From NCBI GenBank assembly GCA_013327885.1, contig JABUMY010000005.1, positions 186,001-250,000 of the forward strand: DNA of 64,000 nt, in the 5' to 3' direction. The position numbers were made by a program, and so were the translations under genes. This stretch comes from Flavisolibacter longurius (GTDB taxonomy: Bacteria > Bacteroidota > Bacteroidia > Chitinophagales > Chitinophagaceae). Positions 1-64,000 of this stretch are shown in pieces; within the stretch, counting starts at the first letter, position 1, and each line of letters begins with the position of its first letter. Below the pieces are notes generated by a model. The model did not search any database and was not told the origin of the DNA. It saw nothing but the letters and a program-made list of their open reading frames with translations.

Positions 1-75
1 GCTGCGCAAACGCAGGTATATATAAAATGCAAGAAAAATAGCAGCGGAGATAAGTACAATCTGAATAGGTAGCAT
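1..75 (-). CDS. DUF2304 family membrane protein, N-terminal fragment
   Basis: Only the first 25 codons lie in the window; the gene runs off the left edge. The ATG shares its A with the TGA stop of the upstream glycosyltransferase gene (TGATG), so the two are translationally coupled. The visible peptide begins MLPIQIVLISAAIFLAFYIY and is a single hydrophobic segment followed by basic residues (LRLRS). Small DUF2304 membrane proteins with this kind of start commonly follow DPM1-like family 2 glycosyltransferases. The family call rests on context and the first segment only. Confidence 0.55.
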   Translation of the reverse strand, partial: MLPIQIVLISAAIFLAFYIYLRLRS

Positions 76-761
76 CAGCGAAAAACTTTAAATAACAATA
101 AGTCGAACAGGATTCGAACGCTGTTTATATTTTTTAATCCTTTTCTTCTTGAATAAGCGGTGTAGATCACATTCACAGGGTATTCCGCATAGCGAAGGTT
201 TGACTGCTTTACTAAACTCTGGATTTGGGCCGAATGGGTACTCCGGTTTTCTGTGATCAGTAGCTTCGAAGCCGCATTCCCGGTCATGACCCGAAGCCCG
301 TTGTTAGCGTCCGAAAGCAATATGCCAGAGGCAAAATAATTAAAGAAGCGGGCACACTTCAATACCAGCTTCCGGGTGCCCGGTATGTTACTCTGCGACC
401 CCGGAAGAAACCGGGAACCAAAAACAATTTCAGCGCGGTTTTGAACCAGAGCGTCCAGCATCGGGGAAATATCATCTGCGTCATGCTGTCCATCGGCATC
501 AAATGTGACGATAAAGTCTGCTCCCAATTGAAGGGCAAGGCCGAACCCGGTACGTAATGCAGCTCCCTGTCCCAGATTGATCGCATGCCGTACATAATAA
601 ACAGGTAACTGCTGTAAAGCCGTCCATGTATCATCCCCCGAAGCATCATCGACCACCAACACTTGGTAACCTTTGCTTAGCAGGTTCTCCACGGTAGTTG
701 CAACCACACTTCCCTCGTTAAAACAAGGCACAATTACAAAAACGTTGCCTGGCGCACTCAT
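75..761 (-). CDS. Family 2 glycosyltransferase, DPM1-like
   Basis: A 228-residue GT-A fold glycosyltransferase that probably transfers a sugar from a nucleotide sugar to a lipid carrier at the inner face of the inner membrane. Visible motifs are the N-terminal IVPCFNEG (residues 10-17), VVDDASGDDT with the nucleotide-binding Asp pair at 38-39, and the metal-binding DADGQH with Asp88/Asp90. No membrane segment is evident, as in short DPM1 enzymes. I chose the ATG at 761 (MSAPGNVF) because it overlaps the upstream stop as ATGA; a longer frame upstream lies inside the previous gene. It belongs to a four- or five-gene glycan operon. The sugar and acceptor cannot be told from sequence. Confidence 0.85.
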   Translation of the reverse strand: MSAPGNVFVIVPCFNEGSVVATTVENLLSKGYQVLVVDDASGDDTWTALQQLPVYYVRHAINLGQGAALRTGFGLALQLGADFIVTFDADGQHDADDISPMLDALVQNRAEIVFGSRFLPGSQSNIPGTRKLVLKCARFFNYFASGILLSDANNGLRVMTGNAASKLLITENRSTHSAQIQSLVKQSNLRYAEYPVNVIYTAYSRRKGLKNINSVRILFDLLLFKVFR

Positions 762-2341
762 TGATAACCTTTCGCTTTTAAGTCTTGTTCTGTAATGTTG
801 AATAACAGGTAACAATGGTTTACGTGTGAATCCGGTGCAAAACTCCGTAGCCACTGGTACTTCCCTGTGTTCCACAAATCAAGATAAGTATTGATGTCAA
901 GTATAAAATTACCGGCTTTGGGCGTTTCGCCCGGCATCTCCACGTTTTTATGGTTTTTAAGATAGTCTGCCGCAAAATAATGCCCCTGTGCGAAATCAAT
1001 ATTTGTACTGGCAATGGTCTTGTACACATTTGTTTTGTTCCAAAGGATTTCATTTGTGTAAGCGATCAGGTTTGGATAATAAAAATAATAAGTGGCAATG
1101 CTGTAAACCATCAAGGCAGCGGTCAAAATTTTGTTCTTTACGGAATTGGCTATAAACACTCTACCTACCGACACATAAAGCAGAGGATAAATCAATACCA
1201 GGTGACGGATACTGTGCTGCGAAGTATTCAAGACCATAACAGACAACACAAAGAACAAAGCGACGGCGAGAGGAAAGCCTGAACGCCAAAATGAATTGAC
1301 GGTTGGATTTTTTCTTTTCCAAAGCAGCAAAAGCAGTAGAACAAGTACGCTGAGCGGCGTTTTAAAAAGTATCACACAGGGATAATAATACCAGGGCCCA
1401 TTCCCTGTGAAATAAAAACCAAATAAATACGATTGCGGTGAGGTTTCTTTATGCCCGCTTCCCAGCCCAAGCATAAACCGGATGAAATCAAAGCCTTGCA
1501 CAAAAGGTTCTGGCAGGGGCAGTGGAACCCGGCTAAGCAATTTAACTTCTTGCAGATCTTTGAAAAATTCGCTTTTAAAATCATATGCCGAAAGTGTCAT
1601 TCCTGTTCCATCAAACAGGTAGCATAGGTTGATGCTCAGTAAAACCAGTGCGCAGAAAACCACGAGCCGCAACAGGTTTAACCGAAATCGGTATAGTAAA
1701 CTGTCACGCCTTAGAAGTACAACTAAAGAACACACAGCAAAGAAAAAAAACAGCAATAGCAACGACTGCTTTACAGCCTGGGAAAACCCAATAGCCAGGG
1801 AAAAAGCGATAAAATTTGTCCAACCCGAAAAGCGAACAAACCGGTAAAAAAAATAAGCGGTAATGAGCACAAATAGGGCTGTATATACATCGGTTGTTAC
1901 CAGATGAGCGTTCGCATTGAGGTTAGGGCACAAAACAAAAAGCAACAGCGACAAAAGTCCTGCTTTCCTTCCAAACATTTCTGTTGACCAGCGGCAAATA
2001 AAAAACCCAATAAGCAACCCAATTATTACAGTGACATACCGTCCGTGCATAATATCACTTACACCGCCATCCGTTTTTTGAAGTCCACTCCTGAAAACCT
2101 GTTCCACTCCTCTTGGTATAGCATTCAGCGCCGAAATTGGCATCACACTGCCATCATCAAGTACCAGTTTACGTGGTTGCCCTTTAAGCATACGGATCCC
2201 GTAATTCAGGTGATCCGCTTCGTCATATGTTACAGAGAGTTTCGGAATGGCTAAAAATCCATTCACCAGATAAAGTAGTAACAACAAACCGGCAATCAAA
2301 AAATACAACCGCTTTGAAACTGTATCGTGTTCAGTAGCCAT
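758..2341 (-). CDS. GT39/ArnT-like membrane glycosyltransferase
   Basis: A 527-residue polytopic inner-membrane protein with about ten hydrophobic segments. The first periplasmic loop carries the acidic pair Asp40-Glu41 followed by His44 (TYDEADHLNY), the signature position of GT-C enzymes of the PMT/ArnT class, and a second conserved-looking stretch NANAHLVTTDVY follows. Such enzymes use polyprenyl-phosphate sugars as donors, which fits the DPM1-like gene directly downstream that could make the donor. The start at 2341 (MATEHDTV) is chosen because it follows the upstream stop by 7 bp; the longer frame would overlap the GT4 gene by about 70 bp. Acceptor unknown. Confidence 0.75.
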   Translation of the reverse strand: MATEHDTVSKRLYFLIAGLLLLLYLVNGFLAIPKLSVTYDEADHLNYGIRMLKGQPRKLVLDDGSVMPISALNAIPRGVEQVFRSGLQKTDGGVSDIMHGRYVTVIIGLLIGFFICRWSTEMFGRKAGLLSLLLFVLCPNLNANAHLVTTDVYTALFVLITAYFFYRFVRFSGWTNFIAFSLAIGFSQAVKQSLLLLFFFFAVCSLVVLLRRDSLLYRFRLNLLRLVVFCALVLLSINLCYLFDGTGMTLSAYDFKSEFFKDLQEVKLLSRVPLPLPEPFVQGFDFIRFMLGLGSGHKETSPQSYLFGFYFTGNGPWYYYPCVILFKTPLSVLVLLLLLLWKRKNPTVNSFWRSGFPLAVALFFVLSVMVLNTSQHSIRHLVLIYPLLYVSVGRVFIANSVKNKILTAALMVYSIATYYFYYPNLIAYTNEILWNKTNVYKTIASTNIDFAQGHYFAADYLKNHKNVEMPGETPKAGNFILDINTYLDLWNTGKYQWLRSFAPDSHVNHCYLLFNITEQDLKAKGYQ

Positions 2342-2348
2342 CAATCTC

Positions 2349-3518
2349 CTAACTCTTTTTTGCTTTCGTGTAAACATTGTGAAACTGTGCACCAATTGCC
2401 TTAAAATTGTAACGAGCAATCGCAGCCGCTGAAATTTGTTCTGGTTTATAGAGATGATGCGATTCCCGCATCTTTACAAGCCCGTCAAGAAACAGTTCCT
2501 CATCGTCATATGGTGTAAGTATGCCGTTCGATTCATTGATAGCCTCTTTTACACCCGCCACATTTGATGCGACAACAGGCAGACCGCAGCAAAGCGCTTC
2601 TACTACCACACAGGGAAAGTTTTCATGCCGGCTGAACAAAACAAATGCATTTGAAGCCTTCATTTTTTTAGCAACCTCCTCATAAGGAACCTCCCCCGTA
2701 AGTTCAATAAACTGGTCAAGATTTTGACGCGAAATAAATTCTTTGATTGGCGCAGAACAGGCACCAACAAGAACTAACCGCCAATCGGTGCGAAGTTTAG
2801 AAAGCGCAGAAAATGCTCTTAAAATGCCGAAAATATTTTTTTGTTCCGAAAGGGACGACACATGCAGGTAAGTGAACACTTTATGCGCCTGCGGTGCAAA
2901 ACGAAACATTTCGGTATCAACCGTATTGTGGATGACATGCAAGTCCCTTATCAAAAAAAGCTTTTGAAGCACCTGTCCTATCGTTGCTGAAACATTGGTA
3001 ACACAGACTGCTTTCCGGAAGATTTCTTTCAGCTGAAGTTTATAAAAAAACGAACGATGAAAATAATTATCAGGCGCAGCTTCCATATAGGTTGATGCCT
3101 GTTCAGAAACCACGAATGGAATGTTGTACTTTTTTTTGATCCACAAAGCAAGATTTCCCGCTTTCACCGGTACATGAACATGCACAAGAGCAGGCAATCC
3201 AAACTTTTTGAAATAGCTTTTCAGGAACGACCGTGCCGTTAAATAGTATTGAAAGTTATACCGTATCCTGTCAAGAGCTGAAATATGAAAAGGCCGGAAC
3301 GGCGGGTAAACAATGATCTCTTTTAATTTCCCGGAGATCTTTTCTTCAATCGCATAAGATGTTTTGACCTTGCGCCCAAATTGCGGAAAAGAGATCACCG
3401 TTACAGAATCATATAGAGATACCGCTCTTGCATGTCGTTGAATAAAGTCACCGTTGTAGGGTTCTTTTTCATTCGGGTACCAGGAGGGCAGCCATAAAAT
3501 GTAATCCTTATCGTTCAT
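2349..3518 (-). CDS. Family 4 glycosyltransferase
   Basis: A 389-residue GT-B fold glycosyltransferase. The N-terminal half starts WLPSWYPN with a GDFIQRHA stretch typical of GT4 enzymes. The C-terminal half has HNTVDTEMF at the domain junction and the donor-binding EX7E motif in HENFPCVVVEAL, followed by GLPVVASNVAG. The ATG at 3518 overlaps the flippase stop codon as ATGA, which decides the start over a longer in-frame reading. It is probably cytoplasmic or membrane-associated and acts in assembly of a polysaccharide or glycolipid together with the adjacent flippase and glycosyltransferases. Confidence 0.88.
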   Translation of the reverse strand: MNDKDYILWLPSWYPNEKEPYNGDFIQRHARAVSLYDSVTVISFPQFGRKVKTSYAIEEKISGKLKEIIVYPPFRPFHISALDRIRYNFQYYLTARSFLKSYFKKFGLPALVHVHVPVKAGNLALWIKKKYNIPFVVSEQASTYMEAAPDNYFHRSFFYKLQLKEIFRKAVCVTNVSATIGQVLQKLFLIRDLHVIHNTVDTEMFRFAPQAHKVFTYLHVSSLSEQKNIFGILRAFSALSKLRTDWRLVLVGACSAPIKEFISRQNLDQFIELTGEVPYEEVAKKMKASNAFVLFSRHENFPCVVVEALCCGLPVVASNVAGVKEAINESNGILTPYDDEELFLDGLVKMRESHHLYKPEQISAAAIARYNFKAIGAQFHNVYTKAKKS

Positions 3519-4777
3519 TTGAATAGAATCTTTGTAAGGCTCTTCAACATTTGCCTTCGTGGCCAAAGTAAATCATTCAGACGAAAGGAAAATTTATTGA
3601 CAAGAATATACAGGTAAATAAAGAACACGGCTGTATAAGAGATGGTATTGGCCAAGCCAGCGCCTTTAATTCCAAAAAGCGGAATAAAAATGATATCTGC
3701 CATAAGCACAAGAACAAAACAGGCAGAACTGCAGGCCAGGTTATATGAAAATTTCCCGGAGGCCGAAACAAAAGCGCCTATGTAAATAACACAAGCCCAG
3801 AAAAAATAACCGGGAAGCATCAGGTGAAAAGCAGGTAGCCCTTTGCTGTATGCAGGACTCAGATAGTACGCATAAAACAAATGCGTACAAAACAGGGTGA
3901 GCAGGATAAGGACCATGTTTACATAAAACGCTGCGCTGAAGATTTCCTGGATTTGCTTTTGTTCAAAACCAGGAAATTTTGGCAACAGCAATTGCGCCAT
4001 AATGTTGGGTAAAAGCCAGCAAAGGTTGGCAAACTTATTTGCCTGTGCATAAATACCCACATCATACTTGCCCCAGAAATACTGGATAAGCCAAAAATCA
4101 ACCCTGTAGGCCAAGAGTTGAACTGTATTAGTTATCATCACCAGGGAAGAGAACTTTACCAATGAAAAAAACTCATGGAGGTGCAATTGCTCATTTCTTA
4201 CGGGCCTTTGTTTCCAGTAAAAAAAACAAAGCAGCAACAGGCCCTGCACAAAGCTTTGTCCTGCAAACAACGCGATAACAGTTTGTATGCTTACCGTTTC
4301 TACATAGTAAACAAAAAGGAGCAATAAAAGATAAAAAAAAGCACTGCCGGCAAGTAAGATGTTAGCCATTCTTGCATGATGAAAAGCATAAAGCAGGGCG
4401 AGGTATTTTTCCGTTAGCAGTAACCCCACAAAAAAGGCAATGTCCCAGGGCAAAAATGCCAAGCCTTCATTGGAAAGCAGCGTTGTGTTCCAAATCATTA
4501 AACTTCCTGATTCCAGGACTAAAAAAATGAGCAACTGAATGGCGATTGCCATCCAGGTAAATTTTGCTGCTTTCGCATTGCCCCAAACGCCGTTTGAAAC
4601 TTTGTACAAGACCAGTGTGTCGGCTCCCAGGCTGGTAACAACACTTAGCAAGGATGCATTTAAAACAAGCAGGGAAATAGTTCCGAATTTCTCAGGCTGG
4701 GCAATGTTGCTCAATACAAGTCCTGCCAAAAACATCAAACCCAAATAAGCCAGGCGAATAATTGCAGATGCCAGCAT
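3515..4777 (-). CDS. Polysaccharide flippase (Wzx/MATE-like)
   Basis: A 420-residue integral membrane protein with roughly twelve hydrophobic segments along its whole length, resembling the RfbX/Wzx polysaccharide transporter family in size and pattern (N-terminal ASAIIRLAYLGLMFLAG, then LSNIAQPEKFGTISLL). Such proteins flip lipid-linked oligosaccharide across the inner membrane. It is the first gene of the glycan operon and is coupled to the GT4 gene by an ATGA overlap. Upstream, the leader is AT-rich with a near-match to the Bacteroidota -7 element (TATATTTT), too weak to call. Confidence 0.82.
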   Translation of the reverse strand: MLASAIIRLAYLGLMFLAGLVLSNIAQPEKFGTISLLVLNASLLSVVTSLGADTLVLYKVSNGVWGNAKAAKFTWMAIAIQLLIFLVLESGSLMIWNTTLLSNEGLAFLPWDIAFFVGLLLTEKYLALLYAFHHARMANILLAGSAFFYLLLLLFVYYVETVSIQTVIALFAGQSFVQGLLLLCFFYWKQRPVRNEQLHLHEFFSLVKFSSLVMITNTVQLLAYRVDFWLIQYFWGKYDVGIYAQANKFANLCWLLPNIMAQLLLPKFPGFEQKQIQEIFSAAFYVNMVLILLTLFCTHLFYAYYLSPAYSKGLPAFHLMLPGYFFWACVIYIGAFVSASGKFSYNLACSSACFVLVLMADIIFIPLFGIKGAGLANTISYTAVFFIYLYILVNKFSFRLNDLLWPRRQMLKSLTKILFK

Positions 4778-4858
4778 TCTTTAATTTAGAAAATATAAAT
4801 ACGTGAAGTATGAGTCATGTAAACATTGCTTTCAAACGTCCTTTGTTCTTTCGTTTCA

Positions 4859-5245
4859 CTAGGCCGGCCGTATCTGGATGAACGCCTGCCGCTTGATATA
4901 ATAAACAAATAAAAGCATAATGACCGGCAGCAAACTGAATAGCTGCAGCACAAACACTCCCGACGTGGCACCCATAGCAAAAAACATCAGCATAAAGATG
5001 GCGCCACCTACCAATACGTCGTTGTTTACGGCACAGGCAATATCAAAATGGGCCACCTGTTGACGATAGCGAAGTTCCAGTGGACGGGTAATATGAAACC
5101 CATCCGTTACCACGATCCGCGATGGGTTTGTGGGCATGGTAACCAGGATGGGTTTATTCTTGCGAAGATGATAAATGTGCATTCCGTTCACCACCAGCCG
5201 CAGTTGTAAAAACTGCAGCATCAAATGGTTTTTTTGTACAACCAC
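4859..5245 (-). CDS. Small membrane protein of unknown function
   Basis: A 128-residue protein if the GTG at 5245 is used; the ATG at 5221 (MLQFLQLRLVVNG) gives 120 residues and is also possible. The first half looks like beta strands (LRLVVNGMHIYHLRKNKP, IVVTDGFHITRPLELRYR). The second half has two hydrophobic segments (GGAIFMLMFFAMGATSG and FSLLPVIMLLFVYYIKR) with a short polar tail. It follows tpiA by 22 bp on the same strand and is probably cotranscribed. I do not recognise a family. Confidence 0.6.
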   Translation of the reverse strand: MVVQKNHLMLQFLQLRLVVNGMHIYHLRKNKPILVTMPTNPSRIVVTDGFHITRPLELRYRQQVAHFDIACAVNNDVLVGGAIFMLMFFAMGATSGVFVLQLFSLLPVIMLLFVYYIKRQAFIQIRPA

Positions 5246-5267
5246 AATCTGGTATTGCGTTACGGGT

Positions 5268-6029
5268 CTAATGTTTTAAGGCTTTGATGATCTGGATAAA
5301 CTCCGGCCCCTGCAGCGAAGCACCGCCTACCAGTCCACCATCCACATCGGGTGAAGAGAAGAGTTCCTGCGCATTGCTGCCTTTCACGCTTCCTCCATAC
5401 AGAATGGTGATTTCATCAGCGGTTTCCTGTCCCCATTTGCCGGCCAGTACAGAACGAATGGCGGCGTGCATTTGTTGTGCCTGTTCGGATGTGGCGGTTT
5501 TACCGGTACCGATGGCCCAAATGGGTTCGTAAGCAATGACAATCTTTTTTACCTGCTCTGCAGAAAGATGAAAAAGTGATTCTTCCAGTTGTACCCGTAC
5601 AAAAGCATCCTGGCCATTCTGCTCGCGGATGTCCAGCGCTTCACCGCAACAAAAAACAGGCGTTATGCCAGCTTCCAGGCAGAGGTCAACTTTTTCTTTC
5701 AGTACCTGGTTTGTCTCGGCAAAATACTCCCGCCGTTCGCTGTGGCCCACAAGGCAGTAGTCGATGCCAATAGAGCGCAGCATTTCCACCGAAACCTCGC
5801 CGGTATAAGCACCGCTTTTTTTGTTGCTGCAGTTTTGGGCGGCAATGGCATAGCCTTCTTGCTTCACCTTTTCTTTGGCCATTGTTAAATAAGGAAAGGG
5901 AACGGCAAAAAGCACCAGTTGGTTGGCGGCCGGCTTGATCTCTTCTTGCAGAATAGTATCCAGTAAGGATTGAGCGCCTTCCTGTGTCAGGTTCATTTTC
6001 CAGTTGGCCGCGGCAATTTGTTTACGCAT
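5268..6029 (-). CDS. tpiA: Triosephosphate isomerase
   Basis: Interconverts dihydroxyacetone phosphate and glyceraldehyde 3-phosphate in glycolysis and gluconeogenesis, as a cytoplasmic TIM-barrel dimer. All catalytic elements are present in the 253-residue protein: Lys11 in AANWKMN, His96 in VGHSERR, Glu168 in AYEPIWAIGTG with the mobile loop 6 following, and the phosphate-binding GGSVKGSN and GGASL near the C terminus. Length is normal. It sits between the GlmU-like gene and a small membrane protein gene; the spacer upstream carries an AGTTCAC-type degenerate repeat. Confidence 0.97.
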   Translation of the reverse strand: MRKQIAAANWKMNLTQEGAQSLLDTILQEEIKPAANQLVLFAVPFPYLTMAKEKVKQEGYAIAAQNCSNKKSGAYTGEVSVEMLRSIGIDYCLVGHSERREYFAETNQVLKEKVDLCLEAGITPVFCCGEALDIREQNGQDAFVRVQLEESLFHLSAEQVKKIVIAYEPIWAIGTGKTATSEQAQQMHAAIRSVLAGKWGQETADEITILYGGSVKGSNAQELFSSPDVDGGLVGGASLQGPEFIQIIKALKH

Positions 6030-6039
6030 AATGTTGGTT

Positions 6040-6119
6040 TAAAAAGTTCGCAAGTTCACGGGTTTACAAGTTCACAAGTTAATTTCTCCAACTCGCAAAC
6101 CTGTAACTAGTGAACAATG
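6040..6119 (-). repeat. Degenerate AAGTTCAC-word intergenic repeat
   Basis: The spacer between the GlmU-like gene and tpiA consists of variants of one word on the + strand (AAGTTCGCAAGTTCACGGG, TTTACAAGTTCACAAGTT) followed by inverted-like copies (CTCGCAAACCTGTAACTAG). It could fold into an imperfect hairpin in the intercistronic RNA. It is one of several different word families in this window's spacers. Confidence 0.5.
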
Positions 6120-6121
6120 GT

Positions 6122-7300
6122 TCAATAGTGATCAAAGATATGTTTCAGGATGGTTTTCTCGGCAGCCGTCAGGGCGGTGCCTTTCAGTACTTTCCAGTTG
6201 TTGATGTCGGCCAATGCTTTTTCATATTCGTAGCGCTGCAGGCCATCACTGCCCCAGGCAAAAGAAGGAATGTATTTTGGCGTCAAGCCGTTTCCAAAAA
6301 TATGGGCACAGGCACCAACCACCGTTCCGGTGTTGATAGCCGTATTGATGGCCGTCCGGCTATAATCACCCATCAGCACACCGCATTTTAGCCCCACATT
6401 TACCTGTCCGCCCGGTGTCCATACCACCACGCCGGAAGCCGTGTTCTTTATGTTGGAGTTGGATGTGCCAGCACCCCAGTTGCACCACTCACCAATCACG
6501 CTGTCGCCCATATACCCATCGTGGGCCTTGTTGGAATAACCGAAGATGACAGAATTTTTGATCTCGCCGCCAACGATACTGTTCGGGCCAACCGTTGTAC
6601 CGCCATAAATCTTTGCACCCATTTTTACCACGGCGCCGTCGCAAATCGCCAGTGGGCCGCGGAGCATCGATCCTTCCATTACCTGCGCATTTTTGCCGAT
6701 GTAGATCGGTCCCTCATGCGCATTCAGGAAGCTGCATTCTACCCCGGCACCTTTTTCAATAAATATATTGGAGGGATTGCTGACGTTGTTGGTTCCCGAG
6801 ATCATTTGCGATTTGCGGCCTTCGGTAAGCAGTTCAAAGTCCTGCGCTATGGCCCAGGCGTTATGGCCAAAAATGTTCCAAGGGTAATTGATCTCATTCA
6901 GTACTTCTTCCACTTCCACCGGCTGGCCAACCTTTATGCGGTTCTCATCCACTACCTCTTTTTTGGAGATGCAGTAGACCACACTTTCTTTTTCGGGTAC
7001 CGACAAAAACTCACCGGCCTTTAGCTTTTTTACCTGCTTGATGATCTTTTTTGTGGGAATCACATTGCCATGAACAAGGTATACCAAGTCGTCGCCCACA
7101 ATTTCAGGGATGCGAACAGCCCGGTCCATGTCCTTGTAATCTTCTTCAAACTTGTCAAAGGAAGCGAGGCCAAGACTATATTCCCATTTTTCGCGAATGG
7201 TTAAGATGCCGACCCGGATATCCTGGATCTGCCGCGTCAGCGTAAAAGGAAACAGGTTTCCCGGGTTGCAAAATTCTTCTGTAAAAACAATCTTACGCAT
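6122..7300 (-). CDS. GlmU-like sugar nucleotidyltransferase with left-handed beta-helix
   Basis: A 392-residue two-domain protein. Residues 1 to about 180 form a degenerate nucleotidyltransferase-like region (MRKIVFTEEFCNPGNLFPFT, without an evident GXGTRM pyrophosphorylase loop). From about residue 190 a hexapeptide-repeat beta-helix runs (IYIGKNAQVMEGSMLRG, GAVVKMGAKIYGGTTVGPNS, SVIGEWCNWGAGTSNSN). This matches the Bacteroidota-specific GlmU-like family, whose role in amino-sugar activation is presumed rather than shown. It lies between rpmE2 and tpiA, an arrangement I recall from related genomes. Substrate uncertain. Confidence 0.75.
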   Translation of the reverse strand: MRKIVFTEEFCNPGNLFPFTLTRQIQDIRVGILTIREKWEYSLGLASFDKFEEDYKDMDRAVRIPEIVGDDLVYLVHGNVIPTKKIIKQVKKLKAGEFLSVPEKESVVYCISKKEVVDENRIKVGQPVEVEEVLNEINYPWNIFGHNAWAIAQDFELLTEGRKSQMISGTNNVSNPSNIFIEKGAGVECSFLNAHEGPIYIGKNAQVMEGSMLRGPLAICDGAVVKMGAKIYGGTTVGPNSIVGGEIKNSVIFGYSNKAHDGYMGDSVIGEWCNWGAGTSNSNIKNTASGVVVWTPGGQVNVGLKCGVLMGDYSRTAINTAINTGTVVGACAHIFGNGLTPKYIPSFAWGSDGLQRYEYEKALADINNWKVLKGTALTAAEKTILKHIFDHY

Positions 7301-7472
7301 GGATGGATTGTTGATGATTCAATGAGGAATGGGACAAAATTCGCCGGGAAAAAGCAAAATATCCGGAAAACAGGTTCACAGAAATAGAAATTCCAGCATT
7401 CTTCTTGCGGCGTTGCCCCGAAGGTAAGCCATGATTTGGATCAACTAAGGTAAGTCCGGGTTTTTGGCCAAC

Positions 7473-7502
7473 AAAAAAAGTCCCGCCGGTAAACGACGGG
7501 AC
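7473..7502 (-). terminator. Intrinsic terminator after rpmE2
   Basis: On the minus strand, a 9-bp stem (GTCCCGTCG with CGGCGGGAC, one G-T pair) with a 5-nt loop is followed by seven T residues. It begins 25 bp past the rpmE2 stop and separates rpmE2 from the GlmU-like gene. Confidence 0.9.
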
Positions 7503-7527
7503 CAATCGATAAAATATATTGAATCGC

Positions 7528-7776
7528 TTATTTCTTGGCGTATTTCTTCTTGAACTTGTCGATACGACCAGCGGTATCTACCAGCATGTTCTTACCGGTA
7601 AAGAAAGGGTGCGACGTGTTCGAAATTTCCAGCTTGATCAGTGGGTATTCGTTGCCGTCTTCCCATTGAACAGATTCTTTACTTGCAGCCGTAGAGCGGC
7701 TTAAAAAACTATGGCCGTTACTCATGTCTTTGAAAACAACGTAACGGTAATTTGCCGGATGGAGACCCTTTTTCAT
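7528..7776 (-). CDS. rpmE2: Large-subunit ribosomal protein bL31, type B (zinc-free)
   Basis: An 82-residue L31 with the type B hallmarks: start MKKGLHPANYRYVVFKD, central SNTSHPFFTGK, and a basic C-terminal GRIDKFKKKYAKK. There is no cysteine, so this is the zinc-independent form. L31 bridges the two ribosomal subunits at the central protuberance. It is monocistronic by appearance, with its own terminator downstream and a spacer of about 200 bp to yajQ upstream. Confidence 0.95.
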   Translation of the reverse strand: MKKGLHPANYRYVVFKDMSNGHSFLSRSTAASKESVQWEDGNEYPLIKLEISNTSHPFFTGKNMLVDTAGRIDKFKKKYAKK

Positions 7777-7895
7777 ATGAATGTTTTTATAAACGTCGTG
7801 TTATTGCTGTAAATGCAGGCGCAAAAGTAAGGTATCCGCCACAAAAAAACAGCACCCACCCGAAAGTTTTTTGTTAAGCAAGGGTGAAAGGAGCG

Positions 7896-7984
7896 TTTAA
7901 AGTCTGCAGTTTGAAGTTCAAAGTCGTGAGTTCGTAGTTTAAATCAATGACTTTGAACTTTGGACTCAGAGCTGCGAACTGAGC
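7896..7984. repeat. Degenerate spacer repeat (TTTGAAGTTCAAAGTC words)
   Basis: Between yajQ and rpmE2 the sequence is built from variants such as GCAGTTTGAAGTTCAAAGT, CGTGAGTTCGTAGTTT and the inverted ATGACTTTGAACTTTGGAC. The two halves can pair (TTTGAAGTTCAAAGTC with GACTTTGAACTTTGGA in part). No coding signal is visible here. Confidence 0.5.
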
Positions 7985-8476
7985 CTAGCTTCGCATATTC
8001 TCGTACTGCATGGGAATTCCGAGGTCCCAGCCTTTGGCGGCCTGGATGACGGTTTGCAGGTCGTCGATCTTTTTGCCGGTCACCCGAACAAGGTCATCCA
8101 TAATGGAAGCCTGCACTTTCAGACCGGAGTCTTTTATTTGTTTTACAATCTTTTTAGCGTCTTCCTGCTTCAGGCCGTTACGCACCTCAACTTCTTTTTT
8201 CCAAACCTTACCGCTTTGGTGGCCCTCTTTCGATGTATCAAACGCTTCGGGAGTAATGCCCTGCTTGTGGGCCCGGCTGATCAGCACATCTACCAGTTGC
8301 CGCATTTTCATGTCGTCGTCCGTTTCCAGCGTCAGCTTATAGTCTTTTTTGTTAAGATCGATCACCACATGGGCGTTTTTAAAATCAAACCGGTTGGTGA
8401 TCTCTTTTTTGGTCACGTTTACAGCGTTATCCAGCGCCTGCACATCTACTTTTGATACAATGTCAAATGAAGGCAT
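7985..8476 (-). CDS. yajQ: YajQ family nucleotide-binding protein
   Basis: A 163-residue protein of the YajQ/UPF0234 family, small cytoplasmic proteins with two ferredoxin-like domains; members in other bacteria bind cyclic di-GMP or nucleic acid. The start MPSFDIVSKVDVQALDNAVN at 8476 is the family's usual N terminus; in-frame codons upstream are intergenic repeat sequence. The conserved central ITNRFDFKNAHVVIDL and C-terminal VRVTGKKIDDLQTVIQAAK with final MQYENMR are present. Its specific role here is unknown. Confidence 0.92.
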   Translation of the reverse strand: MPSFDIVSKVDVQALDNAVNVTKKEITNRFDFKNAHVVIDLNKKDYKLTLETDDDMKMRQLVDVLISRAHKQGITPEAFDTSKEGHQSGKVWKKEVEVRNGLKQEDAKKIVKQIKDSGLKVQASIMDDLVRVTGKKIDDLQTVIQAAKGWDLGIPMQYENMRS

Positions 8477-8652
8477 AATTGATAAAGGGTTTTGAGGGGT
8501 TGAAGATAGGAAAGTTTGGGGTTTGGTGTCTGGAGTTTGGGGGTTAATTAGACCCGAAGCGGCTCCACCACTTTTGCTTTTCCTACCCTCCAACATTATT
8601 CTTTTCCCAGTCAATATTCATTCTTCCCTTTTTTCCCGTTTGTTATTTTAGC
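8477..8652. repeat. Spacer with degenerate GTTTGGGGTT words
   Basis: No gene is visible. Positions 8497-8550 on the + strand read as variants of GGGTTTGG (AGTTTGGGGTTTGGTG, CTGGAGTTTGGGGGTT), similar in style to the spacers at 15315, 32940 and 59400. Confidence 0.45.
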
Positions 8653-8679
8653 AAAAAGGCTCCCCTGGAAAAGGGAGCC
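8653..8679 (-). terminator. Intrinsic terminator after first outer membrane barrel gene
   Basis: Minus strand GGCTCCC stem with GGGAGCC, an 8-nt loop, then five T residues. It lies about 100 bp past the stop of the 8780-11233 gene. The intervening 8690-8779 is another degenerate spacer (minus-strand words like GGTTGAGGATAAGG). Confidence 0.8.
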
Positions 8680-8779
8680 GGCATGCACATGAGAATCTAG
8701 AACTATTTGAATTCGCTTATTCTTAATCTAAACCTTCTCCTCAACCTTATCCTTATCCTCAATCTCAACCTCTCTCTCC

Positions 8780-11233
8780 TTACCCCTGCCCTACCCTGCT
8801 TTGCTCTTCCTGCGAAGATGAATTGCGGCGGCGGGGTTGGTTCTGCGGTGTCGACTTGCCAAAACGCAGGGTGAAGGTGGCCGTTATCTGTCGTACGTCG
8901 GGGAAGTTGCGGAAACGCATATCAATATCGCCGTACTGGTTTTTACCCTTGAACCGCTGCCAGGCAAAGGGGTCGCGGATGTTGAGGCGGAGAGAACCTT
9001 TCCCGTTCATGATCTGCTTTGAAGCGGCGAGGCTCATTTGATAAAGGGGCTCTACCACCGTCAGTTGGTCAACAGCCGTGTGGCGGTAAAAGCCACTGAT
9101 TTCCGCTGTAAAGCCAGGCTTGATGGTAAACGTGTTTGACAGGTTAGCGCTAAAAGAGGTGTAGGCAATGTCGAGCGGCTCGTTGTTGTAAATGCCTTCG
9201 TACCGGTTGTTATAGATGTTGGTAAAGAAGTTTGTATTCCACCACTTGGCAATGGTTGCCGGAATGGTGATGGACACACCAATGTTGCGAAACTTGGCTA
9301 CGTTTTCCGAGGTAAGGAAGGTGATCTGCTTGGCATTATTTTGCCGCATGATCTGCGAGATAACATCATTGGTATGGTTGTAATTGAACCCAACAATGTA
9401 GCGGCTTTTGAAAGCATAGCTCAACTCCAGGTTGTTGGTAAACTGTGGCAACAGGTAAGGATTGCCAACCTGGTAGGTCAGCGAATCCAGGAAGAACGTG
9501 AATGGGTTCAGGTCGCGGTAGCTGGGCCGGGTAATACGGCGGCTATACGAAAGCGTTACGCTGTTGTTTTTGTCGGCGGCATAGGAGACAAAAGCACTGG
9601 GAAACAGATTGGTAAAGTTGCGGGTGAACGTAGAATCATTGGTTACCTGCTGGCCTTTTGCAATGGTGTTCTCCAAGCGCAGGCCACCTTGCAGCGACCA
9701 TTTGCCCAGTTGCTTGTTGGCATTCAGGTAAGCAGCGTTGATGTTTTCATCGTACACAAAATGATTCGAGCGGTTATCGATCATCCAGGATTTGTCCGAC
9801 AACTGCCGCTTGTAATCCACCAGGTTATCGTTGGAAACAAAGCTGCTTTTCACTCCGGCTTCCATGCGGCCCCCTTTGTAAGGAACCGTCAGGTCGGCTT
9901 TTAAGGAGTAGATATGAATGTCGGAAGGGATATCTCCGCGCAGCAGGAGGTCACCTGTTTTCATGCCCATGCTGTTGTAAAAATCGGTGGCCAGCAAAGA
10001 GTTGGCGTCGTTGTTATAGCGCACATAGTCAAAGTCGGCTGTCAGTTCTTTTCCCGTGCTGTCAAACGTATGCTTCCAGTTCAGGTTACCGCTGAAGTTG
10101 CGGAACCAGTTGTCGTTTTTGGTGTTGGACAACATTTCCGACGTCACCTTGCCGCTTGCGTCACGCAAGGTTGACCGTGTGGTTGGCATTGGTTTGCCAT
10201 GGGCCACCAGCCCGCTCACCATCACGCCAAATGTATTTTTCTTGCTGGCGGTATAATCCAGTCCCACCCGCAGCGACTGATTGACGCTGGAAAATTTGAA
10301 TTTTGTTTCCTGGTCCGATGATCCGGTAATCACGCCATTCTCCGAAAAATTGCGGTCGAAGATCATGGTATTGCGGCCCTGGAAAAAGTTGGGATTGTAG
10401 TTCCCAAAAAGATTGACCTTGCCTTGCTTCAAATTAAAGTTGAAACTATTTTGCGATTTCGGCAACAGGTACGTGGTGCCATTATAGCGGTAAACAGAAG
10501 ACGTAAGGCCCAGGGTCAGGCTGCCGTTAAATCCATCGTTGCGGCCTTTTTTGGTTTTGATGTTGATCACGCCGGCATTGCCCGACGCATCGTATTTACT
10601 GGAAGGATTTGTCATGATCTCGATTTGGTCCAGTTGCGTGGCTGGCATGTTTTTCAACAGGGTTGCCAGGTCGGCGGCTGACAGGTAGGTCAGTTTGCCA
10701 TCAAGCATGACAATCACACCCGACTTACCCCGCAGCGAAATAATGCCGTCTGTGTTCACCGAAATACCCGGCGATTTTTCCAGGATCTCCAGGGCACTGG
10801 AACCAGCACTGCTCGGCGACGCTTCTACGTTAACGATCGTACGATCGATCTTGCTTTCGATAAAAGGCTTTTGTGCTACCACAACCACATTGTTCATGGC
10901 TTTTGTTGCGGGCAACAGGTTGATGGCAGGTACAACAATATCTGACGCAGCCAGGTCAAATGGTGCTCCAAACTTTTTGGCAAAGCCAACAGAAGTGGCG
11001 GAAAAAAGGTAGCGGCCTTCTTTCATTTGAAGAAAATCGAAATGGCCTTCTTTGTCGCTGACGGCAACTTTTACCAGGGAGGAATCTTTTGCTTTCAGAA
11101 GCGAAACGGTGGCACCGGCCAGCGCTTTCCCGCTTTCATCCTGGATGGCACCCGATATTTTTCCACCGGTTTGGGCAAAGGCAACAAGACCGGTAAAGAG
11201 GAAGGTTGCAGCCAGGAAGATTGTTTTTCTCAT
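8780..11233 (-). CDS. Outer membrane beta-barrel receptor-like protein (paralog 1)
   Basis: An 817-residue predicted outer membrane protein. Order of parts: signal peptide (MRKTIFLAATFLFTGLVAFA), a carboxypeptidase-regulatory-like beta sandwich at about 22-105 (ISGAIQDESGKALAGATVSL), a plug-like domain at about 110-230 (ALEILEKSPGISV, LDQIEIMTNPSSKYDASGNA, VINIKTKKG), then a long barrel with alternating aromatic strands to the final TFTLRFGK. This fits the PF14905 barrel family. A hydrophilic tail of about 22 residues (PRRRNSSSQEEQSRVGQG) follows the last strand. It is paralogous to the gene just upstream. Ligand unknown; there is no SusD partner. The start at 11233 gives the signal peptide directly. 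Confidence 0.85.
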   Translation of the reverse strand: MRKTIFLAATFLFTGLVAFAQTGGKISGAIQDESGKALAGATVSLLKAKDSSLVKVAVSDKEGHFDFLQMKEGRYLFSATSVGFAKKFGAPFDLAASDIVVPAINLLPATKAMNNVVVVAQKPFIESKIDRTIVNVEASPSSAGSSALEILEKSPGISVNTDGIISLRGKSGVIVMLDGKLTYLSAADLATLLKNMPATQLDQIEIMTNPSSKYDASGNAGVINIKTKKGRNDGFNGSLTLGLTSSVYRYNGTTYLLPKSQNSFNFNLKQGKVNLFGNYNPNFFQGRNTMIFDRNFSENGVITGSSDQETKFKFSSVNQSLRVGLDYTASKKNTFGVMVSGLVAHGKPMPTTRSTLRDASGKVTSEMLSNTKNDNWFRNFSGNLNWKHTFDSTGKELTADFDYVRYNNDANSLLATDFYNSMGMKTGDLLLRGDIPSDIHIYSLKADLTVPYKGGRMEAGVKSSFVSNDNLVDYKRQLSDKSWMIDNRSNHFVYDENINAAYLNANKQLGKWSLQGGLRLENTIAKGQQVTNDSTFTRNFTNLFPSAFVSYAADKNNSVTLSYSRRITRPSYRDLNPFTFFLDSLTYQVGNPYLLPQFTNNLELSYAFKSRYIVGFNYNHTNDVISQIMRQNNAKQITFLTSENVAKFRNIGVSITIPATIAKWWNTNFFTNIYNNRYEGIYNNEPLDIAYTSFSANLSNTFTIKPGFTAEISGFYRHTAVDQLTVVEPLYQMSLAASKQIMNGKGSLRLNIRDPFAWQRFKGKNQYGDIDMRFRNFPDVRQITATFTLRFGKSTPQNQPRRRNSSSQEEQSRVGQG

Positions 11234-11373
11234 TGTTAGTGGTTTGCTGTGTTGCACAAATGTTTAAAAAAGCAACTGCATATTTGGTTGAAATGTGATG
11301 AATTGCGGCTGTAATGGGATGAAAGTACAAGCGGTCAGATTCAAGTGTGAGCAGCGGTAAATGTTAAGGAGAG

Positions 11374-11411
11374 AAAAAGCAAAGGACGCGTACTAGTTGT
11401 CCTTTGCTTTT
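11374..11411 (-). terminator. Intrinsic terminator after second outer membrane barrel gene
   Basis: A 13-bp perfect stem (AAAAGCAAAGGAC with GTCCTTTGCTTTT) around an 11-nt loop, ending in a T-rich tail on the minus strand. It starts 9 bp past the stop of the 11420-13861 gene, so the two barrel genes are probably separate transcription units. Confidence 0.8.
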
Positions 11412-11419
11412 GGAAGAAA

Positions 11420-13861
11420 TTATTGGCCAACCCTGTTTTGCTCGTCGTTGGCACTGCTGGCCCGGCGTTTTACATTGCCTACTTTTCCTTTGCTGAAGCG
11501 ATAGGTAAATCCAATGGTAGCCACTCTTGAATCGCCTCTTTCGTTGATGATGGCATCTACCGTACCATATTTAGCCGTGGCCCTGAAGCGCTGTGTATAC
11601 AGCACATCGCGGATAGTAAAGCGAAGCGTGCCTTTGTCTTTTAGTATCTGCTGGCTGAAACCCAGGTTCAGGCCACCAACAGCTGCTGACTGAAACACAC
11701 TTTCAATGCCTGCTGTCCGAAACCAGCCGCTTACTTCGGCGGAGGTTGTCTTACCCAGTTTGAACTGCTGTGTGCCATTCAGCATCAGCATCGTACCGTT
11801 GAATTCTACAGCATCTTTTCCTACAACGCCTTCAAAATGGCTGTTGAAAACATTTACATAAAGGCTGTTTGTCCACCACTTGTTAATGGCCTTGTTGGCG
11901 CTGATGGCAATACCAAACTGGCGCTGGTTGGCAAGATTGGATTGCTTTACAAACGTTGTTTTTTCAGCTTCATTTTGTTCCATCACCTGCTGAATGATGT
12001 CGTTGGTTTGCGTATAGTTCAGGGTTGTGGTCAAAAATCCTTTAAAGCTGTGGCTGAGTTCAATGTTATGGCTGAACTGGGGCCGCAGGTTGGGGTTACC
12101 TTGCTGGTAGGTATACCGGTCCAGGAACTCGATAAAAGGGTTCAGGCTTTCGTAGTTCGGACGACGGATGCGGCGGCCGTAATTCAGGACAAACGTATTT
12201 TTTTCGTTGGCGGCGTACTGTAAAAAGGCTGTTGGAAACAATTGGGTGTAGTTGCGCTTGAAGGTTTCGTCGGTTGTCAGTTGGTCGCCTTTGGCAATGG
12301 TGTTTTCCAGGCGCAAGCCCAATTGCCCACTCCATTTTTTGCTCAGCGGGCCGCTCAGGTTTACATAGGCCGCGTTGATGTTTTCTTCATAAATAAAATG
12401 GTTGCTGCGGTATTGGTCGCGGATGATGGCTGCGTTGTGCACCGTATCATAAATGGCATTGGCATCGGTCTTTACAAAGCTTGCTTTCACGCCGGCTTCA
12501 AAACGGGCACCGCCTTTCAGGGGCATGGTAAAATCTACGCGGCCGCTGTAGATATCGATCTTCTGCGGCAGGCGGCCGTAGAGTGTATCGCCTTTGTGCA
12601 GGTATTCGTCGTTGCTGCCAAAGTAGTAGTTGCTCAGCGACTGGTCACTGTTAGCATCATACGTAATGTAGTCCACATCGGCGGTCAGCTCTTTGCCTGT
12701 TGTATCCAGCACCTGGCGAAAGTTCAGGTTCGTGCTGAAGTTCTTCCAGGTTTCATCCTGCAGCGACAAGGCTCTTGTTTGGCTTGTCAGTACATGGCCT
12801 GCATCATAGATAGAAGTATAGTTGTTGTTCTGGAAGGTGCTGGGGTTAGAAAAACCGGATACCACCACACCCAGGGTTGTATTTTTCGAAGCAAAATAAT
12901 CGGCACCCAGTTTTCCGCTGTAAGAAGAGCGGGTTCCCCGCATGTGCGCATCCTGGTCGAAACGCGATACAACAGCCTTGGTGCTTTCGTTGAGAAAGTT
13001 ACGCTTGATCTCCAGGTGCTGGCGGTTTTCGCGGTAGCCATGACTCAGGTTGGTAAACAGGTTCCATTTGCCCTGGCGGAAATTAAAGTTCAGGCCTTCG
13101 CTGATCTTGGGAACAATGCCCTGGCCGTAGTTCAGGTTGAGGGTACCGTTGTATCCCATCATCCGGTTCTTTTTGGTTTTGATATTGATCACACCAGCGT
13201 TACCGGCGGCATCAAACTTGGCTGGCGGGTTGGTCATAATCTCGATCTGGTCAAGTTCCGTAGCATTCATGCTGCGCAAGAGGTTAGCCAGGTCCTGGCC
13301 ACCCAACTGCGTAGGCCGACCGTCCACCATCACCATTACACCGGCTTTTCCTTTCAGGCTGATGTTGCCATCTTTGTCAACCGACAGGCCGGGAGATTTT
13401 TCCAGCACTTCCATCGCACTGCTGCCAACATTGGTAGGCGAAGCATCCACATTCACCACCGTCCGGTCGATCTTTTGCTCTACCAGTGGCTTGCGGGCCA
13501 CCACGGTCACATCGCTCATGGCTTTGGAAACAGGAACCAGTTGTATGGTGGGGACTTGTGCTTCTTTTTTGGCTTCGCTGATCTCGAAACGGGAAGAAAA
13601 GGCTTTTTGGTGACCAACCGCTGTTACCGACACCAGGTACTGGCCGTTGGCTATGCCGTCAAACTGGTAGGTGCCTTCTTTTGTCGCCACCGCCAGCTTT
13701 ACCATTGATGAATCTTTGGCGGCCAGCAGGGAAATGGTAGCGGAGGCCACTTTTTTCTGCGTGCCATCCTGAACGGAACCTGCAACCCGCCCTGCCGTTT
13801 GTGCTTGTGCGGCAAAATTGAAAAGGGTGATAAGGGTGGAGAGTGCGAAGAGTTGTTTCAT
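11420..13861 (-). CDS. Outer membrane beta-barrel receptor-like protein (paralog 2)
   Basis: An 813-residue paralog of the 8780-11233 product with the same layout: signal peptide (MKQLFALSTLITLFNFAAQA), regulatory beta sandwich (VAGSVQDGTQKKVASATISL), plug-like region (MEVLEKSPGLSVDKDGNISL, MTNPPAKFDAAGNAGVINIK) and a barrel ending IGFTYRFSKGK. Like its paralog it has a basic, polar tail beyond the last strand (VKRRASSANDEQNRVGQ). The tandem arrangement suggests an old local duplication. No SusD-like gene or regulator is adjacent, so the substrate remains unknown. Confidence 0.85.
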   Translation of the reverse strand: MKQLFALSTLITLFNFAAQAQTAGRVAGSVQDGTQKKVASATISLLAAKDSSMVKLAVATKEGTYQFDGIANGQYLVSVTAVGHQKAFSSRFEISEAKKEAQVPTIQLVPVSKAMSDVTVVARKPLVEQKIDRTVVNVDASPTNVGSSAMEVLEKSPGLSVDKDGNISLKGKAGVMVMVDGRPTQLGGQDLANLLRSMNATELDQIEIMTNPPAKFDAAGNAGVINIKTKKNRMMGYNGTLNLNYGQGIVPKISEGLNFNFRQGKWNLFTNLSHGYRENRQHLEIKRNFLNESTKAVVSRFDQDAHMRGTRSSYSGKLGADYFASKNTTLGVVVSGFSNPSTFQNNNYTSIYDAGHVLTSQTRALSLQDETWKNFSTNLNFRQVLDTTGKELTADVDYITYDANSDQSLSNYYFGSNDEYLHKGDTLYGRLPQKIDIYSGRVDFTMPLKGGARFEAGVKASFVKTDANAIYDTVHNAAIIRDQYRSNHFIYEENINAAYVNLSGPLSKKWSGQLGLRLENTIAKGDQLTTDETFKRNYTQLFPTAFLQYAANEKNTFVLNYGRRIRRPNYESLNPFIEFLDRYTYQQGNPNLRPQFSHNIELSHSFKGFLTTTLNYTQTNDIIQQVMEQNEAEKTTFVKQSNLANQRQFGIAISANKAINKWWTNSLYVNVFNSHFEGVVGKDAVEFNGTMLMLNGTQQFKLGKTTSAEVSGWFRTAGIESVFQSAAVGGLNLGFSQQILKDKGTLRFTIRDVLYTQRFRATAKYGTVDAIINERGDSRVATIGFTYRFSKGKVGNVKRRASSANDEQNRVGQ

Positions 13862-13900
13862 TTTATGCAGTTTTAGTACTTGTCTTTAATAATTTCATGT

Positions 13901-13908
13901 CAAACTTA
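13901..13908 (-). promoter_or_regulatory. Candidate -7 element for second barrel gene
   Basis: The minus strand reads TAAGTTTG, a match to the Bacteroidota TAnnTTTG -7 consensus, which would give a 5' leader of about 35 nt. No TTTG is visible at the expected -33 spacing. Confidence 0.35.
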
Positions 13909-14285
13909 GGTACTATGCAATGTAAAGTACATTGTTTTGTTATAGACGTTAATTTTTCAGGATGACCGGTAAACGGTTTACAGCTATAGGACGCAGGACC
14001 CTGCTTGCGGTTACGGCATTGGCCGCATTTGGTAGCAGCGGGCATTGGGCGGGATGAACGGTAAGTGCACATATAAATTTGATTGAGGGTGCCAAAACTA
14101 CCCGGCACAACGAGCAGCGAAAGCTGAAAAGGGGCGAAGTGCAGGATAAATGTGACCAAACGAAGGCAACAGTTTTTGGAATGTTATGGGATAGAAATGA
14201 CCGGAACCTTTGCGGCTACGGAACCACGGCAATAAAAGTTTTCATTTCAGGAGTGGGCACTGTCGTTCATTGCTCGTGAACAGGT
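13909..14285. other. Divergent intergenic region, no gene seen
   Basis: About 380 bp between a minus-strand barrel gene and plus-strand ltaE. Open frames here are short, lack a convincing start and read as low-quality protein, so I call no gene. A few short inverted repeats are present but no strong hairpin. Confidence 0.5.
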
Positions 14286-14293
14286 TAAATTTG
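14286..14293 (+). promoter_or_regulatory. Start-proximal -7 element for ltaE
   Basis: TAAATTTG matches TAnnTTTG exactly and ends 4 nt before the ltaE ATG, predicting a leaderless or nearly leaderless mRNA. No clear -33 TTTG was found. Confidence 0.5.
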
Positions 14294-14297
14294 GCTG

Positions 14298-15314
14298 ATG
14301 ATAATTGATTACCGTTCGGATACTCTAACCAAACCAACCGCTGATATGCACGCTGCCATGTTTGCCGCACCGGTAGGCGACGATGTTTTTGGCGAAGACC
14401 CTTCGATCAACAGGCTGGAACGTTTAGCAGCCGATATGTTTGGTATGGAAGGCGCTCTTTTCTGCCCATCGGGCACCATGACCAACCAGATTGCCATTAA
14501 ATGCCACACGCAACCCGGCGATGAAGTGATTTGCGATGTTTCGTCCCATATCTATCAATACGAAGGAGGCGGCATTGCCCTCAATGCCGGCGCCCAGGTA
14601 AAACTGCTCCATGGCAACCGCGGACTGGTAACTGCCGAAGAAGTGGAAGCCGCCATCAATGCCGATGATGTGCACAAGGCCCGTACAAGCTTGGTTTCAC
14701 TGGAAAACACGTCCAACCGTGGTGGCGGCAGTTGTTACGATTTTGAGGAGATCCGCCGCATTCGCCAGGTTTGCGATAGTCACGACCTTATCCTTCACCT
14801 GGACGGCGCAAGGCTGTTCAATGCGTTGGTGGCCAAAAACGAGACCCCGGAAATGTACGGGCAGGTCTTTCATTCCATTTCCATTTGCCTTAGTAAAAGC
14901 CTGGGTTGCCCGGTGGGCAGCCTGGTGCTGGGATCGGCCGCCTTTATAAAAAAAGCAAGACGCATTCGTAAGGTATTTGGCGGCGGCATGCGACAAGCCG
15001 GTTACCTGGCAGCAGCCGGCATTTATGCGTTGGAAAACAATATAGCCCGGCTGGAAGACGATCATCGCCATGCCCGGCTTTTGGCAGCAGCCCTGCAGGG
15101 AAAAGACTTCGTGGAAACCGTTCTGCCGGTGGAAACCAACATCATTATCTTTTCTGTTAGGGGCCATTTTGATCCCAAAACCCTGGTGGCCCGGATGAAA
15201 GAAGAGAACATTCTTTGGTATCCCATCTCTCCCACCCAGGTTCGCATTGTCACCCACCTCGATGTTTCCGCCGAAATGATCCAACGAACCATCGACGTTA
15301 TTCATGCCCTTTAA
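14298..15314 (+). CDS. ltaE: Low-specificity L-threonine aldolase
   Basis: A 338-residue PLP enzyme of fold type I that cleaves L-threonine or allo-threonine to glycine and acetaldehyde. Visible features: N-terminal YRSDTLTKPTADM and DDVFGEDP, the GXXXN-type FCPSGTMTNQ, cofactor-ring Asp169 in HLDGARLFNA, and the PLP lysine Lys200 in CLSKSLGCPVGS. Length fits the family. It is followed 57 bp later by pgi; the spacer is a degenerate ACAAAC-word repeat and no terminator is seen, so cotranscription with pgi is possible. Confidence 0.95.
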   Translation: MIIDYRSDTLTKPTADMHAAMFAAPVGDDVFGEDPSINRLERLAADMFGMEGALFCPSGTMTNQIAIKCHTQPGDEVICDVSSHIYQYEGGGIALNAGAQVKLLHGNRGLVTAEEVEAAINADDVHKARTSLVSLENTSNRGGGSCYDFEEIRRIRQVCDSHDLILHLDGARLFNALVAKNETPEMYGQVFHSISICLSKSLGCPVGSLVLGSAAFIKKARRIRKVFGGGMRQAGYLAAAGIYALENNIARLEDDHRHARLLAAALQGKDFVETVLPVETNIIIFSVRGHFDPKTLVARMKEENILWYPISPTQVRIVTHLDVSAEMIQRTIDVIHAL

Positions 15315-15368
15315 CTACAAACCACAAACGACAAACTCCTAACTCCTAACCCCAAACTCCAAACACAT
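15315..15368. repeat. ACAAAC/ACTCC-word spacer repeat
   Basis: The ltaE-pgi spacer is made of words such as AACTACAAACCACAAACGAC, AAACTCCTAACTCC and CCAAACTCCAAACAC. Its first part is the reverse complement of the spacer before rplQ (59407-59436) over about 23 nt, so the sequence recurs 44 kb away in opposite orientation. Confidence 0.65.
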
Positions 15369-15371
15369 AAT

Positions 15372-17024
15372 ATGTTTCCCCGGATCAACCCCACAACAAC
15401 CGCTGCCTGGCAGGCCCTTTCCGATCATGCCGAAAGCATGAAGCGTGTGCACATGAAAGAGCTGTTTGCCCAGGATGCAGACCGTTTTCAGAAGTTCTCC
15501 CATTCGTTCAATGATATCCTCTTTGATTTTTCGAAGAACATCATTACCGAAGAAACGCTGGCGCATTTGACCAGCCTGGCAAAAAACTGTCGCCTGCCTG
15601 ATGCCATCAACGCCTTGTTTGAAGGTGAGTTGATCAACGAAACCGAAAACCGCTCGGTGTTGCACGTGGCGCTGCGCAACTTCTCCAACCGATCTGTCTA
15701 CAGCGAAGGCGAAGATGTAATGCCCGGGGTAAAAGCCGTGCAGGAACAAATGAAAGCGTTCTGCGCAAAACTGCACAGCGGTGAGTGGAAGGGATACACG
15801 GGAAAACAAATTCGTTCGATTGTGAACATTGGCATTGGCGGCAGCGACCTGGGTCCGTTTATGGTAACCGAAGCCCTGAAGCCGTATTGGGTGGAAGGCA
15901 TCCAAACCTATTTTGTTTCTAACGTGGATGGAACGCACATTGCCGAAACGCTGAAAAAAGTGGATCCGGAAGAAACGCTTTTCCTCATTGCTTCCAAAAC
16001 ATTTACCACGCAGGAAACCATGACCAATGCGCATACGGCAAGGGAGTGGTTTTTGAAAACTGCCGGTGATGAAGCGCACATTGCCAAACACTTTGTGGCG
16101 CTTTCCACCAACGAAAAAGAGGTGGTAAAGTTTGGCATCGACAAAGCCAACATGTTCCAGTTTTGGGATTGGGTAGGCGGCCGCTATTCCCTGTGGAGCG
16201 CTATCGGTCTTTCCATTGCACTGACCATCGGCTATCAAAATTTTGAAGACCTGCTGAAAGGTGCCGGTGCTGCCGACGAGCATTTCCGTGATGCCGACCT
16301 GGAGAAAAATATCCCGGTGCTGATGGCACTGATCTCGCTTTGGTACATCAATTTTTTTGGTACAGAATCAGAAGCCATTCTTCCATATGACCAATACCTG
16401 CATCGATTTGCCGCTTATTTTCAGCAGGGCAACATGGAAAGCAATGGCAAGCGGGCCGACCGCAATGGTGAAGAAGTGGAGTACGCCACCGGCCCTGTTA
16501 TTTGGGGAGAACCCGGCACCAACGGGCAGCATGCCTTTTACCAGTTGATCCACCAGGGAACGGTGATCATTCCCTGCGATTTTATTGCGCCGGCACAATC
16601 GCACAATCCTATCGGCGACCATCACCCGAAATTGCTTTCCAATTTTTTTGCGCAAACAGAAGCGCTGATGAACGGCAAAACCGAGGAAGAAGTGGAGACC
16701 GAATTTTTGAATGTGGGTAAAAGCCCCGAGGAGATTGCCCGCCTGGCACCGTTTAAGATTTTCCCCGGAAACCGCCCCACCAATTCAATTCTTTTGAAAA
16801 AGATCACACCGTTTTCGCTCGGCAGCCTGATTGCGCTGTACGAACACAAGATCTTTGTGCAAGGGGTCATCTGGAACATTTATTCGTTTGACCAATGGGG
16901 TGTTGAACTGGGTAAACAGCTGGCCAACAAGATCCTGCCCGAACTGCAAAACAACGAAACCGTTTCGTCGCACGACAGTTCTACCAATGGCCTTATCAAT
17001 GCGTACAAAAGCATGCGGCAATAG
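15372..17024 (+). CDS. pgi: Glucose-6-phosphate isomerase
   Basis: Interconverts glucose 6-phosphate and fructose 6-phosphate. The 550-residue length corresponds to the long, E. coli/eukaryote-like form. Motifs seen: [11 protein letters not shown] near residue 155, [11 protein letters not shown] near 270, the [15 protein letters not shown] active-site stretch near 382, and the family signature [10 protein letters not shown] near 505. A strong hairpin terminator lies 29 bp past the stop. Confidence 0.97.
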
Positions 17025-17052
17025 CTTTTCATTTACAACAGTTATAAATAAC

Positions 17053-17085
17053 AAAAGCCTGTCCTTATCGACAGGCTTTTGCTTT
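17053..17085 (+). terminator. Intrinsic terminator after pgi
   Basis: An 11-bp perfect stem (AAAAGCCTGTC with GACAGGCTTTT), 6-nt loop and short T-rich tail. Confidence 0.85.
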
Positions 17086-17114
17086 CTATCCCTGACCGGA
17101 TTAACGAAGGGTAT

Positions 17115-17140
17115 AAAAAAAACCCTGCGGCTGCAGGGTT
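17115..17140 (-). terminator. Intrinsic terminator after DUF3276 gene
   Basis: On the minus strand AACCCTGC pairs with GCAGGGTT around a 4-nt loop, followed by six further T residues. It lies 20 bp past the stop of the DUF3276 gene and faces the pgi terminator. Confidence 0.9.
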
Positions 17141-17160
17141 CTATTTCAGTGCGATAAATT

Positions 17161-17598
17161 TTACCATTTGTCTACATCTTCGGTAGAAGCGGCAGGCGCC
17201 GGATCGGCAACCGCAACGGGTGCAGAAACCTCGGCGTGTACTTCGGCCGGAACTTCCGAGCGGATCTCCGCTACCTCAACACCCATTTCTTCACCTTCGC
17301 CTTCCACATCATCGTGGTTGAACGCATCAAAATCAAAATCGGGCATCAACTCAGTCTTTACATAATCAACCGCCTCATTCAACGCTTTGATAAACTTATT
17401 AAAGTCTTCCTTGTACAAGAAAATCTTATGGCGGTCGTAACCGTTGTCATTAAAGCGCTTGCGGCTTTCCGTGATCGTCAGGTAATAATCGTTGCCACGG
17501 GTAGCCCTGACGTCAAAGAAATAGGTCCTGCGTTTGCCGGCCCGAATCCGCTTGCTGTAAATGCTTTCCATTTTCTTGTCGTTGTTGTCGTACGCCAC
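17161..17598 (-). CDS. PUR-alpha-like DUF3276 family protein
   Basis: A 145-residue protein whose residues 1 to about 95 form a single PUR repeat (MESIYSKRIRAGKRRTYFFD, DYYLTITESRKRF, HKIFLYKEDFNKFIKALNEA). PUR proteins bind single-stranded nucleic acid; the bacterial homologue studied in Borrelia dimerises to make the full domain. The C-terminal 50 residues are acidic then Ala/Pro/Val-rich and look disordered. The start is GTG at 17598 (MAYDNNDKK); an ATG nine codons later is an alternative. The gene has a consensus promoter and its own terminator, so it is probably a strongly expressed single gene. Confidence 0.88.
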   Translation of the reverse strand: MAYDNNDKKMESIYSKRIRAGKRRTYFFDVRATRGNDYYLTITESRKRFNDNGYDRHKIFLYKEDFNKFIKALNEAVDYVKTELMPDFDFDAFNHDDVEGEGEEMGVEVAEIRSEVPAEVHAEVSAPVAVADPAPAASTEDVDKW

Positions 17599-17647
17599 AG
17601 TTTTGAGTTTTACAGTGAATTGAAAAGAGTTTTGGTATTGTTCCTTA

Positions 17648-17678
17648 CAAATATAACTACGATTTCCGAACAGCCAAA
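17648..17678 (-). promoter_or_regulatory. Consensus Bacteroidota promoter for DUF3276 gene
   Basis: Reading the minus strand, TTTG at 17678-17675 is followed by exactly 19 nt and then TATATTTG at 17655-17648, a full match to TTTG-N19-TAnnTTTG. The predicted transcript starts near 17641, giving a leader of about 43 nt. Confidence 0.85.
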
Positions 17679-17691
17679 TTTGCGAAAATTT

Positions 17692-19518
17692 TTATCCAAT
17701 TTCTTCTTCCTGCAATTGCCGCTGGTACATTTGGTAATAGATTCCGCGTTTTTGCATCAGCGTTTCGTGGCTTCCTTCTTCCTTTAATTCGCCTTCATCC
17801 AGCACAATTATTTTATCAAAACCAAAGAGGTTGAACACCCGGTGTGTGATGAACACCGAGGTCTTTCCCTGCAGGTAGCCGGCCAGGTTGGTGATGATCT
17901 CTTTCTCCGTTCGTGCATCTACCGCGCTGAGGCAATCATCAAAGATCATGATGGGGGCTTCTTTCATCAGGGCACGGGCAATGGAGATGCGTTGCTTTTG
18001 CCCGCCGCTGAGCGATACGCCCCGCTCTCCTATTTCGGTTTGGTATCCTTTCGGAAAACCTTCAATATCCTTTGCCACGGCTGCTAGGCGTGCCGCCTCT
18101 TTTACCTTCTCCGGGTCTTTCCATTTGGTGCCGAATGAAATGTTGGCTTCAATGCTATCGCTAAAAAGAAAGCCATCCTGCGGCACATAGCTCATTTGGT
18201 TGCGCAGGTTTTCGAGCTTGATGGAATCAATGGGATGACCATCGAGCAAAAGCTTTCCTGTCGAAACATCATACAGTCGCAGGATAAGCTGGGCTAAGGT
18301 GGTCTTGCCACTCCCGGTGCGGCCCACCACGGCAATGCGTTCACCGGCGCGGATGTGCAGGTTTACATTGCGGATGGCTTCAATACCGGTATGCGCATAC
18401 GTAAATGAAACATTCTGCAGGTTGATGTCGCCGGCCAGCGGAACATCCACCGGTTTTGCGCTGTCCCTCACCAAGGGTGCCTGGTCCAAAAATTCATTCA
18501 GTCGTTTTTGCGAGGCCGCAGCCCGCTGGATCATGCTGGCTGTCCAACCAATGGCGCTCACGGGAAAAGTGAGCATGTTGATGTAGATAACAAATTCAAC
18601 AATCGTAGCCAGGTCAATGCCATTGCTGCCCTGGATGTAATAAATACCCCCGATCATGATCGTTAGCAAGGTGCTCAGGCCAATGAGCAGGGTCATAGAG
18701 GGAAAGTACAGGGCTTCTACTTTGGCAAGACCAACAGCGCCGCTGCGGTAGCGTTCACTGCTTTCTTCAAACGCCGTTTGCATGGCCTTTTCCTGCACAA
18801 AGGATTTGATCACCCGGATACCCGAATAGGCCTGTTGTGCCGTGGTGGTCAGGCTGCCCAATGCGGCCTGCACCGCTTCACTTTTTTTGTGGATGATGGT
18901 ATTGACAAAATAGATCGTTCCGGCAAGGATGGGCAGGGGCGAAAGCACATACAGCGTCAACTCTACATCCCGCTTCAGCATAAAATAAACACTTAACGAA
19001 ATCAGCGTGGCCAGGTTGATAAAATACATAATGGCCGGACCGGTGAACATCCGTACCCGGCTCACGTCTTCAGCCATGCGGCTCATCAGGTCACCGGTGC
19101 TGTGTGTTTTGTAAAAGGTAGCATCCAGCTTTTGGTAGTGTTCGTACACTTCGTTCTTTTGGTCGTACTCAATATGGCGGCTCATTACAATAATGGTCTG
19201 CCGCATCAGGAACATAAAAAAGCCGCGGATAAGCGCTGTGATGAGAATGACGATACCGCTGATGAGCACTACCTTCAGGGCAGTACCCTGCATGCCTTCT
19301 ATCCAGGTGATAAACTTCTGCACCAGTACATCATACGACCGGTGTTGTTCGCGGGGCTGGTAGCCGGGCAAATTTCGCTGGACAAACTCCAGGATAAATC
19401 CTGTGATCTGCGGCGCCAGTACACCAAAGTAATTGGAGATAACAATAAAGAGAATACCGATGCTCAAGCGAACCCGGTACTTCCAGAAATATTTATTGAG
19501 CGCCTTTAGATGCTTCAA
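17692..19518 (-). CDS. ABC exporter, fused permease/ATPase
   Basis: A 608-residue half-exporter of the MsbA/Mdl type in the inner membrane. Six transmembrane segments lie within residues 15-330. The ATPase domain has Walker A GRTGSGKTT (399-407), signature LSGGQKQR (503-510), Walker B IMIFDDC (523-529) and an H-loop FITHRVF. The residue that is normally the catalytic Glu is Asp528, as in the non-canonical half of heterodimeric exporters, but no partner gene is adjacent. The start codon is TTG at 19518, the only start giving the usual N terminus MKHLKALNKYFWKYR. Substrate unknown (lipid or drug). Confidence 0.88.
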   Translation of the reverse strand: MKHLKALNKYFWKYRVRLSIGILFIVISNYFGVLAPQITGFILEFVQRNLPGYQPREQHRSYDVLVQKFITWIEGMQGTALKVVLISGIVILITALIRGFFMFLMRQTIIVMSRHIEYDQKNEVYEHYQKLDATFYKTHSTGDLMSRMAEDVSRVRMFTGPAIMYFINLATLISLSVYFMLKRDVELTLYVLSPLPILAGTIYFVNTIIHKKSEAVQAALGSLTTTAQQAYSGIRVIKSFVQEKAMQTAFEESSERYRSGAVGLAKVEALYFPSMTLLIGLSTLLTIMIGGIYYIQGSNGIDLATIVEFVIYINMLTFPVSAIGWTASMIQRAAASQKRLNEFLDQAPLVRDSAKPVDVPLAGDINLQNVSFTYAHTGIEAIRNVNLHIRAGERIAVVGRTGSGKTTLAQLILRLYDVSTGKLLLDGHPIDSIKLENLRNQMSYVPQDGFLFSDSIEANISFGTKWKDPEKVKEAARLAAVAKDIEGFPKGYQTEIGERGVSLSGGQKQRISIARALMKEAPIMIFDDCLSAVDARTEKEIITNLAGYLQGKTSVFITHRVFNLFGFDKIIVLDEGELKEEGSHETLMQKRGIYYQMYQRQLQEEEIG

Positions 19519-19654
19519 GCCTGATTATATTTGGAAAGCAAAGGTAGGGACGTGAAACGTCAAACCGGAGAAGCGAAAGGGGAGTTTAGGATAACGTTGT
19601 GTTACACGCAGTGCCCGCCGCATGCTTTCAATACGAATCAATGAAATCAATCGC

Positions 19655-20665
19655 ATGGAAAAAGAAAAATTTGAAACATCAATAGAAGGGAACGAAGTGG
19701 TTGCCATCACCATCGGTAACAGTAAAAACCTTCGGGTCGGCATCTCTAATTATGGTGCAAGACTGGTAGAGGTTTTTTATGGAGATGTCAATGTGATCGT
19801 CTCCTTTCCTTCCCTCGAAGATTATTTTGTGGCGCCCAAGTTTTACCACGGCGCTACCATTGGGCGTTATGCCAACCGCATTAAAAACGGCGAGTTTACG
19901 CTGGATAACGCCGTATACACCCTGCGGGTAAACAACGGGCAGAATCACCTGCATGGCGGTCCTACCGGTTTTCATGCAAGGGTGTGGGAAGTAACGGCGC
20001 AACAGGAGAACAGCGTCACGCTGCGCTATCTTTCCGTGGATGGAGAAGAAGGATATCCTGGCAATGTGGATGTGTACGTCAACTTCACGGCCCGGGAAGA
20101 TGATGCGCTGGAAATATCTTACAAAGCCACTACAGATGCGGCAACACCGTTCAACATCACCAACCATGCTTATTTTAATTTGAATGGCGGCGGCACGGCC
20201 CTGGAACACCAGCTCCATATCAACGCCGACAGGTACACGCCTGTGAGCAAAGACCTGATACCGACCGGAATCGAATCAGTAGAAGGAACCGCTTTTGATT
20301 TCCGGCAAAGCAAAAAGATTGGTAAGGACATTAACAATGCTGAAGAACAGGTCAGTATTGGCGGCGGTTATGATCACAATTTTGTGTTGACCAAAGAAAG
20401 CGAGAATAGCCTCACACTCGCTGCCAGGGCCGTTGGCGATAAAACAGGCATCGTGATGGAAACCTACACCACCGAACCCGGAGTGCAATTGTTTTCCGGC
20501 AACTTCACCGAGGAGGTTTTGCCCAACAGCTACCGCACCAGTTTTTGCCTGGAAACACAGCATTACCCGGATTCACCAAACCAGCCCCATTTTCCAAACA
20601 CGATCCTGGAGCCAGGAAAGGAGTTTACATCCACAACCGTTTATAAATTTTCAAAAGAGGTATAA
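19655..20665 (+). CDS. galM: Aldose 1-epimerase (galactose mutarotase)
   Basis: A 336-residue mutarotase that converts beta- to alpha-anomers of galactose and glucose. Seen: substrate loop NGQNHLHGGPTGFHARVWE near residue 95, catalytic His in NITNHAYFNLNGG near 170, GGYDHNFVL near 237 and the catalytic Glu in TSFCLETQHYPDSPNQPHFP near 300. I prefer ATG 19655 (MEKEKFET) over the upstream ATG 19622, which adds eleven residues unlike the family. No signal peptide is visible, so it is cytoplasmic. Confidence 0.93.
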   Translation: MEKEKFETSIEGNEVVAITIGNSKNLRVGISNYGARLVEVFYGDVNVIVSFPSLEDYFVAPKFYHGATIGRYANRIKNGEFTLDNAVYTLRVNNGQNHLHGGPTGFHARVWEVTAQQENSVTLRYLSVDGEEGYPGNVDVYVNFTAREDDALEISYKATTDAATPFNITNHAYFNLNGGGTALEHQLHINADRYTPVSKDLIPTGIESVEGTAFDFRQSKKIGKDINNAEEQVSIGGGYDHNFVLTKESENSLTLAARAVGDKTGIVMETYTTEPGVQLFSGNFTEEVLPNSYRTSFCLETQHYPDSPNQPHFPNTILEPGKEFTSTTVYKFSKEV

Positions 20666-20946
20666 GGTTGAAGGGTTGAAAAGTTGATTATATAGAAAGG
20701 AGATGAAGCAAAAGCAACATTCTATAACAAGACTACTCCCATCACACCAACTAGCAGATCAGCAGCTTTTTTTGGCGAAAAAACAATTAAAGCAACCAAA
20801 GAAAATCATTGGTTTGCTGGATTACGCTGGCAGTAATGTTGGTAGCACACATCGATCATTTCTAAGCAAAAGCTTTTGCTTGAATTATTCATCCAAACAT
20901 TTGCAAACTCACCCGGCTGCTAGCGAAACCCTTTCGCTTCCCGCCA

Positions 20947-21087
20947 GTTGCCCCGCCGCTTTAGCGCGGGGATTTAGAAAAGGAAAAAACTTTTCTGTAT
21001 CGGCTTTAGCCGAAGCGGTTCGGCTAAAGCCGATACAGGATAGAAGATCAAAACCATAGCAACCCCGCGCTAAAGCAACGGGGCAAC
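20947..21087. repeat. Nested palindrome, REPIN-like element
   Basis: A 141-bp element. Outer arms: GTTGCCCCG plus CTTTAGCGCGGGG (20947-20955, 20959-20971) pair with CCCCGCGCTAAAG plus CGGGGCAAC (21063-21075, 21079-21087), with one 3-nt mismatch block. Inner arms: an 18-bp perfect inverted repeat, 20995-21012 with 21021-21038, around an 8-nt loop. Each inner arm contains its own short palindrome (CGGCTTTAGCCG). The rest of the 20666-21174 gap holds no credible gene. The structure resembles inverted pairs of REP palindromes; it may also act as terminator for galM or smc. Confidence 0.75.
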
Positions 21088-21113
21088 TGCAGAGAGAAGC
21101 GATTTAAAAACAA

Positions 21114-21166
21114 CTACTCGCTACTAATCACTGTCTACTCGCTACTCGCTACTGGCTACTCGCTAT
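21114..21166. repeat. Degenerate CTACTCG tandem words
   Basis: Between the palindromic element and the smc stop codon, words such as CTACTCG, CTACTAATCA and CTACTGG repeat about seven times. Units are irregular in length, so this is not a CRISPR array. Confidence 0.6.
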
Positions 21167-21174
21167 ATCTCTCA

Positions 21175-24100
21175 TTAATTCAGGCTCCTGAAATCCACCG
21201 GCACCAACCGGCTCACCCCTGGCTCCTGCATCGTTACGCCATAGATCACATCCACCGCACTCATGGTGGTTTTGTTGTGCGTAACTATGATAAACTGCGA
21301 GTTGTTGCTGAACTCACGGATCATCTTCGTAAACTTACCTACGTTGGCATCATCGAGTGGTGCATCCACCTCATCGAGGATACAGAACGGTGCCGGCTTA
21401 ATAAGGTAGATCGCAAACAGCAGGGCTGTTGCCGTCAGGGTTCGTTCGCCACCGCTTAACTGGCCAATGCTGCTGGGCCGCTTGCCCTTGGGCTTGGCCA
21501 GAATATCAATGCCTGTTTCAGCCAGGTTATCCGGCTTTTCCAGGATAAGGTCACACTGATCGTCTTCGGTAAACAGCGCCTTGAACACTTTAATAAAGTT
21601 TTCCCGAACCTGGTTAAAGGTGTCCAAAAACTTTTGGTTGGCCGTTGTTTCCACTTCGGCAATCGTCTGCATCAGGCTTTGCTTGGCATTTACCAAATCA
21701 TTTTTTTGCTCTACGATAAACTCGTAACGCTTGCGCATTTCCTCAAAGGCTTCAATGGCCGTTGGGTTTACCTCGCCCAGGTTCTCCAGGCGCTTTTTCA
21801 TTTTATCCGACTTTTCCTGCAGTTCCTCCACCGGCACTTCCGAAGACCGGCCTTCGTCCAAAATATCTTCAAGCTGGATCTTGAATTCTACATTCAATCG
21901 CTCCTTGGTGCCAGCCAGTTGCAGCTTCAGGTCATTCAGCTTGTCTTTTATGGCAGCCAGCAGGTGCTCGATGCCTTCTTTTTCTTTTACTTTTTGGCGC
22001 AGCAGGCTTTCCTTTTCGCTTAGCTGGTTGCGCAGGTTGTAGTAGGACTGGTCGGCTTCGTTCAGGGCACTCTCTTCGCTTTCACGGCGGCGCATCAAAC
22101 CGTACAGGCCTTCTTCAATTTCTTTCAGCGCATCTTCCGACTGCACAATATCCTCGGTGGTGATCTTCAACTGCGAGGTGTTGGTTTCTACCTGGCTGCG
22201 CAGGTCGGCCAACTGGTTGCTCTTGAACTGCAGTTCCTGCTTCAGGCTGGCGATCTTGCTCTGCTGGCGGGTTACCTGCAGGTTTACATTGTTGTACTGC
22301 GTATTGAGAGTATTGTACTCCACTTCTATTGTGCGGTAATCTTCCTCCGCCTTCTGCAACCCATCGGCGTATTCGGCCAAAGAAGCATTCAGTTCCGTCA
22401 GCTCGTTGCGTACATTTTGTATAGATAAGTTAGTGTTCTCCAACTGCTCGTTTAACTCTTCGATGCGGTTTTGCGAGGTCGCCTGCGAATGCTGCAGGTT
22501 TTCCAGCTTGTTCTGCAAGCCGTACAACTCGTTGCTCACCTGCTGGATTTCCCTTTCGGTCTGGCGGATCACGTTTTCCTTGAGGTCGTGGTTAAAGGCA
22601 ATTACCTCGTTGTGACGGGCCTGGATCTGGCTGTTCAACTCCGTTACCACTTCTTTTTGCGCGGCAATTTCCTGCGCCAGCTTGGCCAGGTTCTTAGCCC
22701 GGCCAATTTTTTTGCCTTCAAACAGCCCCACGCTACCACCGCTCAGCGTGTACTTGCCCTTTACATATTTTCCGTGCTTTTCCAGGATGATGGCGCCGTT
22801 GCTTGATTGCAGGGCCGACTCGTCTTCCGCAATAAACACATTGTTAAGCAACTGCTCGGCCAGCGAACGGTATTGCGCATCCACTTCTATCACATCCATG
22901 GCGGCAATGGTGCTTGCCGGCTGGGCACCGGCGGCCGTGTTGCCCGCAACTTTGTCCAGCAGGAAAAAGTTGGCCTTTCCTTTTTTGTTGCTGTCCAACA
23001 GGTGCACCGCCTGCATGCCTTCTTCCAGGTTGGCCACCACGTAATAGTTCAGGTAAGGCTCCAGCACGTTCTCAACTGCCGCACGGTATTCTTCCTTTAC
23101 ATAAATAATATCCGAAAGAATGGGCGCTGTATGGTTCCAGCCTTTGTTGTTGTGCAGGAACTTCACGCTTTCGGGGTAACCTTCCATGCTGTCGATAAGG
23201 CTTTTCAGCAGGTCGTGTTCGTTCTTTTTGGCATCCAGCGTACGGTTTTCCACCGCCAACGTAGCCCGTAAACCTTCCAGCACACCCTGTGTTTTCAGGA
23301 TCTGCTCTTTTGTATTGTTATGATGCGTTTGCAACTGCTCCAGGTCTTTTTGCCTGGCGGCCAGCGCCTCTTCTTTTTCGGCCTTGCCCTGCTGCAATCC
23401 TGCAATCTGGTCTTCACGGTTGGCCTTGTCTTCTTCCATGTGCCAGATGGTGCGCTGCAGGTTTTGAATGGAAGTATCGGCAACCGCCACTTTTTTCTCC
23501 GCGTCAAACTGGCTGCGCTGCACTTGCTGGTACGAAGAGCGAAGCTGGTTGACCACATTGCGCTTTTCATCCACTACGCTTCTGCGGGCATCCACTTCTT
23601 TTCGCAGCTCTTCAAACTGCTTCACCAATCCTTGCAGCACTTCCTCTTCTTCGCCAATCTGCTTTTGGGTAAACTGGATGCTTTCTTCAATGCCGGTCAC
23701 CTGGCCTTCGGCCTTGCTTAAAAACTGCGAAAGGTTTCCCTCCCGTTCGTGGAGGTATTGCAGGCGTTGCGTTGCCAGGTTTTTTTCGTTCTCGCGGGTG
23801 CGAAGCGTTTGCACCAGTTCGTTGAACGATTGCTGCAAAGCATGCAGCTCCTGTTCTTTTTCAATAAAGCCCACCCGCTCCTGCTCAATGGCCGCTTCGC
23901 CGGTGGCAATTTCGGCTTCCAGTGCTATGCGTTTATCGGTTTCGGCTTCGTGCTTTTCGTTCAGGTCCTTGTAGGTAAGGTTAAAGCCTTCCAGCGCCGC
24001 TTTGGCCAGCTCAATGCTAACCTCGCGGTATTCTTTTTTGATCTCGTAATACTTCTGTGCTTTTTTGGCCTGGTTCTCCAGGGTCTTCAACTGGTTGTTG

Positions 24101-24693
24101 ATCTCGAACAGGAGGTCCTCGATGCGGGCCAGGTCCTGCTCGGTGGCATCCAGCTTTTGCTTGGCTTCTTTTTTCCGGGTTTTGTAAATGGAGATACCGG
24201 CAGCCTGCTCCAGCATGCGGCGGCGGCTGTTGTCCTTGTCCTTGATCAGATCATCCACCATGCCCAGCTCAATGATAGCATAGCTGTCGGTGGACACACC
24301 CGTATCCATGAACAGGTTCTGGATGTCCTTCAGGCGGCACTGCACATCGTTCAGGCGGTATTCACTCTCGCCGTTCTTGTAAAACTTGCGGGTGATGGTA
24401 ACGGTGCTGAATTCCGTGGGCAGGAGGTTCTTGGTATTTTCAAAGGTGAGGCTCACCTCCGCAAGGCCGCTGGCACTGCGGGTTTTGGAGCCGTTGAACA
24501 CCAGGCTTTCCAGGTTTTCGGATCGGAGGTGGGAGATCTTTTGCTCGCCAATGACCCAGCGGATGCTGTCCACGATGTTGCTTTTTCCGCAACCATTGGG
24601 ACCCACGATCCCGGTGATGTTCTCATCGAAATTCACCTGGGTTTTATCGGCAAAACTCTTGAACCCCTTTATATCTAAAGACTTTAATCGCAA
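21175..24693 (-). CDS. smc: Chromosome segregation protein SMC
   Basis: A 1172-residue structural-maintenance-of-chromosomes ATPase that forms a long coiled-coil dimer and compacts and segregates the chromosome. The N-terminal head has Walker A GPNGCGKSNIVDS (31-43); two long Glu/Lys/Gln-rich coiled coils flank a hinge at about 505-665 (LIDSMEGYPESVKFLHNN to YTLSGGSVGLF); the C-terminal head has the signature QLSGGERTLTATAL and Walker B PFCILDEVDAPLDD. The start codon is TTG (24693), giving the family's standard MRLKSLDIKGFKSFADKT. A -7 element lies 22-29 bp upstream. Confidence 0.97.
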   Translation of the reverse strand: MRLKSLDIKGFKSFADKTQVNFDENITGIVGPNGCGKSNIVDSIRWVIGEQKISHLRSENLESLVFNGSKTRSASGLAEVSLTFENTKNLLPTEFSTVTITRKFYKNGESEYRLNDVQCRLKDIQNLFMDTGVSTDSYAIIELGMVDDLIKDKDNSRRRMLEQAAGISIYKTRKKEAKQKLDATEQDLARIEDLLFEINNQLKTLENQAKKAQKYYEIKKEYREVSIELAKAALEGFNLTYKDLNEKHEAETDKRIALEAEIATGEAAIEQERVGFIEKEQELHALQQSFNELVQTLRTRENEKNLATQRLQYLHEREGNLSQFLSKAEGQVTGIEESIQFTQKQIGEEEEVLQGLVKQFEELRKEVDARRSVVDEKRNVVNQLRSSYQQVQRSQFDAEKKVAVADTSIQNLQRTIWHMEEDKANREDQIAGLQQGKAEKEEALAARQKDLEQLQTHHNNTKEQILKTQGVLEGLRATLAVENRTLDAKKNEHDLLKSLIDSMEGYPESVKFLHNNKGWNHTAPILSDIIYVKEEYRAAVENVLEPYLNYYVVANLEEGMQAVHLLDSNKKGKANFFLLDKVAGNTAAGAQPASTIAAMDVIEVDAQYRSLAEQLLNNVFIAEDESALQSSNGAIILEKHGKYVKGKYTLSGGSVGLFEGKKIGRAKNLAKLAQEIAAQKEVVTELNSQIQARHNEVIAFNHDLKENVIRQTEREIQQVSNELYGLQNKLENLQHSQATSQNRIEELNEQLENTNLSIQNVRNELTELNASLAEYADGLQKAEEDYRTIEVEYNTLNTQYNNVNLQVTRQQSKIASLKQELQFKSNQLADLRSQVETNTSQLKITTEDIVQSEDALKEIEEGLYGLMRRRESEESALNEADQSYYNLRNQLSEKESLLRQKVKEKEGIEHLLAAIKDKLNDLKLQLAGTKERLNVEFKIQLEDILDEGRSSEVPVEELQEKSDKMKKRLENLGEVNPTAIEAFEEMRKRYEFIVEQKNDLVNAKQSLMQTIAEVETTANQKFLDTFNQVRENFIKVFKALFTEDDQCDLILEKPDNLAETGIDILAKPKGKRPSSIGQLSGGERTLTATALLFAIYLIKPAPFCILDEVDAPLDDANVGKFTKMIREFSNNSQFIIVTHNKTTMSAVDVIYGVTMQEPGVSRLVPVDFRSLN

Positions 24694-24714
24694 TTTTCAG
24701 GTTTTTGAAGGTGG

Positions 24715-24722
24715 CAAATATA
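24715..24722 (-). promoter_or_regulatory. Candidate -7 element for smc
   Basis: The minus strand reads TATATTTG, a full TAnnTTTG match, giving a predicted leader of about 15-20 nt before the TTG start. A -33 TTTG is not evident. Confidence 0.5.
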
Positions 24723-24947
24723 ACGGTTGCAGTCTATACCTGCCCGGCTTTAACAAGCCCGGCGGGAAGGGTGTGTGGCGGATAGCAGTAAAGCTAAAGG
24801 GTTGATTTAAGTCCAATCAGGGAGATATATGAAATAATCATCAGAAGAGATGTTACGGTATAACTTTTTATTAAACGATTATTTTAAATTGGTTGTGGAA
24901 ATGCAACTGTTAGTGGCAATGGCAACCCTATTGAAAGTCTAAGAGCG

Positions 24948-25409
24948 ATGTTTACAATTGAGCAAGTAGATGATATTATCGTTAAGAAGGACAGTTCACC
25001 GTTTTTGAAAGTAAAACGCAAGTTCGGTTGGGGTATAACATCAAAATTCTTCCGACAAGAAAAGCTAATATTGGAATCTTACCTTATTACTCCCTTCCTT
25101 TTCCAAAAAGTGAAGATTAACTATCAGGATTTGCCAAATCCAATTGAATTGCGCAAGAACAGTAAACTGTATTATGCTTTGCACTGTAATGACGAAGTCT
25201 TTTCATTAAAGCTGAGGTATTTTCGTAAGCCTTCATTCATTTTGTACAAGAAAGATTCAGAGGTAGCTCATATCAGTGGACTGAGGCTAGTGACATTTGG
25301 CGGGAGAGCCTACAAGATGGAAACAAGTATTAATGATGACGAAGAAAACACGCTACTATTGATTTTGTTTTTATCACAGTTGAGAGGTTTTGGAGGAGGA
25401 AACCCATAG
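24948..25409 (+). CDS. Hypothetical protein, AT-rich orphan gene
   Basis: A 153-residue protein starting MFTIEQVDDIIVKKDSSPFL. It is rich in Lys/Phe/Tyr and predicted mostly beta (KVKRKFGWGITSKF, LRYFRKPSFILYKK, HISGLRLVTFGG), with no signal peptide or membrane segment and a C-terminal acidic turn then LLLILFLSQLRGFGGG. The coding sequence is visibly richer in A/T than its neighbours and uses more AAA/ATT codons, which hints at acquisition or weak selection. I recognise no family. It is flanked by noncoding spacers of about 230-250 bp on both sides. Confidence 0.6.
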   Translation: MFTIEQVDDIIVKKDSSPFLKVKRKFGWGITSKFFRQEKLILESYLITPFLFQKVKINYQDLPNPIELRKNSKLYYALHCNDEVFSLKLRYFRKPSFILYKKDSEVAHISGLRLVTFGGRAYKMETSINDDEENTLLLILFLSQLRGFGGGNP

Positions 25410-25636
25410 GCAGGAGTTGCTAAAACACCGCTAACATGCGCTTCTCTAACTTTTCCCTTCAACCCGTTTTCCCAATGAACAATATAACGGCCTGTTATGG
25501 CCTGTATTCTTATTTGCTTTCTTCGCCGTCCCTTACTATGAACCATGTACATCCTGAGCAAAATCACCTTTCCGTTTGAAGAAATTCACATAACCATCCG
25601 GGCAGAAAGGGCAGTTTTGTGGCTTAAATACATCGC

Positions 25637-26410
25637 ATGAAAATCATCGTTCCCGTTGACTTTTCCGACGTGGCTGTCAATGCAGCCGAGTTTACCGCTC
25701 AAATGCTGGACGGTTATTACGGCGCCACCCTGGTGCTGTTTCATATGTACCGTTCCGAAACAGAGGAAAAGATCGTGGAGAACCGCCTCTCCTGGCTAAA
25801 AGAAACCCTGCAGCTTCAGTTCAAGGTAAAGATGGAAACCAAAACAGAGATGGGTGATGATTTCATTGGCGCCCTTGCCCGCCAGGTTCGTCACCAGGAT
25901 GCTGACCTGGTAGTGATGGCCGTTACCGACCGGATGAAGATCATTGAGGACAGCTATTCGCTGCAGATGATCGTACAAAGCCTTTGCCCCGTGCTGGTGG
26001 TTCCGGCCGGCTTTGCCTTCAAAGGAATTCGCAACGTGGCCCTTGCCTGCGATTTCAAAAAAGCAACCACCTCTATTCCGCTGGAGCCGGTAAAAAAGAT
26101 CCTCAACCTCTTTCGGCCGCAACTGCACATTGTGCATGTTAACCGGGACATTTATATTTCGCTGAACGAGGAAGTGGCCGCGCAAAGAGCCGAGCTCGAA
26201 GACATGTTTGCAAGCTACCAGCCCGAGTTTCACTTTATCACCACCTATGGTTTTCATGAATCCTTGCGGCAGTTTATTACAGACAAGGACATCGACATGG
26301 TGCTGACCTTTCCGCGCAAGCACAGCTTTTTCAACTACCTCCTAAAGGGAACCAATACCCGCAAACTGGTGTACGAAACCGAAGTGCCGGTGTTGGCCAC
26401 GCATGAATAA
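25637..26410 (+). CDS. Universal stress protein, tandem UspA domains
   Basis: A 257-residue protein of two UspA-like halves. The first begins MKIIVPVDFSDVAVNAAEFT and ends near residue 135 with PVLVVPAGF; the second starts IRNVALACDFKKATTSIP and ends with VYETEVPVLATHE. The ATP-binding GX2GX9GS motif is not evident in either half, so it may belong to the non-nucleotide-binding group. Universal stress proteins help survival under starvation or stress; the partner is unknown. It appears monocistronic. Confidence 0.88.
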   Translation: MKIIVPVDFSDVAVNAAEFTAQMLDGYYGATLVLFHMYRSETEEKIVENRLSWLKETLQLQFKVKMETKTEMGDDFIGALARQVRHQDADLVVMAVTDRMKIIEDSYSLQMIVQSLCPVLVVPAGFAFKGIRNVALACDFKKATTSIPLEPVKKILNLFRPQLHIVHVNRDIYISLNEEVAAQRAELEDMFASYQPEFHFITTYGFHESLRQFITDKDIDMVLTFPRKHSFFNYLLKGTNTRKLVYETEVPVLATHE

Positions 26411-26470
26411 ACCCTGTACTAAAACCGGCTGGCAGCAGAAGGAATGCAGGTTTGATTACCCCAACTACTG

Positions 26471-26478
26471 TAGCTTTG
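26471..26478 (+). promoter_or_regulatory. Start-proximal -7 element for LpxR-like gene
   Basis: TAGCTTTG matches TAnnTTTG and ends 6 nt before the ATG. A TTTG lies 16 nt upstream, shorter than the usual 19-21 nt spacing. Confidence 0.5.
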
Positions 26479-26484
26479 CCGTGC

Positions 26485-27471
26485 ATGTACCGCAAACCTT
26501 TTTCCCAACAGCCTTCGTCGTTTATTTTAGTCCTTAGCTTTTGCCTGCTGGCCCAATTTGTCCAGCCCTTACAGGCACAAAAAACAAACGTTTTTAGCCA
26601 CCAGCTTTCCGTGCTGACGGAGAACGACCGCTATGTATTCAAAGGCAAGGATGGCTATTATACCAATGGCCTCCTTCTGCGCTATACAAAGGCGGCACCG
26701 CAGGCAGAAAAAGGCAGTAAGCGGCTGCATCATTTCAGCCTGGGACAAAAGATCTTCATGCCATATTCGCGGAGAGTTTACGTGGTGAATGAGATCGATC
26801 GCCCCATTTCAGGCTATCTTTTCCTGCAATACAACCGCTCCCATTTTAAAACGCCGCAAACACTCTGGCTGTGGGGTGTTTCGGCCGACGCCATTGGCGA
26901 TGCTTCGGGAGCCCGGCAGGTACAAAACACATTTCACAACTGGATTGGTGTCAACAGCAACTACTGGGGCTGGGTGTGGGACTACCAGGTAAAAAGCCAG
27001 CTTGGACTGAATATACATGGCCAGTTTGCCAAAGGACTTATCACTGGCACAGCAGCCGCAAAAACGCAGCTGGTTCCCATTACCAAAGCAACGCTGGGAA
27101 CCAGCTTTACCAACATCAGCCAGGGCCTGGCCATCCAATTTGGGCAACTGGCCACGCAGGACCAAAGTGCGTTTTGGGATGCCGCACCGGGCACAGCTCC
27201 CGGGCAGAAAATGGAATGGGCGTTTTATTACCAGCCCGAGGTGATGTACCAGGCTTACAACGCCACCATCCAGGGCGGGCTGTTCCGGGAGAACAAAGGT
27301 CCGATCACAGCCGATCCTGAGCCCCTCGTCTTCACCCACCAGGTGGGCTTTTTTCTTTCCGGTGGTCGCTACCAGGCCCGCCTGGCCGCTAACTTCCAGG
27401 GAAAAGAAGCCAAGTCGCAGCACTTCTCGCATAGCTATGGCAGTGTGCAGGTAGCTTACCGCTTTCGCTAA
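26485..27471 (+). CDS. LpxR-like lipid A deacylase, outer membrane
   Basis: A 328-residue outer membrane protein of the LpxR/DUF2219 family, enzymes that remove the 3'-acyloxyacyl group of lipid A. After a signal peptide (MYRKPFSQQ to LQAQ), the conserved ENDRY...GYYTNGL stretch appears near residue 45, and a second family stretch GDASGARQVQNTFHNWIG near 145. The rest alternates polar and aromatic residues as in a 12-strand barrel, ending in VQVAYRFR with a terminal basic residue. The ATG at 26485 is chosen over an upstream TTG because it gives the signal peptide and follows a -7 element. Confidence 0.82.
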   Translation: MYRKPFSQQPSSFILVLSFCLLAQFVQPLQAQKTNVFSHQLSVLTENDRYVFKGKDGYYTNGLLLRYTKAAPQAEKGSKRLHHFSLGQKIFMPYSRRVYVVNEIDRPISGYLFLQYNRSHFKTPQTLWLWGVSADAIGDASGARQVQNTFHNWIGVNSNYWGWVWDYQVKSQLGLNIHGQFAKGLITGTAAAKTQLVPITKATLGTSFTNISQGLAIQFGQLATQDQSAFWDAAPGTAPGQKMEWAFYYQPEVMYQAYNATIQGGLFRENKGPITADPEPLVFTHQVGFFLSGGRYQARLAANFQGKEAKSQHFSHSYGSVQVAYRFR

Positions 27472-27621
27472 AAACAGCTTCTGTTTGCCCTGCCAGCAAT
27501 GCTTTTCGGGCATGGCCATTCCTTATACGACAGGCTCCCGGTATTTTGAACGGCGCCGGCCTTCGCCTATCTTCGGTCTGCGGAGAAAGGGTTTGTGGAT
27601 CAGCCCATGTAAACATGCTAT

Positions 27622-28569
27622 ATGAAGAATATTAAAATTATTGAAGTGCCCTCGGAGATCGGCGCTGGTACCCGCGGTGCGTCGCTGGGGATCGAGGCGA
27701 TCAAGATCGCGGCACTTGATTTTATGAGCAGCTTCTTTATTCATTTTCCTTCCGAAAAAATTCCGCACGACAACAAGCTGCTTTACGAACCCATCGAATC
27801 GCCCTACGCCAAACGCATCAAAGGCATTGTTTCCATGTACGAAAAGGTGAGCAAGGCCGTGCAGGAATCCATCAAAACAAACTTTTTTCCGGTTGTGCTC
27901 AGCGGTGACCACAGCATTGCCGGTGGCACCATTGCCGGTATTAAAATGGCCAAGCCCAAAAGCAAACTGGGTGTGATCTGGATCGATGCGCATGCCGACC
28001 TGCACACGCCTTACACCACGCCTTCGGGCAACATGCACGGCATGCCGCTTTCGGCTTCCATCAACGAAGACAACCGCGAATGTGCCGTACACGATCTTGA
28101 TCCGGAAACCGCCAAGCAATGGCACTACCTGAAGAACATCGGCAAGATCGCTCCCAAGATCTTACCGGAGGATATTGTGTTTGTTTCGCTGCGGGATTAC
28201 GAAAAAGAAGAAAAAGCCCTGATTGAAAAATACGGCATGAAGGTGATCACCACCAAAGAAGTGCGCAGCAAAGGTGTGGAGAACATTGTGCGGTCCATTA
28301 CCCGTTACTTCTCCGACTGCTCCGATATTTATGTTTCGTTTGATGTGGACTCGTTAGATTCTTCGCTCACAAGAGGCACCGGTACACCGGTAAGCAATGG
28401 CCTGCGGGAACGGGAAGCGGAAGACCTGGTGAGCAAATTGATGCAGAACCGCAAGGTCTGTTGCCTGGAGATCACCGAAGTAAATCCTACACTGGACAAA
28501 GAAAACCTGATGGCTGAAATTGCTTTTAATATTTTGCAGCGCAGTGTGAACGTGCTGATGATGAGCTGA
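27622..28569 (+). CDS. Arginase family ureohydrolase, probably arginase
   Basis: A 315-residue ureohydrolase with a binuclear manganese site. Metal ligands are visible in order: GDHSIAGG near residue 95, DAHADLH near 122-128, and SFDVDSLD near 237, with a Glu in CCLEITEVNP near 282. The N-terminal VPSEIGAGTRGASLGIEAI fits arginases of Bacteroidota, which hydrolyse arginine to ornithine and urea; agmatinase or formimidoylglutamase cannot be fully excluded. It appears cytoplasmic and monocistronic, followed by a GTGAGTGG-word spacer at 28570-28610. Confidence 0.87.
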   Translation: MKNIKIIEVPSEIGAGTRGASLGIEAIKIAALDFMSSFFIHFPSEKIPHDNKLLYEPIESPYAKRIKGIVSMYEKVSKAVQESIKTNFFPVVLSGDHSIAGGTIAGIKMAKPKSKLGVIWIDAHADLHTPYTTPSGNMHGMPLSASINEDNRECAVHDLDPETAKQWHYLKNIGKIAPKILPEDIVFVSLRDYEKEEKALIEKYGMKVITTKEVRSKGVENIVRSITRYFSDCSDIYVSFDVDSLDSSLTRGTGTPVSNGLREREAEDLVSKLMQNRKVCCLEITEVNPTLDKENLMAEIAFNILQRSVNVLMMS

Positions 28570-28677
28570 GATGGTGAGTGGTCAGTAGTGAGTGGTGAGT
28601 AGCTTCACATAGTTTAAAAAGATAAGATTAATACAGTTGCTGTTTTTGGGAGGCTGTGATTTTCGAAATAAAATTTT

Positions 28678-29271
28678 ATGAAGGCATTTTTGTTCTTGGT
28701 CCTGGTTTGTTTTTCGGTAACGGTTTTTGCGCAGGACAGTTATACCGATTCGTTGCAAACGTTTCGGAAGGAATATATAGAAACCCACGAAGTAGTGTTG
28801 GGCAAAGACCGGTCGAAGATGGCCTTCTATCCTATTGCCGGTGACTACCGCGTGGTGGCATCCTTTACCAAAGCAACCAACAGCCAATGGCTTTCGTTTC
28901 CCACGTCGGGAAAGATCAACAAGGTGTATAAAGTCTACGGAACACTTTCCTTTGTTTTGAACGGACAGCCTTTGCAACTGAACTTGTACCAGTCGCAGGA
29001 CCTGGCGCAGCGGGAAAAATACCGCAACTACATTTTCCTTCCCTTTACCGACAGCACCAATGCCCACGAAACGTATGAGGGTGGCCGTTACCTTGACCTG
29101 ACCACAAAGGACATCCACAACAACACGCTGATTCTTGATTTCAACAAAGCGTACAATCCTTATTGTGCTTACGTGAGCGGCAAATACAACTGCCCTATTC
29201 CGCCAAAGGAAAATGCACTGCCGGTTGCTATCAAAGCGGGTGAGAAAGCCTATGCAGCATCCAGCCACTAG
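28678..29271 (+). CDS. DUF1684 family exported protein
   Basis: A 197-residue protein with a signal peptide (MKAFLFLVLVCFSVTVFAQ). The mature part carries DUF1684 hallmarks: YEGGRYLDL near residue 138, DFNKAYNPYCAY near 160 and YNCPIPPKENALPVAIKAGE at the C terminus. Function is not known; the family resembles small beta-rich proteins. Its stop is only 3 bp from the stop of the convergent reductase gene, so no terminator separates them. Confidence 0.88.
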   Translation: MKAFLFLVLVCFSVTVFAQDSYTDSLQTFRKEYIETHEVVLGKDRSKMAFYPIAGDYRVVASFTKATNSQWLSFPTSGKINKVYKVYGTLSFVLNGQPLQLNLYQSQDLAQREKYRNYIFLPFTDSTNAHETYEGGRYLDLTTKDIHNNTLILDFNKAYNPYCAYVSGKYNCPIPPKENALPVAIKAGEKAYAASSH

Positions 29272-29274
29272 ATC

Positions 29275-30162
29275 TTACTGAAAGGTCTTTTGCAAGCCTT
29301 CGGCAAAGGAGACTGGTTGGTAACCGAGGTCACGTTTTGCTTTGGCAATCGCAAAGCCGGTTTTGGGTGGTCGCGCCGCCGGCTGGTCAAATTCTTCTGC
29401 CTTTACGGCTGTAATAAGAGAAGTATCGAGGCCTAAATACTGTGCTGTTTCCACTGCTACTTCGTAGGGCGTTCGCACGTCTTCGCCGGAAAGATGATAG
29501 ATACCTTCCGCGCCTTTTTCAATAATGGCCACAATGCCAGCAGCCATGTCTTCAATATAGGTTGGCGTTCGCTCCTGGTCGGTAAGTATCTTGAGCGGCC
29601 TTCCCTCCCGCAGAGATTTAGCCGTATTGGTCACAATGTTTTCCCGTCCCGAAAACGTTTTGCCATAAGCCAGTACCGTTCGCACAACGCTCCATGCAAA
29701 GGGATATTTCATTACTTCGTCCTCGGCCAGCAATTTCGTTTGTCCGTAATAGTTAACCGGTGCCCGGTGGTCATCTTCCTTGTAAAAACCTTTATCGCCA
29801 CTGAAAACAAAATCGGTTGACAAAAAAATAAATTGGGCCTTGTTCGCTGCCGCAGCTTCCAGCAGGTTGAGCGTGCCGGTTACATTGGAAAGAAAAGCAG
29901 CTTCGCGATTCAGCTCACATTCATCGGGCTTAGAGATGGCGCCGCAGTGCACGACGGTATCAGGCTTTGTTGCCGCAAACGTTTTGGCAACACTTTTCTT
30001 GTCGGTAAAATCCATTGACAGGCAACGAAAATTATCGCCCCTGAAAGGCAGGCGATTGGGTCCTTTGCCAGTCGCAATCACGCCATACCCTTTTTGCAAA
30101 AGCTGCTGCACCAGGTAATAACCCAAAAAGCCGTTGGCGCCGGTAACAAGAATTGTTGACAT
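29275..30162 (-). CDS. RmlD-like SDR sugar nucleotide reductase
   Basis: A 295-residue extended short-chain dehydrogenase with a Rossmann nucleotide site VTGANGFLG at residues 6-14 and catalytic Tyr/Lys in NYYGQTKLLAE near 138. The pattern (CGAISKPDECELNREAAFLS, then STDFVFSGDKG) resembles dTDP-4-dehydrorhamnose reductase RmlD, but no other dTDP-rhamnose gene is nearby, so the substrate is open. It follows pafA by 11 bp and is probably cotranscribed with it. Confidence 0.85.
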   Translation of the reverse strand: MSTILVTGANGFLGYYLVQQLLQKGYGVIATGKGPNRLPFRGDNFRCLSMDFTDKKSVAKTFAATKPDTVVHCGAISKPDECELNREAAFLSNVTGTLNLLEAAAANKAQFIFLSTDFVFSGDKGFYKEDDHRAPVNYYGQTKLLAEDEVMKYPFAWSVVRTVLAYGKTFSGRENIVTNTAKSLREGRPLKILTDQERTPTYIEDMAAGIVAIIEKGAEGIYHLSGEDVRTPYEVAVETAQYLGLDTSLITAVKAEEFDQPAARPPKTGFAIAKAKRDLGYQPVSFAEGLQKTFQ

Positions 30163-30173
30163 GGGCAGGGCCG

Positions 30174-31796
30174 TTATTTTCTGACTTCTTCAATTACTTT
30201 TCCAATGCTGGCATTGGGCATTTGAATTTGCAGCAGCGCCGCCACCGTTGGTGCAATGTCGGTCATGTATACCTCGCGGTTGCTTTGTCCCTGCTTAATG
30301 CCCCAACCATACCAGAGCAGTGGGATGTGCGAGTCGTAAGGATTCCAGGAGCCATGCGTGGTGCCCCTGCTGCCGCCTTCGAACCACTGCGGCCGGTACA
30401 CAAACTGTATATCGCCGCTGTATTTCTGGTGGTAGCCGTTCACTACCATCATTTCTACCTGCCTGGGCAACCCAGCGGCAGGAATGTTCTCCAGGTCTAC
30501 CGCTTTTTCAATGGAGGGCTGTGCCAGCAAGGTTTCAATCACCAGGCTTTTCACGGCGGCCTTGTCAAGCTTTTTTTCCAGCAGTATATCGCGGTTCAGG
30601 AAAACCTGGTAGTTGATGATGGTTTGAATATAACTGCCATTGCCATACGTTTTTTGCAGCACTTCATTCAGGGTGCGTTGTAATGCCGTTGCATTGGCAA
30701 GGCCCGCCGGCAGCTTGTTTTCCCAGGCAAAACCCGGCACATGCGCCACGGCATGGTCAGCCGTTAAAAAGAGTAGGTATTGTCCCTCGCCAATCCTGCC
30801 ATCCAGGTAAGTCATAAAATCAGCCAGGTCTTTATCTAACCGCAGGTACATGTCTTCTACCTCAATGGAATTGGGGCCGAACGTATGGCCGATATAATCC
30901 GGCGAAGAAAAGCTCACCGCAAGGAAATCCGTTACGCCTCTTGCCCCAAGGGCCTCTCCTTCAACGGCTGCTTTGGCCGCATCCACTGTAAAACTGTTGC
31001 CGTAAGGCGACACGCGGAAAGCCGCATACCTGGCACTTTTGATCGTATCCAGGCGGTGCTCAAATGTATTGTCTTCGCCGGGTATGCCACCTTCGTAAGG
31101 CTTTGCATCGGCTGTGCTTTGCACATAGGTTTCAATTGGGTATAATGTTTTCCAGCTTTTGGCGAGGTAAGCTTCGGGAAGTTTTTTTGCGTTGAGCTGT
31201 GTCATCCACTTCGGAAGGTTTTGCATGTAGTAGGTGCTGCTGATCCAACCGCCCGAAGCATCGTCAAACCAATACGCTGCATTGGCGGTATGACCCGCAG
31301 GCAGAATAGCGCCACGGTCTTTTAAGGCAATGCCGATAGTTTTGCTTCGAAAGTTGGTGCTCAACCGCAATTCATCGGTGATGGTATTGGCGATCATATT
31401 GCGTGGCGACATTTCGCCGGCACCAGACGTGGAGCCCACGCTGCGCACCGTGCTGTCGTCGGTACAATAGATATATTGGTTGGTGTACCGGTTAAACCAA
31501 TTGTTGCCAAGAATGCCATTGAGCGAAGGCACACTGCCCGTGTACACACTGGCATGGCCTGCGGCTGTATAGGTTGGCGTAAAGGGCATAAATGTATTCT
31601 CACAGCTAAAGCCTTCGCCCAGCATGCGCTTAAAGCCACCTTCGCCGAACCGCTCCTGGAAGCGATAGAGGTAATCCCATCGCATCTGGTCAACCATGAT
31701 CCCTACCACCAATTTTGGTTTCGTGGGCTTAACGGGTGTTTGCGCTTGTGCATAGAATACGATCAACAAAAGAAAAGCAGTTACACTCTTTTTCAT
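30174..31796 (-). CDS. pafA: PafA-type alkaline phosphatase
   Basis: A 540-residue secreted phosphatase of the alkaline phosphatase superfamily, releasing phosphate from monoesters in the periplasm. After the signal peptide (MKKSVTAFLLLIVFYAQAQ) come zinc ligand Asp36 in GIMVDQMRWDY, the Thr77 nucleophile in PTYTAAGHAS, the second metal set in SPDYIGHTFGP and LTADHAVAHVPG, and a last His in HGSWNPYDSHIPLLWYG. This arrangement is that of the calcium-independent PafA described in flavobacteria. First gene of a probable two-gene unit with the RmlD-like reductase. Confidence 0.92.
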   Translation of the reverse strand: MKKSVTAFLLLIVFYAQAQTPVKPTKPKLVVGIMVDQMRWDYLYRFQERFGEGGFKRMLGEGFSCENTFMPFTPTYTAAGHASVYTGSVPSLNGILGNNWFNRYTNQYIYCTDDSTVRSVGSTSGAGEMSPRNMIANTITDELRLSTNFRSKTIGIALKDRGAILPAGHTANAAYWFDDASGGWISSTYYMQNLPKWMTQLNAKKLPEAYLAKSWKTLYPIETYVQSTADAKPYEGGIPGEDNTFEHRLDTIKSARYAAFRVSPYGNSFTVDAAKAAVEGEALGARGVTDFLAVSFSSPDYIGHTFGPNSIEVEDMYLRLDKDLADFMTYLDGRIGEGQYLLFLTADHAVAHVPGFAWENKLPAGLANATALQRTLNEVLQKTYGNGSYIQTIINYQVFLNRDILLEKKLDKAAVKSLVIETLLAQPSIEKAVDLENIPAAGLPRQVEMMVVNGYHQKYSGDIQFVYRPQWFEGGSRGTTHGSWNPYDSHIPLLWYGWGIKQGQSNREVYMTDIAPTVAALLQIQMPNASIGKVIEEVRK

Positions 31797-31813
31797 TCTT
31801 TAGATTTACGTGA

Positions 31814-31821
31814 CAAAAATA
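31814..31821 (-). promoter_or_regulatory. Candidate -7 element for pafA
   Basis: The minus strand reads TATTTTTG, a TAnnTTTG match ending 17 bp before the ATG. The -33 element is not clear. Confidence 0.5.
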
Positions 31822-31871
31822 CTGGCTGCACCAGATGAGCTTCATGAATTCTTTTTTAAGAAACAAGAGAA

Positions 31872-32678
31872 ATGAAAAAGTACTTTATTTTTTCGTTGCT
31901 TCTCCTATGCAAGAATGCATTTGCGCAAAAAGGGTTGGACGAGATGATCGCCGCAGAAAAAAGTTTTGCCCTGCATTCGGTTTTGCACGGAACAAAAGAA
32001 GCCTTTTTACAATTTGCCGATACCGCATCAACAATGTTTACCAACGGCGAACCGGTAAACGGCTACCAACTTTGGCAAGGACGTCCCAATAAACCCGGCG
32101 TATTGAATTGGCGGCCGCGCTATGCCGAAATTGCGGCTTCCGGCGACTTTGGCTATACCTGCGGTCCCTGGACCTTTCAGCCCGGCACAACTGCAGACAA
32201 GGCCGTCGCCAACGGCTATTATTTTACCGTTTGGAAAAAGAACAGTGCCGGTGAATGGAAATTCATTCTTGATATTGGTGCCGATACCGGTCCGGTAATG
32301 GAAGATACCATTGTGCAGGTTCAAAAGGCCGAAACACGCAAGGGTCTTGAGATAACAATGCTGGAAGCCGAAGCGGATTTTATCCGCCATTATAAAATGG
32401 ATTCGGTAAAAGCCTATGCACTTTGTACGTCGGGAAATGCGTTGCTAGCCAAGGAAGGAAGCGGTATTGAAGACAAGACAAAATTTAGTCAATCCTCATC
32501 GAATGCCAACGAAGGCACCATTTCGTTTTCTGCCCTGGGCAGCGGGCTGGCTCCCAGCGGCGACCTTGGCTTTGTTTACGGCACCGTCACGCTCAACGGT
32601 AAAAAAGAAGGCTACCTGCGTATTTGGCGAAACGAATCCAGGGGCTGGAAGCTTGCCCTGCAACTGGTTCGGCTCTAA
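31872..32678 (+). CDS. Exported NTF2/DUF4440-like protein
   Basis: A 268-residue protein with a signal peptide (MKKYFIFSLLLLCKNAFAQ) and two related halves. The first (about 20-140) reads as a SnoaL/DUF4440-like domain (MIAAEKSFALHSVLHGTKEA, DFGYTCGPWTFQ, FTVWKKNSAGEWKFILDIG). The second (about 155-268) repeats the pattern (MLEAEADFIRHYKMDSVKAY, GDLGFVYGTVTLNGKKEGYL, WRNESRGWKLALQLV). No catalytic residues can be assigned. It lies divergently from pafA, 75 bp apart. Confidence 0.7.
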   Translation: MKKYFIFSLLLLCKNAFAQKGLDEMIAAEKSFALHSVLHGTKEAFLQFADTASTMFTNGEPVNGYQLWQGRPNKPGVLNWRPRYAEIAASGDFGYTCGPWTFQPGTTADKAVANGYYFTVWKKNSAGEWKFILDIGADTGPVMEDTIVQVQKAETRKGLEITMLEAEADFIRHYKMDSVKAYALCTSGNALLAKEGSGIEDKTKFSQSSSNANEGTISFSALGSGLAPSGDLGFVYGTVTLNGKKEGYLRIWRNESRGWKLALQLVRL

Positions 32679-32762
32679 AGATTTTCGCCCCTGCATCTGC
32701 CATCCCACCGTCAAATTCAGCCTGTTAAACCGGTACGGAAGGCGCTTTCCGCCCGATTTCCT

Positions 32763-32770
32763 TATTTTTG
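32763..32770 (+). promoter_or_regulatory. Candidate -7 element with long leader before SPT-like gene
   Basis: TATTTTTG matches TAnnTTTG. Transcription from here would give a leader of about 210 nt before the ATG at 32989. The leader 32775-32988 has no clear hairpin or leader peptide that I can support; its last 45 nt are CCAAAC-type words. Confidence 0.45.
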
Positions 32771-32988
32771 CGGCAATTTTCTGAACGGGTATGGTAAGGA
32801 CTGTTGTTTCGCACTCAATGCGAAAAATGTGCAGCGCATCTTTCAATGTTGTCGCCGCCCAACCAACAGTGTTGTGCAAACGAAATCCTAACCGTACAGA
32901 CAACCACCAACTAAAAAATCTATTTGTAACTGATTTGGCAATTGGCCCTTCAACCCCAAACGCCAAACCCCAAACCTAAAACAGATTT

Positions 32989-34248
32989 ATGGCAGACATT
33001 TTTGAACGTCTCGTGAAAAACTACGGCCCACTGGGTCAGCACCGTGAAAGAGCCTATGGCTATTTTGCTTTCCCAAAACTGGAAGGTGAAATTGGCAACC
33101 GCATGAATTTCCGCGGAAAAGAAGTGATCGTATGGAGCCTGAACAACTACCTCGGCCTGGCCAATCACCCCGATATCCGTAAGGCCGACCGCGATGGTGC
33201 CGAGCAATACGGACTGGCTTACCCCATGGGTGCCCGCATGATGAGCGGCAACAGTAATTACCACGAGCAACTGGAAAGAGAGCTGGCCGAATTTGAAGGA
33301 AAAGAAGATGCCTGTTTGCTGAACTATGGCTACCAGGGAATGGTGAGCATCATTGATGTGCTGTGCAGCCGTCATGATGTGATTGTGTACGATGCCGAAA
33401 GCCATGCCTGTATCATTGATGGTGTGCGCCTGCACCCCGGCCAGCGCTATGTGTTCAAGCACAACGATCTGGAAGATTTTGAAAAGCAAATGCAGCGGGC
33501 ATCTGCCATTGTGGAGAAGCAAGGCCAGGGCGGCATCCTGGTGATCACCGAAGGCGTGTTTGGCATGGCCGGCGACCAGGGCAAACTGAAAGAGATTCTG
33601 GCCCTCAAAGGAAAATATAACTTCCGCATTCTGGTGGACGATGCCCATGGTTTTGGTACCCTGGGTGCCACCGGTGCCGGTGCCGGCGAAGCACAAGGCG
33701 TGCAGGACCAGATTGACCTATATTTCTCTACGTTCGCCAAGTCCATGGCCTCCATTGGAGCCTTTGTGGCCGGCGACCGCCAGATCATTGATTATATCCG
33801 CTGGAACATCCGCAGCCAGATCTTTGCCAAGAGCTTGCCGATGCCGATTACCCTCGGCAACCTGAAGCGCCTTGAAATGCTGCGCAACCTGCCCGAAATG
33901 CGGGAAAAGCTTTGGAATAATGCCCTGAAACTGCAGGCTGGTCTGAAAGAACGCGGCTTTGACATTGGCAATACCGATACCATGGTTACGCCTGTGTACA
34001 TGAAGGGTGGCGTGGAAGAAGCAACCGCAATGGTAATGGACCTGCGGGAAAATTACGGCGTGTTTGCTTCTGTTGTGGTTTATCCTGTAATCCCGAAAGG
34101 ACACATTATCTACCGCCTGATTCCTACGGCTGCGCATACCGACCAAGACATCGAGGACACACTGAAAGCTTTCAGCGAAACAAAAGCCAAGTTGGATGCC
34201 GGTGCCTACAAAGTAGAAGCCATTCCGGATATGGCCGAAGCGAGATAA
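32989..34248 (+). CDS. spt: Alpha-oxoamine synthase, probable serine palmitoyltransferase
   Basis: A 419-residue PLP-dependent enzyme of the alpha-oxoamine synthase family (SPT, KBL, BioF, HemA). Motifs: SLNNYLGLANHP near residue 50, the substrate-loop ARMMSGNSNYHEQLERELAEF, LVDDAHGFGTLG near 215 with the cofactor Asp, and Lys250 in TFAKSMASIGAF as the PLP lysine. The combination of RSQIFAKSLPMP after the lysine and the Bacteroidota host favours serine palmitoyltransferase, the first enzyme of sphingolipid synthesis, over BioF or Kbl. No bio or tdh gene is adjacent, which fits. The enzyme is soluble. A strong terminator follows. Confidence 0.75.
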   Translation: MADIFERLVKNYGPLGQHRERAYGYFAFPKLEGEIGNRMNFRGKEVIVWSLNNYLGLANHPDIRKADRDGAEQYGLAYPMGARMMSGNSNYHEQLERELAEFEGKEDACLLNYGYQGMVSIIDVLCSRHDVIVYDAESHACIIDGVRLHPGQRYVFKHNDLEDFEKQMQRASAIVEKQGQGGILVITEGVFGMAGDQGKLKEILALKGKYNFRILVDDAHGFGTLGATGAGAGEAQGVQDQIDLYFSTFAKSMASIGAFVAGDRQIIDYIRWNIRSQIFAKSLPMPITLGNLKRLEMLRNLPEMREKLWNNALKLQAGLKERGFDIGNTDTMVTPVYMKGGVEEATAMVMDLRENYGVFASVVVYPVIPKGHIIYRLIPTAAHTDQDIEDTLKAFSETKAKLDAGAYKVEAIPDMAEAR

Positions 34249-34268
34249 GAAAAAGTTTATCGCATAAA

Positions 34269-34300
34269 AAAAACGCCATCGGTTTCGATGGCGTTTTTTA
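34269..34300 (+). terminator. Intrinsic terminator after SPT-like gene
   Basis: ACGCCATCG pairs with CGATGGCGT around a 4-nt loop, followed by six T residues; A-rich upstream arm extends the stem. It lies about 20 bp past the stop. Confidence 0.92.
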
Positions 34301-34430
34301 TAGGTTTCAGATTGGACAGCTTTCAGCCAGTTGCCATCTTAAAAAAAACACTTGTTTGCCCTAGTCGTCAAACACCACACGCCAACAACTTATCCAGAGA
34401 GAAACAAAACGTAAGCAAAAACTTTCTTTG

Positions 34431-34438
34431 TAAATTTG
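34431..34438 (+). promoter_or_regulatory. Start-proximal -7 element for antitoxin gene
   Basis: TAAATTTG ends 3 nt before the ATG at 34442, a TAnnTTTG match that predicts a leaderless transcript for the toxin-antitoxin pair. Confidence 0.4.
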
Positions 34439-34441
34439 AGT

Positions 34442-34672
34442 ATGTCGTTACAAAAGCTACAACCTAGTTTCAGCAACCTGCAGTTAGAGCTGCTCAAGCT
34501 TTATGCAAATGGCATTTCCGATGAACAGCTTCAGGAAGTGAAATGGCTACTGGGGCGTTATTTTGCAGATAAGGCAACGGAAAAGATGGACAGTTTTATC
34601 GCAGAAAAGAATTTAACGCCGTCCGACATTCTTCAAAAAGCCTCAGAACATCACCGTGCGCATCGTCGTTGA
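34442..34672 (+). CDS. Putative antitoxin of a PIN-family toxin-antitoxin pair
   Basis: A 76-residue protein (MSLQKLQPSFSNLQLELLKL...) with predicted helices, LQLELLKLYANGISDEQLQE and VKWLLGRYFADKATEKMDS, and a basic end HHRAHRR. Small proteins of this type precede PIN_3-type toxins in Bacteroidota and Cyanobacteria; the helical segment with a following basic tail could bind toxin and operator DNA, but no DNA-binding fold can be assigned. It overlaps the downstream toxin frame by 17 bp. The ATG at 34442 is chosen over an upstream TTG. Confidence 0.7.
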   Translation: MSLQKLQPSFSNLQLELLKLYANGISDEQLQEVKWLLGRYFADKATEKMDSFIAEKNLTPSDILQKASEHHRAHRR

Positions 34673-35066
34673 TACAAACGTTTTTATCAACACTATTGGC
34701 AAGTCCTCGCCACTGCGGTGGATCTTTGACGGTATCATTTCCGGTACCTTCGAACTCTGTATCAGCAACGAAATTTTCTACGAATACTGGGAAATACTGG
34801 ACCAGTAAACCACAGCCGAAGTAGCTGATAATGTGGCAAATTTCCTGGTGACGATTCCTTCCGTGGTTATGGTTCAGCCTACTATGACTTGGAACCTGAT
34901 TACTACAGATGAAGAAGATAATAAATTTGTTGATTGCGCAATAAGTGCAGGAGCTGAATGCCTTATCACCAATGATGCGCATTTCAATACCTTAAAATCG
35001 ATTTCATTTCCATCTGTCACCGTTCTCACACCCGAAGAATTCAAAATGCGGCACGTACAGCAATAA
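34656..35066 (+). pseudogene. PIN-domain toxin gene with an in-frame stop codon
   Basis: From a GTG at 34656 the frame reads VRIVVDTNVFINTIGKSS, the N-terminal strand of a PIN nuclease with its first catalytic Asp. After 50 codons it meets TAA (34806-34808), and then continues in the same frame to 35066 with TTAEVADNVANFLV, the acidic ITTDEEDNKFVDCAIS and CLITNDAHFNTL, which hold the remaining PIN acidic residues. The two halves join into a full-length PIN_3-type toxin of about 136 residues. A single substitution of AAA (Lys) to TAA would explain it. The gene is probably dead, leaving the antitoxin intact; a sequencing error or readthrough are alternatives. Confidence 0.8.
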
Positions 35067-35079
35067 TCAGCATTCCATC

Positions 35080-35238
35080 TTAACTACCCCTGTTGGCACC
35101 TGTTGACCGCACTTTCTTTGTTACGTTTGGCGTTTTGGACGAAGCCGACTTGATAAATTTAGAACTATTGCCGGCTGCGTTTTTATTCGCTCCCTGCTGC
35201 TTGCCATTTGTTTTTTTGTTGTTATTTAAGATCGACAT
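35080..35238 (-). CDS. Small basic Asn/Lys/Ser-rich protein
   Basis: A 52-residue protein starting MSILNNNKKTNGKQQGANKN and ending KKVRSTGANRGS. It has no hydrophobic stretch, no cysteine, and is strongly basic and probably disordered, as small nucleic-acid or ribosome-associated proteins often are. Upstream on its strand a near -7 element (TATATTTA) is seen about 26 nt before the ATG. A longer in-frame start at 35298 exists but adds residues from the leader. No family is recognised; small basic proteins ending in GxxRGS feel familiar from related genomes, but that is memory, not evidence. Confidence 0.5.
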   Translation of the reverse strand: MSILNNNKKTNGKQQGANKNAAGNSSKFIKSASSKTPNVTKKVRSTGANRGS

Positions 35239-35347
35239 GGTTTTTGTTTTTGATCCTATAAATATACCGCCGTTTGTGTTACCAGAAAACTCGGGCACAC
35301 GAAGCTGCTGTTAAAAGGCATCTTTTGTTTTGGAATAACTTTAGCCA

Positions 35348-36604
35348 ATGAAGAAAACCCTGCTATTATTCTTCCTATTCAAAGCACTGACAGGCCTTGC
35401 ACAAACTGATAGTTTCTATCTTCTAAAACCCGACCGCGTATTTGATGGCGAAACAGTGCATCACGACTGGGTTGTGCTGGTACACGGAAATAAAATAGAA
35501 GCGGCCGGCAGCATGAACTTTAAACTTCCTGCCAACACCAGGGTGATCGAGCTAAAAGGCACGACGCTCCTGCCCGGACTCATCGAAGGTCATTCCCATC
35601 TTTTTCTCCATCCTTACAACGAAACCTCGTGGAATGACCAGGTACTGCGGGAAAGCCGCGCCGAACGAACAGCAAGGGCTGTGAATCATGCAAAGGCTAC
35701 ATTGCTTGCGGGTTTCACTACTGTTCGTGACCTGGGAACCGAAGGAGCAGCCTACGACGACGTTGGCTTAAAGCGAAGCATCGAAAAAGGAATTATTCCC
35801 GGACCACGTATGATCGTGGCCACCCGGGCCATCGTTGCAAGGGGAAGTTACGGTCCCAATTTTGGTAATCCTGATCTTGACCTGCCGCAGGGTGCTGAAG
35901 AAGTGGCCGGGTTGGAAGAACTGACAAACGCTATTCGCACACAAATGGGCAAGGGCGCCGACGTGATCAAGGTTTATGCGGACTACCGCTACGGACCTAA
36001 CGGTGAGGCAAGACCGACATTTACGGAACTGGAGTGGCAACAGATCGTGATGATGGCAAAAGCTGGTGGCCGCAAGGTGGTAGCGCATGCCTCAACCAAA
36101 GAAGGCATGCGACTGGCCGCTAACGCCGGCGTATCCTCTATTGAGCATGGCGACGAGGGTGATGAAGAAATCTTTCGCCTGATGAAAGAAAAAGGCGTTG
36201 CGCTTTGTGCCACGCTGGCAGCCGGCGATGCCATTGCGCAATATAGTGGATGGAAAAAAGGTACCGGTACCGATCCGGCCCGCATCGTTGCAAAACGAAA
36301 GAGTTTTGGGGCAGCGTTAAAAAGCGGTGTCACCATCAGCATGGGCGGCGACGTTGGCGTTTTCACGCATGGCGACAACGCCAGGGAAATGGAATTGATG
36401 GTGGAATACGGCATGAAGCCGGTTGAAGTTTTAAAATCTGCTACGTCTATAAATGCAGATGTATTTGGCTATGGCGATAAAATCGGCAGGATCAGGAAAG
36501 GGTTATTGGCAGACATCATTGCCGTACAAGGCGATCCGACTAAAAATATTGAAGCTCTTCGCAGAGTTCAATTTGTAATGAAAGACGGGAGAATGTATAA
36601 ATAA
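35348..36604 (+). CDS. Exported amidohydrolase, imidazolonepropionase-like
   Basis: A 418-residue metal-dependent hydrolase with a signal peptide (MKKTLLLFFLFKALTGLAQ). The TIM-barrel metal site is visible: HxH in LIEGHSHLFLHP near residue 82, KVYADYRYG near 208 with a possible bridging Lys201, VVAHAS near 240, IEHGDE near 262, and the catalytic Asp in SMGGDVGVFTHGDN near 338. This matches the amidohydrolase group often annotated as imidazolonepropionase or Xaa-Pro dipeptidase. The signal peptide suggests a periplasmic peptide substrate. A TAACTTTA box (7 of 8 with TAnnTTTG) ends 6 bp before the ATG. Confidence 0.85.
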   Translation: MKKTLLLFFLFKALTGLAQTDSFYLLKPDRVFDGETVHHDWVVLVHGNKIEAAGSMNFKLPANTRVIELKGTTLLPGLIEGHSHLFLHPYNETSWNDQVLRESRAERTARAVNHAKATLLAGFTTVRDLGTEGAAYDDVGLKRSIEKGIIPGPRMIVATRAIVARGSYGPNFGNPDLDLPQGAEEVAGLEELTNAIRTQMGKGADVIKVYADYRYGPNGEARPTFTELEWQQIVMMAKAGGRKVVAHASTKEGMRLAANAGVSSIEHGDEGDEEIFRLMKEKGVALCATLAAGDAIAQYSGWKKGTGTDPARIVAKRKSFGAALKSGVTISMGGDVGVFTHGDNAREMELMVEYGMKPVEVLKSATSINADVFGYGDKIGRIRKGLLADIIAVQGDPTKNIEALRRVQFVMKDGRMYK

Positions 36605-36605
36605 A

Positions 36606-36675
36606 TTTTTCTCGCGGAGGCGCTGAGACCGCGGAGAATTTTTCCTCTGCGTCCCCTGCGCCTCCGCGAGAAAAG
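36606..36675. terminator. Long palindrome between convergent genes
   Basis: A 17-bp perfect inverted repeat, TTTTCTCGCGGAGGCGC (36607-36623) with its complement at 36658-36674, and a second inner pairing (GCGGAG with CTCTGC). It sits between the stops of the amidohydrolase and hisB genes and is T-rich at both outer ends, so it can terminate transcription from both sides. The sequence type (CTCCGCGAGAAA) looks like a dispersed genomic repeat. Confidence 0.7.
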
Positions 36676-36679
36676 ATAA

Positions 36680-37819
36680 TCATAACACGCCTTTGGTCGA
36701 AGGCAGGTAATTTTTCAGCGGGTCTTTTTTTACCGCCATTTTAATGGCCTTGGCAAAGGCCTTAAAAATCGCTTCTATCTTGTGATGCTCGTTCTCCCCC
36801 CTGCACTCCACGTTAAGGTTGCATTTGGCTGCATCGGAGAAAGATTTGAAAAAGTGAAAGAACATTTCCGTAGGCATATCCCCCACTTTTTCTCTGCTGA
36901 ACGATGCATTCCAAACAATCCAGTTCCGTCCACCAAAATCAATGAGCACTTTGGCTTCCGCATCATCCATCGGCAGGGCAAACCCATACCGTTCAATGCC
37001 ACGTTTATCGCCCAGCGCTTTGGCAATGGCCTCGCCCAGGGCAATGCCGGTATCTTCAATGGTATGGTGTTCGTCGATGTGTAAATCACCCTTGGCTTCA
37101 ATGCGTAAGTCGATCAGGCCGTGACGGGCTATCTGGTCGAGCATGTGATCAAAAAAATGAAGGCCTGTCTGGATAGAAGCTTTCCCGCTGCCATCCAGGT
37201 TCAACACGATGGTAATATCCGTTTCCGACGTTTTACGGGTATGCAGCACCGTCCGGTCTTCTCTCTTCAGGAAATCATAGATCGCTTTCCAGTCGGTGGT
37301 AGCCAGCGCTACTACCTTCTCCAGCTCTTCAGCACTGTCCTTTGTTTCTGCGCCGCCGAGGTCAGGGTTATTTTTGATCCAGATCGCTTTGCAACCCAGG
37401 TTCTTGGCCAGTTGCACGTCGGTGATGCGGTCGCCAATGACGTATGAATTCGGGATATCGTATTCGCTGTTATTGAGGTAGGCCCTGAACATGCCGATAC
37501 CCGGCTTGCGGGTATCTAATCCATCTTCAGGATAGCTGCGATCGATCAGTTCTTCTTTAAAATAAATCCCTTCGCCTTTAAAGGTGTTGATCACCAAATT
37601 GTGCGCCGGGTTAAACTGTTCTTCCGTAAAGGTTGACGTTCCCAATCCATCCTGGTTCGATACCAGCACAAATTCATAATCCAGTTCCTCGTAGATCTTT
37701 CCGAGGTACTTCAGCGCACCCGGATAAAAGCTCACTTTTTCCAGCGAATCGATCTGGTACAGGGGCGGGAATTCGTTGATCATGGTTCCGTCCCTGTCGA
37801 TAAACAAACATTTCTTCAC
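36680..37819 (-). CDS. hisB: Bifunctional histidinol-phosphatase / imidazoleglycerol-phosphate dehydratase
   Basis: A 379-residue fusion catalysing two steps of histidine synthesis. Residues 1-165 are the HAD phosphatase ([11 protein letters not shown] with nucleophile Asp8, [23 protein letters not shown]). Residues about 185-379 are the dehydratase, with manganese-binding [24 protein letters not shown] and [15 protein letters not shown]. The zinc-loop cysteines of the E. coli phosphatase half are absent; the corresponding place reads [11 protein letters not shown]. The start is GTG at 37819, 6 bp after the cytochrome gene. Last his gene of the cluster seen here. Confidence 0.95.
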
Positions 37820-37825
37820 GGCAGA

Positions 37826-38266
37826 TTATTTCGTTTTTGTTCGCAATGCTTTTACTTCAGCGGGTGCAACACGGCTGGCTTTGTTGCCAAAACTGTTACG
37901 CACATACGTAATCACGTCTGCAATTTGCTGGTCGGTCAGGTGCGGCAATGGCGGCATGGCGTTGTGAAAGGTTTCGCCATCGATTTCCACCTTGCCTTTC
38001 GATCCGTTCAGCACTTGTTCGATCAGCACATTTTTGGGTCCCAGCACCCATTCGTTCTGGATTAGGGGCGGGTTCAGGTTACCGACACCGGAACCATCCA
38101 CCTGGTGGCAGGCAAGACAATACGTTCCGTAAACGGCTTTGCCGCGGTCAATCGATTGCTGCATGCTTGCGCTGGCCGCAGGCACCGGCTTTTTCTGTGC
38201 TTTTTTTGTTTGAGCTGTCGCCATGAACGGGAGCAGCAACAGGGCAACTACAACTGTTTTCATCAT
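37826..38266 (-). CDS. Periplasmic c-type cytochrome
   Basis: A 146-residue class I cytochrome c with a signal peptide (MMKTVVVALLLLPFMATAQ), heme-binding CLACH at residues 50-54 and a probable axial Met in NAMPPLPHLT near residue 103. The pattern YGTYCLACHQVDGSGVGNLN PPL is typical of cytochromes partnering PQQ or molybdenum dehydrogenases. It starts 3 bp after the stop of the sugar dehydrogenase gene, so it is very likely the electron acceptor of that enzyme. Placement within the histidine operon is unusual. Confidence 0.92.
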   Translation of the reverse strand: MMKTVVVALLLLPFMATAQTKKAQKKPVPAASASMQQSIDRGKAVYGTYCLACHQVDGSGVGNLNPPLIQNEWVLGPKNVLIEQVLNGSKGKVEIDGETFHNAMPPLPHLTDQQIADVITYVRNSFGNKASRVAPAEVKALRTKTK

Positions 38267-38269
38267 CTT

Positions 38270-39511
38270 TTATTTAGCGGCATAATTGATCTTCCACACA
38301 TTTCCTTTTACATCATCCGACACATAAAGGGAGCCATCAGGACCTTGCGCCAAACCACAGGGACGGTACACCGCCTGGCGTGGCGTGGTGATGGCCTCTG
38401 TGCCGGCAAAGCCATTGGCAAACACTTCCCATTTGCCGGAAGGTTTACCATCCTTAAATGGAACAAACGCAACAAAAAATCCCTGCTGGTTCAACGGTGC
38501 CCGGTTCCAGGAGCCGTGAAAAGCAACAAAAGCGCCGTTGCGATATTTTTCGGGAAATTGATTACCGGTATAAAACAGCAAGGCGTTTGGAGCCAGGTGA
38601 CCCGGGAAAGCAACAACCGGTGCTTTTACATTGGCACAGCGGCCAGCACTTTTGCCATCACCGCCATATTCAGGATTCAATACGTTCTTGCCTTCAAACT
38701 GGTTGTAGAAACAATAAGGCCAGCCAAAATCATCACCGGCTTTTGTTACTTCTACCATCACTTCCGCAGGCAGTTCAACAGCTACAGAATCGGGGAAGAT
38801 CTTGTAGTCCTGCAACCCATCGCGGCCATGCTGCATGGCAAACAAGGTATTGGTGGTGCTGTTCCAGTCAAGTCCTACCACATTGCGCAAACCTGTTGCA
38901 TACCGAATGCCGTTTGCGTACGACTGGTTTTGCTTATCCACCTTAAACTGCCAGATGCCGCCGGTGGTTTCCAGCAGCGGGCAAGGGTCCTGCCCCGGTT
39001 CGCCGGTAGCCCGGTCTTTTTCCTGACAGACGTTAGACGGCGCCCCGATGTTTACATAGATATTACCGGCATTGTCAAGCGCTATGGATTTGGACGCATG
39101 GGTTCGGCGGTCCACAAGCCCTGTTACAATGGTTTCGCGGCTGGCCGTATCCACCGTTGTGCCATTGAATTTGTACCGGTATACCTCACTGTTAGATGAG
39201 GCATAGAGATAACCGTTCTTGATGGCGATACCGGTACCAATGTAATTGGCAAAGCCAGTGGTATCATCAATGCGGCTATCGCCGTTTTTATCGCTTAGGC
39301 GAATGATGCCCTGGCCGTTCTTTAAGCGTTCAAGCTTTATGTAGACATCACCATTGCTGTTGACAACCAGGTGGCGTGCCCGGCCCAGGTCTTTGGCAAC
39401 TACGCTGGACCGAAAGCCGTTTGGTAAGGTGATAATGGCGTCTTTTGCCGTTTGAGCCATTGCTGCTGCAGAAAATGTGGCAGCCAGCAGGAGCGAAGTT
39501 ATTTTTTTCAT
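38270..39511 (-). CDS. PQQ-dependent sugar dehydrogenase (sorbosone dehydrogenase-like)
   Basis: A 413-residue secreted beta-propeller enzyme. After the signal peptide (MKKITSLLLAATFSAAAMAQ) blades run to the C terminus, with LPNGFRSSVVAKDLGRARHL at the start, a calcium-type DKNGDSRIDD loop, QHGRDGLQDYKIFPDS, the W/P-rich DDFGWPYCFYNQF, and YRPCGLAQGPDGSLYVSDD at the end. This fits soluble PQQ glucose/sorbosone dehydrogenase-like proteins, which oxidise aldoses in the periplasm and pass electrons to a cytochrome, here encoded next. The start at 39511 is set by the signal peptide; in-frame codons upstream overlap hisC. No PQQ synthesis genes are seen. Confidence 0.88.
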   Translation of the reverse strand: MKKITSLLLAATFSAAAMAQTAKDAIITLPNGFRSSVVAKDLGRARHLVVNSNGDVYIKLERLKNGQGIIRLSDKNGDSRIDDTTGFANYIGTGIAIKNGYLYASSNSEVYRYKFNGTTVDTASRETIVTGLVDRRTHASKSIALDNAGNIYVNIGAPSNVCQEKDRATGEPGQDPCPLLETTGGIWQFKVDKQNQSYANGIRYATGLRNVVGLDWNSTTNTLFAMQHGRDGLQDYKIFPDSVAVELPAEVMVEVTKAGDDFGWPYCFYNQFEGKNVLNPEYGGDGKSAGRCANVKAPVVAFPGHLAPNALLFYTGNQFPEKYRNGAFVAFHGSWNRAPLNQQGFFVAFVPFKDGKPSGKWEVFANGFAGTEAITTPRQAVYRPCGLAQGPDGSLYVSDDVKGNVWKINYAAK

Positions 39512-39546
39512 GTGTTTGCTTGTGATTGAAGGAAGGCTAAAATACG

Positions 39547-40602
39547 TTAGTCCTGTTGATAATTCCGGAGCGCCTCCAGCAAAACGGCATTTTCCCTTTC
39601 GGTGCCGACGGTAATGCGCAGGCAGCCTTCGCAAAGGATCACGTTGTTGCGGTTGCGAACGATTATTCCTTTGTCGCGGAGATAGGCATAGATCGCATTG
39701 GCGTCGGTTACTTTCACCAGCAGGAAGTTGGCATCGGAAGGATACACTTTCTGTACGCATGGCGTGATCAGCAAATCGCTCACCAGTGCCTCCCTTAGCT
39801 TTACTGTTTCGGTGATCATGGCATTTACATCCTGCAGGTTGTCCAACGCTTTCAACACCAGTTCCTGTGTTGCCTGGTTGATGTTATACGGAGGCTTGAT
39901 CTTGTTGAGTACAGCCACTATTTCTTTCGACGCATAGATCATTCCCAGGCGCAGGGCTGCTAGCCCCCAGGCTTTGGAAAAGGTTTGCATAACCACCAGG
40001 TTCGGATAGTCGCTCAAGGCTGTAACAAAGGATTTATGCCGGCTGTAATTGATGTAGGCTTCATCCACCACCACAATGCCGTCGAAGTTGTTCAGCACCA
40101 TTTCGATGTCATCCCGGTCAAGGCTGTTGCCGGTAGGATTGTTGGGCGAGCAGAAGAAAATAATTTTTGTGTTGGCATCGATGGCTTCTTCTAATCCTTC
40201 CAGGTCCAGTTGGTAAGTTGGTGTCAGCGGCACCATTTTCACCGGTACATCGTTAATGTCGGCATACACTTCATACATGCCGTACGTGGGTGGACAGACC
40301 ACAATATTATCCCGTTGCGGATCGCAAAAGGCGCGGATCAGGAGGTCTATGCATTCATCGCTGCCGTTGCCCAGGAGCATGTGTTCAGCCGCTACATTTT
40401 TGATGAGCGCTAATTTTTTCTTTACTTCCCACTGCAGGGGATCGGGATAACGGTTATACCACTTCGTTAGTGGCGACCCAAAGCTGTTTTCGTTGGCATC
40501 AAGGTAAACGCTGGCGCTGCCGCTAAATTCGCTGCGGGCAGAGGAATAAGGCTTGAGGCTTTTAATGTTTTGCCGGATAAGGCTATTTAAATCAAAACTC
40601 AT
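39547..40602 (-). CDS. hisC: Histidinol-phosphate aminotransferase
   Basis: A 351-residue class II aminotransferase of fold type I that converts imidazole-acetol phosphate to histidinol phosphate. Visible: LDANENSFGSP near residue 33, GNGSDECIDLLIRAF near 78, the cofactor Asp/Tyr in VVVDEAYINYS near 175, and the PLP lysine in QTFSKAWGLAALRLG near 210, with the C-terminal LCEGCLRITVGTEREN. It follows hisD by about 100 bp across a strong hairpin. Confidence 0.96.
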   Translation of the reverse strand: MSFDLNSLIRQNIKSLKPYSSARSEFSGSASVYLDANENSFGSPLTKWYNRYPDPLQWEVKKKLALIKNVAAEHMLLGNGSDECIDLLIRAFCDPQRDNIVVCPPTYGMYEVYADINDVPVKMVPLTPTYQLDLEGLEEAIDANTKIIFFCSPNNPTGNSLDRDDIEMVLNNFDGIVVVDEAYINYSRHKSFVTALSDYPNLVVMQTFSKAWGLAALRLGMIYASKEIVAVLNKIKPPYNINQATQELVLKALDNLQDVNAMITETVKLREALVSDLLITPCVQKVYPSDANFLLVKVTDANAIYAYLRDKGIIVRNRNNVILCEGCLRITVGTERENAVLLEALRNYQQD

Positions 40603-40655
40603 TTTTTCTCTTTTTGAATTACGGCTTGACTGTTTTTACAGTTGGAAAGGTTTTC

Positions 40656-40704
40656 TGGCTGGCAGTTATTCCATATCTGCGAGATATGGAATAACTGCCG
40701 GCTA
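40656..40704 (-). repeat. Strong intercistronic hairpin between hisD and hisC
   Basis: A perfect 18-bp stem, GGCAGTTATTCCATATCT (40661-40678) with its complement at 40682-40699, and a 3-nt loop. G-T tolerant pairs extend it to about 23 bp. It starts at the hisD stop codon on the minus strand. No T tract follows, so it is more likely an RNA stability or processing element than a terminator. Confidence 0.8.
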
Positions 40705-41979
40705 ATGCTGCATGCGGATGCGAACGGCCTGCGCATGCGCTTCCAGACCCTCTGCTTCTGCCATGGCTACAACAGTGGCAGCAATGTTTTGCAGGCCTTC
40801 GGCCGAAAGCTTTTGGTAGGTGATCTTTTTCACAAAGCTGTCGAGGCTTACACCACTATAGGCTTTGGCAAAACCATTGGTAGGCAAGGTGTGGTTGGTG
40901 CCGCTGGCATAATCACCAACACTTTCGGGTGAATAGTTGCCAATAAAAACAGAACCGGCATTGGTGATTTGTTCCGCAATCTTATCAGCATCTTCACAAC
41001 TAAGAATAAGGTGTTCCGCGGCATATTCATTCACCAGTGCAATGGCCTCTTCCCAATTCTGTATTATCACAGCTTTGCTGTTGGCGAGGGCTTTTTCTGC
41101 CATCTCTTTCCGCGGCAGCAATGCCAGTTGTTTTGCCAGCTCTTCCTGTACGTTTTTGACAACGCCTTCGTCATTGCTTACCAGCAACACCTGGCTGTCG
41201 GCGCCATGCTCGGCTTGCGACAAAAGATCGGCTGCTACAAAAGCAGCGTTGGCAGTGGCATCGGCCATCACGCAAACTTCACTGGGACCGGCGGGCATGT
41301 CAATGGCAATGCCCTGCATTTGCACCAATTGCTTGGCAGCAGTTACGTACTGGTTGCCGGGACCAAAAATTTTATACACAGCTGTAACCGTTTCCGTGCC
41401 GTAGGCCATGGCGGCAATGGCTTGTGCCCCACCAATGCGAAAAACTTTTGTAATGCCCGTGAGAGATGCCGCATACAAAATAGCGGGATGCAGCTTTCCT
41501 TCTTTATCCGACGGCGAGCAAAGGATGATCTCTTTGCAGCCAGCCAGCTTTGCCGGCACGGCCAGCATAAGAACCGTTGAAAAAAGCGGCGCGGTTCCGC
41601 CCGGAATGTAAAGACCCACTTTTTCGATGCCTACGCTTTTGCGCCAGCATTGAATACCCGGCACCGTTTCAATCACTTCCACTTTTCCGGCCTGTGCCCG
41701 GTGAAAGGTTTCAATGTTTTGTTTGGCTTGTTGAATGGCCGTTTTCAACTCGTTAGAAAGCTCATTGGCGGCACCGCTGATCTCTTCACCGGAAACCTGC
41801 AAAGCATCAAGCACCACGTTACCAAATCGCTGTGTAAAATCCCGAACAGCGCTATCACCTTTTTCTTTCACGTCTGCTAAAATTTCGTGTACGGTTTGCA
41901 ACACGGCGGTATTATCGGCATACGGCCGTTGCAAAAGCGCTTTCCAATCTTTCCTGCCAGGATTGACGATTACTTGCAT
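40702..41979 (-). CDS. hisD: Histidinol dehydrogenase
   Basis: A 425-residue zinc enzyme that oxidises L-histidinol to histidine in two NAD-dependent steps. Seen: VGLYIPGGTAPLFSTVLMLA near residue 125, GGAQAIAAMAYGTETV, the signature DMPAGPSEVCVMAD near 235, active-site region EHGADSQVLLVS and ADKIAEQITNAGSVFIGNYS, and near the C terminus GTNHTLPTNGFAKAYSGVS with its conserved His. Length is normal. Confidence 0.97.
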   Translation of the reverse strand: MQVIVNPGRKDWKALLQRPYADNTAVLQTVHEILADVKEKGDSAVRDFTQRFGNVVLDALQVSGEEISGAANELSNELKTAIQQAKQNIETFHRAQAGKVEVIETVPGIQCWRKSVGIEKVGLYIPGGTAPLFSTVLMLAVPAKLAGCKEIILCSPSDKEGKLHPAILYAASLTGITKVFRIGGAQAIAAMAYGTETVTAVYKIFGPGNQYVTAAKQLVQMQGIAIDMPAGPSEVCVMADATANAAFVAADLLSQAEHGADSQVLLVSNDEGVVKNVQEELAKQLALLPRKEMAEKALANSKAVIIQNWEEAIALVNEYAAEHLILSCEDADKIAEQITNAGSVFIGNYSPESVGDYASGTNHTLPTNGFAKAYSGVSLDSFVKKITYQKLSAEGLQNIAATVVAMAEAEGLEAHAQAVRIRMQH

Positions 41980-41984
41980 TTCTT

Positions 41985-42046
41985 AGAATTCATTTATTCG
42001 CTTATCGATTCGCGTATCCGCATATCTGCATATCAGCCTATCCGCA
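41985..42046. repeat. Degenerate ATCCGCATAT-word spacer between hisG and hisD
   Basis: Variants TTATCGATTCGCGTATCC, GCATATCTGCATATCAGCC, TATCCGCACATT fill the spacer. No strong hairpin was found here, unlike the hisD-hisC spacer. Confidence 0.5.
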
Positions 42047-42048
42047 CA

Positions 42049-42903
42049 TTAAACAATCATCTTCTCAATCGGTACCACCAATATGCCTTGTGCACCGGCT
42101 TTGCGTAAGGCTTCTATCTTTTCCCAAAATTCATCTTCGGGTAAAACACTGTGTACGGAGCTCCAGTCGCTGTCGGCAAGCGGCAATACTGTTGGACTTT
42201 TCATACCCGGCAGCAACCTGATGATCTCCTGCAGCGAACTGTTAGGTGCATTCAGCAACACATACTTGTTGTTTTGTGCTTTGTGCACGGCGCGGATGCG
42301 AAAGATGATCTGGTCGAGAATGTCCTGCTGCTCGCTGTTCAGGCTTTTGTTTCGCACCAACACGGCCTGGCTTTTTAAAATGGTTTGTGCTTCCTGCAAG
42401 CCGTTCATAAAAAGCGTAGAGCCACTGCTCACAAGATCGCAAACCGCATCTGCCAAACCAATCCCCGGTGCCAGTTCTACCGACCCGCTGATCTCGTGGA
42501 TCTCGGCGCTGATGCCGTTGTCATCCAAAAACCGCTGCGTTAGCACAGGGTAGCTGGTAGCGATCTTTTTGCCCTGCAGAAACTGGGGCGAGGTGTAGGT
42601 TTCGGTTTTGTTTACCGCAATGGAAAGCCGGCATTTGCCAAAGCCCAGGTACTCTACGATCTCGGCTTCTTTTTCTTTTTCAAACAAAACATTTTCGCCT
42701 ACAATGCCGATATGCGCTACGCCGTCCTCAACGTATTGCGGAATGTCATCATCACGCAGAAAATACACTTCAAGCGGAAAATTTTCGGCAAGGGCCCGCA
42801 ACTGGTTACTGCCGCTTTTTACAGCGATTCCGCAAAGGTTCAGCAGCTTCATGCTGTCTTCGTGCAGCCTGCCGGATTTTTGAATGGCTAATTTCAGGTT
42901 CAT
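42049..42903 (-). CDS. hisG: ATP phosphoribosyltransferase, long form
   Basis: A 284-residue enzyme catalysing the first committed step of histidine synthesis (ATP plus PRPP). The N-terminal catalytic part has LKLAIQKSGRLHEDSMKLL, DGVAHIGIVGEN and the PRPP loop ELAPGIGLADAVCDLVSSGST near residue 153. Residues about 215-284 form the extra ACT-like regulatory domain (SSLQEIIRLLPGMKSPTVLP, AQGILVVPIEKMI) that marks the long, histidine-inhibited form independent of HisZ. Its ATG lies 2 nt after the T tract of an attenuator, see separate entries. Confidence 0.97.
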   Translation of the reverse strand: MNLKLAIQKSGRLHEDSMKLLNLCGIAVKSGSNQLRALAENFPLEVYFLRDDDIPQYVEDGVAHIGIVGENVLFEKEKEAEIVEYLGFGKCRLSIAVNKTETYTSPQFLQGKKIATSYPVLTQRFLDDNGISAEIHEISGSVELAPGIGLADAVCDLVSSGSTLFMNGLQEAQTILKSQAVLVRNKSLNSEQQDILDQIIFRIRAVHKAQNNKYVLLNAPNSSLQEIIRLLPGMKSPTVLPLADSDWSSVHSVLPEDEFWEKIEALRKAGAQGILVVPIEKMIV

Positions 42904-42905
42904 AC

Positions 42906-42940
42906 AAAAAAAATAAAGGCCTACCGATGGGTAAGCCTTT
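42906..42940 (-). terminator. his attenuator terminator hairpin
   Basis: On the minus strand AAAGGCTTACC (42940-42930) pairs with GGTAGGCCTTT (42925-42915) with one mismatch around a 4-nt loop, followed by A and then eight T residues (42913-42906). Only GT separates the T tract from the hisG ATG. A terminator placed between promoter and first gene is the mark of transcription attenuation. Confidence 0.9.
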
Positions 42941-42974
42941 GTTTATAAGATGACATATAACATCACAGCTTACC
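42930..42974 (-). promoter_or_regulatory. his antiterminator pairing segments
   Basis: GGTAAGC (42974-42968), which overlaps the leader peptide's TAA stop codon, is exactly complementary to GCTTACC (42936-42930), the first arm of the terminator; a G-U pair extends it to 8 bp. A ribosome stalled at the His codons (43002-42988) would leave 42974-42968 free to pair and block the terminator, while one that reaches the stop codon would cover it. An additional pairing of the His-codon run (CATCAT) with GTGATG (42966-42961) could act when translation does not start. Inferred from complementarity. Confidence 0.75.
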
Positions 42975-43017
42975 TGTTCGGCAGTGCATGATGATGGATA
43001 TGTACGTTTTTATTCAT
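42970..43017 (-). CDS. hisL: Histidine operon leader peptide
   Basis: A 15-residue leader ORF encoding MNKNVHIHHHALPNR, with His at positions 6, 8, 9 and 10, all CAT codons. It begins 7 nt downstream of a consensus -7 element, so the transcript is nearly leaderless, and ends in TAA 30 nt before the terminator hairpin. Four His codons in five positions upstream of hisG, plus the pairing segments, make it an attenuation sensor for charged histidine tRNA. The peptide itself probably has no function. No ribosome-binding site is visible, as usual in this phylum. Confidence 0.88.
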   Translation of the reverse strand: MNKNVHIHHHALPNR

Positions 43018-43024
43018 TGCGTCG

Positions 43025-43056
43025 CAAAAATAAGTGAGGGATTTGTAGTGAGCAAA
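43025..43056 (-). promoter_or_regulatory. Consensus Bacteroidota promoter of the his operon
   Basis: On the minus strand TTTG (43056-43053) is followed by 20 nt and TATTTTTG (43032-43025), a full match to the TTTG/TAnnTTTG promoter. Transcription is predicted to begin at about 43018-43022, just before the leader peptide ATG. Confidence 0.85.
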
Positions 43057-43133
43057 AAGAATTTCAAATAGAATAATATTTCGCATCACACTCCCCTTTT
43101 TGACATTCTTCCACCGCTATCCTATTTTCGGTG

Positions 43134-43958
43134 ATGCGAAAACTTTTACTGACCCCGTTTTTCCTGCTTGCGGCCTTTACCGGTTTTGCAGCTATTGTAG
43201 ACACGGTTTCCATTTTCAGCCAGAGCATGGGCAGGGCCCGCAATTGCGTGGTGATAACCCCGGGAACAACGAAAAAAACAGCCAAACAATTTCCAACTGT
43301 TTACCTCCTGCATGGCTTTAGCGGCAGCTACAGCAACTGGGTGCGCCGGGTACCGCAACTGACCAATTATGCCGACGAATATGGCGTGGTAATCGTTTGC
43401 CCAGACGGGGAATTCAGCAGTTGGTATTTCGACAGCCCGGTGGACAGCACCATGCGTTACGAAACCTATATTGCCAAAGAAGTTCCGCAATTCATTGAGG
43501 CCAATTACCCAGTGGTGAAGGATCGCAGGGCCAGGGCCATTACAGGGCTGAGCATGGGTGGTCATGGCGGCTTGTTCCTGGGCTTCCGGCATGCAGACTT
43601 TTTCGGCGCCTGCGGCAGCATGAGTGGTGCATTTGCAATCGAATACATTACCCGTGGTTATGATGTGGAAAAAAGACTGGGTGATACAACGAACAAAGAA
43701 CGCTACCGCGACCACTCCATCCTTAAACAAATGGAGCAATATCCAAAAGACAGCATCGCCGTTATTTTTGATTGTGGCACCGAAGACCAACTCATCCGGG
43801 CCAACCGTGTTGCCCACCAGAAAATGCTGGAATTAAAGATCCCGCATGAATACACGGAGCGGCCGGGTCGCCACGACTGGGATTACTGGCGAACGGCCGT
43901 GCAATTTCAACTGCTTTTTTTCCGCAACTATTTTAACCGGAGCTTTGGAGCTGATTAA
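43134..43958 (+). CDS. Exported esterase, alpha/beta hydrolase (esterase D/antigen 85-like)
   Basis: A 274-residue serine esterase with a signal peptide (MRKLLLTPFFLLAAFTGFAA). The alpha/beta hydrolase fold shows the oxyanion strand VYLLHGFSGS near residue 61, the nucleophile elbow GLSMGGHGG near 140, an Asp in IFDCGTEDQLI near 220 and the catalytic His in RPGRHDWDYW near 250. The family includes S-formylglutathione hydrolases and carbohydrate feruloyl/acetyl esterases; the signal peptide favours an extracytoplasmic ester. ATG 43134 is preferred over the GTG one codon upstream. It is divergent from the his leader. Confidence 0.88.
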   Translation: MRKLLLTPFFLLAAFTGFAAIVDTVSIFSQSMGRARNCVVITPGTTKKTAKQFPTVYLLHGFSGSYSNWVRRVPQLTNYADEYGVVIVCPDGEFSSWYFDSPVDSTMRYETYIAKEVPQFIEANYPVVKDRRARAITGLSMGGHGGLFLGFRHADFFGACGSMSGAFAIEYITRGYDVEKRLGDTTNKERYRDHSILKQMEQYPKDSIAVIFDCGTEDQLIRANRVAHQKMLELKIPHEYTERPGRHDWDYWRTAVQFQLLFFRNYFNRSFGAD

Positions 43959-43967
43959 ATCTCTTGT

Positions 43968-44897
43968 ATGCAAGTGATCTTAGGTGGCGGCGGCGCCATT
44001 GGAACGGTGCTGGCAAAAGAACTGAAAGCATATACAGATGCCATTCGCATTGTTAGCCGTACACCGGAAAAGGTAAATGATACCGATGAAATAGTTGCGG
44101 CAGACCTGCTGGATGAAGAAGCTGTACAAAATGCTGTTGCCGGTGCAAATATTGTTTACCTGGTAGCCGGTCTGCCTTATAAATTGAAGGTTTGGGAAAA
44201 GCAATGGCCAGTGGTGATGCAGAACGTGATCAATGCCTGCAAGCGGCACGGTGTAAAGCTTGTTTTCTTTGACAATGTTTATCTCTACGACGAAAAAAGC
44301 ATTGGTCACATGACGGAAGGCTCGCCGATCAACCCACCAAGCAGGAAGGGAAAGGTACGTGCTGCTATTGCGCATCAGGTAATGGATGAAGCAGGCAAGG
44401 GCAAGCTAACGACCTTGATTGTACGTGCTGCCGATTTTTACGGGCCGGGCATCAGCAACAGCGTGTTGCAGGAAACCGTGCACAAGCCGTTTACCAAAGG
44501 AAAATCCGCGGTGTGGATGCGCGATCGTACGAAGGTTCATTCATTTACCTATACGCCGGACGCCGCTAAAGCAACTGCACTACTGGGTAATACGCCGGAT
44601 GCTTATAACCAGGTTTGGCACCTGCCCACCTCCGATGAAAAACTGACCGGCAATGACTATATAAGGTTGTTTGCAGATGCCATGCAGGTTAAGCCCAAAG
44701 CCATGACAGTTCCGAAAACAATGGTGCGCCTGATGGGACTTTTTAACCCATTGATGAAGGAGATGGTGGAGATGCTGTACCAGAATGAAGGGGATTATTT
44801 TTTTGACAGTACCAAGTTCAAAAACCGCTTTCCGCAGTTTACGGTTATGCCTTACCGTGAAGGAATAAAAGCTGTGGTTGCCGCGCCGTATTCATAA
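43968..44897 (+). CDS. NAD-dependent epimerase/dehydratase family protein
   Basis: A 309-residue extended SDR-like protein with nucleotide-binding GGGGAIGTVLAKEL at residues 5-18. The middle has VVMQNVINACKRHGVKLVFF and then DNVYLYDEKSIGHMTEGSPI, where the usual YxxxK is not clear (an Asn-Val-Tyr-Leu-Tyr stretch stands in its place). The second half has VRAADFYGPGI and a C-terminal domain of about 80 residues. It follows the esterase gene by 9 bp. Substrate and whether it is catalytically active are unknown. Confidence 0.82.
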   Translation: MQVILGGGGAIGTVLAKELKAYTDAIRIVSRTPEKVNDTDEIVAADLLDEEAVQNAVAGANIVYLVAGLPYKLKVWEKQWPVVMQNVINACKRHGVKLVFFDNVYLYDEKSIGHMTEGSPINPPSRKGKVRAAIAHQVMDEAGKGKLTTLIVRAADFYGPGISNSVLQETVHKPFTKGKSAVWMRDRTKVHSFTYTPDAAKATALLGNTPDAYNQVWHLPTSDEKLTGNDYIRLFADAMQVKPKAMTVPKTMVRLMGLFNPLMKEMVEMLYQNEGDYFFDSTKFKNRFPQFTVMPYREGIKAVVAAPYS

Positions 44898-44983
44898 CCA
44901 ATGAGAATAAGCAACGAACAATTGGCAAATGGCTTCGCGAATAGATCACCTGTTTTTCGGTGCTTATAATTCCACACAAAATC

Positions 44984-45013
44984 AAAAGCCTGGCATTTAT
45001 GCGCCAGGCTTTT
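44984..45013. terminator. Bidirectional intrinsic terminator
   Basis: An 11-bp perfect stem AAAAGCCTGGC with GCCAGGCTTTT, 8-nt loop, T-rich on both outer sides, between the convergent epimerase gene and the gene at 45048. Confidence 0.88.
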
Positions 45014-45047
45014 AATCATATGAAATGAGCAAAAATCAAATCAAGTA

Positions 45048-45752
45048 TCAGCCCGTGCGGCCGTCCCGCACTTTGATCTTTTTCTTGCCTGAATTTTTCT
45101 TTTCGTACTCCAGCACTTCCTTGGGCTTCACCTTTGGTTTGGGTGTGGCTTCCTTGCTGGCAACTACTGGTGTGCCATCAGCGTTTACAGCCGCCGACAC
45201 GTCTATCTCTTCTTCATCATCATCGTCTTTTTTCAGCTTGTCAAAGATCCACTGTTCGGTCTTTTCCACCCGCCCGGTCCCGGGATCGTAAAAGCGCCAA
45301 AAACCATGTTTTACCGCCGGACTTTCCACTTTTACAATTTCAAAGCGAACGATCTTGTTGGGATTTTTCGGGTCCATGACAGGAATGGTATCGTAAGGGC
45401 TTGAGGGGTTGATGGCCCGCCAGCTTTCTACCCTCACCAGGTCTTCAACGTTGTTGTAGTATTCGGAACGGCCGTCTTTTTGTCCCCATCGGTAATTTTC
45501 CACGGCCAACTTATCGCCCTGCAGGGAATAACGCACCCAGCGGCCTTCTTTTTTATCGTTTACAAAATAGCCTTCTTCTTCATAACCCCTTTCGCCACGA
45601 AGCTCCGGCACCTGTATCACCCAGGGACCTTGCTTTTGCCCTTTGCTATCGACGCGATTGAGCGTATCGCCTTTCACACCAATGGTAAAGCTTTTCCACT
45701 GGGCATTGGCACCCAGCGAAAGCAAGAGGATAAAGGAAAAGATGTATCGCAT
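45048..45752 (-). CDS. Exported MORN-like repeat protein
   Basis: A 234-residue protein with a signal peptide (MRYIFSFILLLSLGANAQ). Residues about 35-120 contain MORN-2-like strands (KGQKQGPWVIQVPE, NDKKEGRWVRYSLQGDKLA, RWGQKDGRSEYYNNVE) and a fourth at HGFWRFYDPGTGR. After an acidic run (KKDDDDEEEID) the tail is strongly basic, KPKVKPKEVLEYEKKNSGKK. Such proteins are common in Bacteroidota with no known role; the YwqK-antitoxin label sometimes given to them is not supported here. Confidence 0.7.
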   Translation of the reverse strand: MRYIFSFILLLSLGANAQWKSFTIGVKGDTLNRVDSKGQKQGPWVIQVPELRGERGYEEEGYFVNDKKEGRWVRYSLQGDKLAVENYRWGQKDGRSEYYNNVEDLVRVESWRAINPSSPYDTIPVMDPKNPNKIVRFEIVKVESPAVKHGFWRFYDPGTGRVEKTEQWIFDKLKKDDDDEEEIDVSAAVNADGTPVVASKEATPKPKVKPKEVLEYEKKNSGKKKIKVRDGRTG

Positions 45753-45759
45753 AGTTTAG

Positions 45760-45767
45760 TATGTTTG
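45760..45767 (+). promoter_or_regulatory. Candidate -7 element for Asp-box propeller gene
   Basis: TATGTTTG matches TAnnTTTG; the predicted leader is about 28 nt. No clear -33 element. Confidence 0.45.
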
Positions 45768-45800
45768 ACTCTTAACGAAAAACGAAAAAAGACTGCGTTT

Positions 45801-48347
45801 ATGCGAGCAAAACTACTCTATTGTTCTCTTCTCCTCTCCCTTACCATCGTTAGTATTTTGTCAAATGCCCAGGGCAAGCCCACCTCTGCCGAAGACCGGC
45901 TGAAAGTTGTGCAGCAACGGGCTTCGCTGGAAAAAGCTTCCGTGCTCAACAGCATTTCCTTTCGCAGTGTGGGACCTACGGTAATGAGTGGCCGGGTGGT
46001 TGACATTGACGCCAATCCGGATGACCCTACCGAGTTTTATGTTGGCTATGCGTCGGGAGGTGTTTGGCACACCACCAACAACGGGCAGTCCTTTACACCA
46101 CTTTTCGACAGCATCGAGATACAGACAATTGGTGATATTGCTGTGAACTGGAAGACAGGCGCCATTTGGGTGGGTACCGGCGAAGTGAACAGCAGCCGCT
46201 CATCGTACGCAGGTATGGGTGTGTACAAAAGCACCGATAAGGGCAAAACCTGGAAATGGATTGGCCTGCCTGATTCGCACCATATTGGTAAGATTCAATT
46301 GCATCCAACCGACGAGAACACGGCCTGGGTGGCGGTTTTGGGTCACCTGTATTCGCCCAACCGCGAACGTGGCGTTTACAAAACAACAGATGGCGGGCAA
46401 ACCTGGAAAAAGACCTTGTTTGTAGATGACAACACCGGCGCCGTAGACCTCGACATCAACCCTCAAAACCCGAATGAAGTATACGCGGCCATGTGGTACC
46501 GTACCCGCCGTGCCTGGAACTTTGAAGCGGCCGGAAAAACAACCGGTATCTACAAAAGCACTGATGGCGGCACTACCTGGAGCAACATCAGCAAAGGTGC
46601 CGGTGGCTTTCCGCAGCACGAGCAGTTGGGAAGGATCGGCCTTGCTGTTTCTGCCAAAAACCCACAGACGGTTTATGCCATTCTCGACAACCAAAAGGAC
46701 AAACCTGATACAGCAAAAAAAGATACGCTGGTGTATGCATTGGCCGAGCTGAACAACCTGACCAAAGAAAGCTTTGCACAGCTGGAAGAACGCAAGATCG
46801 ACACCCTTTTAAAACGTTATCGCCTGCTGGGACGCTACACAGCCAAGCAACTGAAGGAGCAGGTGGCCACAGGCCAGCTCAATGCCACGGCTCTTTACGA
46901 TTATCTCTACATCAACACCGGTTTTGAGGGCACACCTGTCGGCATGGAGATCTACCGCAGCGACAACGGCGGACAAACCTGGCGCAGAACACACGCCAAA
47001 GAGATACCCGGCAACATGTCGTACGGCTATTATTTTGCCAAGGTGTACACATCTCCCACCAATCCCGACAAAGTTTTTGCGCTGGGCCTTTATGCCATTG
47101 TTTCTACGGATGGCGGTAAAACATGGAAGAGCATGGACAAGGGAAATGTGCATGCAGACCACCATGCGCTTTGGATCAATCCAAAACGCGACTCGCACCT
47201 GATCAACGGCAACGATGGCGGCGTAAACATTACCTACGATGACGGTGCCAGCTGGTTCCTGGCCAATTCGCCGGCAGTAAGCCAGTTTTATTCTATTGCA
47301 GTAGATGATGCCAGGCCCTATAATATTTACGGCGGCATGCAGGACAACGGCGTGTGGTACGGTCCTTCGAACTACCGGGCCAACAGCGGCTGGACAGCCG
47401 AAGGCGATTACCCTTATAAGCGACTGATGGGTGGCGATGGCATGCAGGTGCAGGTAGACAAACGTGACAACCAGACCACGTATACCGGCACCCAGTTTGG
47501 CAACTATGTACGCATGAACCGCAGCCAGCCCCGCCAAACGGCAAAACGCATAACGCCCCGCCATTCCATGGGCGAAAAGCCTTACCGCTTCAACTGGCAG
47601 TCGCCCATTTTGCTTTCGCCGCACAGCGCCGATGTGGTTTATTTCGGCGGCAACAAATTCTTCCGCTCCCTAAACAGGGCTGATACCATGTTTACCATGG
47701 CCGACCTTACCCGCGGTGACAAGGGTGGCAATGTGCCGTATGGTACCATCACCACCATCACCGAATCGCCGCTGCGTTTTGGGCTTATCTACGCCGGTAC
47801 CGATGATGGCAACATCCAGCTAACAAAAGATGGCGGTTATACCTGGACGTTAGTGAACGGCAAGCCATCCAAATCAATCGAAACGCCACTAACCGCAGGC
47901 CTTTGGATCAGCCGGTTGGTGGCATCGCAATACAAAGAGTCCCGTGTGTATGCAACGCTGAACGGTTATCGCTTTGATGATTTTGCGCCTTATCTCTACG
48001 TGAGCGAAGACTACGGCGCCACCTGGAAAAGCCTGGGCCGCGACCTGCCGCTTGAACCTGTGAACGTAGTAAAAGAAGACCCGAAAAATGAGAATATTTT
48101 ATACGTTGGCACCGACGGTGGCTTGTACGTTAGCTTTGATCGTGGGGCAAGCTTTATGCTTTGGAACGCCGGCATGCCTAAGTCGGTTCCGGTGCACGAC
48201 ATTGCCATACAGGAGCGGGAGAATGAGATTGTGCTGGGCACACATGGCCGCAGCATTTATGTGGCCAAGCTGGATGATGTACACGGACTATCCACGGACA
48301 AAGATTACCTGAAGAAAAAAGCGGAAAAGAAAAGAACAGAGCCCTGA
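45801..48347 (+). CDS. Secreted Asp-box (BNR/VPS10-like) beta-propeller protein
   Basis: An 848-residue protein with a signal peptide (MRAKLLYCSLLLSLTIVSIL). It carries about nine Asp-box repeats, the S-x-D-x-G-x-T-W turns of sialidase and sortilin propellers: STDKGKTW, TTDGGQTW, STDGGTTW, SDNGGQTW, STDGGKTW, TYDDGASW, TKDGGYTW, SEDYGATW and SFDRGASF. The length and spacing suggest two propellers. No sialidase catalytic Arg triad or Tyr/Glu pair is evident, so the common 'glycosyl hydrolase' label is not supported; a binding or scaffolding role is as likely. ATG 45801 is chosen because it gives the signal peptide. Confidence 0.82.
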   Translation: MRAKLLYCSLLLSLTIVSILSNAQGKPTSAEDRLKVVQQRASLEKASVLNSISFRSVGPTVMSGRVVDIDANPDDPTEFYVGYASGGVWHTTNNGQSFTPLFDSIEIQTIGDIAVNWKTGAIWVGTGEVNSSRSSYAGMGVYKSTDKGKTWKWIGLPDSHHIGKIQLHPTDENTAWVAVLGHLYSPNRERGVYKTTDGGQTWKKTLFVDDNTGAVDLDINPQNPNEVYAAMWYRTRRAWNFEAAGKTTGIYKSTDGGTTWSNISKGAGGFPQHEQLGRIGLAVSAKNPQTVYAILDNQKDKPDTAKKDTLVYALAELNNLTKESFAQLEERKIDTLLKRYRLLGRYTAKQLKEQVATGQLNATALYDYLYINTGFEGTPVGMEIYRSDNGGQTWRRTHAKEIPGNMSYGYYFAKVYTSPTNPDKVFALGLYAIVSTDGGKTWKSMDKGNVHADHHALWINPKRDSHLINGNDGGVNITYDDGASWFLANSPAVSQFYSIAVDDARPYNIYGGMQDNGVWYGPSNYRANSGWTAEGDYPYKRLMGGDGMQVQVDKRDNQTTYTGTQFGNYVRMNRSQPRQTAKRITPRHSMGEKPYRFNWQSPILLSPHSADVVYFGGNKFFRSLNRADTMFTMADLTRGDKGGNVPYGTITTITESPLRFGLIYAGTDDGNIQLTKDGGYTWTLVNGKPSKSIETPLTAGLWISRLVASQYKESRVYATLNGYRFDDFAPYLYVSEDYGATWKSLGRDLPLEPVNVVKEDPKNENILYVGTDGGLYVSFDRGASFMLWNAGMPKSVPVHDIAIQERENEIVLGTHGRSIYVAKLDDVHGLSTDKDYLKKKAEKKRTEP

Positions 48348-48385
48348 CAAGTCCATTCAAAACAGCGAGATTAAAATTCCATTAG

Positions 48386-48417
48386 AAAAGAGCCGTTCCT
48401 GACCGAACGGCTCTTTT
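48386..48417 (+). terminator. Intrinsic terminator after Asp-box gene
   Basis: A 13-bp perfect stem AAAAGAGCCGTTC with GAACGGCTCTTTT and a 6-nt loop, about 40 bp past the stop. Confidence 0.88.
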
Positions 48418-48548
48418 CGTTGTGCCATCGGCACGATTAAAAGGTAATGACAGTCAACACATTGTTTCCAAAATCTCAATATAACAATCTCCCCTTTGAA
48501 ATAACCGGTTCACCTTTTTTCTTAACCTGATGTTGAGATTTTAAGTTG

Positions 48549-48556
48549 TATGTTTG
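48549..48556 (+). promoter_or_regulatory. Candidate -7 element for the 48562-51610 gene set
   Basis: TATGTTTG matches TAnnTTTG; the ATG of a small frame follows 5 nt later. If used, the transcript has a leader of about 240 nt before the first annotated gene at 48801. Confidence 0.45.
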
Positions 48557-48561
48557 TATAG

Positions 48562-48726
48562 ATGACAAATAAAAACAATCATATCAGGTCTTCTTATGTA
48601 GCCAAGCGGCTCATAGTGGATATGCGTGATTGTTACACGGGTTCTTTCCCCGAGTTTGTTCCCTTTTGCCTGCATCTTTACTATTTCTCTTCGTTCAAGG
48701 CCTTTAACACAACGGCCCAGGCCTGA
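48562..48726 (+). CDS. Candidate small ORF in a long leader
   Basis: A 54-codon frame (MTNKNNHIRSSYVAKRLIVD ... FNTTAQA) starting 5 nt after a -7 element, the same geometry as the his leader peptide. Its stop codon lies within a GC-rich hairpin (48716-48745). There is no dominant amino acid and no recognisable domain; one aromatic run, CLHLYYFSSF, is present. It could be a small protein, a leader ORF that senses translation, or chance. Confidence 0.3.
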   Translation: MTNKNNHIRSSYVAKRLIVDMRDCYTGSFPEFVPFCLHLYYFSSFKAFNTTAQA

Positions 48727-48745
48727 TCCGTCCCGGACGCCTGGG
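48716..48745 (+). promoter_or_regulatory. GC-rich hairpin in leader
   Basis: CCCAGGC (48716-48722) pairs with GCCTGGG (48739-48745) and an inner TCCG with CGGA, in the leader upstream of the gene at 48801. A pyrimidine-rich stretch follows without a clean T tract. It could be a regulatory structure or a weak terminator. The rest of 48418-48548 shows nothing. Confidence 0.45.
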
Positions 48746-48800
48746 AGTCTTTACCGTTTGTTTATTCACTCCTTATTTCTTTTTGTAAAACAGTTTTGTT

Positions 48801-49034
48801 ATGCAACGGAATCGTCGCAGAAACGCGGTTTTCAGGACGTTGATCCTGCAGTTAGTGCTGGTAACAGCCATCAGCTTAAAATATGGCCTTACGCATCATC
48901 CGGGTTGGTATAAGCTTCTTTATGTTACCCTGCCGCTGCTGGTGGCCGTCAACCTGTATCCCTACTGGAAAGAGGTTCGCTTTCCGGCTCTGAAAGACTG
49001 GAAGCGGGTTAAACCTTTTACCCTCAATTCGTAA
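48801..49034 (+). CDS. Small membrane protein of unknown function
   Basis: A 77-residue protein with a basic N terminus (MQRNRRRNAVFRTL) and two hydrophobic segments (LQLVLVTAISLKYGL and LLYVTLPLLVAVNLYPYW), ending KDWKRVKPFTLNS. Start is the ATG at 48801. It is 4 bp from the next gene and clearly cotranscribed with it. No family recognised. Confidence 0.65.
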   Translation: MQRNRRRNAVFRTLILQLVLVTAISLKYGLTHHPGWYKLLYVTLPLLVAVNLYPYWKEVRFPALKDWKRVKPFTLNS

Positions 49035-49038
49035 ACGT

Positions 49039-49563
49039 ATGGCAGCCGTTCTCCTTTGGGTTATTGCAGCAGGCATCACCGTGGTGAGCGGCGCCATTTT
49101 GATAAGAATTTTTAAACATGTAAAACGAAGGCGTATGCAACACCTTTTACATCGCTTTAGCGAACTCGGTTCCGGTAACAACCTGACGTTTTCAAGCCAG
49201 GAGATCCTGCACGACTGCATTATCGGGCTGGATGGCGTGAACCGCAAGATCCTTGTGGCGCAAAGCATGGATGGTAGCATTACCCATACGGAACTGATTG
49301 ACCTTTTCGAGGTCAAAACCTGCTCGGTGATCCGTCGATACGGCAGCATCAAAAGCGGTGAACTCAGGGCAAAAAAGCTGGAGACCTACCTGGAATCCAT
49401 TGCCCTGCATTTTGAGCGGGAAGCCCAGCCGCCGATCGAAATACCGTTTTACCGCCACCGGAAAAACAGTCTTCACGAAATTGAAAGGCTGGACAAAAAA
49501 GCAAGGCACTGGGAAATGCTGCTTTCAAAAATGATCCACGTGCCTGCCAAAAAAATAGCGTAA
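49039..49563 (+). CDS. Membrane-anchored protein of unknown function
   Basis: A 174-residue protein with one N-terminal transmembrane helix (MAAVLLWVIAAGITVVSGAI), a basic stretch HVKRRRMQHLL and a cytoplasmic domain of about 140 residues (FSSQEILHDCIIGLDGVNRK, HTELIDLFEVKTCSVIRRYG, HEIERLDKKARHWEMLLSKM). The beta-rich middle followed by C-terminal helices looks structured, but I recognise no family. It lies between the small membrane protein and the FMN glutamate synthase family gene. Confidence 0.65.
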   Translation: MAAVLLWVIAAGITVVSGAILIRIFKHVKRRRMQHLLHRFSELGSGNNLTFSSQEILHDCIIGLDGVNRKILVAQSMDGSITHTELIDLFEVKTCSVIRRYGSIKSGELRAKKLETYLESIALHFEREAQPPIEIPFYRHRKNSLHEIERLDKKARHWEMLLSKMIHVPAKKIA

Positions 49564-49596
49564 AACTTTACCTGAAAACAACTAAATGATCATTGT

Positions 49597-49618
49597 GGCC
49601 GCAAATCATTTTGCGGCC
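49597..49618. repeat. 9-bp perfect palindrome before the glutamate synthase-like gene
   Basis: GGCCGCAAA (49597-49605) and TTTGCGGCC (49610-49618) flank TCAT. It lies in the 73-bp spacer before ATG 49637 and could be an operator or an RNA hairpin. It lacks a T tract. Confidence 0.6.
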
Positions 49619-49636
49619 GTATCAATCGTAGCAACC

Positions 49637-51202
49637 ATGAAAAAGAACGACACAACCATATCGTTAAGCAAACTGATTGTGCTGCTGCTGGGCATTACCA
49701 ACGCAGCCGTCGTTACCATTGCCCTCTTCTTTGGAAGCAGCCTGCTTTGGTGGCTCCTGCTCACCCTACCGCTGCTGGTATTGGCGCTGAAAGATGCGCA
49801 GCAAACGCAGCACGCTATCCTGCGCAACTATCCTGTGATAGGACACCTGCGTTATCTTTTTGAAAAGATAAGGCCTGAGTTGCGACAGTATTTTTTTGAG
49901 GCCGACCTGGATGGAAAACCCTTTAACAGGCGGCAGCGCTCCATAGTGTACCAGCGGGCTAAAAACGAAAAGCAAACAGTGGCCTTTGGCATGCAGGCCG
50001 ATCCTGCCATGCCGGGTTACGAATGGGCGGCACACTCCATTTACCCCACCACGCTTCACGAAAAAGACCTGCGGGTGTGGATCGGTAACGAGCAATGTGC
50101 ACAGCCTTATCATGCCAGCATTTACAACGTGGGTGCCATGAGCTACGGTGCCCTGAGCAAGACCGCTATCCGTTCGCTGAACGAAGGTGCAAAGCTGGGT
50201 GGCTTTGCCCACAACACCGGCGAAGGCGGTATCAGCGACTACCACCTGTTTGGTGGTGATCTTATCTGGCAGATCGGTACGGGCTATTTTGGCTGTCGCG
50301 ATGCGGAAGGCCGTTTCAGTTCTGCTGCCTACCGGAAAAATGCGCTCAGGCCCGAAGTAAAAATGATCGAGCTGAAATTATCACAGGGTGCCAAGCCCGG
50401 TCACGGCGGTATTCTGCCGGCGTCGAAGAACACACCGGAGATCGCAGCCATTCGCATGGTAGTTCCGGGAACAACCGTGCATTCACCCACACGACACGCC
50501 GAATTTGAAACACCGGAAGGACTGGTGGAATTCTTACAGGTGCTTCGCGAACTGAGCGACGGCAAACCCGTTGGCTTTAAAATATGTATCGGGGACAAGC
50601 AGGAGTTTATCGACATCTGCCAGGCGATAATCGCAACCGGCATTGTTCCCGATTTTATTTCTGTGGATGGTGCGGAAGGTGGTACCGGCGCGGCGCCGCT
50701 AGAGTTCACCGACAGCCTTGGGATGCCGCTTTATGATGCCCTTGCGTTTGTAAAGCAAACCCTCGACAGCTTTAAGCTGAGCGACAGCATCCGCATTGTT
50801 GCCGCCGGTAAGATCATTACCGGGTTCGACATCCTGAAAGTGCTGGCCCTGGGTGCCTCGGCCTGCTACAGCGCAAGAGGCATGATGATGGCCCTGGGAT
50901 GCATTCAGGCGCTGGTGTGTGACAGCGGCCGTTGCCCGGTGGGTGTGGCCACGCAAAACCCTGCGCTGTACAAAGGCCTCGACCCTGCCGACAAACGGGT
51001 ACGGGTAGCCAATTTTCATGGCAAAACCATTGAAGCAACAAGAGAGATCATGGAAGCCTGTGGCTTTCACGCCATAGAAAAGATCAACCCAGCGAAGTTC
51101 TTCCGCCGGGTAAATCAGTACGAAAGCAAAAGTTTCGAACAGATCTACTTCCCGGCCAAAGGCAGCGCTATTAAAAACAATTTTCAAACTGTGTTAAATT
51201 AA
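49637..51202 (+). CDS. FMN-binding glutamate synthase family protein, membrane-anchored
   Basis: A 521-residue protein. Two N-terminal hydrophobic segments (SKLIVLLLGITNAAVVTIAL and LLWWLLLTLPLLVLAL) precede a TIM-barrel glutamate synthase domain: YNVGAMSYGALSKTAIRSLN near residue 165, NTGEGGISDYHL near 195, GHGGILPASKNTPEIAAIR near 255, the FMN site DGAEGGTGAAPLEF near 348, and CDSGRCPVGVATQNP near 435. The glutaminase and NADPH domains of GOGAT are missing. Homologues are widespread, but their reaction is not established. ATG 49637 is preferred to 49586, which adds residues crossing the palindrome. Confidence 0.85.
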   Translation: MKKNDTTISLSKLIVLLLGITNAAVVTIALFFGSSLLWWLLLTLPLLVLALKDAQQTQHAILRNYPVIGHLRYLFEKIRPELRQYFFEADLDGKPFNRRQRSIVYQRAKNEKQTVAFGMQADPAMPGYEWAAHSIYPTTLHEKDLRVWIGNEQCAQPYHASIYNVGAMSYGALSKTAIRSLNEGAKLGGFAHNTGEGGISDYHLFGGDLIWQIGTGYFGCRDAEGRFSSAAYRKNALRPEVKMIELKLSQGAKPGHGGILPASKNTPEIAAIRMVVPGTTVHSPTRHAEFETPEGLVEFLQVLRELSDGKPVGFKICIGDKQEFIDICQAIIATGIVPDFISVDGAEGGTGAAPLEFTDSLGMPLYDALAFVKQTLDSFKLSDSIRIVAAGKIITGFDILKVLALGASACYSARGMMMALGCIQALVCDSGRCPVGVATQNPALYKGLDPADKRVRVANFHGKTIEATREIMEACGFHAIEKINPAKFFRRVNQYESKSFEQIYFPAKGSAIKNNFQTVLN

Positions 51203-51208
51203 ACGGAC

Positions 51209-51610
51209 ATGCAAAAGACCGCAATACAGCTTATGCTGTCAGAAAGTGACTACGAGATCATCATGTTGTCACTCAAAACCGACAAATGGAAAAAGACCTG
51301 CAACCAGCACGACGCCGAAGGTCTGGAGGCTGAATTGAAAAAAGCAAAAGTGGTAGTGGACGATGAACTGCCCGGCGACGTGGTGCGACTCAACAGCTTT
51401 GTCACCATAAAAGAAGAAAAAGCCGGCAAGCAAATGGAACTGATGCTGGTGACACCGGAAAAAGCAGATATCAAGCAACGCAAAATATCCATTATGTCGC
51501 CTATTGGTGTGGCTCTTATTGGTTACACCAAAGGCGAAAAAGTAAGCTGGGAAGTACCGGCCGGTAAAAAAACGTTCACCATATTAGATGTACGCCATTC
51601 GGTTGCGTAG
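51209..51610 (+). CDS. GreA/Rnk C-terminal domain protein
   Basis: A 133-residue protein whose C-terminal half (about 50-133) is the FKBP-like GreA/GreB/Rnk domain: LPGDVVRLNSFVTIKEE and SPIGVALIGYTKGEKVSWEV ending KKTFTILDVRH. The N-terminal part is short and helical, not the long coiled coil of GreA, so it resembles Rnk (regulator of nucleoside diphosphate kinase), which binds RNA polymerase. It starts 6 bp after the glutamate synthase-like gene and is followed by a terminator. Confidence 0.85.
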   Translation: MQKTAIQLMLSESDYEIIMLSLKTDKWKKTCNQHDAEGLEAELKKAKVVVDDELPGDVVRLNSFVTIKEEKAGKQMELMLVTPEKADIKQRKISIMSPIGVALIGYTKGEKVSWEVPAGKKTFTILDVRHSVA

Positions 51611-51654
51611 CAAAGGTTCTCGTTGATTAGGATAGATAGATTGGTTTGGAAAAG

Positions 51655-51690
51655 AAGGGCCGTTCTGCAAGGAGCGGCTCTTTCCTTTTT
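51655..51690 (+). terminator. Intrinsic terminator after Rnk-like gene
   Basis: AAGGGCCGTTC pairs with GAGCGGCTCTT (two G-T pairs) around TGCAAG, followed by TCC and five T residues. Confidence 0.8.
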
Positions 51691-51761
51691 AATGAATTAT
51701 GTCGTGCCGCCGCAACAGGTCATCACGACATAAAAAAATATCCAATAACTAATATTGACTA

Positions 51762-53048
51762 TCAAAATATCTTGAACCTTTCAAAGCAGGCCCTCTCCAA
51801 CCCTTCCCTGTCATCGGGATGCGAAATACCGATAAGTGCTTTGGCACGCTGTCGCAGGTTTTTTCCATACAGGTAAACAATGCCGTATTCGGTTACCACG
51901 TAATGCACGTGTGACCGTGTAGTGACCACACCGGCGCCGGGCTTTAAAAACGGTACGATCCGGGCAAGGCCTTTGGCGGTACGTGATGGCAGGGCAATGA
52001 TTGGTTTGCCGCCTTCACTCAGCGCCGCACCCCGCATAAAATCCATTTGTCCACCTACGCCGGAATATTGATAGGTACCAATGGAATCAGATGCGACCTG
52101 GCCGGTGATATCAATTTCAATGGCGCTGTTGATGGCCACCATCCTGTTGTTGCGACGGATTATATGCGGGTCGTTCACATAGTCAATGTCGAGAAAGTTA
52201 AAGGCAGGATTGTCGTCAACATAATCGTACAGGCGACGAGTGCCCAGGGCAAAACCGGTAACGGCTTTGTTGGGATGGATCTGTTTGTACTTGTTGTTGA
52301 TAATGTCCTTTTCAAAAAGATCGACAATGCCATCACTGCACATTTCGGTATGCACGCCCAAGTCTTTGTGACCGGAAAGCGAACGCAGCACGGCATCGGG
52401 AATAGAACCAATTCCCATTTGCAGGGTGCTCCGGTCTTCAATCAGGCTGGCTACAAATTCTCCGATCCGCAATTCGTCCGGTCCAACTTTATCAACAAAA
52501 TTGTTTTCATACAGGGGCTCGTTGCATTCCACCATGGCATAAAAACGGCTGCTGTGAATCAGGCCGTCACCATGTGTTCGTGGTACGTTGCTGTTGACCT
52601 GGGCAATTACATAGCGGGCTGTGTTTACGGCCGACCGGGCAATGTCCACCGAAACCCCAAGCGAACAATAGCCGTGCTGGTCGGGTGGCGATACTTGTAC
52701 AAGCGCAACGTCAATGGGCAAAATGCCTCTTGTAAAAAGATGTGGTATCTCGCTAAGAAAAACCGGCACGTAATCAGCCCGGCCTTCTTTTACATCCTCG
52801 CGAATGGCCGCTGATACAAACAGCGAATTGATCTGGAAGCTTTTGACATATTCAGGCTTGTCGACATAGATGTCGCCGTAAACGGAAATAAACACCAGCT
52901 CCACATCATTAAGACGCGGTGCTTGCCGGGCCAGTTCCCGCAATAAACAGGTTGGTGTCTGCGCACTTCCCTGCACAAAAACACGGTTACCGGATTGAAT
53001 AATCGACAGGGCTTCTTCAGCTGATCTGTAAACAACAGGGAGTTTCAT
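51762..53048 (-). CDS. Acetyl-CoA hydrolase / CoA-transferase family protein
   Basis: A 428-residue family I-like CoA transferase (acetyl-CoA hydrolase, 4-hydroxybutyrate or succinyl/propionyl CoA-transferase group). Seen: SGNRVFVQGSAQTPTCLLRE near residue 22, IGSIPDAVL near 215, the likely catalytic Glu in NSAIEIDITGQV near 303, and YSGVGGQMDFMRGAA followed by GGKPIIALPSRT. It probably moves CoA between acetate and another acyl group. Start at 53048 (MKLPVVYRSAEEAL); a longer reading adds a hydrophobic stretch that belongs to the leader. The donor and acceptor are not clear. Confidence 0.85.
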   Translation of the reverse strand: MKLPVVYRSAEEALSIIQSGNRVFVQGSAQTPTCLLRELARQAPRLNDVELVFISVYGDIYVDKPEYVKSFQINSLFVSAAIREDVKEGRADYVPVFLSEIPHLFTRGILPIDVALVQVSPPDQHGYCSLGVSVDIARSAVNTARYVIAQVNSNVPRTHGDGLIHSSRFYAMVECNEPLYENNFVDKVGPDELRIGEFVASLIEDRSTLQMGIGSIPDAVLRSLSGHKDLGVHTEMCSDGIVDLFEKDIINNKYKQIHPNKAVTGFALGTRRLYDYVDDNPAFNFLDIDYVNDPHIIRRNNRMVAINSAIEIDITGQVASDSIGTYQYSGVGGQMDFMRGAALSEGGKPIIALPSRTAKGLARIVPFLKPGAGVVTTRSHVHYVVTEYGIVYLYGKNLRQRAKALIGISHPDDREGLERACFERFKIF

Positions 53049-53366
53049 ATACAAGACAAATAAAAAGAACACACCCTGCAAGACAACTGAGCGGCACCAT
53101 CGTAGAAAGTGAGTGTTCTCATAATTTTATTTGCACGCCATTGAATAGTTGTCTTACTACACCTTGCGGCCTGATCCTTGCAGAAAAGGGCCGTTATGAA
53201 ACAAACAGGTGTAGCATCGGGGTCAACGTTTTGTTTTTAGAACCCGATTGTGAAGGAGAGCGACACAAGAAATTTCCGTACGTTCCCTTCCACCAGATTT
53301 GCTTTCAATAGCAAAGCGTTTCAGTAATTTTAAAGCTGTTAGAAGAATTATAGCAGGAGCAGACGA
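53049..53366. other. Divergent intergenic region, no gene seen
   Basis: About 320 bp between the minus-strand CoA transferase and the plus-strand FUSC gene. It must hold both promoters, but I find no full TTTG/TAnnTTTG match. An AGGAG lies 11 nt before the 53367 ATG, which is uncommon in this phylum. Nothing else is visible. Confidence 0.5.
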
Positions 53367-55535
53367 ATGATGAATCAAAAAATCAGGGAAGTACATTATT
53401 TTTTTTACAGCCAGGCATTTGCCGATGGTCTTCGGTCAACAACAGCCATCTTGTTGCCGGCGCTGATCGGTTCTTACCTCGGCCATTTTCAAACGGGTCT
53501 CACCATTTCCCTTGGCGCTATGGTGGTGAGCCTTACCGATGCACCGGGCCCCATCCTGAACAAACGCAACGGAATGCTGATTGCCATGTCGCTTGCAGTT
53601 GTTTTTGCCATCATCACGGCACTGGCCCGCAGCAGCCCGATCCTGATGGGTATTGAAATTCTGTTGGTGACGTTCTTCTTCTCCATGTTTGTAGTGTATG
53701 GCCAGCGGGCTACAGGTGTTGGTAATGCGGCTGTTCTGATCATGATCCTAACCATGGACAACCCGGCACAATCCGAAAACGTTCTGCTACACGCAGCCTA
53801 TATTTTAGCCGGCGGGCTTTTTTATTTTATCCTGAGTTTGTTGCTCTACCGGATACGTCCTTACCGAACAGCGCAGCGGGCACTGGGTGAGTGCATTCGC
53901 GAAGTGGCCAATTATCTTTCTATACGAGCCGATTTTTACAATTGCAAAACGGACCTCGAAACGGACTACCGGCGCATGGTAACGCAGCAGATCGTGGTCA
54001 ACGAAAAACAGGACCTGGTAAGAGAAGTGTTTTTTAAAACACGAAAGATCGTCAATGAATCAACCGATGCGAGCCGCAAGCTGGTGTTCACCTTTGTGGA
54101 AACGGTGGACCTGTTTGAAGACATCACCGCCTCATACTACGATTACAAATCACTGCGGAAAACCTACGGCGATTCGGGTGCACTGAGCCTTATACACGAT
54201 ACGCTGAAAAAACTTGTTAACGAACTCCATGCCATCGGCATTGCCATTCAAACCAATACTTCTTTTGAACGGGGTTTTGATTACGACGAAGAGATCAAAA
54301 CGCTGAAAGCAAAGATCGATGCCATCACCCTGGCAGAAGGCATTAATAAAGTGGTGCTGATAAGGATCGTTGTCAACATCCGGAACCTGTTGAACGGCAT
54401 CGACTCCATTGAACAATATTTTACAACCGGCATCAAGCGCAAGCGTAGCGGCGTTGACCATTCGCATTTTGTAACGCACCAGCCGCTTGATCCCAAGATC
54501 TTTCTCAACAACCTCAATATTCAGTCTGATGCTTTTCGCCATGCCATTCGCGTATGTGCAGCCTCCGTTGCGGGATATTTTGTCATTCAGTTGATGCCCT
54601 ATGGCAATCACAGTTATTGGGTGTTACTGACGATCGCCTTTATCATCAAGCCAGCTTTTAGCCTGACCAAGCAACGCAATATTGAACGGATCATTGGTAC
54701 CGTTGTTGGCGGCGCTATTGGTGTGGGTGTGCTGTTGCTGGTTGACAGTAAAACGGCGCTGTTCATCATCATGGTGTTGTTTATGCTGGCCACCTACACC
54801 TTTATGCGCCTCAACTACCTGGCGATGGTACTTTGTGTTACGCCGTATGTGTTTATCCTTTTTTCCTTTATCGGCAGCGAGTTTCGGGTCATTGCCTGGG
54901 AGCGGCTGCTGGATACACTGATTGGCTGTACCATTGCCTTTGCTGCCAGTTATTTACTTTTCCCTAGTTGGGAACGGGAGCAACTGAAAAACCACATGCG
55001 GGCCATTTTACAGGCCAATATGCTCTACCTGCAAAAGATCATGAAGGCGTTTTCGGGCCAACCGGTCAATGTAATTGAATACAAAGTGGCACGCAAAGAA
55101 GTTTACCTGCATTCGGCAAACCTTTCGGCAGCTTTTCAGCGCATGTTATCGGAACCCAAAAGCAAACAAAGCTCGCAATCCTTACTGCAGCAGTTTGTGG
55201 TGCTGAATCATATCTTTTTTTCCAATGTTGCCAACATCGGTACAAGCCTTTTGGCAAAAGACCGAAAGGACTATCCTGCGGAACTCCTGCTGCTATCGAA
55301 AAAAGTGTACAACAAGCTGGATGAAGGACGCAAAAAGTTTGGCGAAGCAGAAGAGCTAGTGCTACCTGGTGATGTAGTGAAAGTTGAAACAAGGCAGACA
55401 GAAGACGATGTGCTGCTGAAAGAGCAACTGCAGTTTATCTACCAGTTGAGCAAGGACATTACCAAAACAGCCGGAGAGCTTATTGGAGAAACCACTGCAA
55501 AGCCAGTTCATATCCCTTCAGTCCAAGCCCAATAA
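53367..55535 (+). CDS. FUSC/YccS-type membrane transporter
   Basis: A 722-residue inner-membrane protein with two membrane blocks. Residues about 15-170 hold the first set of helices (TAILLPALIGSYLGHFQTGL, ILLVTFFFSMFVVYGQRATG, ILAGGLFYFILSLLLYRIRP), about 170-390 a cytoplasmic helical domain, 395-525 a second FUSC-like block (AASVAGYFVIQLMPYGNHSY, IERIIGTVVGGAIGVGVLLL) and the rest a C-terminal cytoplasmic domain. This is the layout of YccS/YhfK and of aromatic acid exporters of the AaeB class. The substrate is unknown. The last 56 bp overlap the aroQ 3' end on the other strand. Confidence 0.85.
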   Translation: MMNQKIREVHYFFYSQAFADGLRSTTAILLPALIGSYLGHFQTGLTISLGAMVVSLTDAPGPILNKRNGMLIAMSLAVVFAIITALARSSPILMGIEILLVTFFFSMFVVYGQRATGVGNAAVLIMILTMDNPAQSENVLLHAAYILAGGLFYFILSLLLYRIRPYRTAQRALGECIREVANYLSIRADFYNCKTDLETDYRRMVTQQIVVNEKQDLVREVFFKTRKIVNESTDASRKLVFTFVETVDLFEDITASYYDYKSLRKTYGDSGALSLIHDTLKKLVNELHAIGIAIQTNTSFERGFDYDEEIKTLKAKIDAITLAEGINKVVLIRIVVNIRNLLNGIDSIEQYFTTGIKRKRSGVDHSHFVTHQPLDPKIFLNNLNIQSDAFRHAIRVCAASVAGYFVIQLMPYGNHSYWVLLTIAFIIKPAFSLTKQRNIERIIGTVVGGAIGVGVLLLVDSKTALFIIMVLFMLATYTFMRLNYLAMVLCVTPYVFILFSFIGSEFRVIAWERLLDTLIGCTIAFAASYLLFPSWEREQLKNHMRAILQANMLYLQKIMKAFSGQPVNVIEYKVARKEVYLHSANLSAAFQRMLSEPKSKQSSQSLLQQFVVLNHIFFSNVANIGTSLLAKDRKDYPAELLLLSKKVYNKLDEGRKKFGEAEELVLPGDVVKVETRQTEDDVLLKEQLQFIYQLSKDITKTAGELIGETTAKPVHIPSVQAQ

Positions 55536-55896
55536 TGCTGCCGGCCGATTTACCCGAAACATGAGAAAGCTTGCGGAACTCCTCACGGGCATGCACATTG
55601 GAAATATGCACTTCCACCACTGGTGCTTTGATGGCGGCGATGGCATCGCCAATGGCAACAGAGGTATGTGTATAGCCACCGGGATTCATGATGATGCCGT
55701 CGTAATCGAATCCAACACGTTGCAGTTCGTTGATCAGTTCACCTTCGATGTTGCTTTGAAAATAAGTGAATTCAATTGCGGGATACTTATCCTTTAGTTG
55801 CAGGAGGTAACCTTCAAAGGTTTCGCTTCCGTAAATTTCTGGCTCCCGTTTCCCTAGCAAATTGAGGTTAGGGCCGTTGATGATGGCAATCTTCAT
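55480..55896 (-). CDS. aroQ: 3-dehydroquinate dehydratase, type II
   Basis: A 138-residue type II dehydroquinase that makes 3-dehydroshikimate in the shikimate pathway, as a dodecamer. Motifs: NGPNLNLLGKREPEIYG (8-24) with catalytic Tyr23, YFQSNIEGELINELQ near residue 46, NPGGYTHTSVAIGDAI near 71, and EVHISNVHAREEFRKLSHVS near 95 with its conserved His. The 3' end overlaps the convergent FUSC gene by 56 bp. Confidence 0.96.
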   Translation of the reverse strand: MKIAIINGPNLNLLGKREPEIYGSETFEGYLLQLKDKYPAIEFTYFQSNIEGELINELQRVGFDYDGIIMNPGGYTHTSVAIGDAIAAIKAPVVEVHISNVHAREEFRKLSHVSGKSAGSIIGLGLKGYELALQWFLQ

Positions 55897-55959
55897 GTAA
55901 ACACGAATTTAATGCACGAATTTCACGAAAAGGGAACAGGAAAGGCACAAATTCGTTTC

Positions 55960-56484
55960 CTAAGAAAGGATGCGGGCATAGATGTGCAAGCTGATGTAAG
56001 TTCCGTTTTTGATCTCGCATTCACGCATGGTGCCTTCGTGCTGAAAGCCTGCCCGCTGCAGCAGTTTGCTACTAGCGGTATTGCCTTCTTCCACAAAAGC
56101 TTCCATCCGGTGCAGCGCTTTGTTATTTTTCCAGTAACGGAGAACTTCTTGCAGGGCTTCCAAAGCATAACCTTTCTTCCAAAATTGTGGCAGTAGCCAA
56201 AAGCCCACTTCAGCTTTGTTGTGCTCTGGCCTGTAGCCGTACACCGCAATCACACCGGCCTTTCGCCCATTGCTTTTTTCCACCATCTTCCAGGCTGTCC
56301 CACTACCCTTTTCTTCCAGTTGCCGGTACCAGTCCATCTGTGCAGCAGTTGCTTCTAACGTATTGTACCGCACACCGTAAAAAGGAATCACATCGGGGTG
56401 ACTCAGACCTTCAAAAACAAAAGTTTGATCTTCTGCTTCTATCCCCTGCAAAAAAAGACGTGCTGTATTTAACGTAGGAACCAT
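55960..56484 (-). CDS. GNAT acetyltransferase, RimJ/RimL-like
   Basis: A 174-residue N-acetyltransferase. The N terminus MVPTLNTARLFLQGIEAEDQ is that of RimJ/RimL-type enzymes, and the middle has KAGVIAVYGYRPEHNKAEVG, FWLLPQFWKKGYALEALQEV with the acetyl-CoA-binding turn and EGNTASSKLLQRAGFQHEG. It probably acetylates a protein N terminus or a small amine; the target is unknown. It lies between carA and aroQ. Confidence 0.88.
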   Translation of the reverse strand: MVPTLNTARLFLQGIEAEDQTFVFEGLSHPDVIPFYGVRYNTLEATAAQMDWYRQLEEKGSGTAWKMVEKSNGRKAGVIAVYGYRPEHNKAEVGFWLLPQFWKKGYALEALQEVLRYWKNNKALHRMEAFVEEGNTASSKLLQRAGFQHEGTMRECEIKNGTYISLHIYARILS

Positions 56485-56559
56485 AGATCAAGAATAATTA
56501 AACAAGTTCGATGGCACGAATTACACAATATTTTCCGGATAACAGGAACCTATTCGTAC

Positions 56560-56584
56560 AAAAAAACGGCTCCTTACGGAGCCG
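56560..56584 (-). terminator. Intrinsic terminator after carA
   Basis: Minus strand CGGCTCC pairs with GGAGCCG around a 4-nt loop, then seven T residues; it begins 24 bp past the carA stop. Confidence 0.92.
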
Positions 56585-56607
56585 CCCAAATTCGTGCATT
56601 TTTTGTA

Positions 56608-57717
56608 TCAATTCGTGTTTAAACTTTCCTTGATCAATTGAATAAAGTCATCAAAAAGATAACGGCTGTCGTTGGGGCCCGGTGTGCTTTCCGGGTGGTA
56701 TTGCACCGAGAAGGCTGGCTTGCCTTTTACCTTGATTCCTTCAATGGAATTGTCGTTAAGGTTCATATGGGTGATCTCGATATGTTCTGCATTTCTTACG
56801 GCTTCAGGATCGACACCAAAACCGTGGTTCTGCGTGGTGATCTCGCAACGGCCGGTCAGCAGGTTTTTCACCGGGTGATTCATGCCCCTGTGCCCGTGGT
56901 GCATTTTAAAGGTAGGAATGTCATTGGCCAGGGCCAGCAACTGGTGACCAAGGCAAATACCAAAGGTTGGGCGATCTTCCTGCAAAACGGCTTTTACCGT
57001 TTCCACGGCATAGGGCATGGCCGCAGGGTCGCCGGGTCCATTGGAAATAAAATAACCGGCAGGGTTAAACGCTTTCAACTCTTCGGGTGATGTTTTGGCT
57101 GGAAACACTTTTACGTGTGCGCCACGCTGTACCATGCAGTTCAGGATGTTTCGCTTGGTACCATAATCCAGCACCGCTACTTTGATAGGAGAAGAAGGAT
57201 CACCCAACTCGTAAGCAACCTGCGTGCTGACGATGGAAGCCAGTTCAAGACCGTCCATGCTGGGCACTTCCTGTAATTTATTTTTCAGAACTTCCGCATC
57301 CAGAATCTCCGAAGAGATGATGCAGTTCATGGCACCTTTGCTGCGGATGTGCGCTACCAGTGCCCGGGTATCCACGCCTTCAATGGCTACGATGTTTTGT
57401 TTTTTAAGGTATTCGTCCAGCGAGCCTTGTGCCTGCTTGCGGGAGAACAACTCCTCCAGGTTGCGACCGATCAATCCTTTGATCTTGATGCTGTCACTTT
57501 CCACATCTTCGTCCTTCACACCGTAGTTGCCAATGTGCACATTGTTCATGATCAGCACCTGTCCGTAATAGCTGGGATCGGTAAACACTTCCTGGTAGCC
57601 TGTCATACCGGTATTGAAACAGATCTCACCACCCGTGGTACCAATTGCGCCGAAGGCTTGTCCCCGGCAGGTTGTGCCGTCTTCCAGCACCAGTAAAGCT
57701 TCTTTTTGTGTTGTCAT
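56608..57717 (-). CDS. carA: Carbamoyl-phosphate synthase small subunit
   Basis: A 369-residue glutamine amidotransferase subunit that supplies ammonia for carbamoyl phosphate in arginine and pyrimidine synthesis. The N-terminal domain has CFNTGMTGYQEVFTDPSYYG near residue 35. The class I amidotransferase domain has YFISNGPGDP, the nucleophile Cys in TFGICLGHQLLALA near 255, KMHHGHRGMNHPV and the His-Glu pair in SVQYHPESTPGP near 340. No carB gene lies in the window. The gene follows the alpha operon, as is common in this phylum. Confidence 0.97.
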   Translation of the reverse strand: MTTQKEALLVLEDGTTCRGQAFGAIGTTGGEICFNTGMTGYQEVFTDPSYYGQVLIMNNVHIGNYGVKDEDVESDSIKIKGLIGRNLEELFSRKQAQGSLDEYLKKQNIVAIEGVDTRALVAHIRSKGAMNCIISSEILDAEVLKNKLQEVPSMDGLELASIVSTQVAYELGDPSSPIKVAVLDYGTKRNILNCMVQRGAHVKVFPAKTSPEELKAFNPAGYFISNGPGDPAAMPYAVETVKAVLQEDRPTFGICLGHQLLALANDIPTFKMHHGHRGMNHPVKNLLTGRCEITTQNHGFGVDPEAVRNAEHIEITHMNLNDNSIEGIKVKGKPAFSVQYHPESTPGPNDSRYLFDDFIQLIKESLNTN

Positions 57718-57735
57718 TTTAAAAACAAATTGCGC

Positions 57736-57768
57736 AAAAATAAAGAAGCCCTGTCATCTGCAGGGCTT
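57736..57768 (-). terminator. Intrinsic terminator after DUF2167 gene
   Basis: Minus strand AAGCCCTG pairs with CAGGGCTT around a 7-nt loop, followed by CTTTATTTTT. It lies 25 bp past the stop and separates this gene from carA. Confidence 0.85.
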
Positions 57769-57793
57769 TCTTTTGGTTATATTTTTCACATTC

Positions 57794-58726
57794 TTATAAA
57801 TGTGTTGTTTCGGCGGGTTCCGGGGCGGTGGTCAACTCTTCCTCAGCCTTCTTCTTTTTGCCTGTAACAAAGCGATAGGCCGTACCGCCAATAGCAGCGA
57901 TGGCAAGGATCACCAGCTTGATATTCTTTAGCAGCAGGGCAAGAATGCCGGCCTTGGCAAGCATTTTACCGGCCACCAATCCGCCAATGGTCCACGCGGC
58001 CACATCGTCCACGTTGGAATCAAAATCCTGGTAGCGATGGCCATCGTTAAAGGCAACCATGCCCAGAATGTTATCGATGTTATTGTTTACGCTGTCCAAC
58101 TGGCTGATGCCTGAAACTGCCTGCAGGATCAGGACACCTTTGCGGCCCAAAATACGGATGTCGTAGTTCAACGTATTTTCTTCTTCGCCTTCCACAGAAA
58201 ATTCTTTTGCCCAGTAGAGCAGTTTTCTCTCCTTGTTGTAAAAAGGTTTTGCGGCCCAGCCAACCAGGTGCATGGCGGATAAACCGGCCTTGCTGCGCTC
58301 TTCGTTGGAACTGGCCGTTTCTTCTTTCATCTCTTTCAACAGATCATCGTAATTGATGTCGCCGGCGTCGCCGTCTTTTACATAGCCAATGGCATCGTAT
58401 TCAACAATAAAAGCGTAATCGGTGATGGCTACTTTGCTGTCGGCAGGAATGATCATGCCCAGGGCTGTTTGCCCTTTGAGGTTGCCCCAAACTTCTTCCA
58501 GAACATAGCGGGCATCTTTGGCATCCAGGAATTTAAAACCGGGAGCAATGTTGATGGTGGCCATGCCATTCTCCAGGGTTACGGAGCCGGTCTTGTAATG
58601 CATCTTAGCTTCGATGGAATCGATCTGTGCCAGCGCGGCCAGCATCATTTCGGTGGAGTCCTCACGTTCACGGGCACTCGAAAAAAGGGTGCTGCAAAGG
58701 GCAGCGAGGAAGAATAATTTTCTCAT
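57794..58726 (-). CDS. DUF2167 family membrane protein
   Basis: A 310-residue protein with a signal peptide or first helix (MRKLFFLAALCSTLFSSA). The large exported region has the DUF2167 stretches GSVTLENGMATINIAPGFKF, VLEEVWGN, GMIIPADSKV and VEYDAIGYVKDGDAGDINYD. It ends with two hydrophobic segments (AWTIGGLVAGKMLAKAGILA and NIKLVILAIAAIGGTAYRFV) and an acidic tail. Function is unknown; the family is widespread in envelope-rich Gram-negatives. It has its own terminator and lies between rplQ and carA. Confidence 0.85.
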   Translation of the reverse strand: MRKLFFLAALCSTLFSSAREREDSTEMMLAALAQIDSIEAKMHYKTGSVTLENGMATINIAPGFKFLDAKDARYVLEEVWGNLKGQTALGMIIPADSKVAITDYAFIVEYDAIGYVKDGDAGDINYDDLLKEMKEETASSNEERSKAGLSAMHLVGWAAKPFYNKERKLLYWAKEFSVEGEEENTLNYDIRILGRKGVLILQAVSGISQLDSVNNNIDNILGMVAFNDGHRYQDFDSNVDDVAAWTIGGLVAGKMLAKAGILALLLKNIKLVILAIAAIGGTAYRFVTGKKKKAEEELTTAPEPAETTHL

Positions 58727-58802
58727 CAGTTAGTTTTAGGCGCTCAATATACGCTGCTCCCGGCAAAAAGAGAAGTGTTGGACCTCCCAAAACCACCAAA
58801 AT

Positions 58803-58829
58803 AAAAAAGCACCCGCAAGCGGGTGCTTT
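58803..58829 (-). terminator. Intrinsic terminator at the end of the alpha operon
   Basis: An 11-bp perfect stem AAAGCACCCGC with GCGGGTGCTTT and a 2-nt loop, followed by further T residues on the minus strand. It lies 20 bp past the rplQ stop and ends the ribosomal operon. Confidence 0.95.
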
Positions 58830-58849
58830 CTATCTGAAAGGAACAATCA

Positions 58850-59395
58850 TTAGCTAGGTTGTTGCTCGGTTGCTTCCGGTGTTGCATCGGCAGCAGTGGC
58901 ATCAGCAGCAGGCGCTTCCGTAGTGGTAGCTTCCTGTGTGGCTGTTGCTTCCGTGGTTGCTTTTTTACGGCTTCCACCGGCGCGGCGTGTACGTTTTGCA
59001 CCTTCTTTCTTCTCGGTAGCGGCTTTGCCGTAAACCTCGTTGAAGTCAACCAGTTCGATCATTGCCATTTCGGCGTTATCACCAGGACGTGTGCCCAGCT
59101 TGATTATGCGGGTGTAACCACCGGGACGGCCAGCTACTTTTTCAGCGATGGTGCTGAACAGTTCTGTAACAGCGGCTTTGTCCTGCAGGTAAGAGAACAC
59201 AACCCGGCGCTGGTGGGTTTCGTTCTTCTTTGCCTTGGTGATCAGGGGCTCAGCATACACACGCAGTGCTTTTGCTTTGGCCAGTGTGGTAACGATACGC
59301 TTGTGCTGAATAAGGGCACAAGTCAGGTTGCTTAACAACGCTTCGCGGTGCTCTTTCTTCCGACCGAGGTTGTTGATTTTGTCTCCGTGACGCAT
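58850..59395 (-). CDS. rplQ: Large-subunit ribosomal protein bL17
   Basis: A 181-residue L17 near the polypeptide exit tunnel. The core is standard: [47 protein letters not shown], and [20 protein letters not shown], ending about residue 128. An additional C-terminal extension of about 50 residues is Ala/Thr/Glu-rich after a basic [20 protein letters not shown] block and looks disordered. Such extensions are common for L17 in this phylum. It is the last gene of the alpha operon. Confidence 0.96.
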
Positions 59396-59401
59396 GACGT
59401 T

Positions 59402-59586
59402 TTTAGTTTGTGGTTTGTCGTTTGTGGTTTGTAGTTATCCTACTTGCACCAACCCAACCCTTTTTGACAATTATTCGACTGCACCGTGTCAAGGATTTGC
59501 AGTCTACATTATGAATGAGATAATGTGATAATGGAGAAACTTCAAATTCTGTTCATTATCCAATTATCACATTAGCTGATTATTGA
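59402..59586 (-). repeat. rpoA-rplQ spacer with two repeat types
   Basis: Positions 59402-59437 are TTTGTGGTTTGTCGTTTG-type words, the reverse complement of the spacer after ltaE. Positions 59521-59574 form a hairpin: TAATGTGATAAT pairs with ATTATCACATTA, and this arm ends 13 nt from the rpoA stop. No promoter or gene is visible in between. Confidence 0.65.
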
Positions 59587-59587
59587 A

Positions 59588-60589
59588 TTAGAAATCATCT
59601 TTTTCCACACCGAGCTTGCTCAGGTCCATACCAAAGTGCAGACCTCTTTCGTGCAATACCTGCTCGATTTCGCTCAGTGACTTCTGACCGAAGTTGCGGA
59701 ACTTCATCAGGTCTTCCTGCTCGTACTGTACCAGTTCGCTCAGGGAGTTGATCTTGGCCGCTTTCAGGCAGTTGAAGGCACGTACGGAAAGATCGAGGTC
59801 TTCCAGAGGCGTCTTCAGAACTTTGCGCAGTTGCAGTGTTTGCTCATCAACGATATCTTCTTTCTTCTCTTCTTTGGTATCGAAAGTGATGTTCTCGTCG
59901 GTGATAATCATCAGGTGCTGGATAAGAATACGGCTGGCTTGCTTCACCGCTTCTTCAGGATGAATGGTACCATCAGTGGTTACTTCCATCACCAGCTTTT
60001 CGTAGTCGGTGCGTTGCTCCACACGGGTATTCTCAATGCTGTATTTTACATTCTTGATGGGTGTGTAGATCGCATCAACAGGAATGTATCCAAGGGGCGC
60101 ATCTTTGGGCTTGTTCTCTTCGGCAGGAACATATCCACGGCCGCGGCCAATGGAGATCTCGATATCCAGTGTGGTAGAAGGATCCAGGGTGCAGATCAGC
60201 AGCTCCGGGTTCATCACCTGGAACGACTGTGTGCCTTCAGCCAGCATACCGGCCGTCAGCTCACCACGGTTCTTTATCGAGAGCGAAATTTTTTCGGTTT
60301 GAACGTCGTGGTCAACCACTTTCTTCAACCGAACTTGTTTGAGGTTGAGGATGATCTCCACTACGTCTTCAGAAACACCTTTGATCGTTGCAAACTCGTG
60401 ATCAACGCCTTCAATGCGTACACCGACGATGGCATAGCCTTCCAGAGAAGACAGCAACACACGGCGCAGCGCATTTCCGATGGTAACGCCATAACCTGGC
60501 TCCAGCGGACGGAATTCGAATTGTGCTTCGAAGTCAGTAACTTTTTGAAGAACGATTTTGTCGGGCTTCTGAAAATTTAAAATTGCCAT
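59588..60589 (-). CDS. rpoA: RNA polymerase alpha subunit
   Basis: A 333-residue alpha subunit. The N-terminal assembly domain (1 to about 230) shows [20 protein letters not shown] and [20 protein letters not shown]; after a linker the C-terminal domain (about 255-325) has the helix-hairpin-helix [20 protein letters not shown] and [20 protein letters not shown]. It dimerises to nucleate RNA polymerase and contacts UP elements and activators. Standard length. Confidence 0.98.
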
Positions 60590-60620
60590 TTGTTATTTCA
60601 GATTTATTGTGTTTGATGAA

Positions 60621-60703
60621 AAGCTGTTAGCTTTTAGCTATTAGCCTCTGGCCAGATAAACCGACATTGAAGCTAACAGCTAAAAGCTAATGGCTAATAG
60701 CTT
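60621..60703 (-). repeat. AGCTA-word hairpin in rpsD-rpoA spacer
   Basis: TTAGCTTTTAGCT (60627-60639) pairs perfectly with AGCTAAAAGCTAA (60678-60690), flanked by further AGCTATTAGCC-type words. The distal arm runs into the rpsD stop codon. Confidence 0.75.
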
Positions 60704-61307
60704 ACTTGCTGTACAATTCCACGATCAGCTGCTCCTTGATGTTCTCAGGAACGGCATCTCTTTCAGGATACGTAATGAAAGTACCCTGCAGGTCAGTTTC
60801 ATTCCAGTCAACCCAGGTAAACTTAGGGTTACGGCCACGAACATGGCTGGTGATGGAGGTGTTGTCTTTTGCTTTTTCGCGTAAAGCAACAATATCACCT
60901 GGCTTCAGTTGGAAAGAAGGAATGTTCACAATTTCGCCGTTAACGGTAACGTGCTTGTGGCTAACCAACTGGCGTGCAGCAGGACGGCTTGGAGCGATAC
61001 CCATGCGGAACACGGTATTGTCCAAACGAGCTTCCAATAATTTAATCAGGTTTTCACCGGTAACACCTTTCCGACGAGATGCTTCTTCAAAGGTTTTGCG
61101 GAATTGCTTTTCCAGAACACCGTAAGTGTACTTGGCTTTTTGCTTTTCACGCAGCTGAAGAGCGTATTCTCCCAAAGTCTTACGCTTGCGCTGTGCGCCG
61201 TGCTGACCGGGAGGGTTAGAATTTTTACCTAACCATTTACCATTGCCCAGGATGGGCTCCCCGAAAATGCGGGAGATTTTGGTCTTAGGACCATTGTAAC
61301 GTGCCAT
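60702..61307 (-). CDS. rpsD: Small-subunit ribosomal protein uS4
   Basis: A 201-residue S4 that nucleates 30S assembly by binding 16S rRNA. It begins [20 protein letters not shown] and has the S4 domain [40 protein letters not shown] near residues 92-130. It lacks the N-terminal zinc-binding cysteines found in the C+ form, so this is the zinc-free C- type. Confidence 0.97.
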
Positions 61308-61421
61308 AGTTTTATTTCATTTCCGCTTTTTAAAAACCGGTGCGTTCATCGTTGAAAGCGGTAAAAATTAATGAAGCACCCTTTAGTTAAATGAAACCTA
61401 TACGGCTCAATATGTTGGAGA

Positions 61422-61531
61422 GAAGCTGCGAGTTGTTAGCTTCGAGCTGCTAGCTTGTTTACGTTTAGGAAGAAGATTTCCATCCATTTCATAATCAGGC
61501 TAGAAGCTAGCGGCTAACAGCCAGCAGCTTC
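61422..61531 (-). repeat. AGCTA-word hairpin in rpsK-rpsD spacer
   Basis: Three blocks pair in register: GAAGCTGC (61422-61429) with GCAGCTTC (61524-61531), GTTAGC (61435-61440) with GCTAAC (61513-61518), and GCTAGCTT (61449-61456) with AAGCTAGC (61504-61511). The far arm ends 4 nt from the rpsK stop. Confidence 0.75.
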
Positions 61532-61534
61532 TTC

Positions 61535-61936
61535 TTATACTCTTCTCTTCTTGGGAGGACGGCAGCCGTTGTGCGGCAAAGGTGTAACGTCTTTGATAGA
61601 AGTTACTTCGATGCCTGACTGAGCCAGTGCACGGATGGCACTTTCTCTACCGGCGCCAGGGCCTTTTACAAATACATCCACTCTTTTCACACCTGCGTCG
61701 ATCGCAACTTTCGCTGCATCGGAAGACGCCATTTGTGCGGCATAAGGGGTGTTCTTTTTAGAACCTTTGAAACCCATTTTACCGGCACTTGACCAGGAGA
61801 TCACCTGGCCTTGCTTGTTTGTAAGAGAGATAATGATGTTGTTGAACGTAGCATTGATGTGGGCATCGCCGTAGGCATCAACCTTTACAATCCTTTTTTT
61901 CGCAGCGGCTTTTGCGCTTTGCTGTGCTTTTGCCAT
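61535..61936 (-). CDS. rpsK: Small-subunit ribosomal protein uS11
   Basis: A 133-residue S11 of the 30S platform. It has the basic N terminus ([19 protein letters not shown]), the conserved [40 protein letters not shown] and [20 protein letters not shown], and the C-terminal signature [15 protein letters not shown]. Confidence 0.98.
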
Positions 61937-62061
61937 GATTACTTTAGGTAGTCTTTGTTGTGATTTACGTATCTCCCGCCAAGCGGGAAACCCAATTCAA
62001 CCCTCCTCCTGCACCAGGGTATCTGTAATTGAACTGGAATTGACAGGTGCATATAGAAAGC

Positions 62062-62162
62062 GGCTAGCTATTAGCTACTGGCCACTAGCCGGATTTCGAT
62101 TCAGATGAAGATTTTCATCCTTCTCGTAAACAAGCCAGAAGCTAGCGGCTAATAGCTAGCAG
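62062..62162 (-). repeat. AGCTA-word hairpin in rpsM-rpsK spacer
   Basis: GCTAGCTATTAGC (62063-62075) pairs perfectly with GCTAATAGCTAGC (62148-62160); an inner GATGAAGATTTTCATC (62104-62119) forms a second small hairpin. The far arm ends 10 nt from the rpsM stop. Confidence 0.75.
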
Positions 62163-62169
62163 CTATTTC

Positions 62170-62550
62170 TTATTTCTTCGGAGCCTTCTTCTTACCAGCA
62201 ACCGTTTTACGCTTGCCCTTGCGGGTGCGGCTATTGGTTTTGGTACGCTGACCTCTCAGAGGCAAGCCTTTTCTGTGACGAAGTCCACGGTAGCAAGCGA
62301 TATCCAGCAAGCGCTTGATATTCATTTGCACTTCAGAACGCAGGGCACCTTCCACTTTCAGTTCGTCAGTGATGGTACCACGAATGGCTGCCAGTTCTTC
62401 ATCATTCCACTCATGCACTTTTTTGCTTCTGTCAATATTGTGCGTGTCAAGAATGTAACGGGCAGTAGCGGGTCCAATACCGAAGATATAGGTCAGACCG
62501 ATTTCGCCTCTTTTGTTTTTTGGTAAGTCAACGCCGGCAATACGAGCCAT
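62170..62550 (-). CDS. rpsM: Small-subunit ribosomal protein uS13
   Basis: A 126-residue S13 of the 30S head. Present are [34 protein letters not shown], and the C-terminal signature [20 protein letters not shown] with the lysine/arginine-rich tail ([15 protein letters not shown]). Length is normal. Confidence 0.98.
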
Positions 62551-62586
62551 AGTTCTATTTTAGGTTTTAAAGTCTTTTAAATTCAA

Positions 62587-62656
62587 GCAGCTAGCTGTTA
62601 GCCTCAAGCTGCTAGCCGGAAAAAGCTAACGGCTAATAGCTAATGGCTAATAGCTT
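62587..62656 (-). repeat. AGCTA-word hairpin in rpmJ-rpsM spacer
   Basis: GCTGTTAGCC (62594-62603) pairs with GGCTAATAGC (62631-62640) with one G-U pair, and GTTAGC also matches GCTAAC at 62625-62630. Copies continue to 2 nt before the rpmJ stop codon. Confidence 0.65.
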
Positions 62657-62657
62657 T

Positions 62658-62774
62658 CTATCCTTGTCTTTGCTTATAACGGGGGTTCTTTTTGTTGATC
62701 ACGAAAAGCTTCCCTTTGCGGCGCACGATCTTGCAATCGGCGCTTCTTTTTTTGATCGATGCTCTAACTTTCAT
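62658..62774 (-). CDS. rpmJ: Large-subunit ribosomal protein bL36 (zinc-free form)
   Basis: A 38-residue protein, [20 protein letters not shown] then [18 protein letters not shown]. It is the expected gene between infA and rpsM. Of the four zinc ligands of the classical form (Cys11, Cys14, Cys27, His32) only Cys14 remains, with Ser, Asn/Lys and Tyr at the other places, so zinc is not bound. Confidence 0.96.
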
Positions 62775-62784
62775 AGTTAATTTA

Positions 62785-62866
62785 AGCTTTTAGCTATTGG
62801 CGTTGAGCCTTTAGCAAATGAAACAATTTTTATTTCCAACCGCTAACAGCAAACCGCTAATAGCTT
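62785..62866 (-). repeat. AGCTA-word hairpin in infA-rpmJ spacer
   Basis: AGCTATTGGCG (62792-62802) pairs with CGCTAATAGCT (62855-62865) over 11 positions with one G-U pair; the distal arm includes the infA stop codon. Confidence 0.7.
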
Positions 62867-63083
62867 ATTTGTACCTGAAAATGATACGTCCCCTCGACAG
62901 GTCGTACGGACTCATCTCCACACCTACCTTGTCACCGGGCAAAATCCGTATGTAGTGCATCCGCATCTTTCCTGAGATCGTCGCCAGGATTTCGTGTCCA
63001 TTTTCGAGCTTTACCCTGAACATAGCGTTGGATAATGCTTCGATGATCGTTCCGTCCTGTTTAATTAATGGCTGTTTTGACAT
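62865..63083 (-). CDS. infA: Translation initiation factor IF-1
   Basis: A 72-residue OB-fold protein that binds the 30S A site during initiation. It reads [20 protein letters not shown], then [20 protein letters not shown] and the signature [20 protein letters not shown] with the end GRIIFRYK. The ATG at 63083 gives the standard length; longer in-frame readings enter the leader. It is the first gene of the operon as seen here; secY and map are not directly upstream. Confidence 0.97.
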
Positions 63084-63273
63084 ACAGAATTTGGAGGCGC
63101 GAAGATATAATATTTCAGCTATAAAAAAGAAAAGAGCAGAATTTTTCCTGCTCTTCTTCCCTATATTTTCCCAATTTTTTAAGAAGTTCCGGCCGGTTCT
63201 GGGCCAAATGGCGCCGGCAATCGTCGTTTTTGGGCTGTTTTTACTGGTCGCTGTCAGACCAACCATTTTTCCG

Positions 63274-63684
63274 TTACTTGTGTGTCGGCACCCTTTCGAG
63301 CTGTACTTTGGTCATATCGAGGTGATGATTCTGCAGCTCATGAAGATAAAGCGCATGGTTAAAATGGCGGTGATCTTCACGGTACCAAACGTCGAGATTG
63401 GTGTAATTACCAGGATCGTGTACCACCACGCGGAAGGGACCTCTTTTAAACTTGACGCCTTCGGGGGTTTCTTCTTTTTCAAACCCGAGGATGTTAATCA
63501 GCCGGTCTTCGGTCATGGGTAGGGGAATGATCTGGTCGGGGTTGTACCAAAACTCTTGGATACCGTTGTCGATCTGGGCCTGGTTCTCTTCCTTGTCAAC
63601 ATCAGTAACAACGCCTTCTCTTTCCACCCCTTCATCAATCACCTTTACCACATCGCCTGCTTTCAAATCTGAGATTGTAATCAT
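63274..63684 (-). CDS. Conserved hypothetical protein, Bacteroidota type
   Basis: A 136-residue cytoplasmic protein. Residues 1-55 form a small beta domain ([32 protein letters not shown]), followed by [20 protein letters not shown] and a C-terminal [40 protein letters not shown]. The order 'IPL-T-E-L--LGF' then 'LHELQN' resembles a widespread small family in this phylum with ends like YVHQLQNLYFALTGEEL, but this member is divergent. Function unknown. It lies 190 bp upstream of infA. Confidence 0.65.
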
Positions 63685-63761
63685 AACTATCCTTTTTTAG
63701 TTCATTCTAAAATAACCCTAAATGACAATCTGGCCAAACGGGCATTCTATTCCCTGCAAAT

Positions 63762-63789
63762 AAAAAGCCGGGCTAAAGCCCGGCTTTTT
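63762..63789. terminator. Bidirectional intrinsic terminator
   Basis: A 12-bp perfect stem AAAAAGCCGGGC with GCCCGGCTTTTT and a TAAA loop. It lies upstream of the minus-strand gene at 63274-63684, so it probably terminates transcripts coming from beyond the right edge and insulates the operon. Confidence 0.88.
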
Positions 63790-64000
63790 AGTCAATTGGC
63801 AAGCGACAATATGCGATTAGCAAAATTGGATGATCACGTTTCTGCGGAATTGGTACCTATTATGGTCTTACAAATTTGTTTCACGCTTCCCTTGGCCTTT
63901 GACAAGAACCAACATACGCTTACCGCGACTGCATTTCGCGTTGCCCATTGCTTATTGCCCATTGCCCATTGGGCTTTTGACTACCGGCCAATAACAGGTC
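63790..64000. other. Right-edge region, no gene seen
   Basis: No convincing coding frame is visible. Positions 63950-63976 hold ATTGCCC words (GTTGCCCATTGCTTATTGCC, CATTGCCCATTGGG), another degenerate spacer repeat. Confidence 0.5.

Follow-up and report, generated by a model that had tools for sequence, protein, structure and literature searches.

Attenuation of his operons by a translating ribosome is a textbook mechanism, and the question raised by the present locus is whether the short region in front of hisG, in a member of the Bacteroidota, contains such a device. The initial annotation, made on the window (the whole 64-kb stretch of DNA that was analysed), had pointed to a promoter, a His-rich leader ORF, an intrinsic terminator and a strand able to compete with that terminator. 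We compared the region with related loci, folded it with the ribosome placed at various positions and searched it for known RNA families. The outcome makes it very probable that the leader governs transcription of the hisGDC...B operon by ribosome-mediated attenuation.

The hisG leader and its operon

The elements of the locus are collected in Table 1. Base for base the original observation proved correct, at a level far beyond chance: the promoter-like string TTTG-N20-TATTTTTG, the 15-codon His leader ORF MNKNVHIHHHALPNR and the GGTAAGC across the leader stop codon, complementary to the first arm of the terminator, are all present. The terminator stem counts 11 bp, including one G-U pair (42940-42915). 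Folding, with shuffled sequences as reference, yielded three mutually exclusive hairpins of similar strength: i) the 1:2 hairpin (-15.2 kcal/mol; z only -1.64 when taken alone); ii) the antiterminator hairpin 2:3 (-14.0 kcal/mol; z -2.95); and iii) the terminator 3:4 (-15.9 kcal/mol; z -4.71).

Table 1. Features of the hisG leader and of the genes behind it (positions within the window).
Feature	Coordinates	Strand	Details
Predicted Bacteroidota promoter	43025..43056	-	TTTG 43056-43053, N20, TATTTTTG 43032-43025; read from sequence
Predicted transcription start, predicted 5' leader of 3 nt	~43020	-	from promoter-box position
Leader ORF MNKNVHIHHHALPNR, 15 codons	42970..43017	-	ATG 43017, stop TAA 42972-42970, His block 43002-42988
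1:2 protector (anti-antiterminator) hairpin	42952..43005	-	His and next codons pair with stop-codon segment and linker
Segment 2, GGTAAGC, antiterminator strand across leader stop codon	42968..42974	-	
Segment 3 core, GCTTACC, common to antiterminator and terminator	42930..42936	-	
Intrinsic terminator	42906..42940	-	arms AAAGGCTTACC 42940-42930 and GGTAGGCCTTT 42925-42915; loop CATC; T8 42913-42906
hisG, first gene of likely regulated operon	42049..42903	-	TIGR00070 189.5 bits, cut-off 75.75
Rest of likely operon	36680..41979	-	hisD 41979-40702, hisC 40602-39547, GSDH-like protein, cytochrome c, bifunctional hisB 37819-36680

The identities of hisG, hisD, hisC and the bifunctional hisB are supported by NCBIfam profiles, and the shared strand and close spacing suggest that hisG to hisB are co-transcribed. 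hisC and hisB are separated by two codirectional genes (37826-39520), which encode a glucose/sorbosone dehydrogenase-like protein and a small cytochrome c; such an insertion is odd for a his operon. The gene upstream of the leader (43131-43958) is divergent, so that the hisG transcript should start in the intergenic gap; the terminator cannot serve that neighbour and was thus rejected as the end of an upstream operon. A phage origin was likewise dismissed, as no similar DNA was found in a phage collection.

Conservation in the family and pairing of the segments

The upstream regions of hisG were compared within the family (Chitinophagaceae) and beyond it, as the initial annotation had proposed, and the His run, the antiterminator and the terminator turned out to be conserved in the family, while in other families the elements recur with different sequence. 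The family set was derived from 143 hisG matches in 195 genomes; three partial matches (G033, G193 and G025) and two cut by contig ends (L070 and L088) were left out, which gave 138 usable loci. A detector that requires an intrinsic terminator behind a short ORF in which 7 residues include 3 or more His recovered the combination upstream of hisG in 127/138 of these loci, versus 0/414 dinucleotide shuffles of the same upstream sequences and 2/750 windows taken from the 64-kb stretch, one of which is the hisG locus itself. The loci are related rather than independent, and the statistics given here ignore kinship. The count may be a lower bound, because the scan reached 330 nt and two of the 11 misses have a CAT run farther out, L028 at -395 and L055 at -318. 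The His block and segment 2 are 12-13 nt apart in 74/127 loci; in 36/127 the called stop codon falls outside segment 2.

Pairing was inspected column by column in an alignment of 74 of the 100 non-redundant leaders, namely those whose segment 2 spans the stop codon, a selection that favours the canonical form. The antiterminator (segments 2 and 3) was paired in 96.7% of 579 cells, as compared to 22-50% in controls slid by 1-3 columns. Double changes occurred in two antiterminator pairs, a number reached by 329/500 shuffles, and the covariation score was reached by only 6/500; the modest covariation within the family follows from segments that are nearly invariant there. The terminator changed on both sides in 6/10 alignment pairs. 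When each segment was matched to its own partner and to partners swapped between family loci, own partners fitted better for the terminator arms (p=7e-22) and for the antiterminator (p=1.3e-4).

In other clades the antiterminator sequence shifts and the complementarity is mostly kept. Among the best 80 of 589 confirmed hisG loci from named organisms, a set that overlaps with the family set, 60 are of the terminator type: 43 carry a GCTTACC-type arm, nine a CCCGTCTGA-type arm (found in the Flavobacterium and Winogradskyella loci) and eight another arm. Segments 2 and 3 changed together in a type-specific manner (p=1.1e-8 for the GCTTACC type and p=3.9e-3 for the CCCGTCTGA type), and for the eight loci with unusual arms own and swapped partners gave no signal (p=0.64). 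For joint change of the two antiterminator segments, these clades are more informative than the family alignment.

The leader had been described as having only one antiterminator helix, a description that overlooked the 1:2 protector hairpin. Since RNAalifold on the full alignment recovered the terminator only, this hairpin was evaluated by own-versus-swapped pairing and by folding without segment 3. The outer helix gave p=3.6e-9 and the inner helix p=7e-4 (the mean values of the latter are distorted by one locus without a usable segment 1), as compared to p=0.78 for a negative control in which His codons were matched to the terminator arm; covariation of the inner pairs by column counts was not above that of shuffles. 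Folded without segment 3, the region was more stable than its shuffles (mean z -2.65 over 127 loci), and the optimal folds had at least five His-region bases paired to the linker in 125/127 loci and at least four segment 2 bases paired upstream, also in 125/127. A TTACC-like string, resembling segment 1, occurs between the His run and segment 2 in 91/127 loci, where 37.8 were expected by shuffling; it is spread over all three reading frames (46, 21 and 24 of the 91 loci), and part of the leader thus seems to be selected as RNA. With this hairpin the leader is no reduced form of the classical design: judged from the sequences, its layout is the classical 1:2 / 2:3 / 3:4 logic, contained in ~115 nt on a transcript predicted to be almost leaderless.

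That prediction rests on the promoter. In 121/127 leaders, versus 7/254 control windows, a TAnnTT[TC]G box is present no more than 70 nt from the leader ATG, and in 89/121 the distance is 4-11 nt. In Flavobacterium psychrophilum the TAnnTTTG box occupies positions -12 to -5 (PMC9723704), which translates to a predicted 5' leader of 0-7 nt in these 89/121 cases; going by the consensus it would be exactly 0 nt in 20/121. In agreement with the initial annotation, an SD-like motif preceded 0/127 leader ATGs. Predicted 5' leaders below 10 nt in 89/121 box-bearing leaders are unusual for the phylum, given that such short leaders are reported for ~3.7% in B. thetaiotaomicron (PMC7366714) and leaderless mRNAs for 5.5% in F. 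psychrophilum (PMC9723704). The predicted start thereby makes transcription-translation coupling and SD-independent initiation accessible in this phylum to a simple reporter experiment.

Position of the ribosome and alternative readings

We infer the start site, the translation of the leader, the stalling of the ribosome and the dependence on histidine, and propose the following sequence of events. Transcription would start ~3 nt ahead of the leader ATG, which would allow a ribosome to load at the 5' end without a Shine-Dalgarno sequence. When His-tRNA is scarce, the ribosome would stall in the His run and cover segment 1, leaving GGTAAGC (segment 2) free to pair with GCTTACC (segment 3); the terminator would then be blocked and hisG transcribed. 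When histidine is plentiful, the ribosome would reach the stop codon and cover segment 2, upon which segment 3 would pair with segment 4 and form the terminator just before hisG. An untranslated leader would tend to fold upon itself through 1:2, which would also favour termination.

To compute the dependence on ribosome position, we folded the transcript as far as segment 3 and barred the bases under the ribosome from pairing. Counted from the first base of the A-site codon, the footprint was assumed to reach 17 nt upstream and 13 nt downstream, a size that derives from E. coli data. For an A site occupied by a His codon, the expected 2:3 pairs averaged 7.29 over the 127 loci; the mean was 0.32 when the stop codon occupied it and 2.40 without ribosome. 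At the present locus the values were 7.8-7.95, 0.0 and 2.8, respectively. With this assumed footprint the computed difference between the His and stop positions was at least three pairs in 118/127 loci, and the masked folding thereby reproduced the claim that the spacing lets a ribosome stalled at His free segment 2 and one at the stop codon cover it. The state without ribosome is mixed: 48/127 loci retain at least two expected 2:3 pairs, and the optimal structure of the present locus, when folded as far as segment 3, has the 2:3 pairing. The expected behaviour in all three states together was seen in 69/127 loci.

Other functions can be imagined for the same elements. The hairpin could act mainly on translation by hiding the ribosome landing site of hisG, in which case the leader would control initiation instead of, or besides, termination. 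Indeed, 2 nt separate the end of the T8 tract from the hisG ATG (42903), as had been noted, and in the same-genus locus L002 it abuts the ATG. This abutment is nevertheless not general: the terminator starts 75 nt upstream in L003, also of the genus, and over the family loci the distance between the end of the terminator arm and the HisG match has a median of 43 nt (range 9-190), with the arms and the T tract still kept. We therefore regard a role mainly in translation as unlikely. The least probable of the readings considered here is a plain intrinsic terminator that senses nothing and either stops transcription coming from an upstream gene or acts as a fixed brake; the terminator is strong on its own, as this reading asks, but the upstream neighbour is divergent, and a conserved His ORF, an antiterminator and the 1:2 hairpin accompany it.

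It could also be that the His-rich string is not translated at all and belongs to a conserved RNA that is switched by a bound protein, tRNA or small molecule. The spread of the segment 1-like strings over three frames is in line with such partial selection as RNA, yet the His blocks look like coding sequence: their CAN codons over the 127 loci are CAT (512), CAC (93), CAG (1) and CAA (0), and the third base is thus T or C in 605/606, as coding would predict, a bias that is inflated by the choice of loci for His content. The Rfam scans moreover revealed no T-box or riboswitch. This renders an untranslated switch very improbable, and attenuation by a translating ribosome remains our preferred reading.

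Known systems and related leaders in the Bacteroidota

The comparison with Rfam His_leader that the initial annotation had suggested yielded no match. Across the 64-kb window there was no match to His_leader (RF00514), Bacteroid-trp (RF01692), a T-box or a riboswitch, and these known elements were ruled out on that ground for the leader. In a closer scan of 351 bases of the leader at E <= 10, RF00514 was not listed and the best entry was Phe_leader (22.7 bits, cut-off 55); a scan of 12 leader loci (10 his, one ilvD and one asd) returned a tRNA match only. The likeness to the enterobacterial his attenuator is in the logic: a leader peptide with a His run, located upstream of hisG, in which the position of the ribosome selects antiterminator or terminator. 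The enterobacterial version has a longer hairpin series; the present leader has three hairpins, a predicted near-leaderless start and no Shine-Dalgarno sequence. Bacteroid-trp RNA, which we take to be a Trp attenuator, differs in that it was missing both from the matches listed for the genus's trpE leaders and from those in the window. It is similar in being a cis-regulatory candidate of the Bacteroidetes with, by its name, a link to trp (PMC2864571).

Closest to the present case is a structured 5' element upstream of hisG, reported in 2021 to be conserved in F. psychrophilum and other Flavobacteriaceae without Rfam hit, in a paper whose authors find strong hints that amino-acid operons are attenuated through leader peptides (PMC9723704). 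Phylum, gene and the missing Rfam hit are shared with our leader; the section on hisG in that paper gives neither a sequence nor a His peptide, and the Flavobacterium loci in our set are of the CCCGTCTGA type. In Firmicutes, his operons are described with His-rich peptides and terminator/antiterminator structures, also without RF00514 match (PMC9413887), a likeness by description in another phylum. Leader peptides are transcribed leaderless in Streptomyces lividans (PMC8079986), and a three-hairpin model of terminator, antiterminator and anti-antiterminator exists for C. glutamicum ilvBNC (PMC11857589); as described, these actinobacterial leaders are alike in leaderless start or three-hairpin logic and differ in phylum and amino acid. 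A 2010 paper states that, apart from its own Firmicutes case, demonstrated leader-peptide systems were confined to Proteobacteria and Actinobacteria (PMC2965389). Our searches of the open-licence PMC literature yielded no description of the Chitinophagaceae element, and Lopatovskaya 2010 (10.1134/S0026893310010164), known to us as a citation in PMC4833913, may already predict His leaders in Bacteroidota. For the Bacteroidota, a major phylum in which RNA regulation is little studied, the analysis adds a well-supported family of His attenuators that is unmatched by Rfam and is ready for a covariance model.

A covariance model of the leader matched 39/296 phylum genomes at E <= 0.01, a count that includes the own genome and the family and that was obtained with strict filters, by which weak matches are lost. 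Outside the own genome and the loci already studied, 22 of the 30 loci from this search were read (12 further matches had no locus), and 19/22 had a His leader before hisG, the gene being recognized by eye from its protein start. Of the remainder, one had an Ile/Thr/Val-rich leader before ilvD and two (L160 and L162) were discarded as His leaders, having neither. A weak match in the own genome (L172, E 0.62) was without leader and looks like chance. The ilvD case (L159, genome G245) belongs to another Bacteroidota family: the leader MITHTTITVIINVIGTKYRPGK and a terminator precede an ilvD-like gene, and from its sequence it is probably an Ile/Val/Thr attenuator.

Among the same best 80 of 589 named hisG loci, the 20 without a detected terminator included 12 with a second kind of His leader (L201, L207, L218, L222, L223, L227, L229, L236, L237, L242, L247 and L250). 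The peptide ends in HHSS or a similar His-rich end; directly behind the His codons comes a short hairpin, often ATTCCTC-TAA-GAGGAAT, whose loop contains the stop codon. The rule was written after examples had been seen; it selected 0/200 shuffles and also 5/60 of the terminator-type loci. The second kind includes Pontibacter (Cytophagales) as well as Algoriphagus, Roseivirga and Marivirga, which we also assign to the Cytophagales; Fulvivirga (L202) and similar loci, presumably Cytophagales too, are of the terminator type. The second kind may employ Rho or a further, weak hairpin. Three Dyadobacter loci within the best 80 had no recognizable leader.

Leaders were also encountered before other amino-acid operons. 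The trpE leader of the own genome, MKMISNKFWWWHTNSFGVL (L295), has a similar compact layout by eye, with a WWW run, and a Trp leader with WWW and, by eye, this layout was present at 3/3 trpE loci found in five genomes of the genus (L294, L295 and L296); these stay below the Rfam Trp_leader cut-off (best 31.5 bits versus 41). Before asd (aspartate-semialdehyde dehydrogenase), 19/30 family loci have by rule an MKHTKRTKKxS-like leader followed by a terminator, versus 0/150 shuffles (L171, at G000:C11:326125-326245, and L253-L282), and further ones are visible by eye beyond the 19. In these 19 loci the first arm of the terminator has a possible partner in the segment before it (-10.8 to -20.9 kcal/mol), a pairing that the rule did not require. 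We consider the asd leader a candidate attenuator of similar layout that, if real, would sense Lys or Thr. We know of no leader-peptide precedent for asd, and a search of the open-licence PMC literature yielded no paper on attenuation by an asd leader. The reference list of PMC2864571 does contain a title on attenuator-like sequences before the asd gene of a Streptococcus. In the stretches read for ilvD and leuA of the own genome no attenuator was seen.

On balance we lean towards a phylum-wide regime in the Bacteroidota, in which almost leaderless leader peptides in one compact three-hairpin layout would sense His (hisG), Trp (trpE) and Lys/Thr (asd), part of the Cytophagales having the second kind of His leader instead. 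Finally, in one locus (L190) the leader position and GGTAGGCC/GGCTTACC are kept and the His run is, by eye, degenerate (MKNIAQLHQPYFLTPWVGR); this is perhaps a decaying or re-tuned attenuator.
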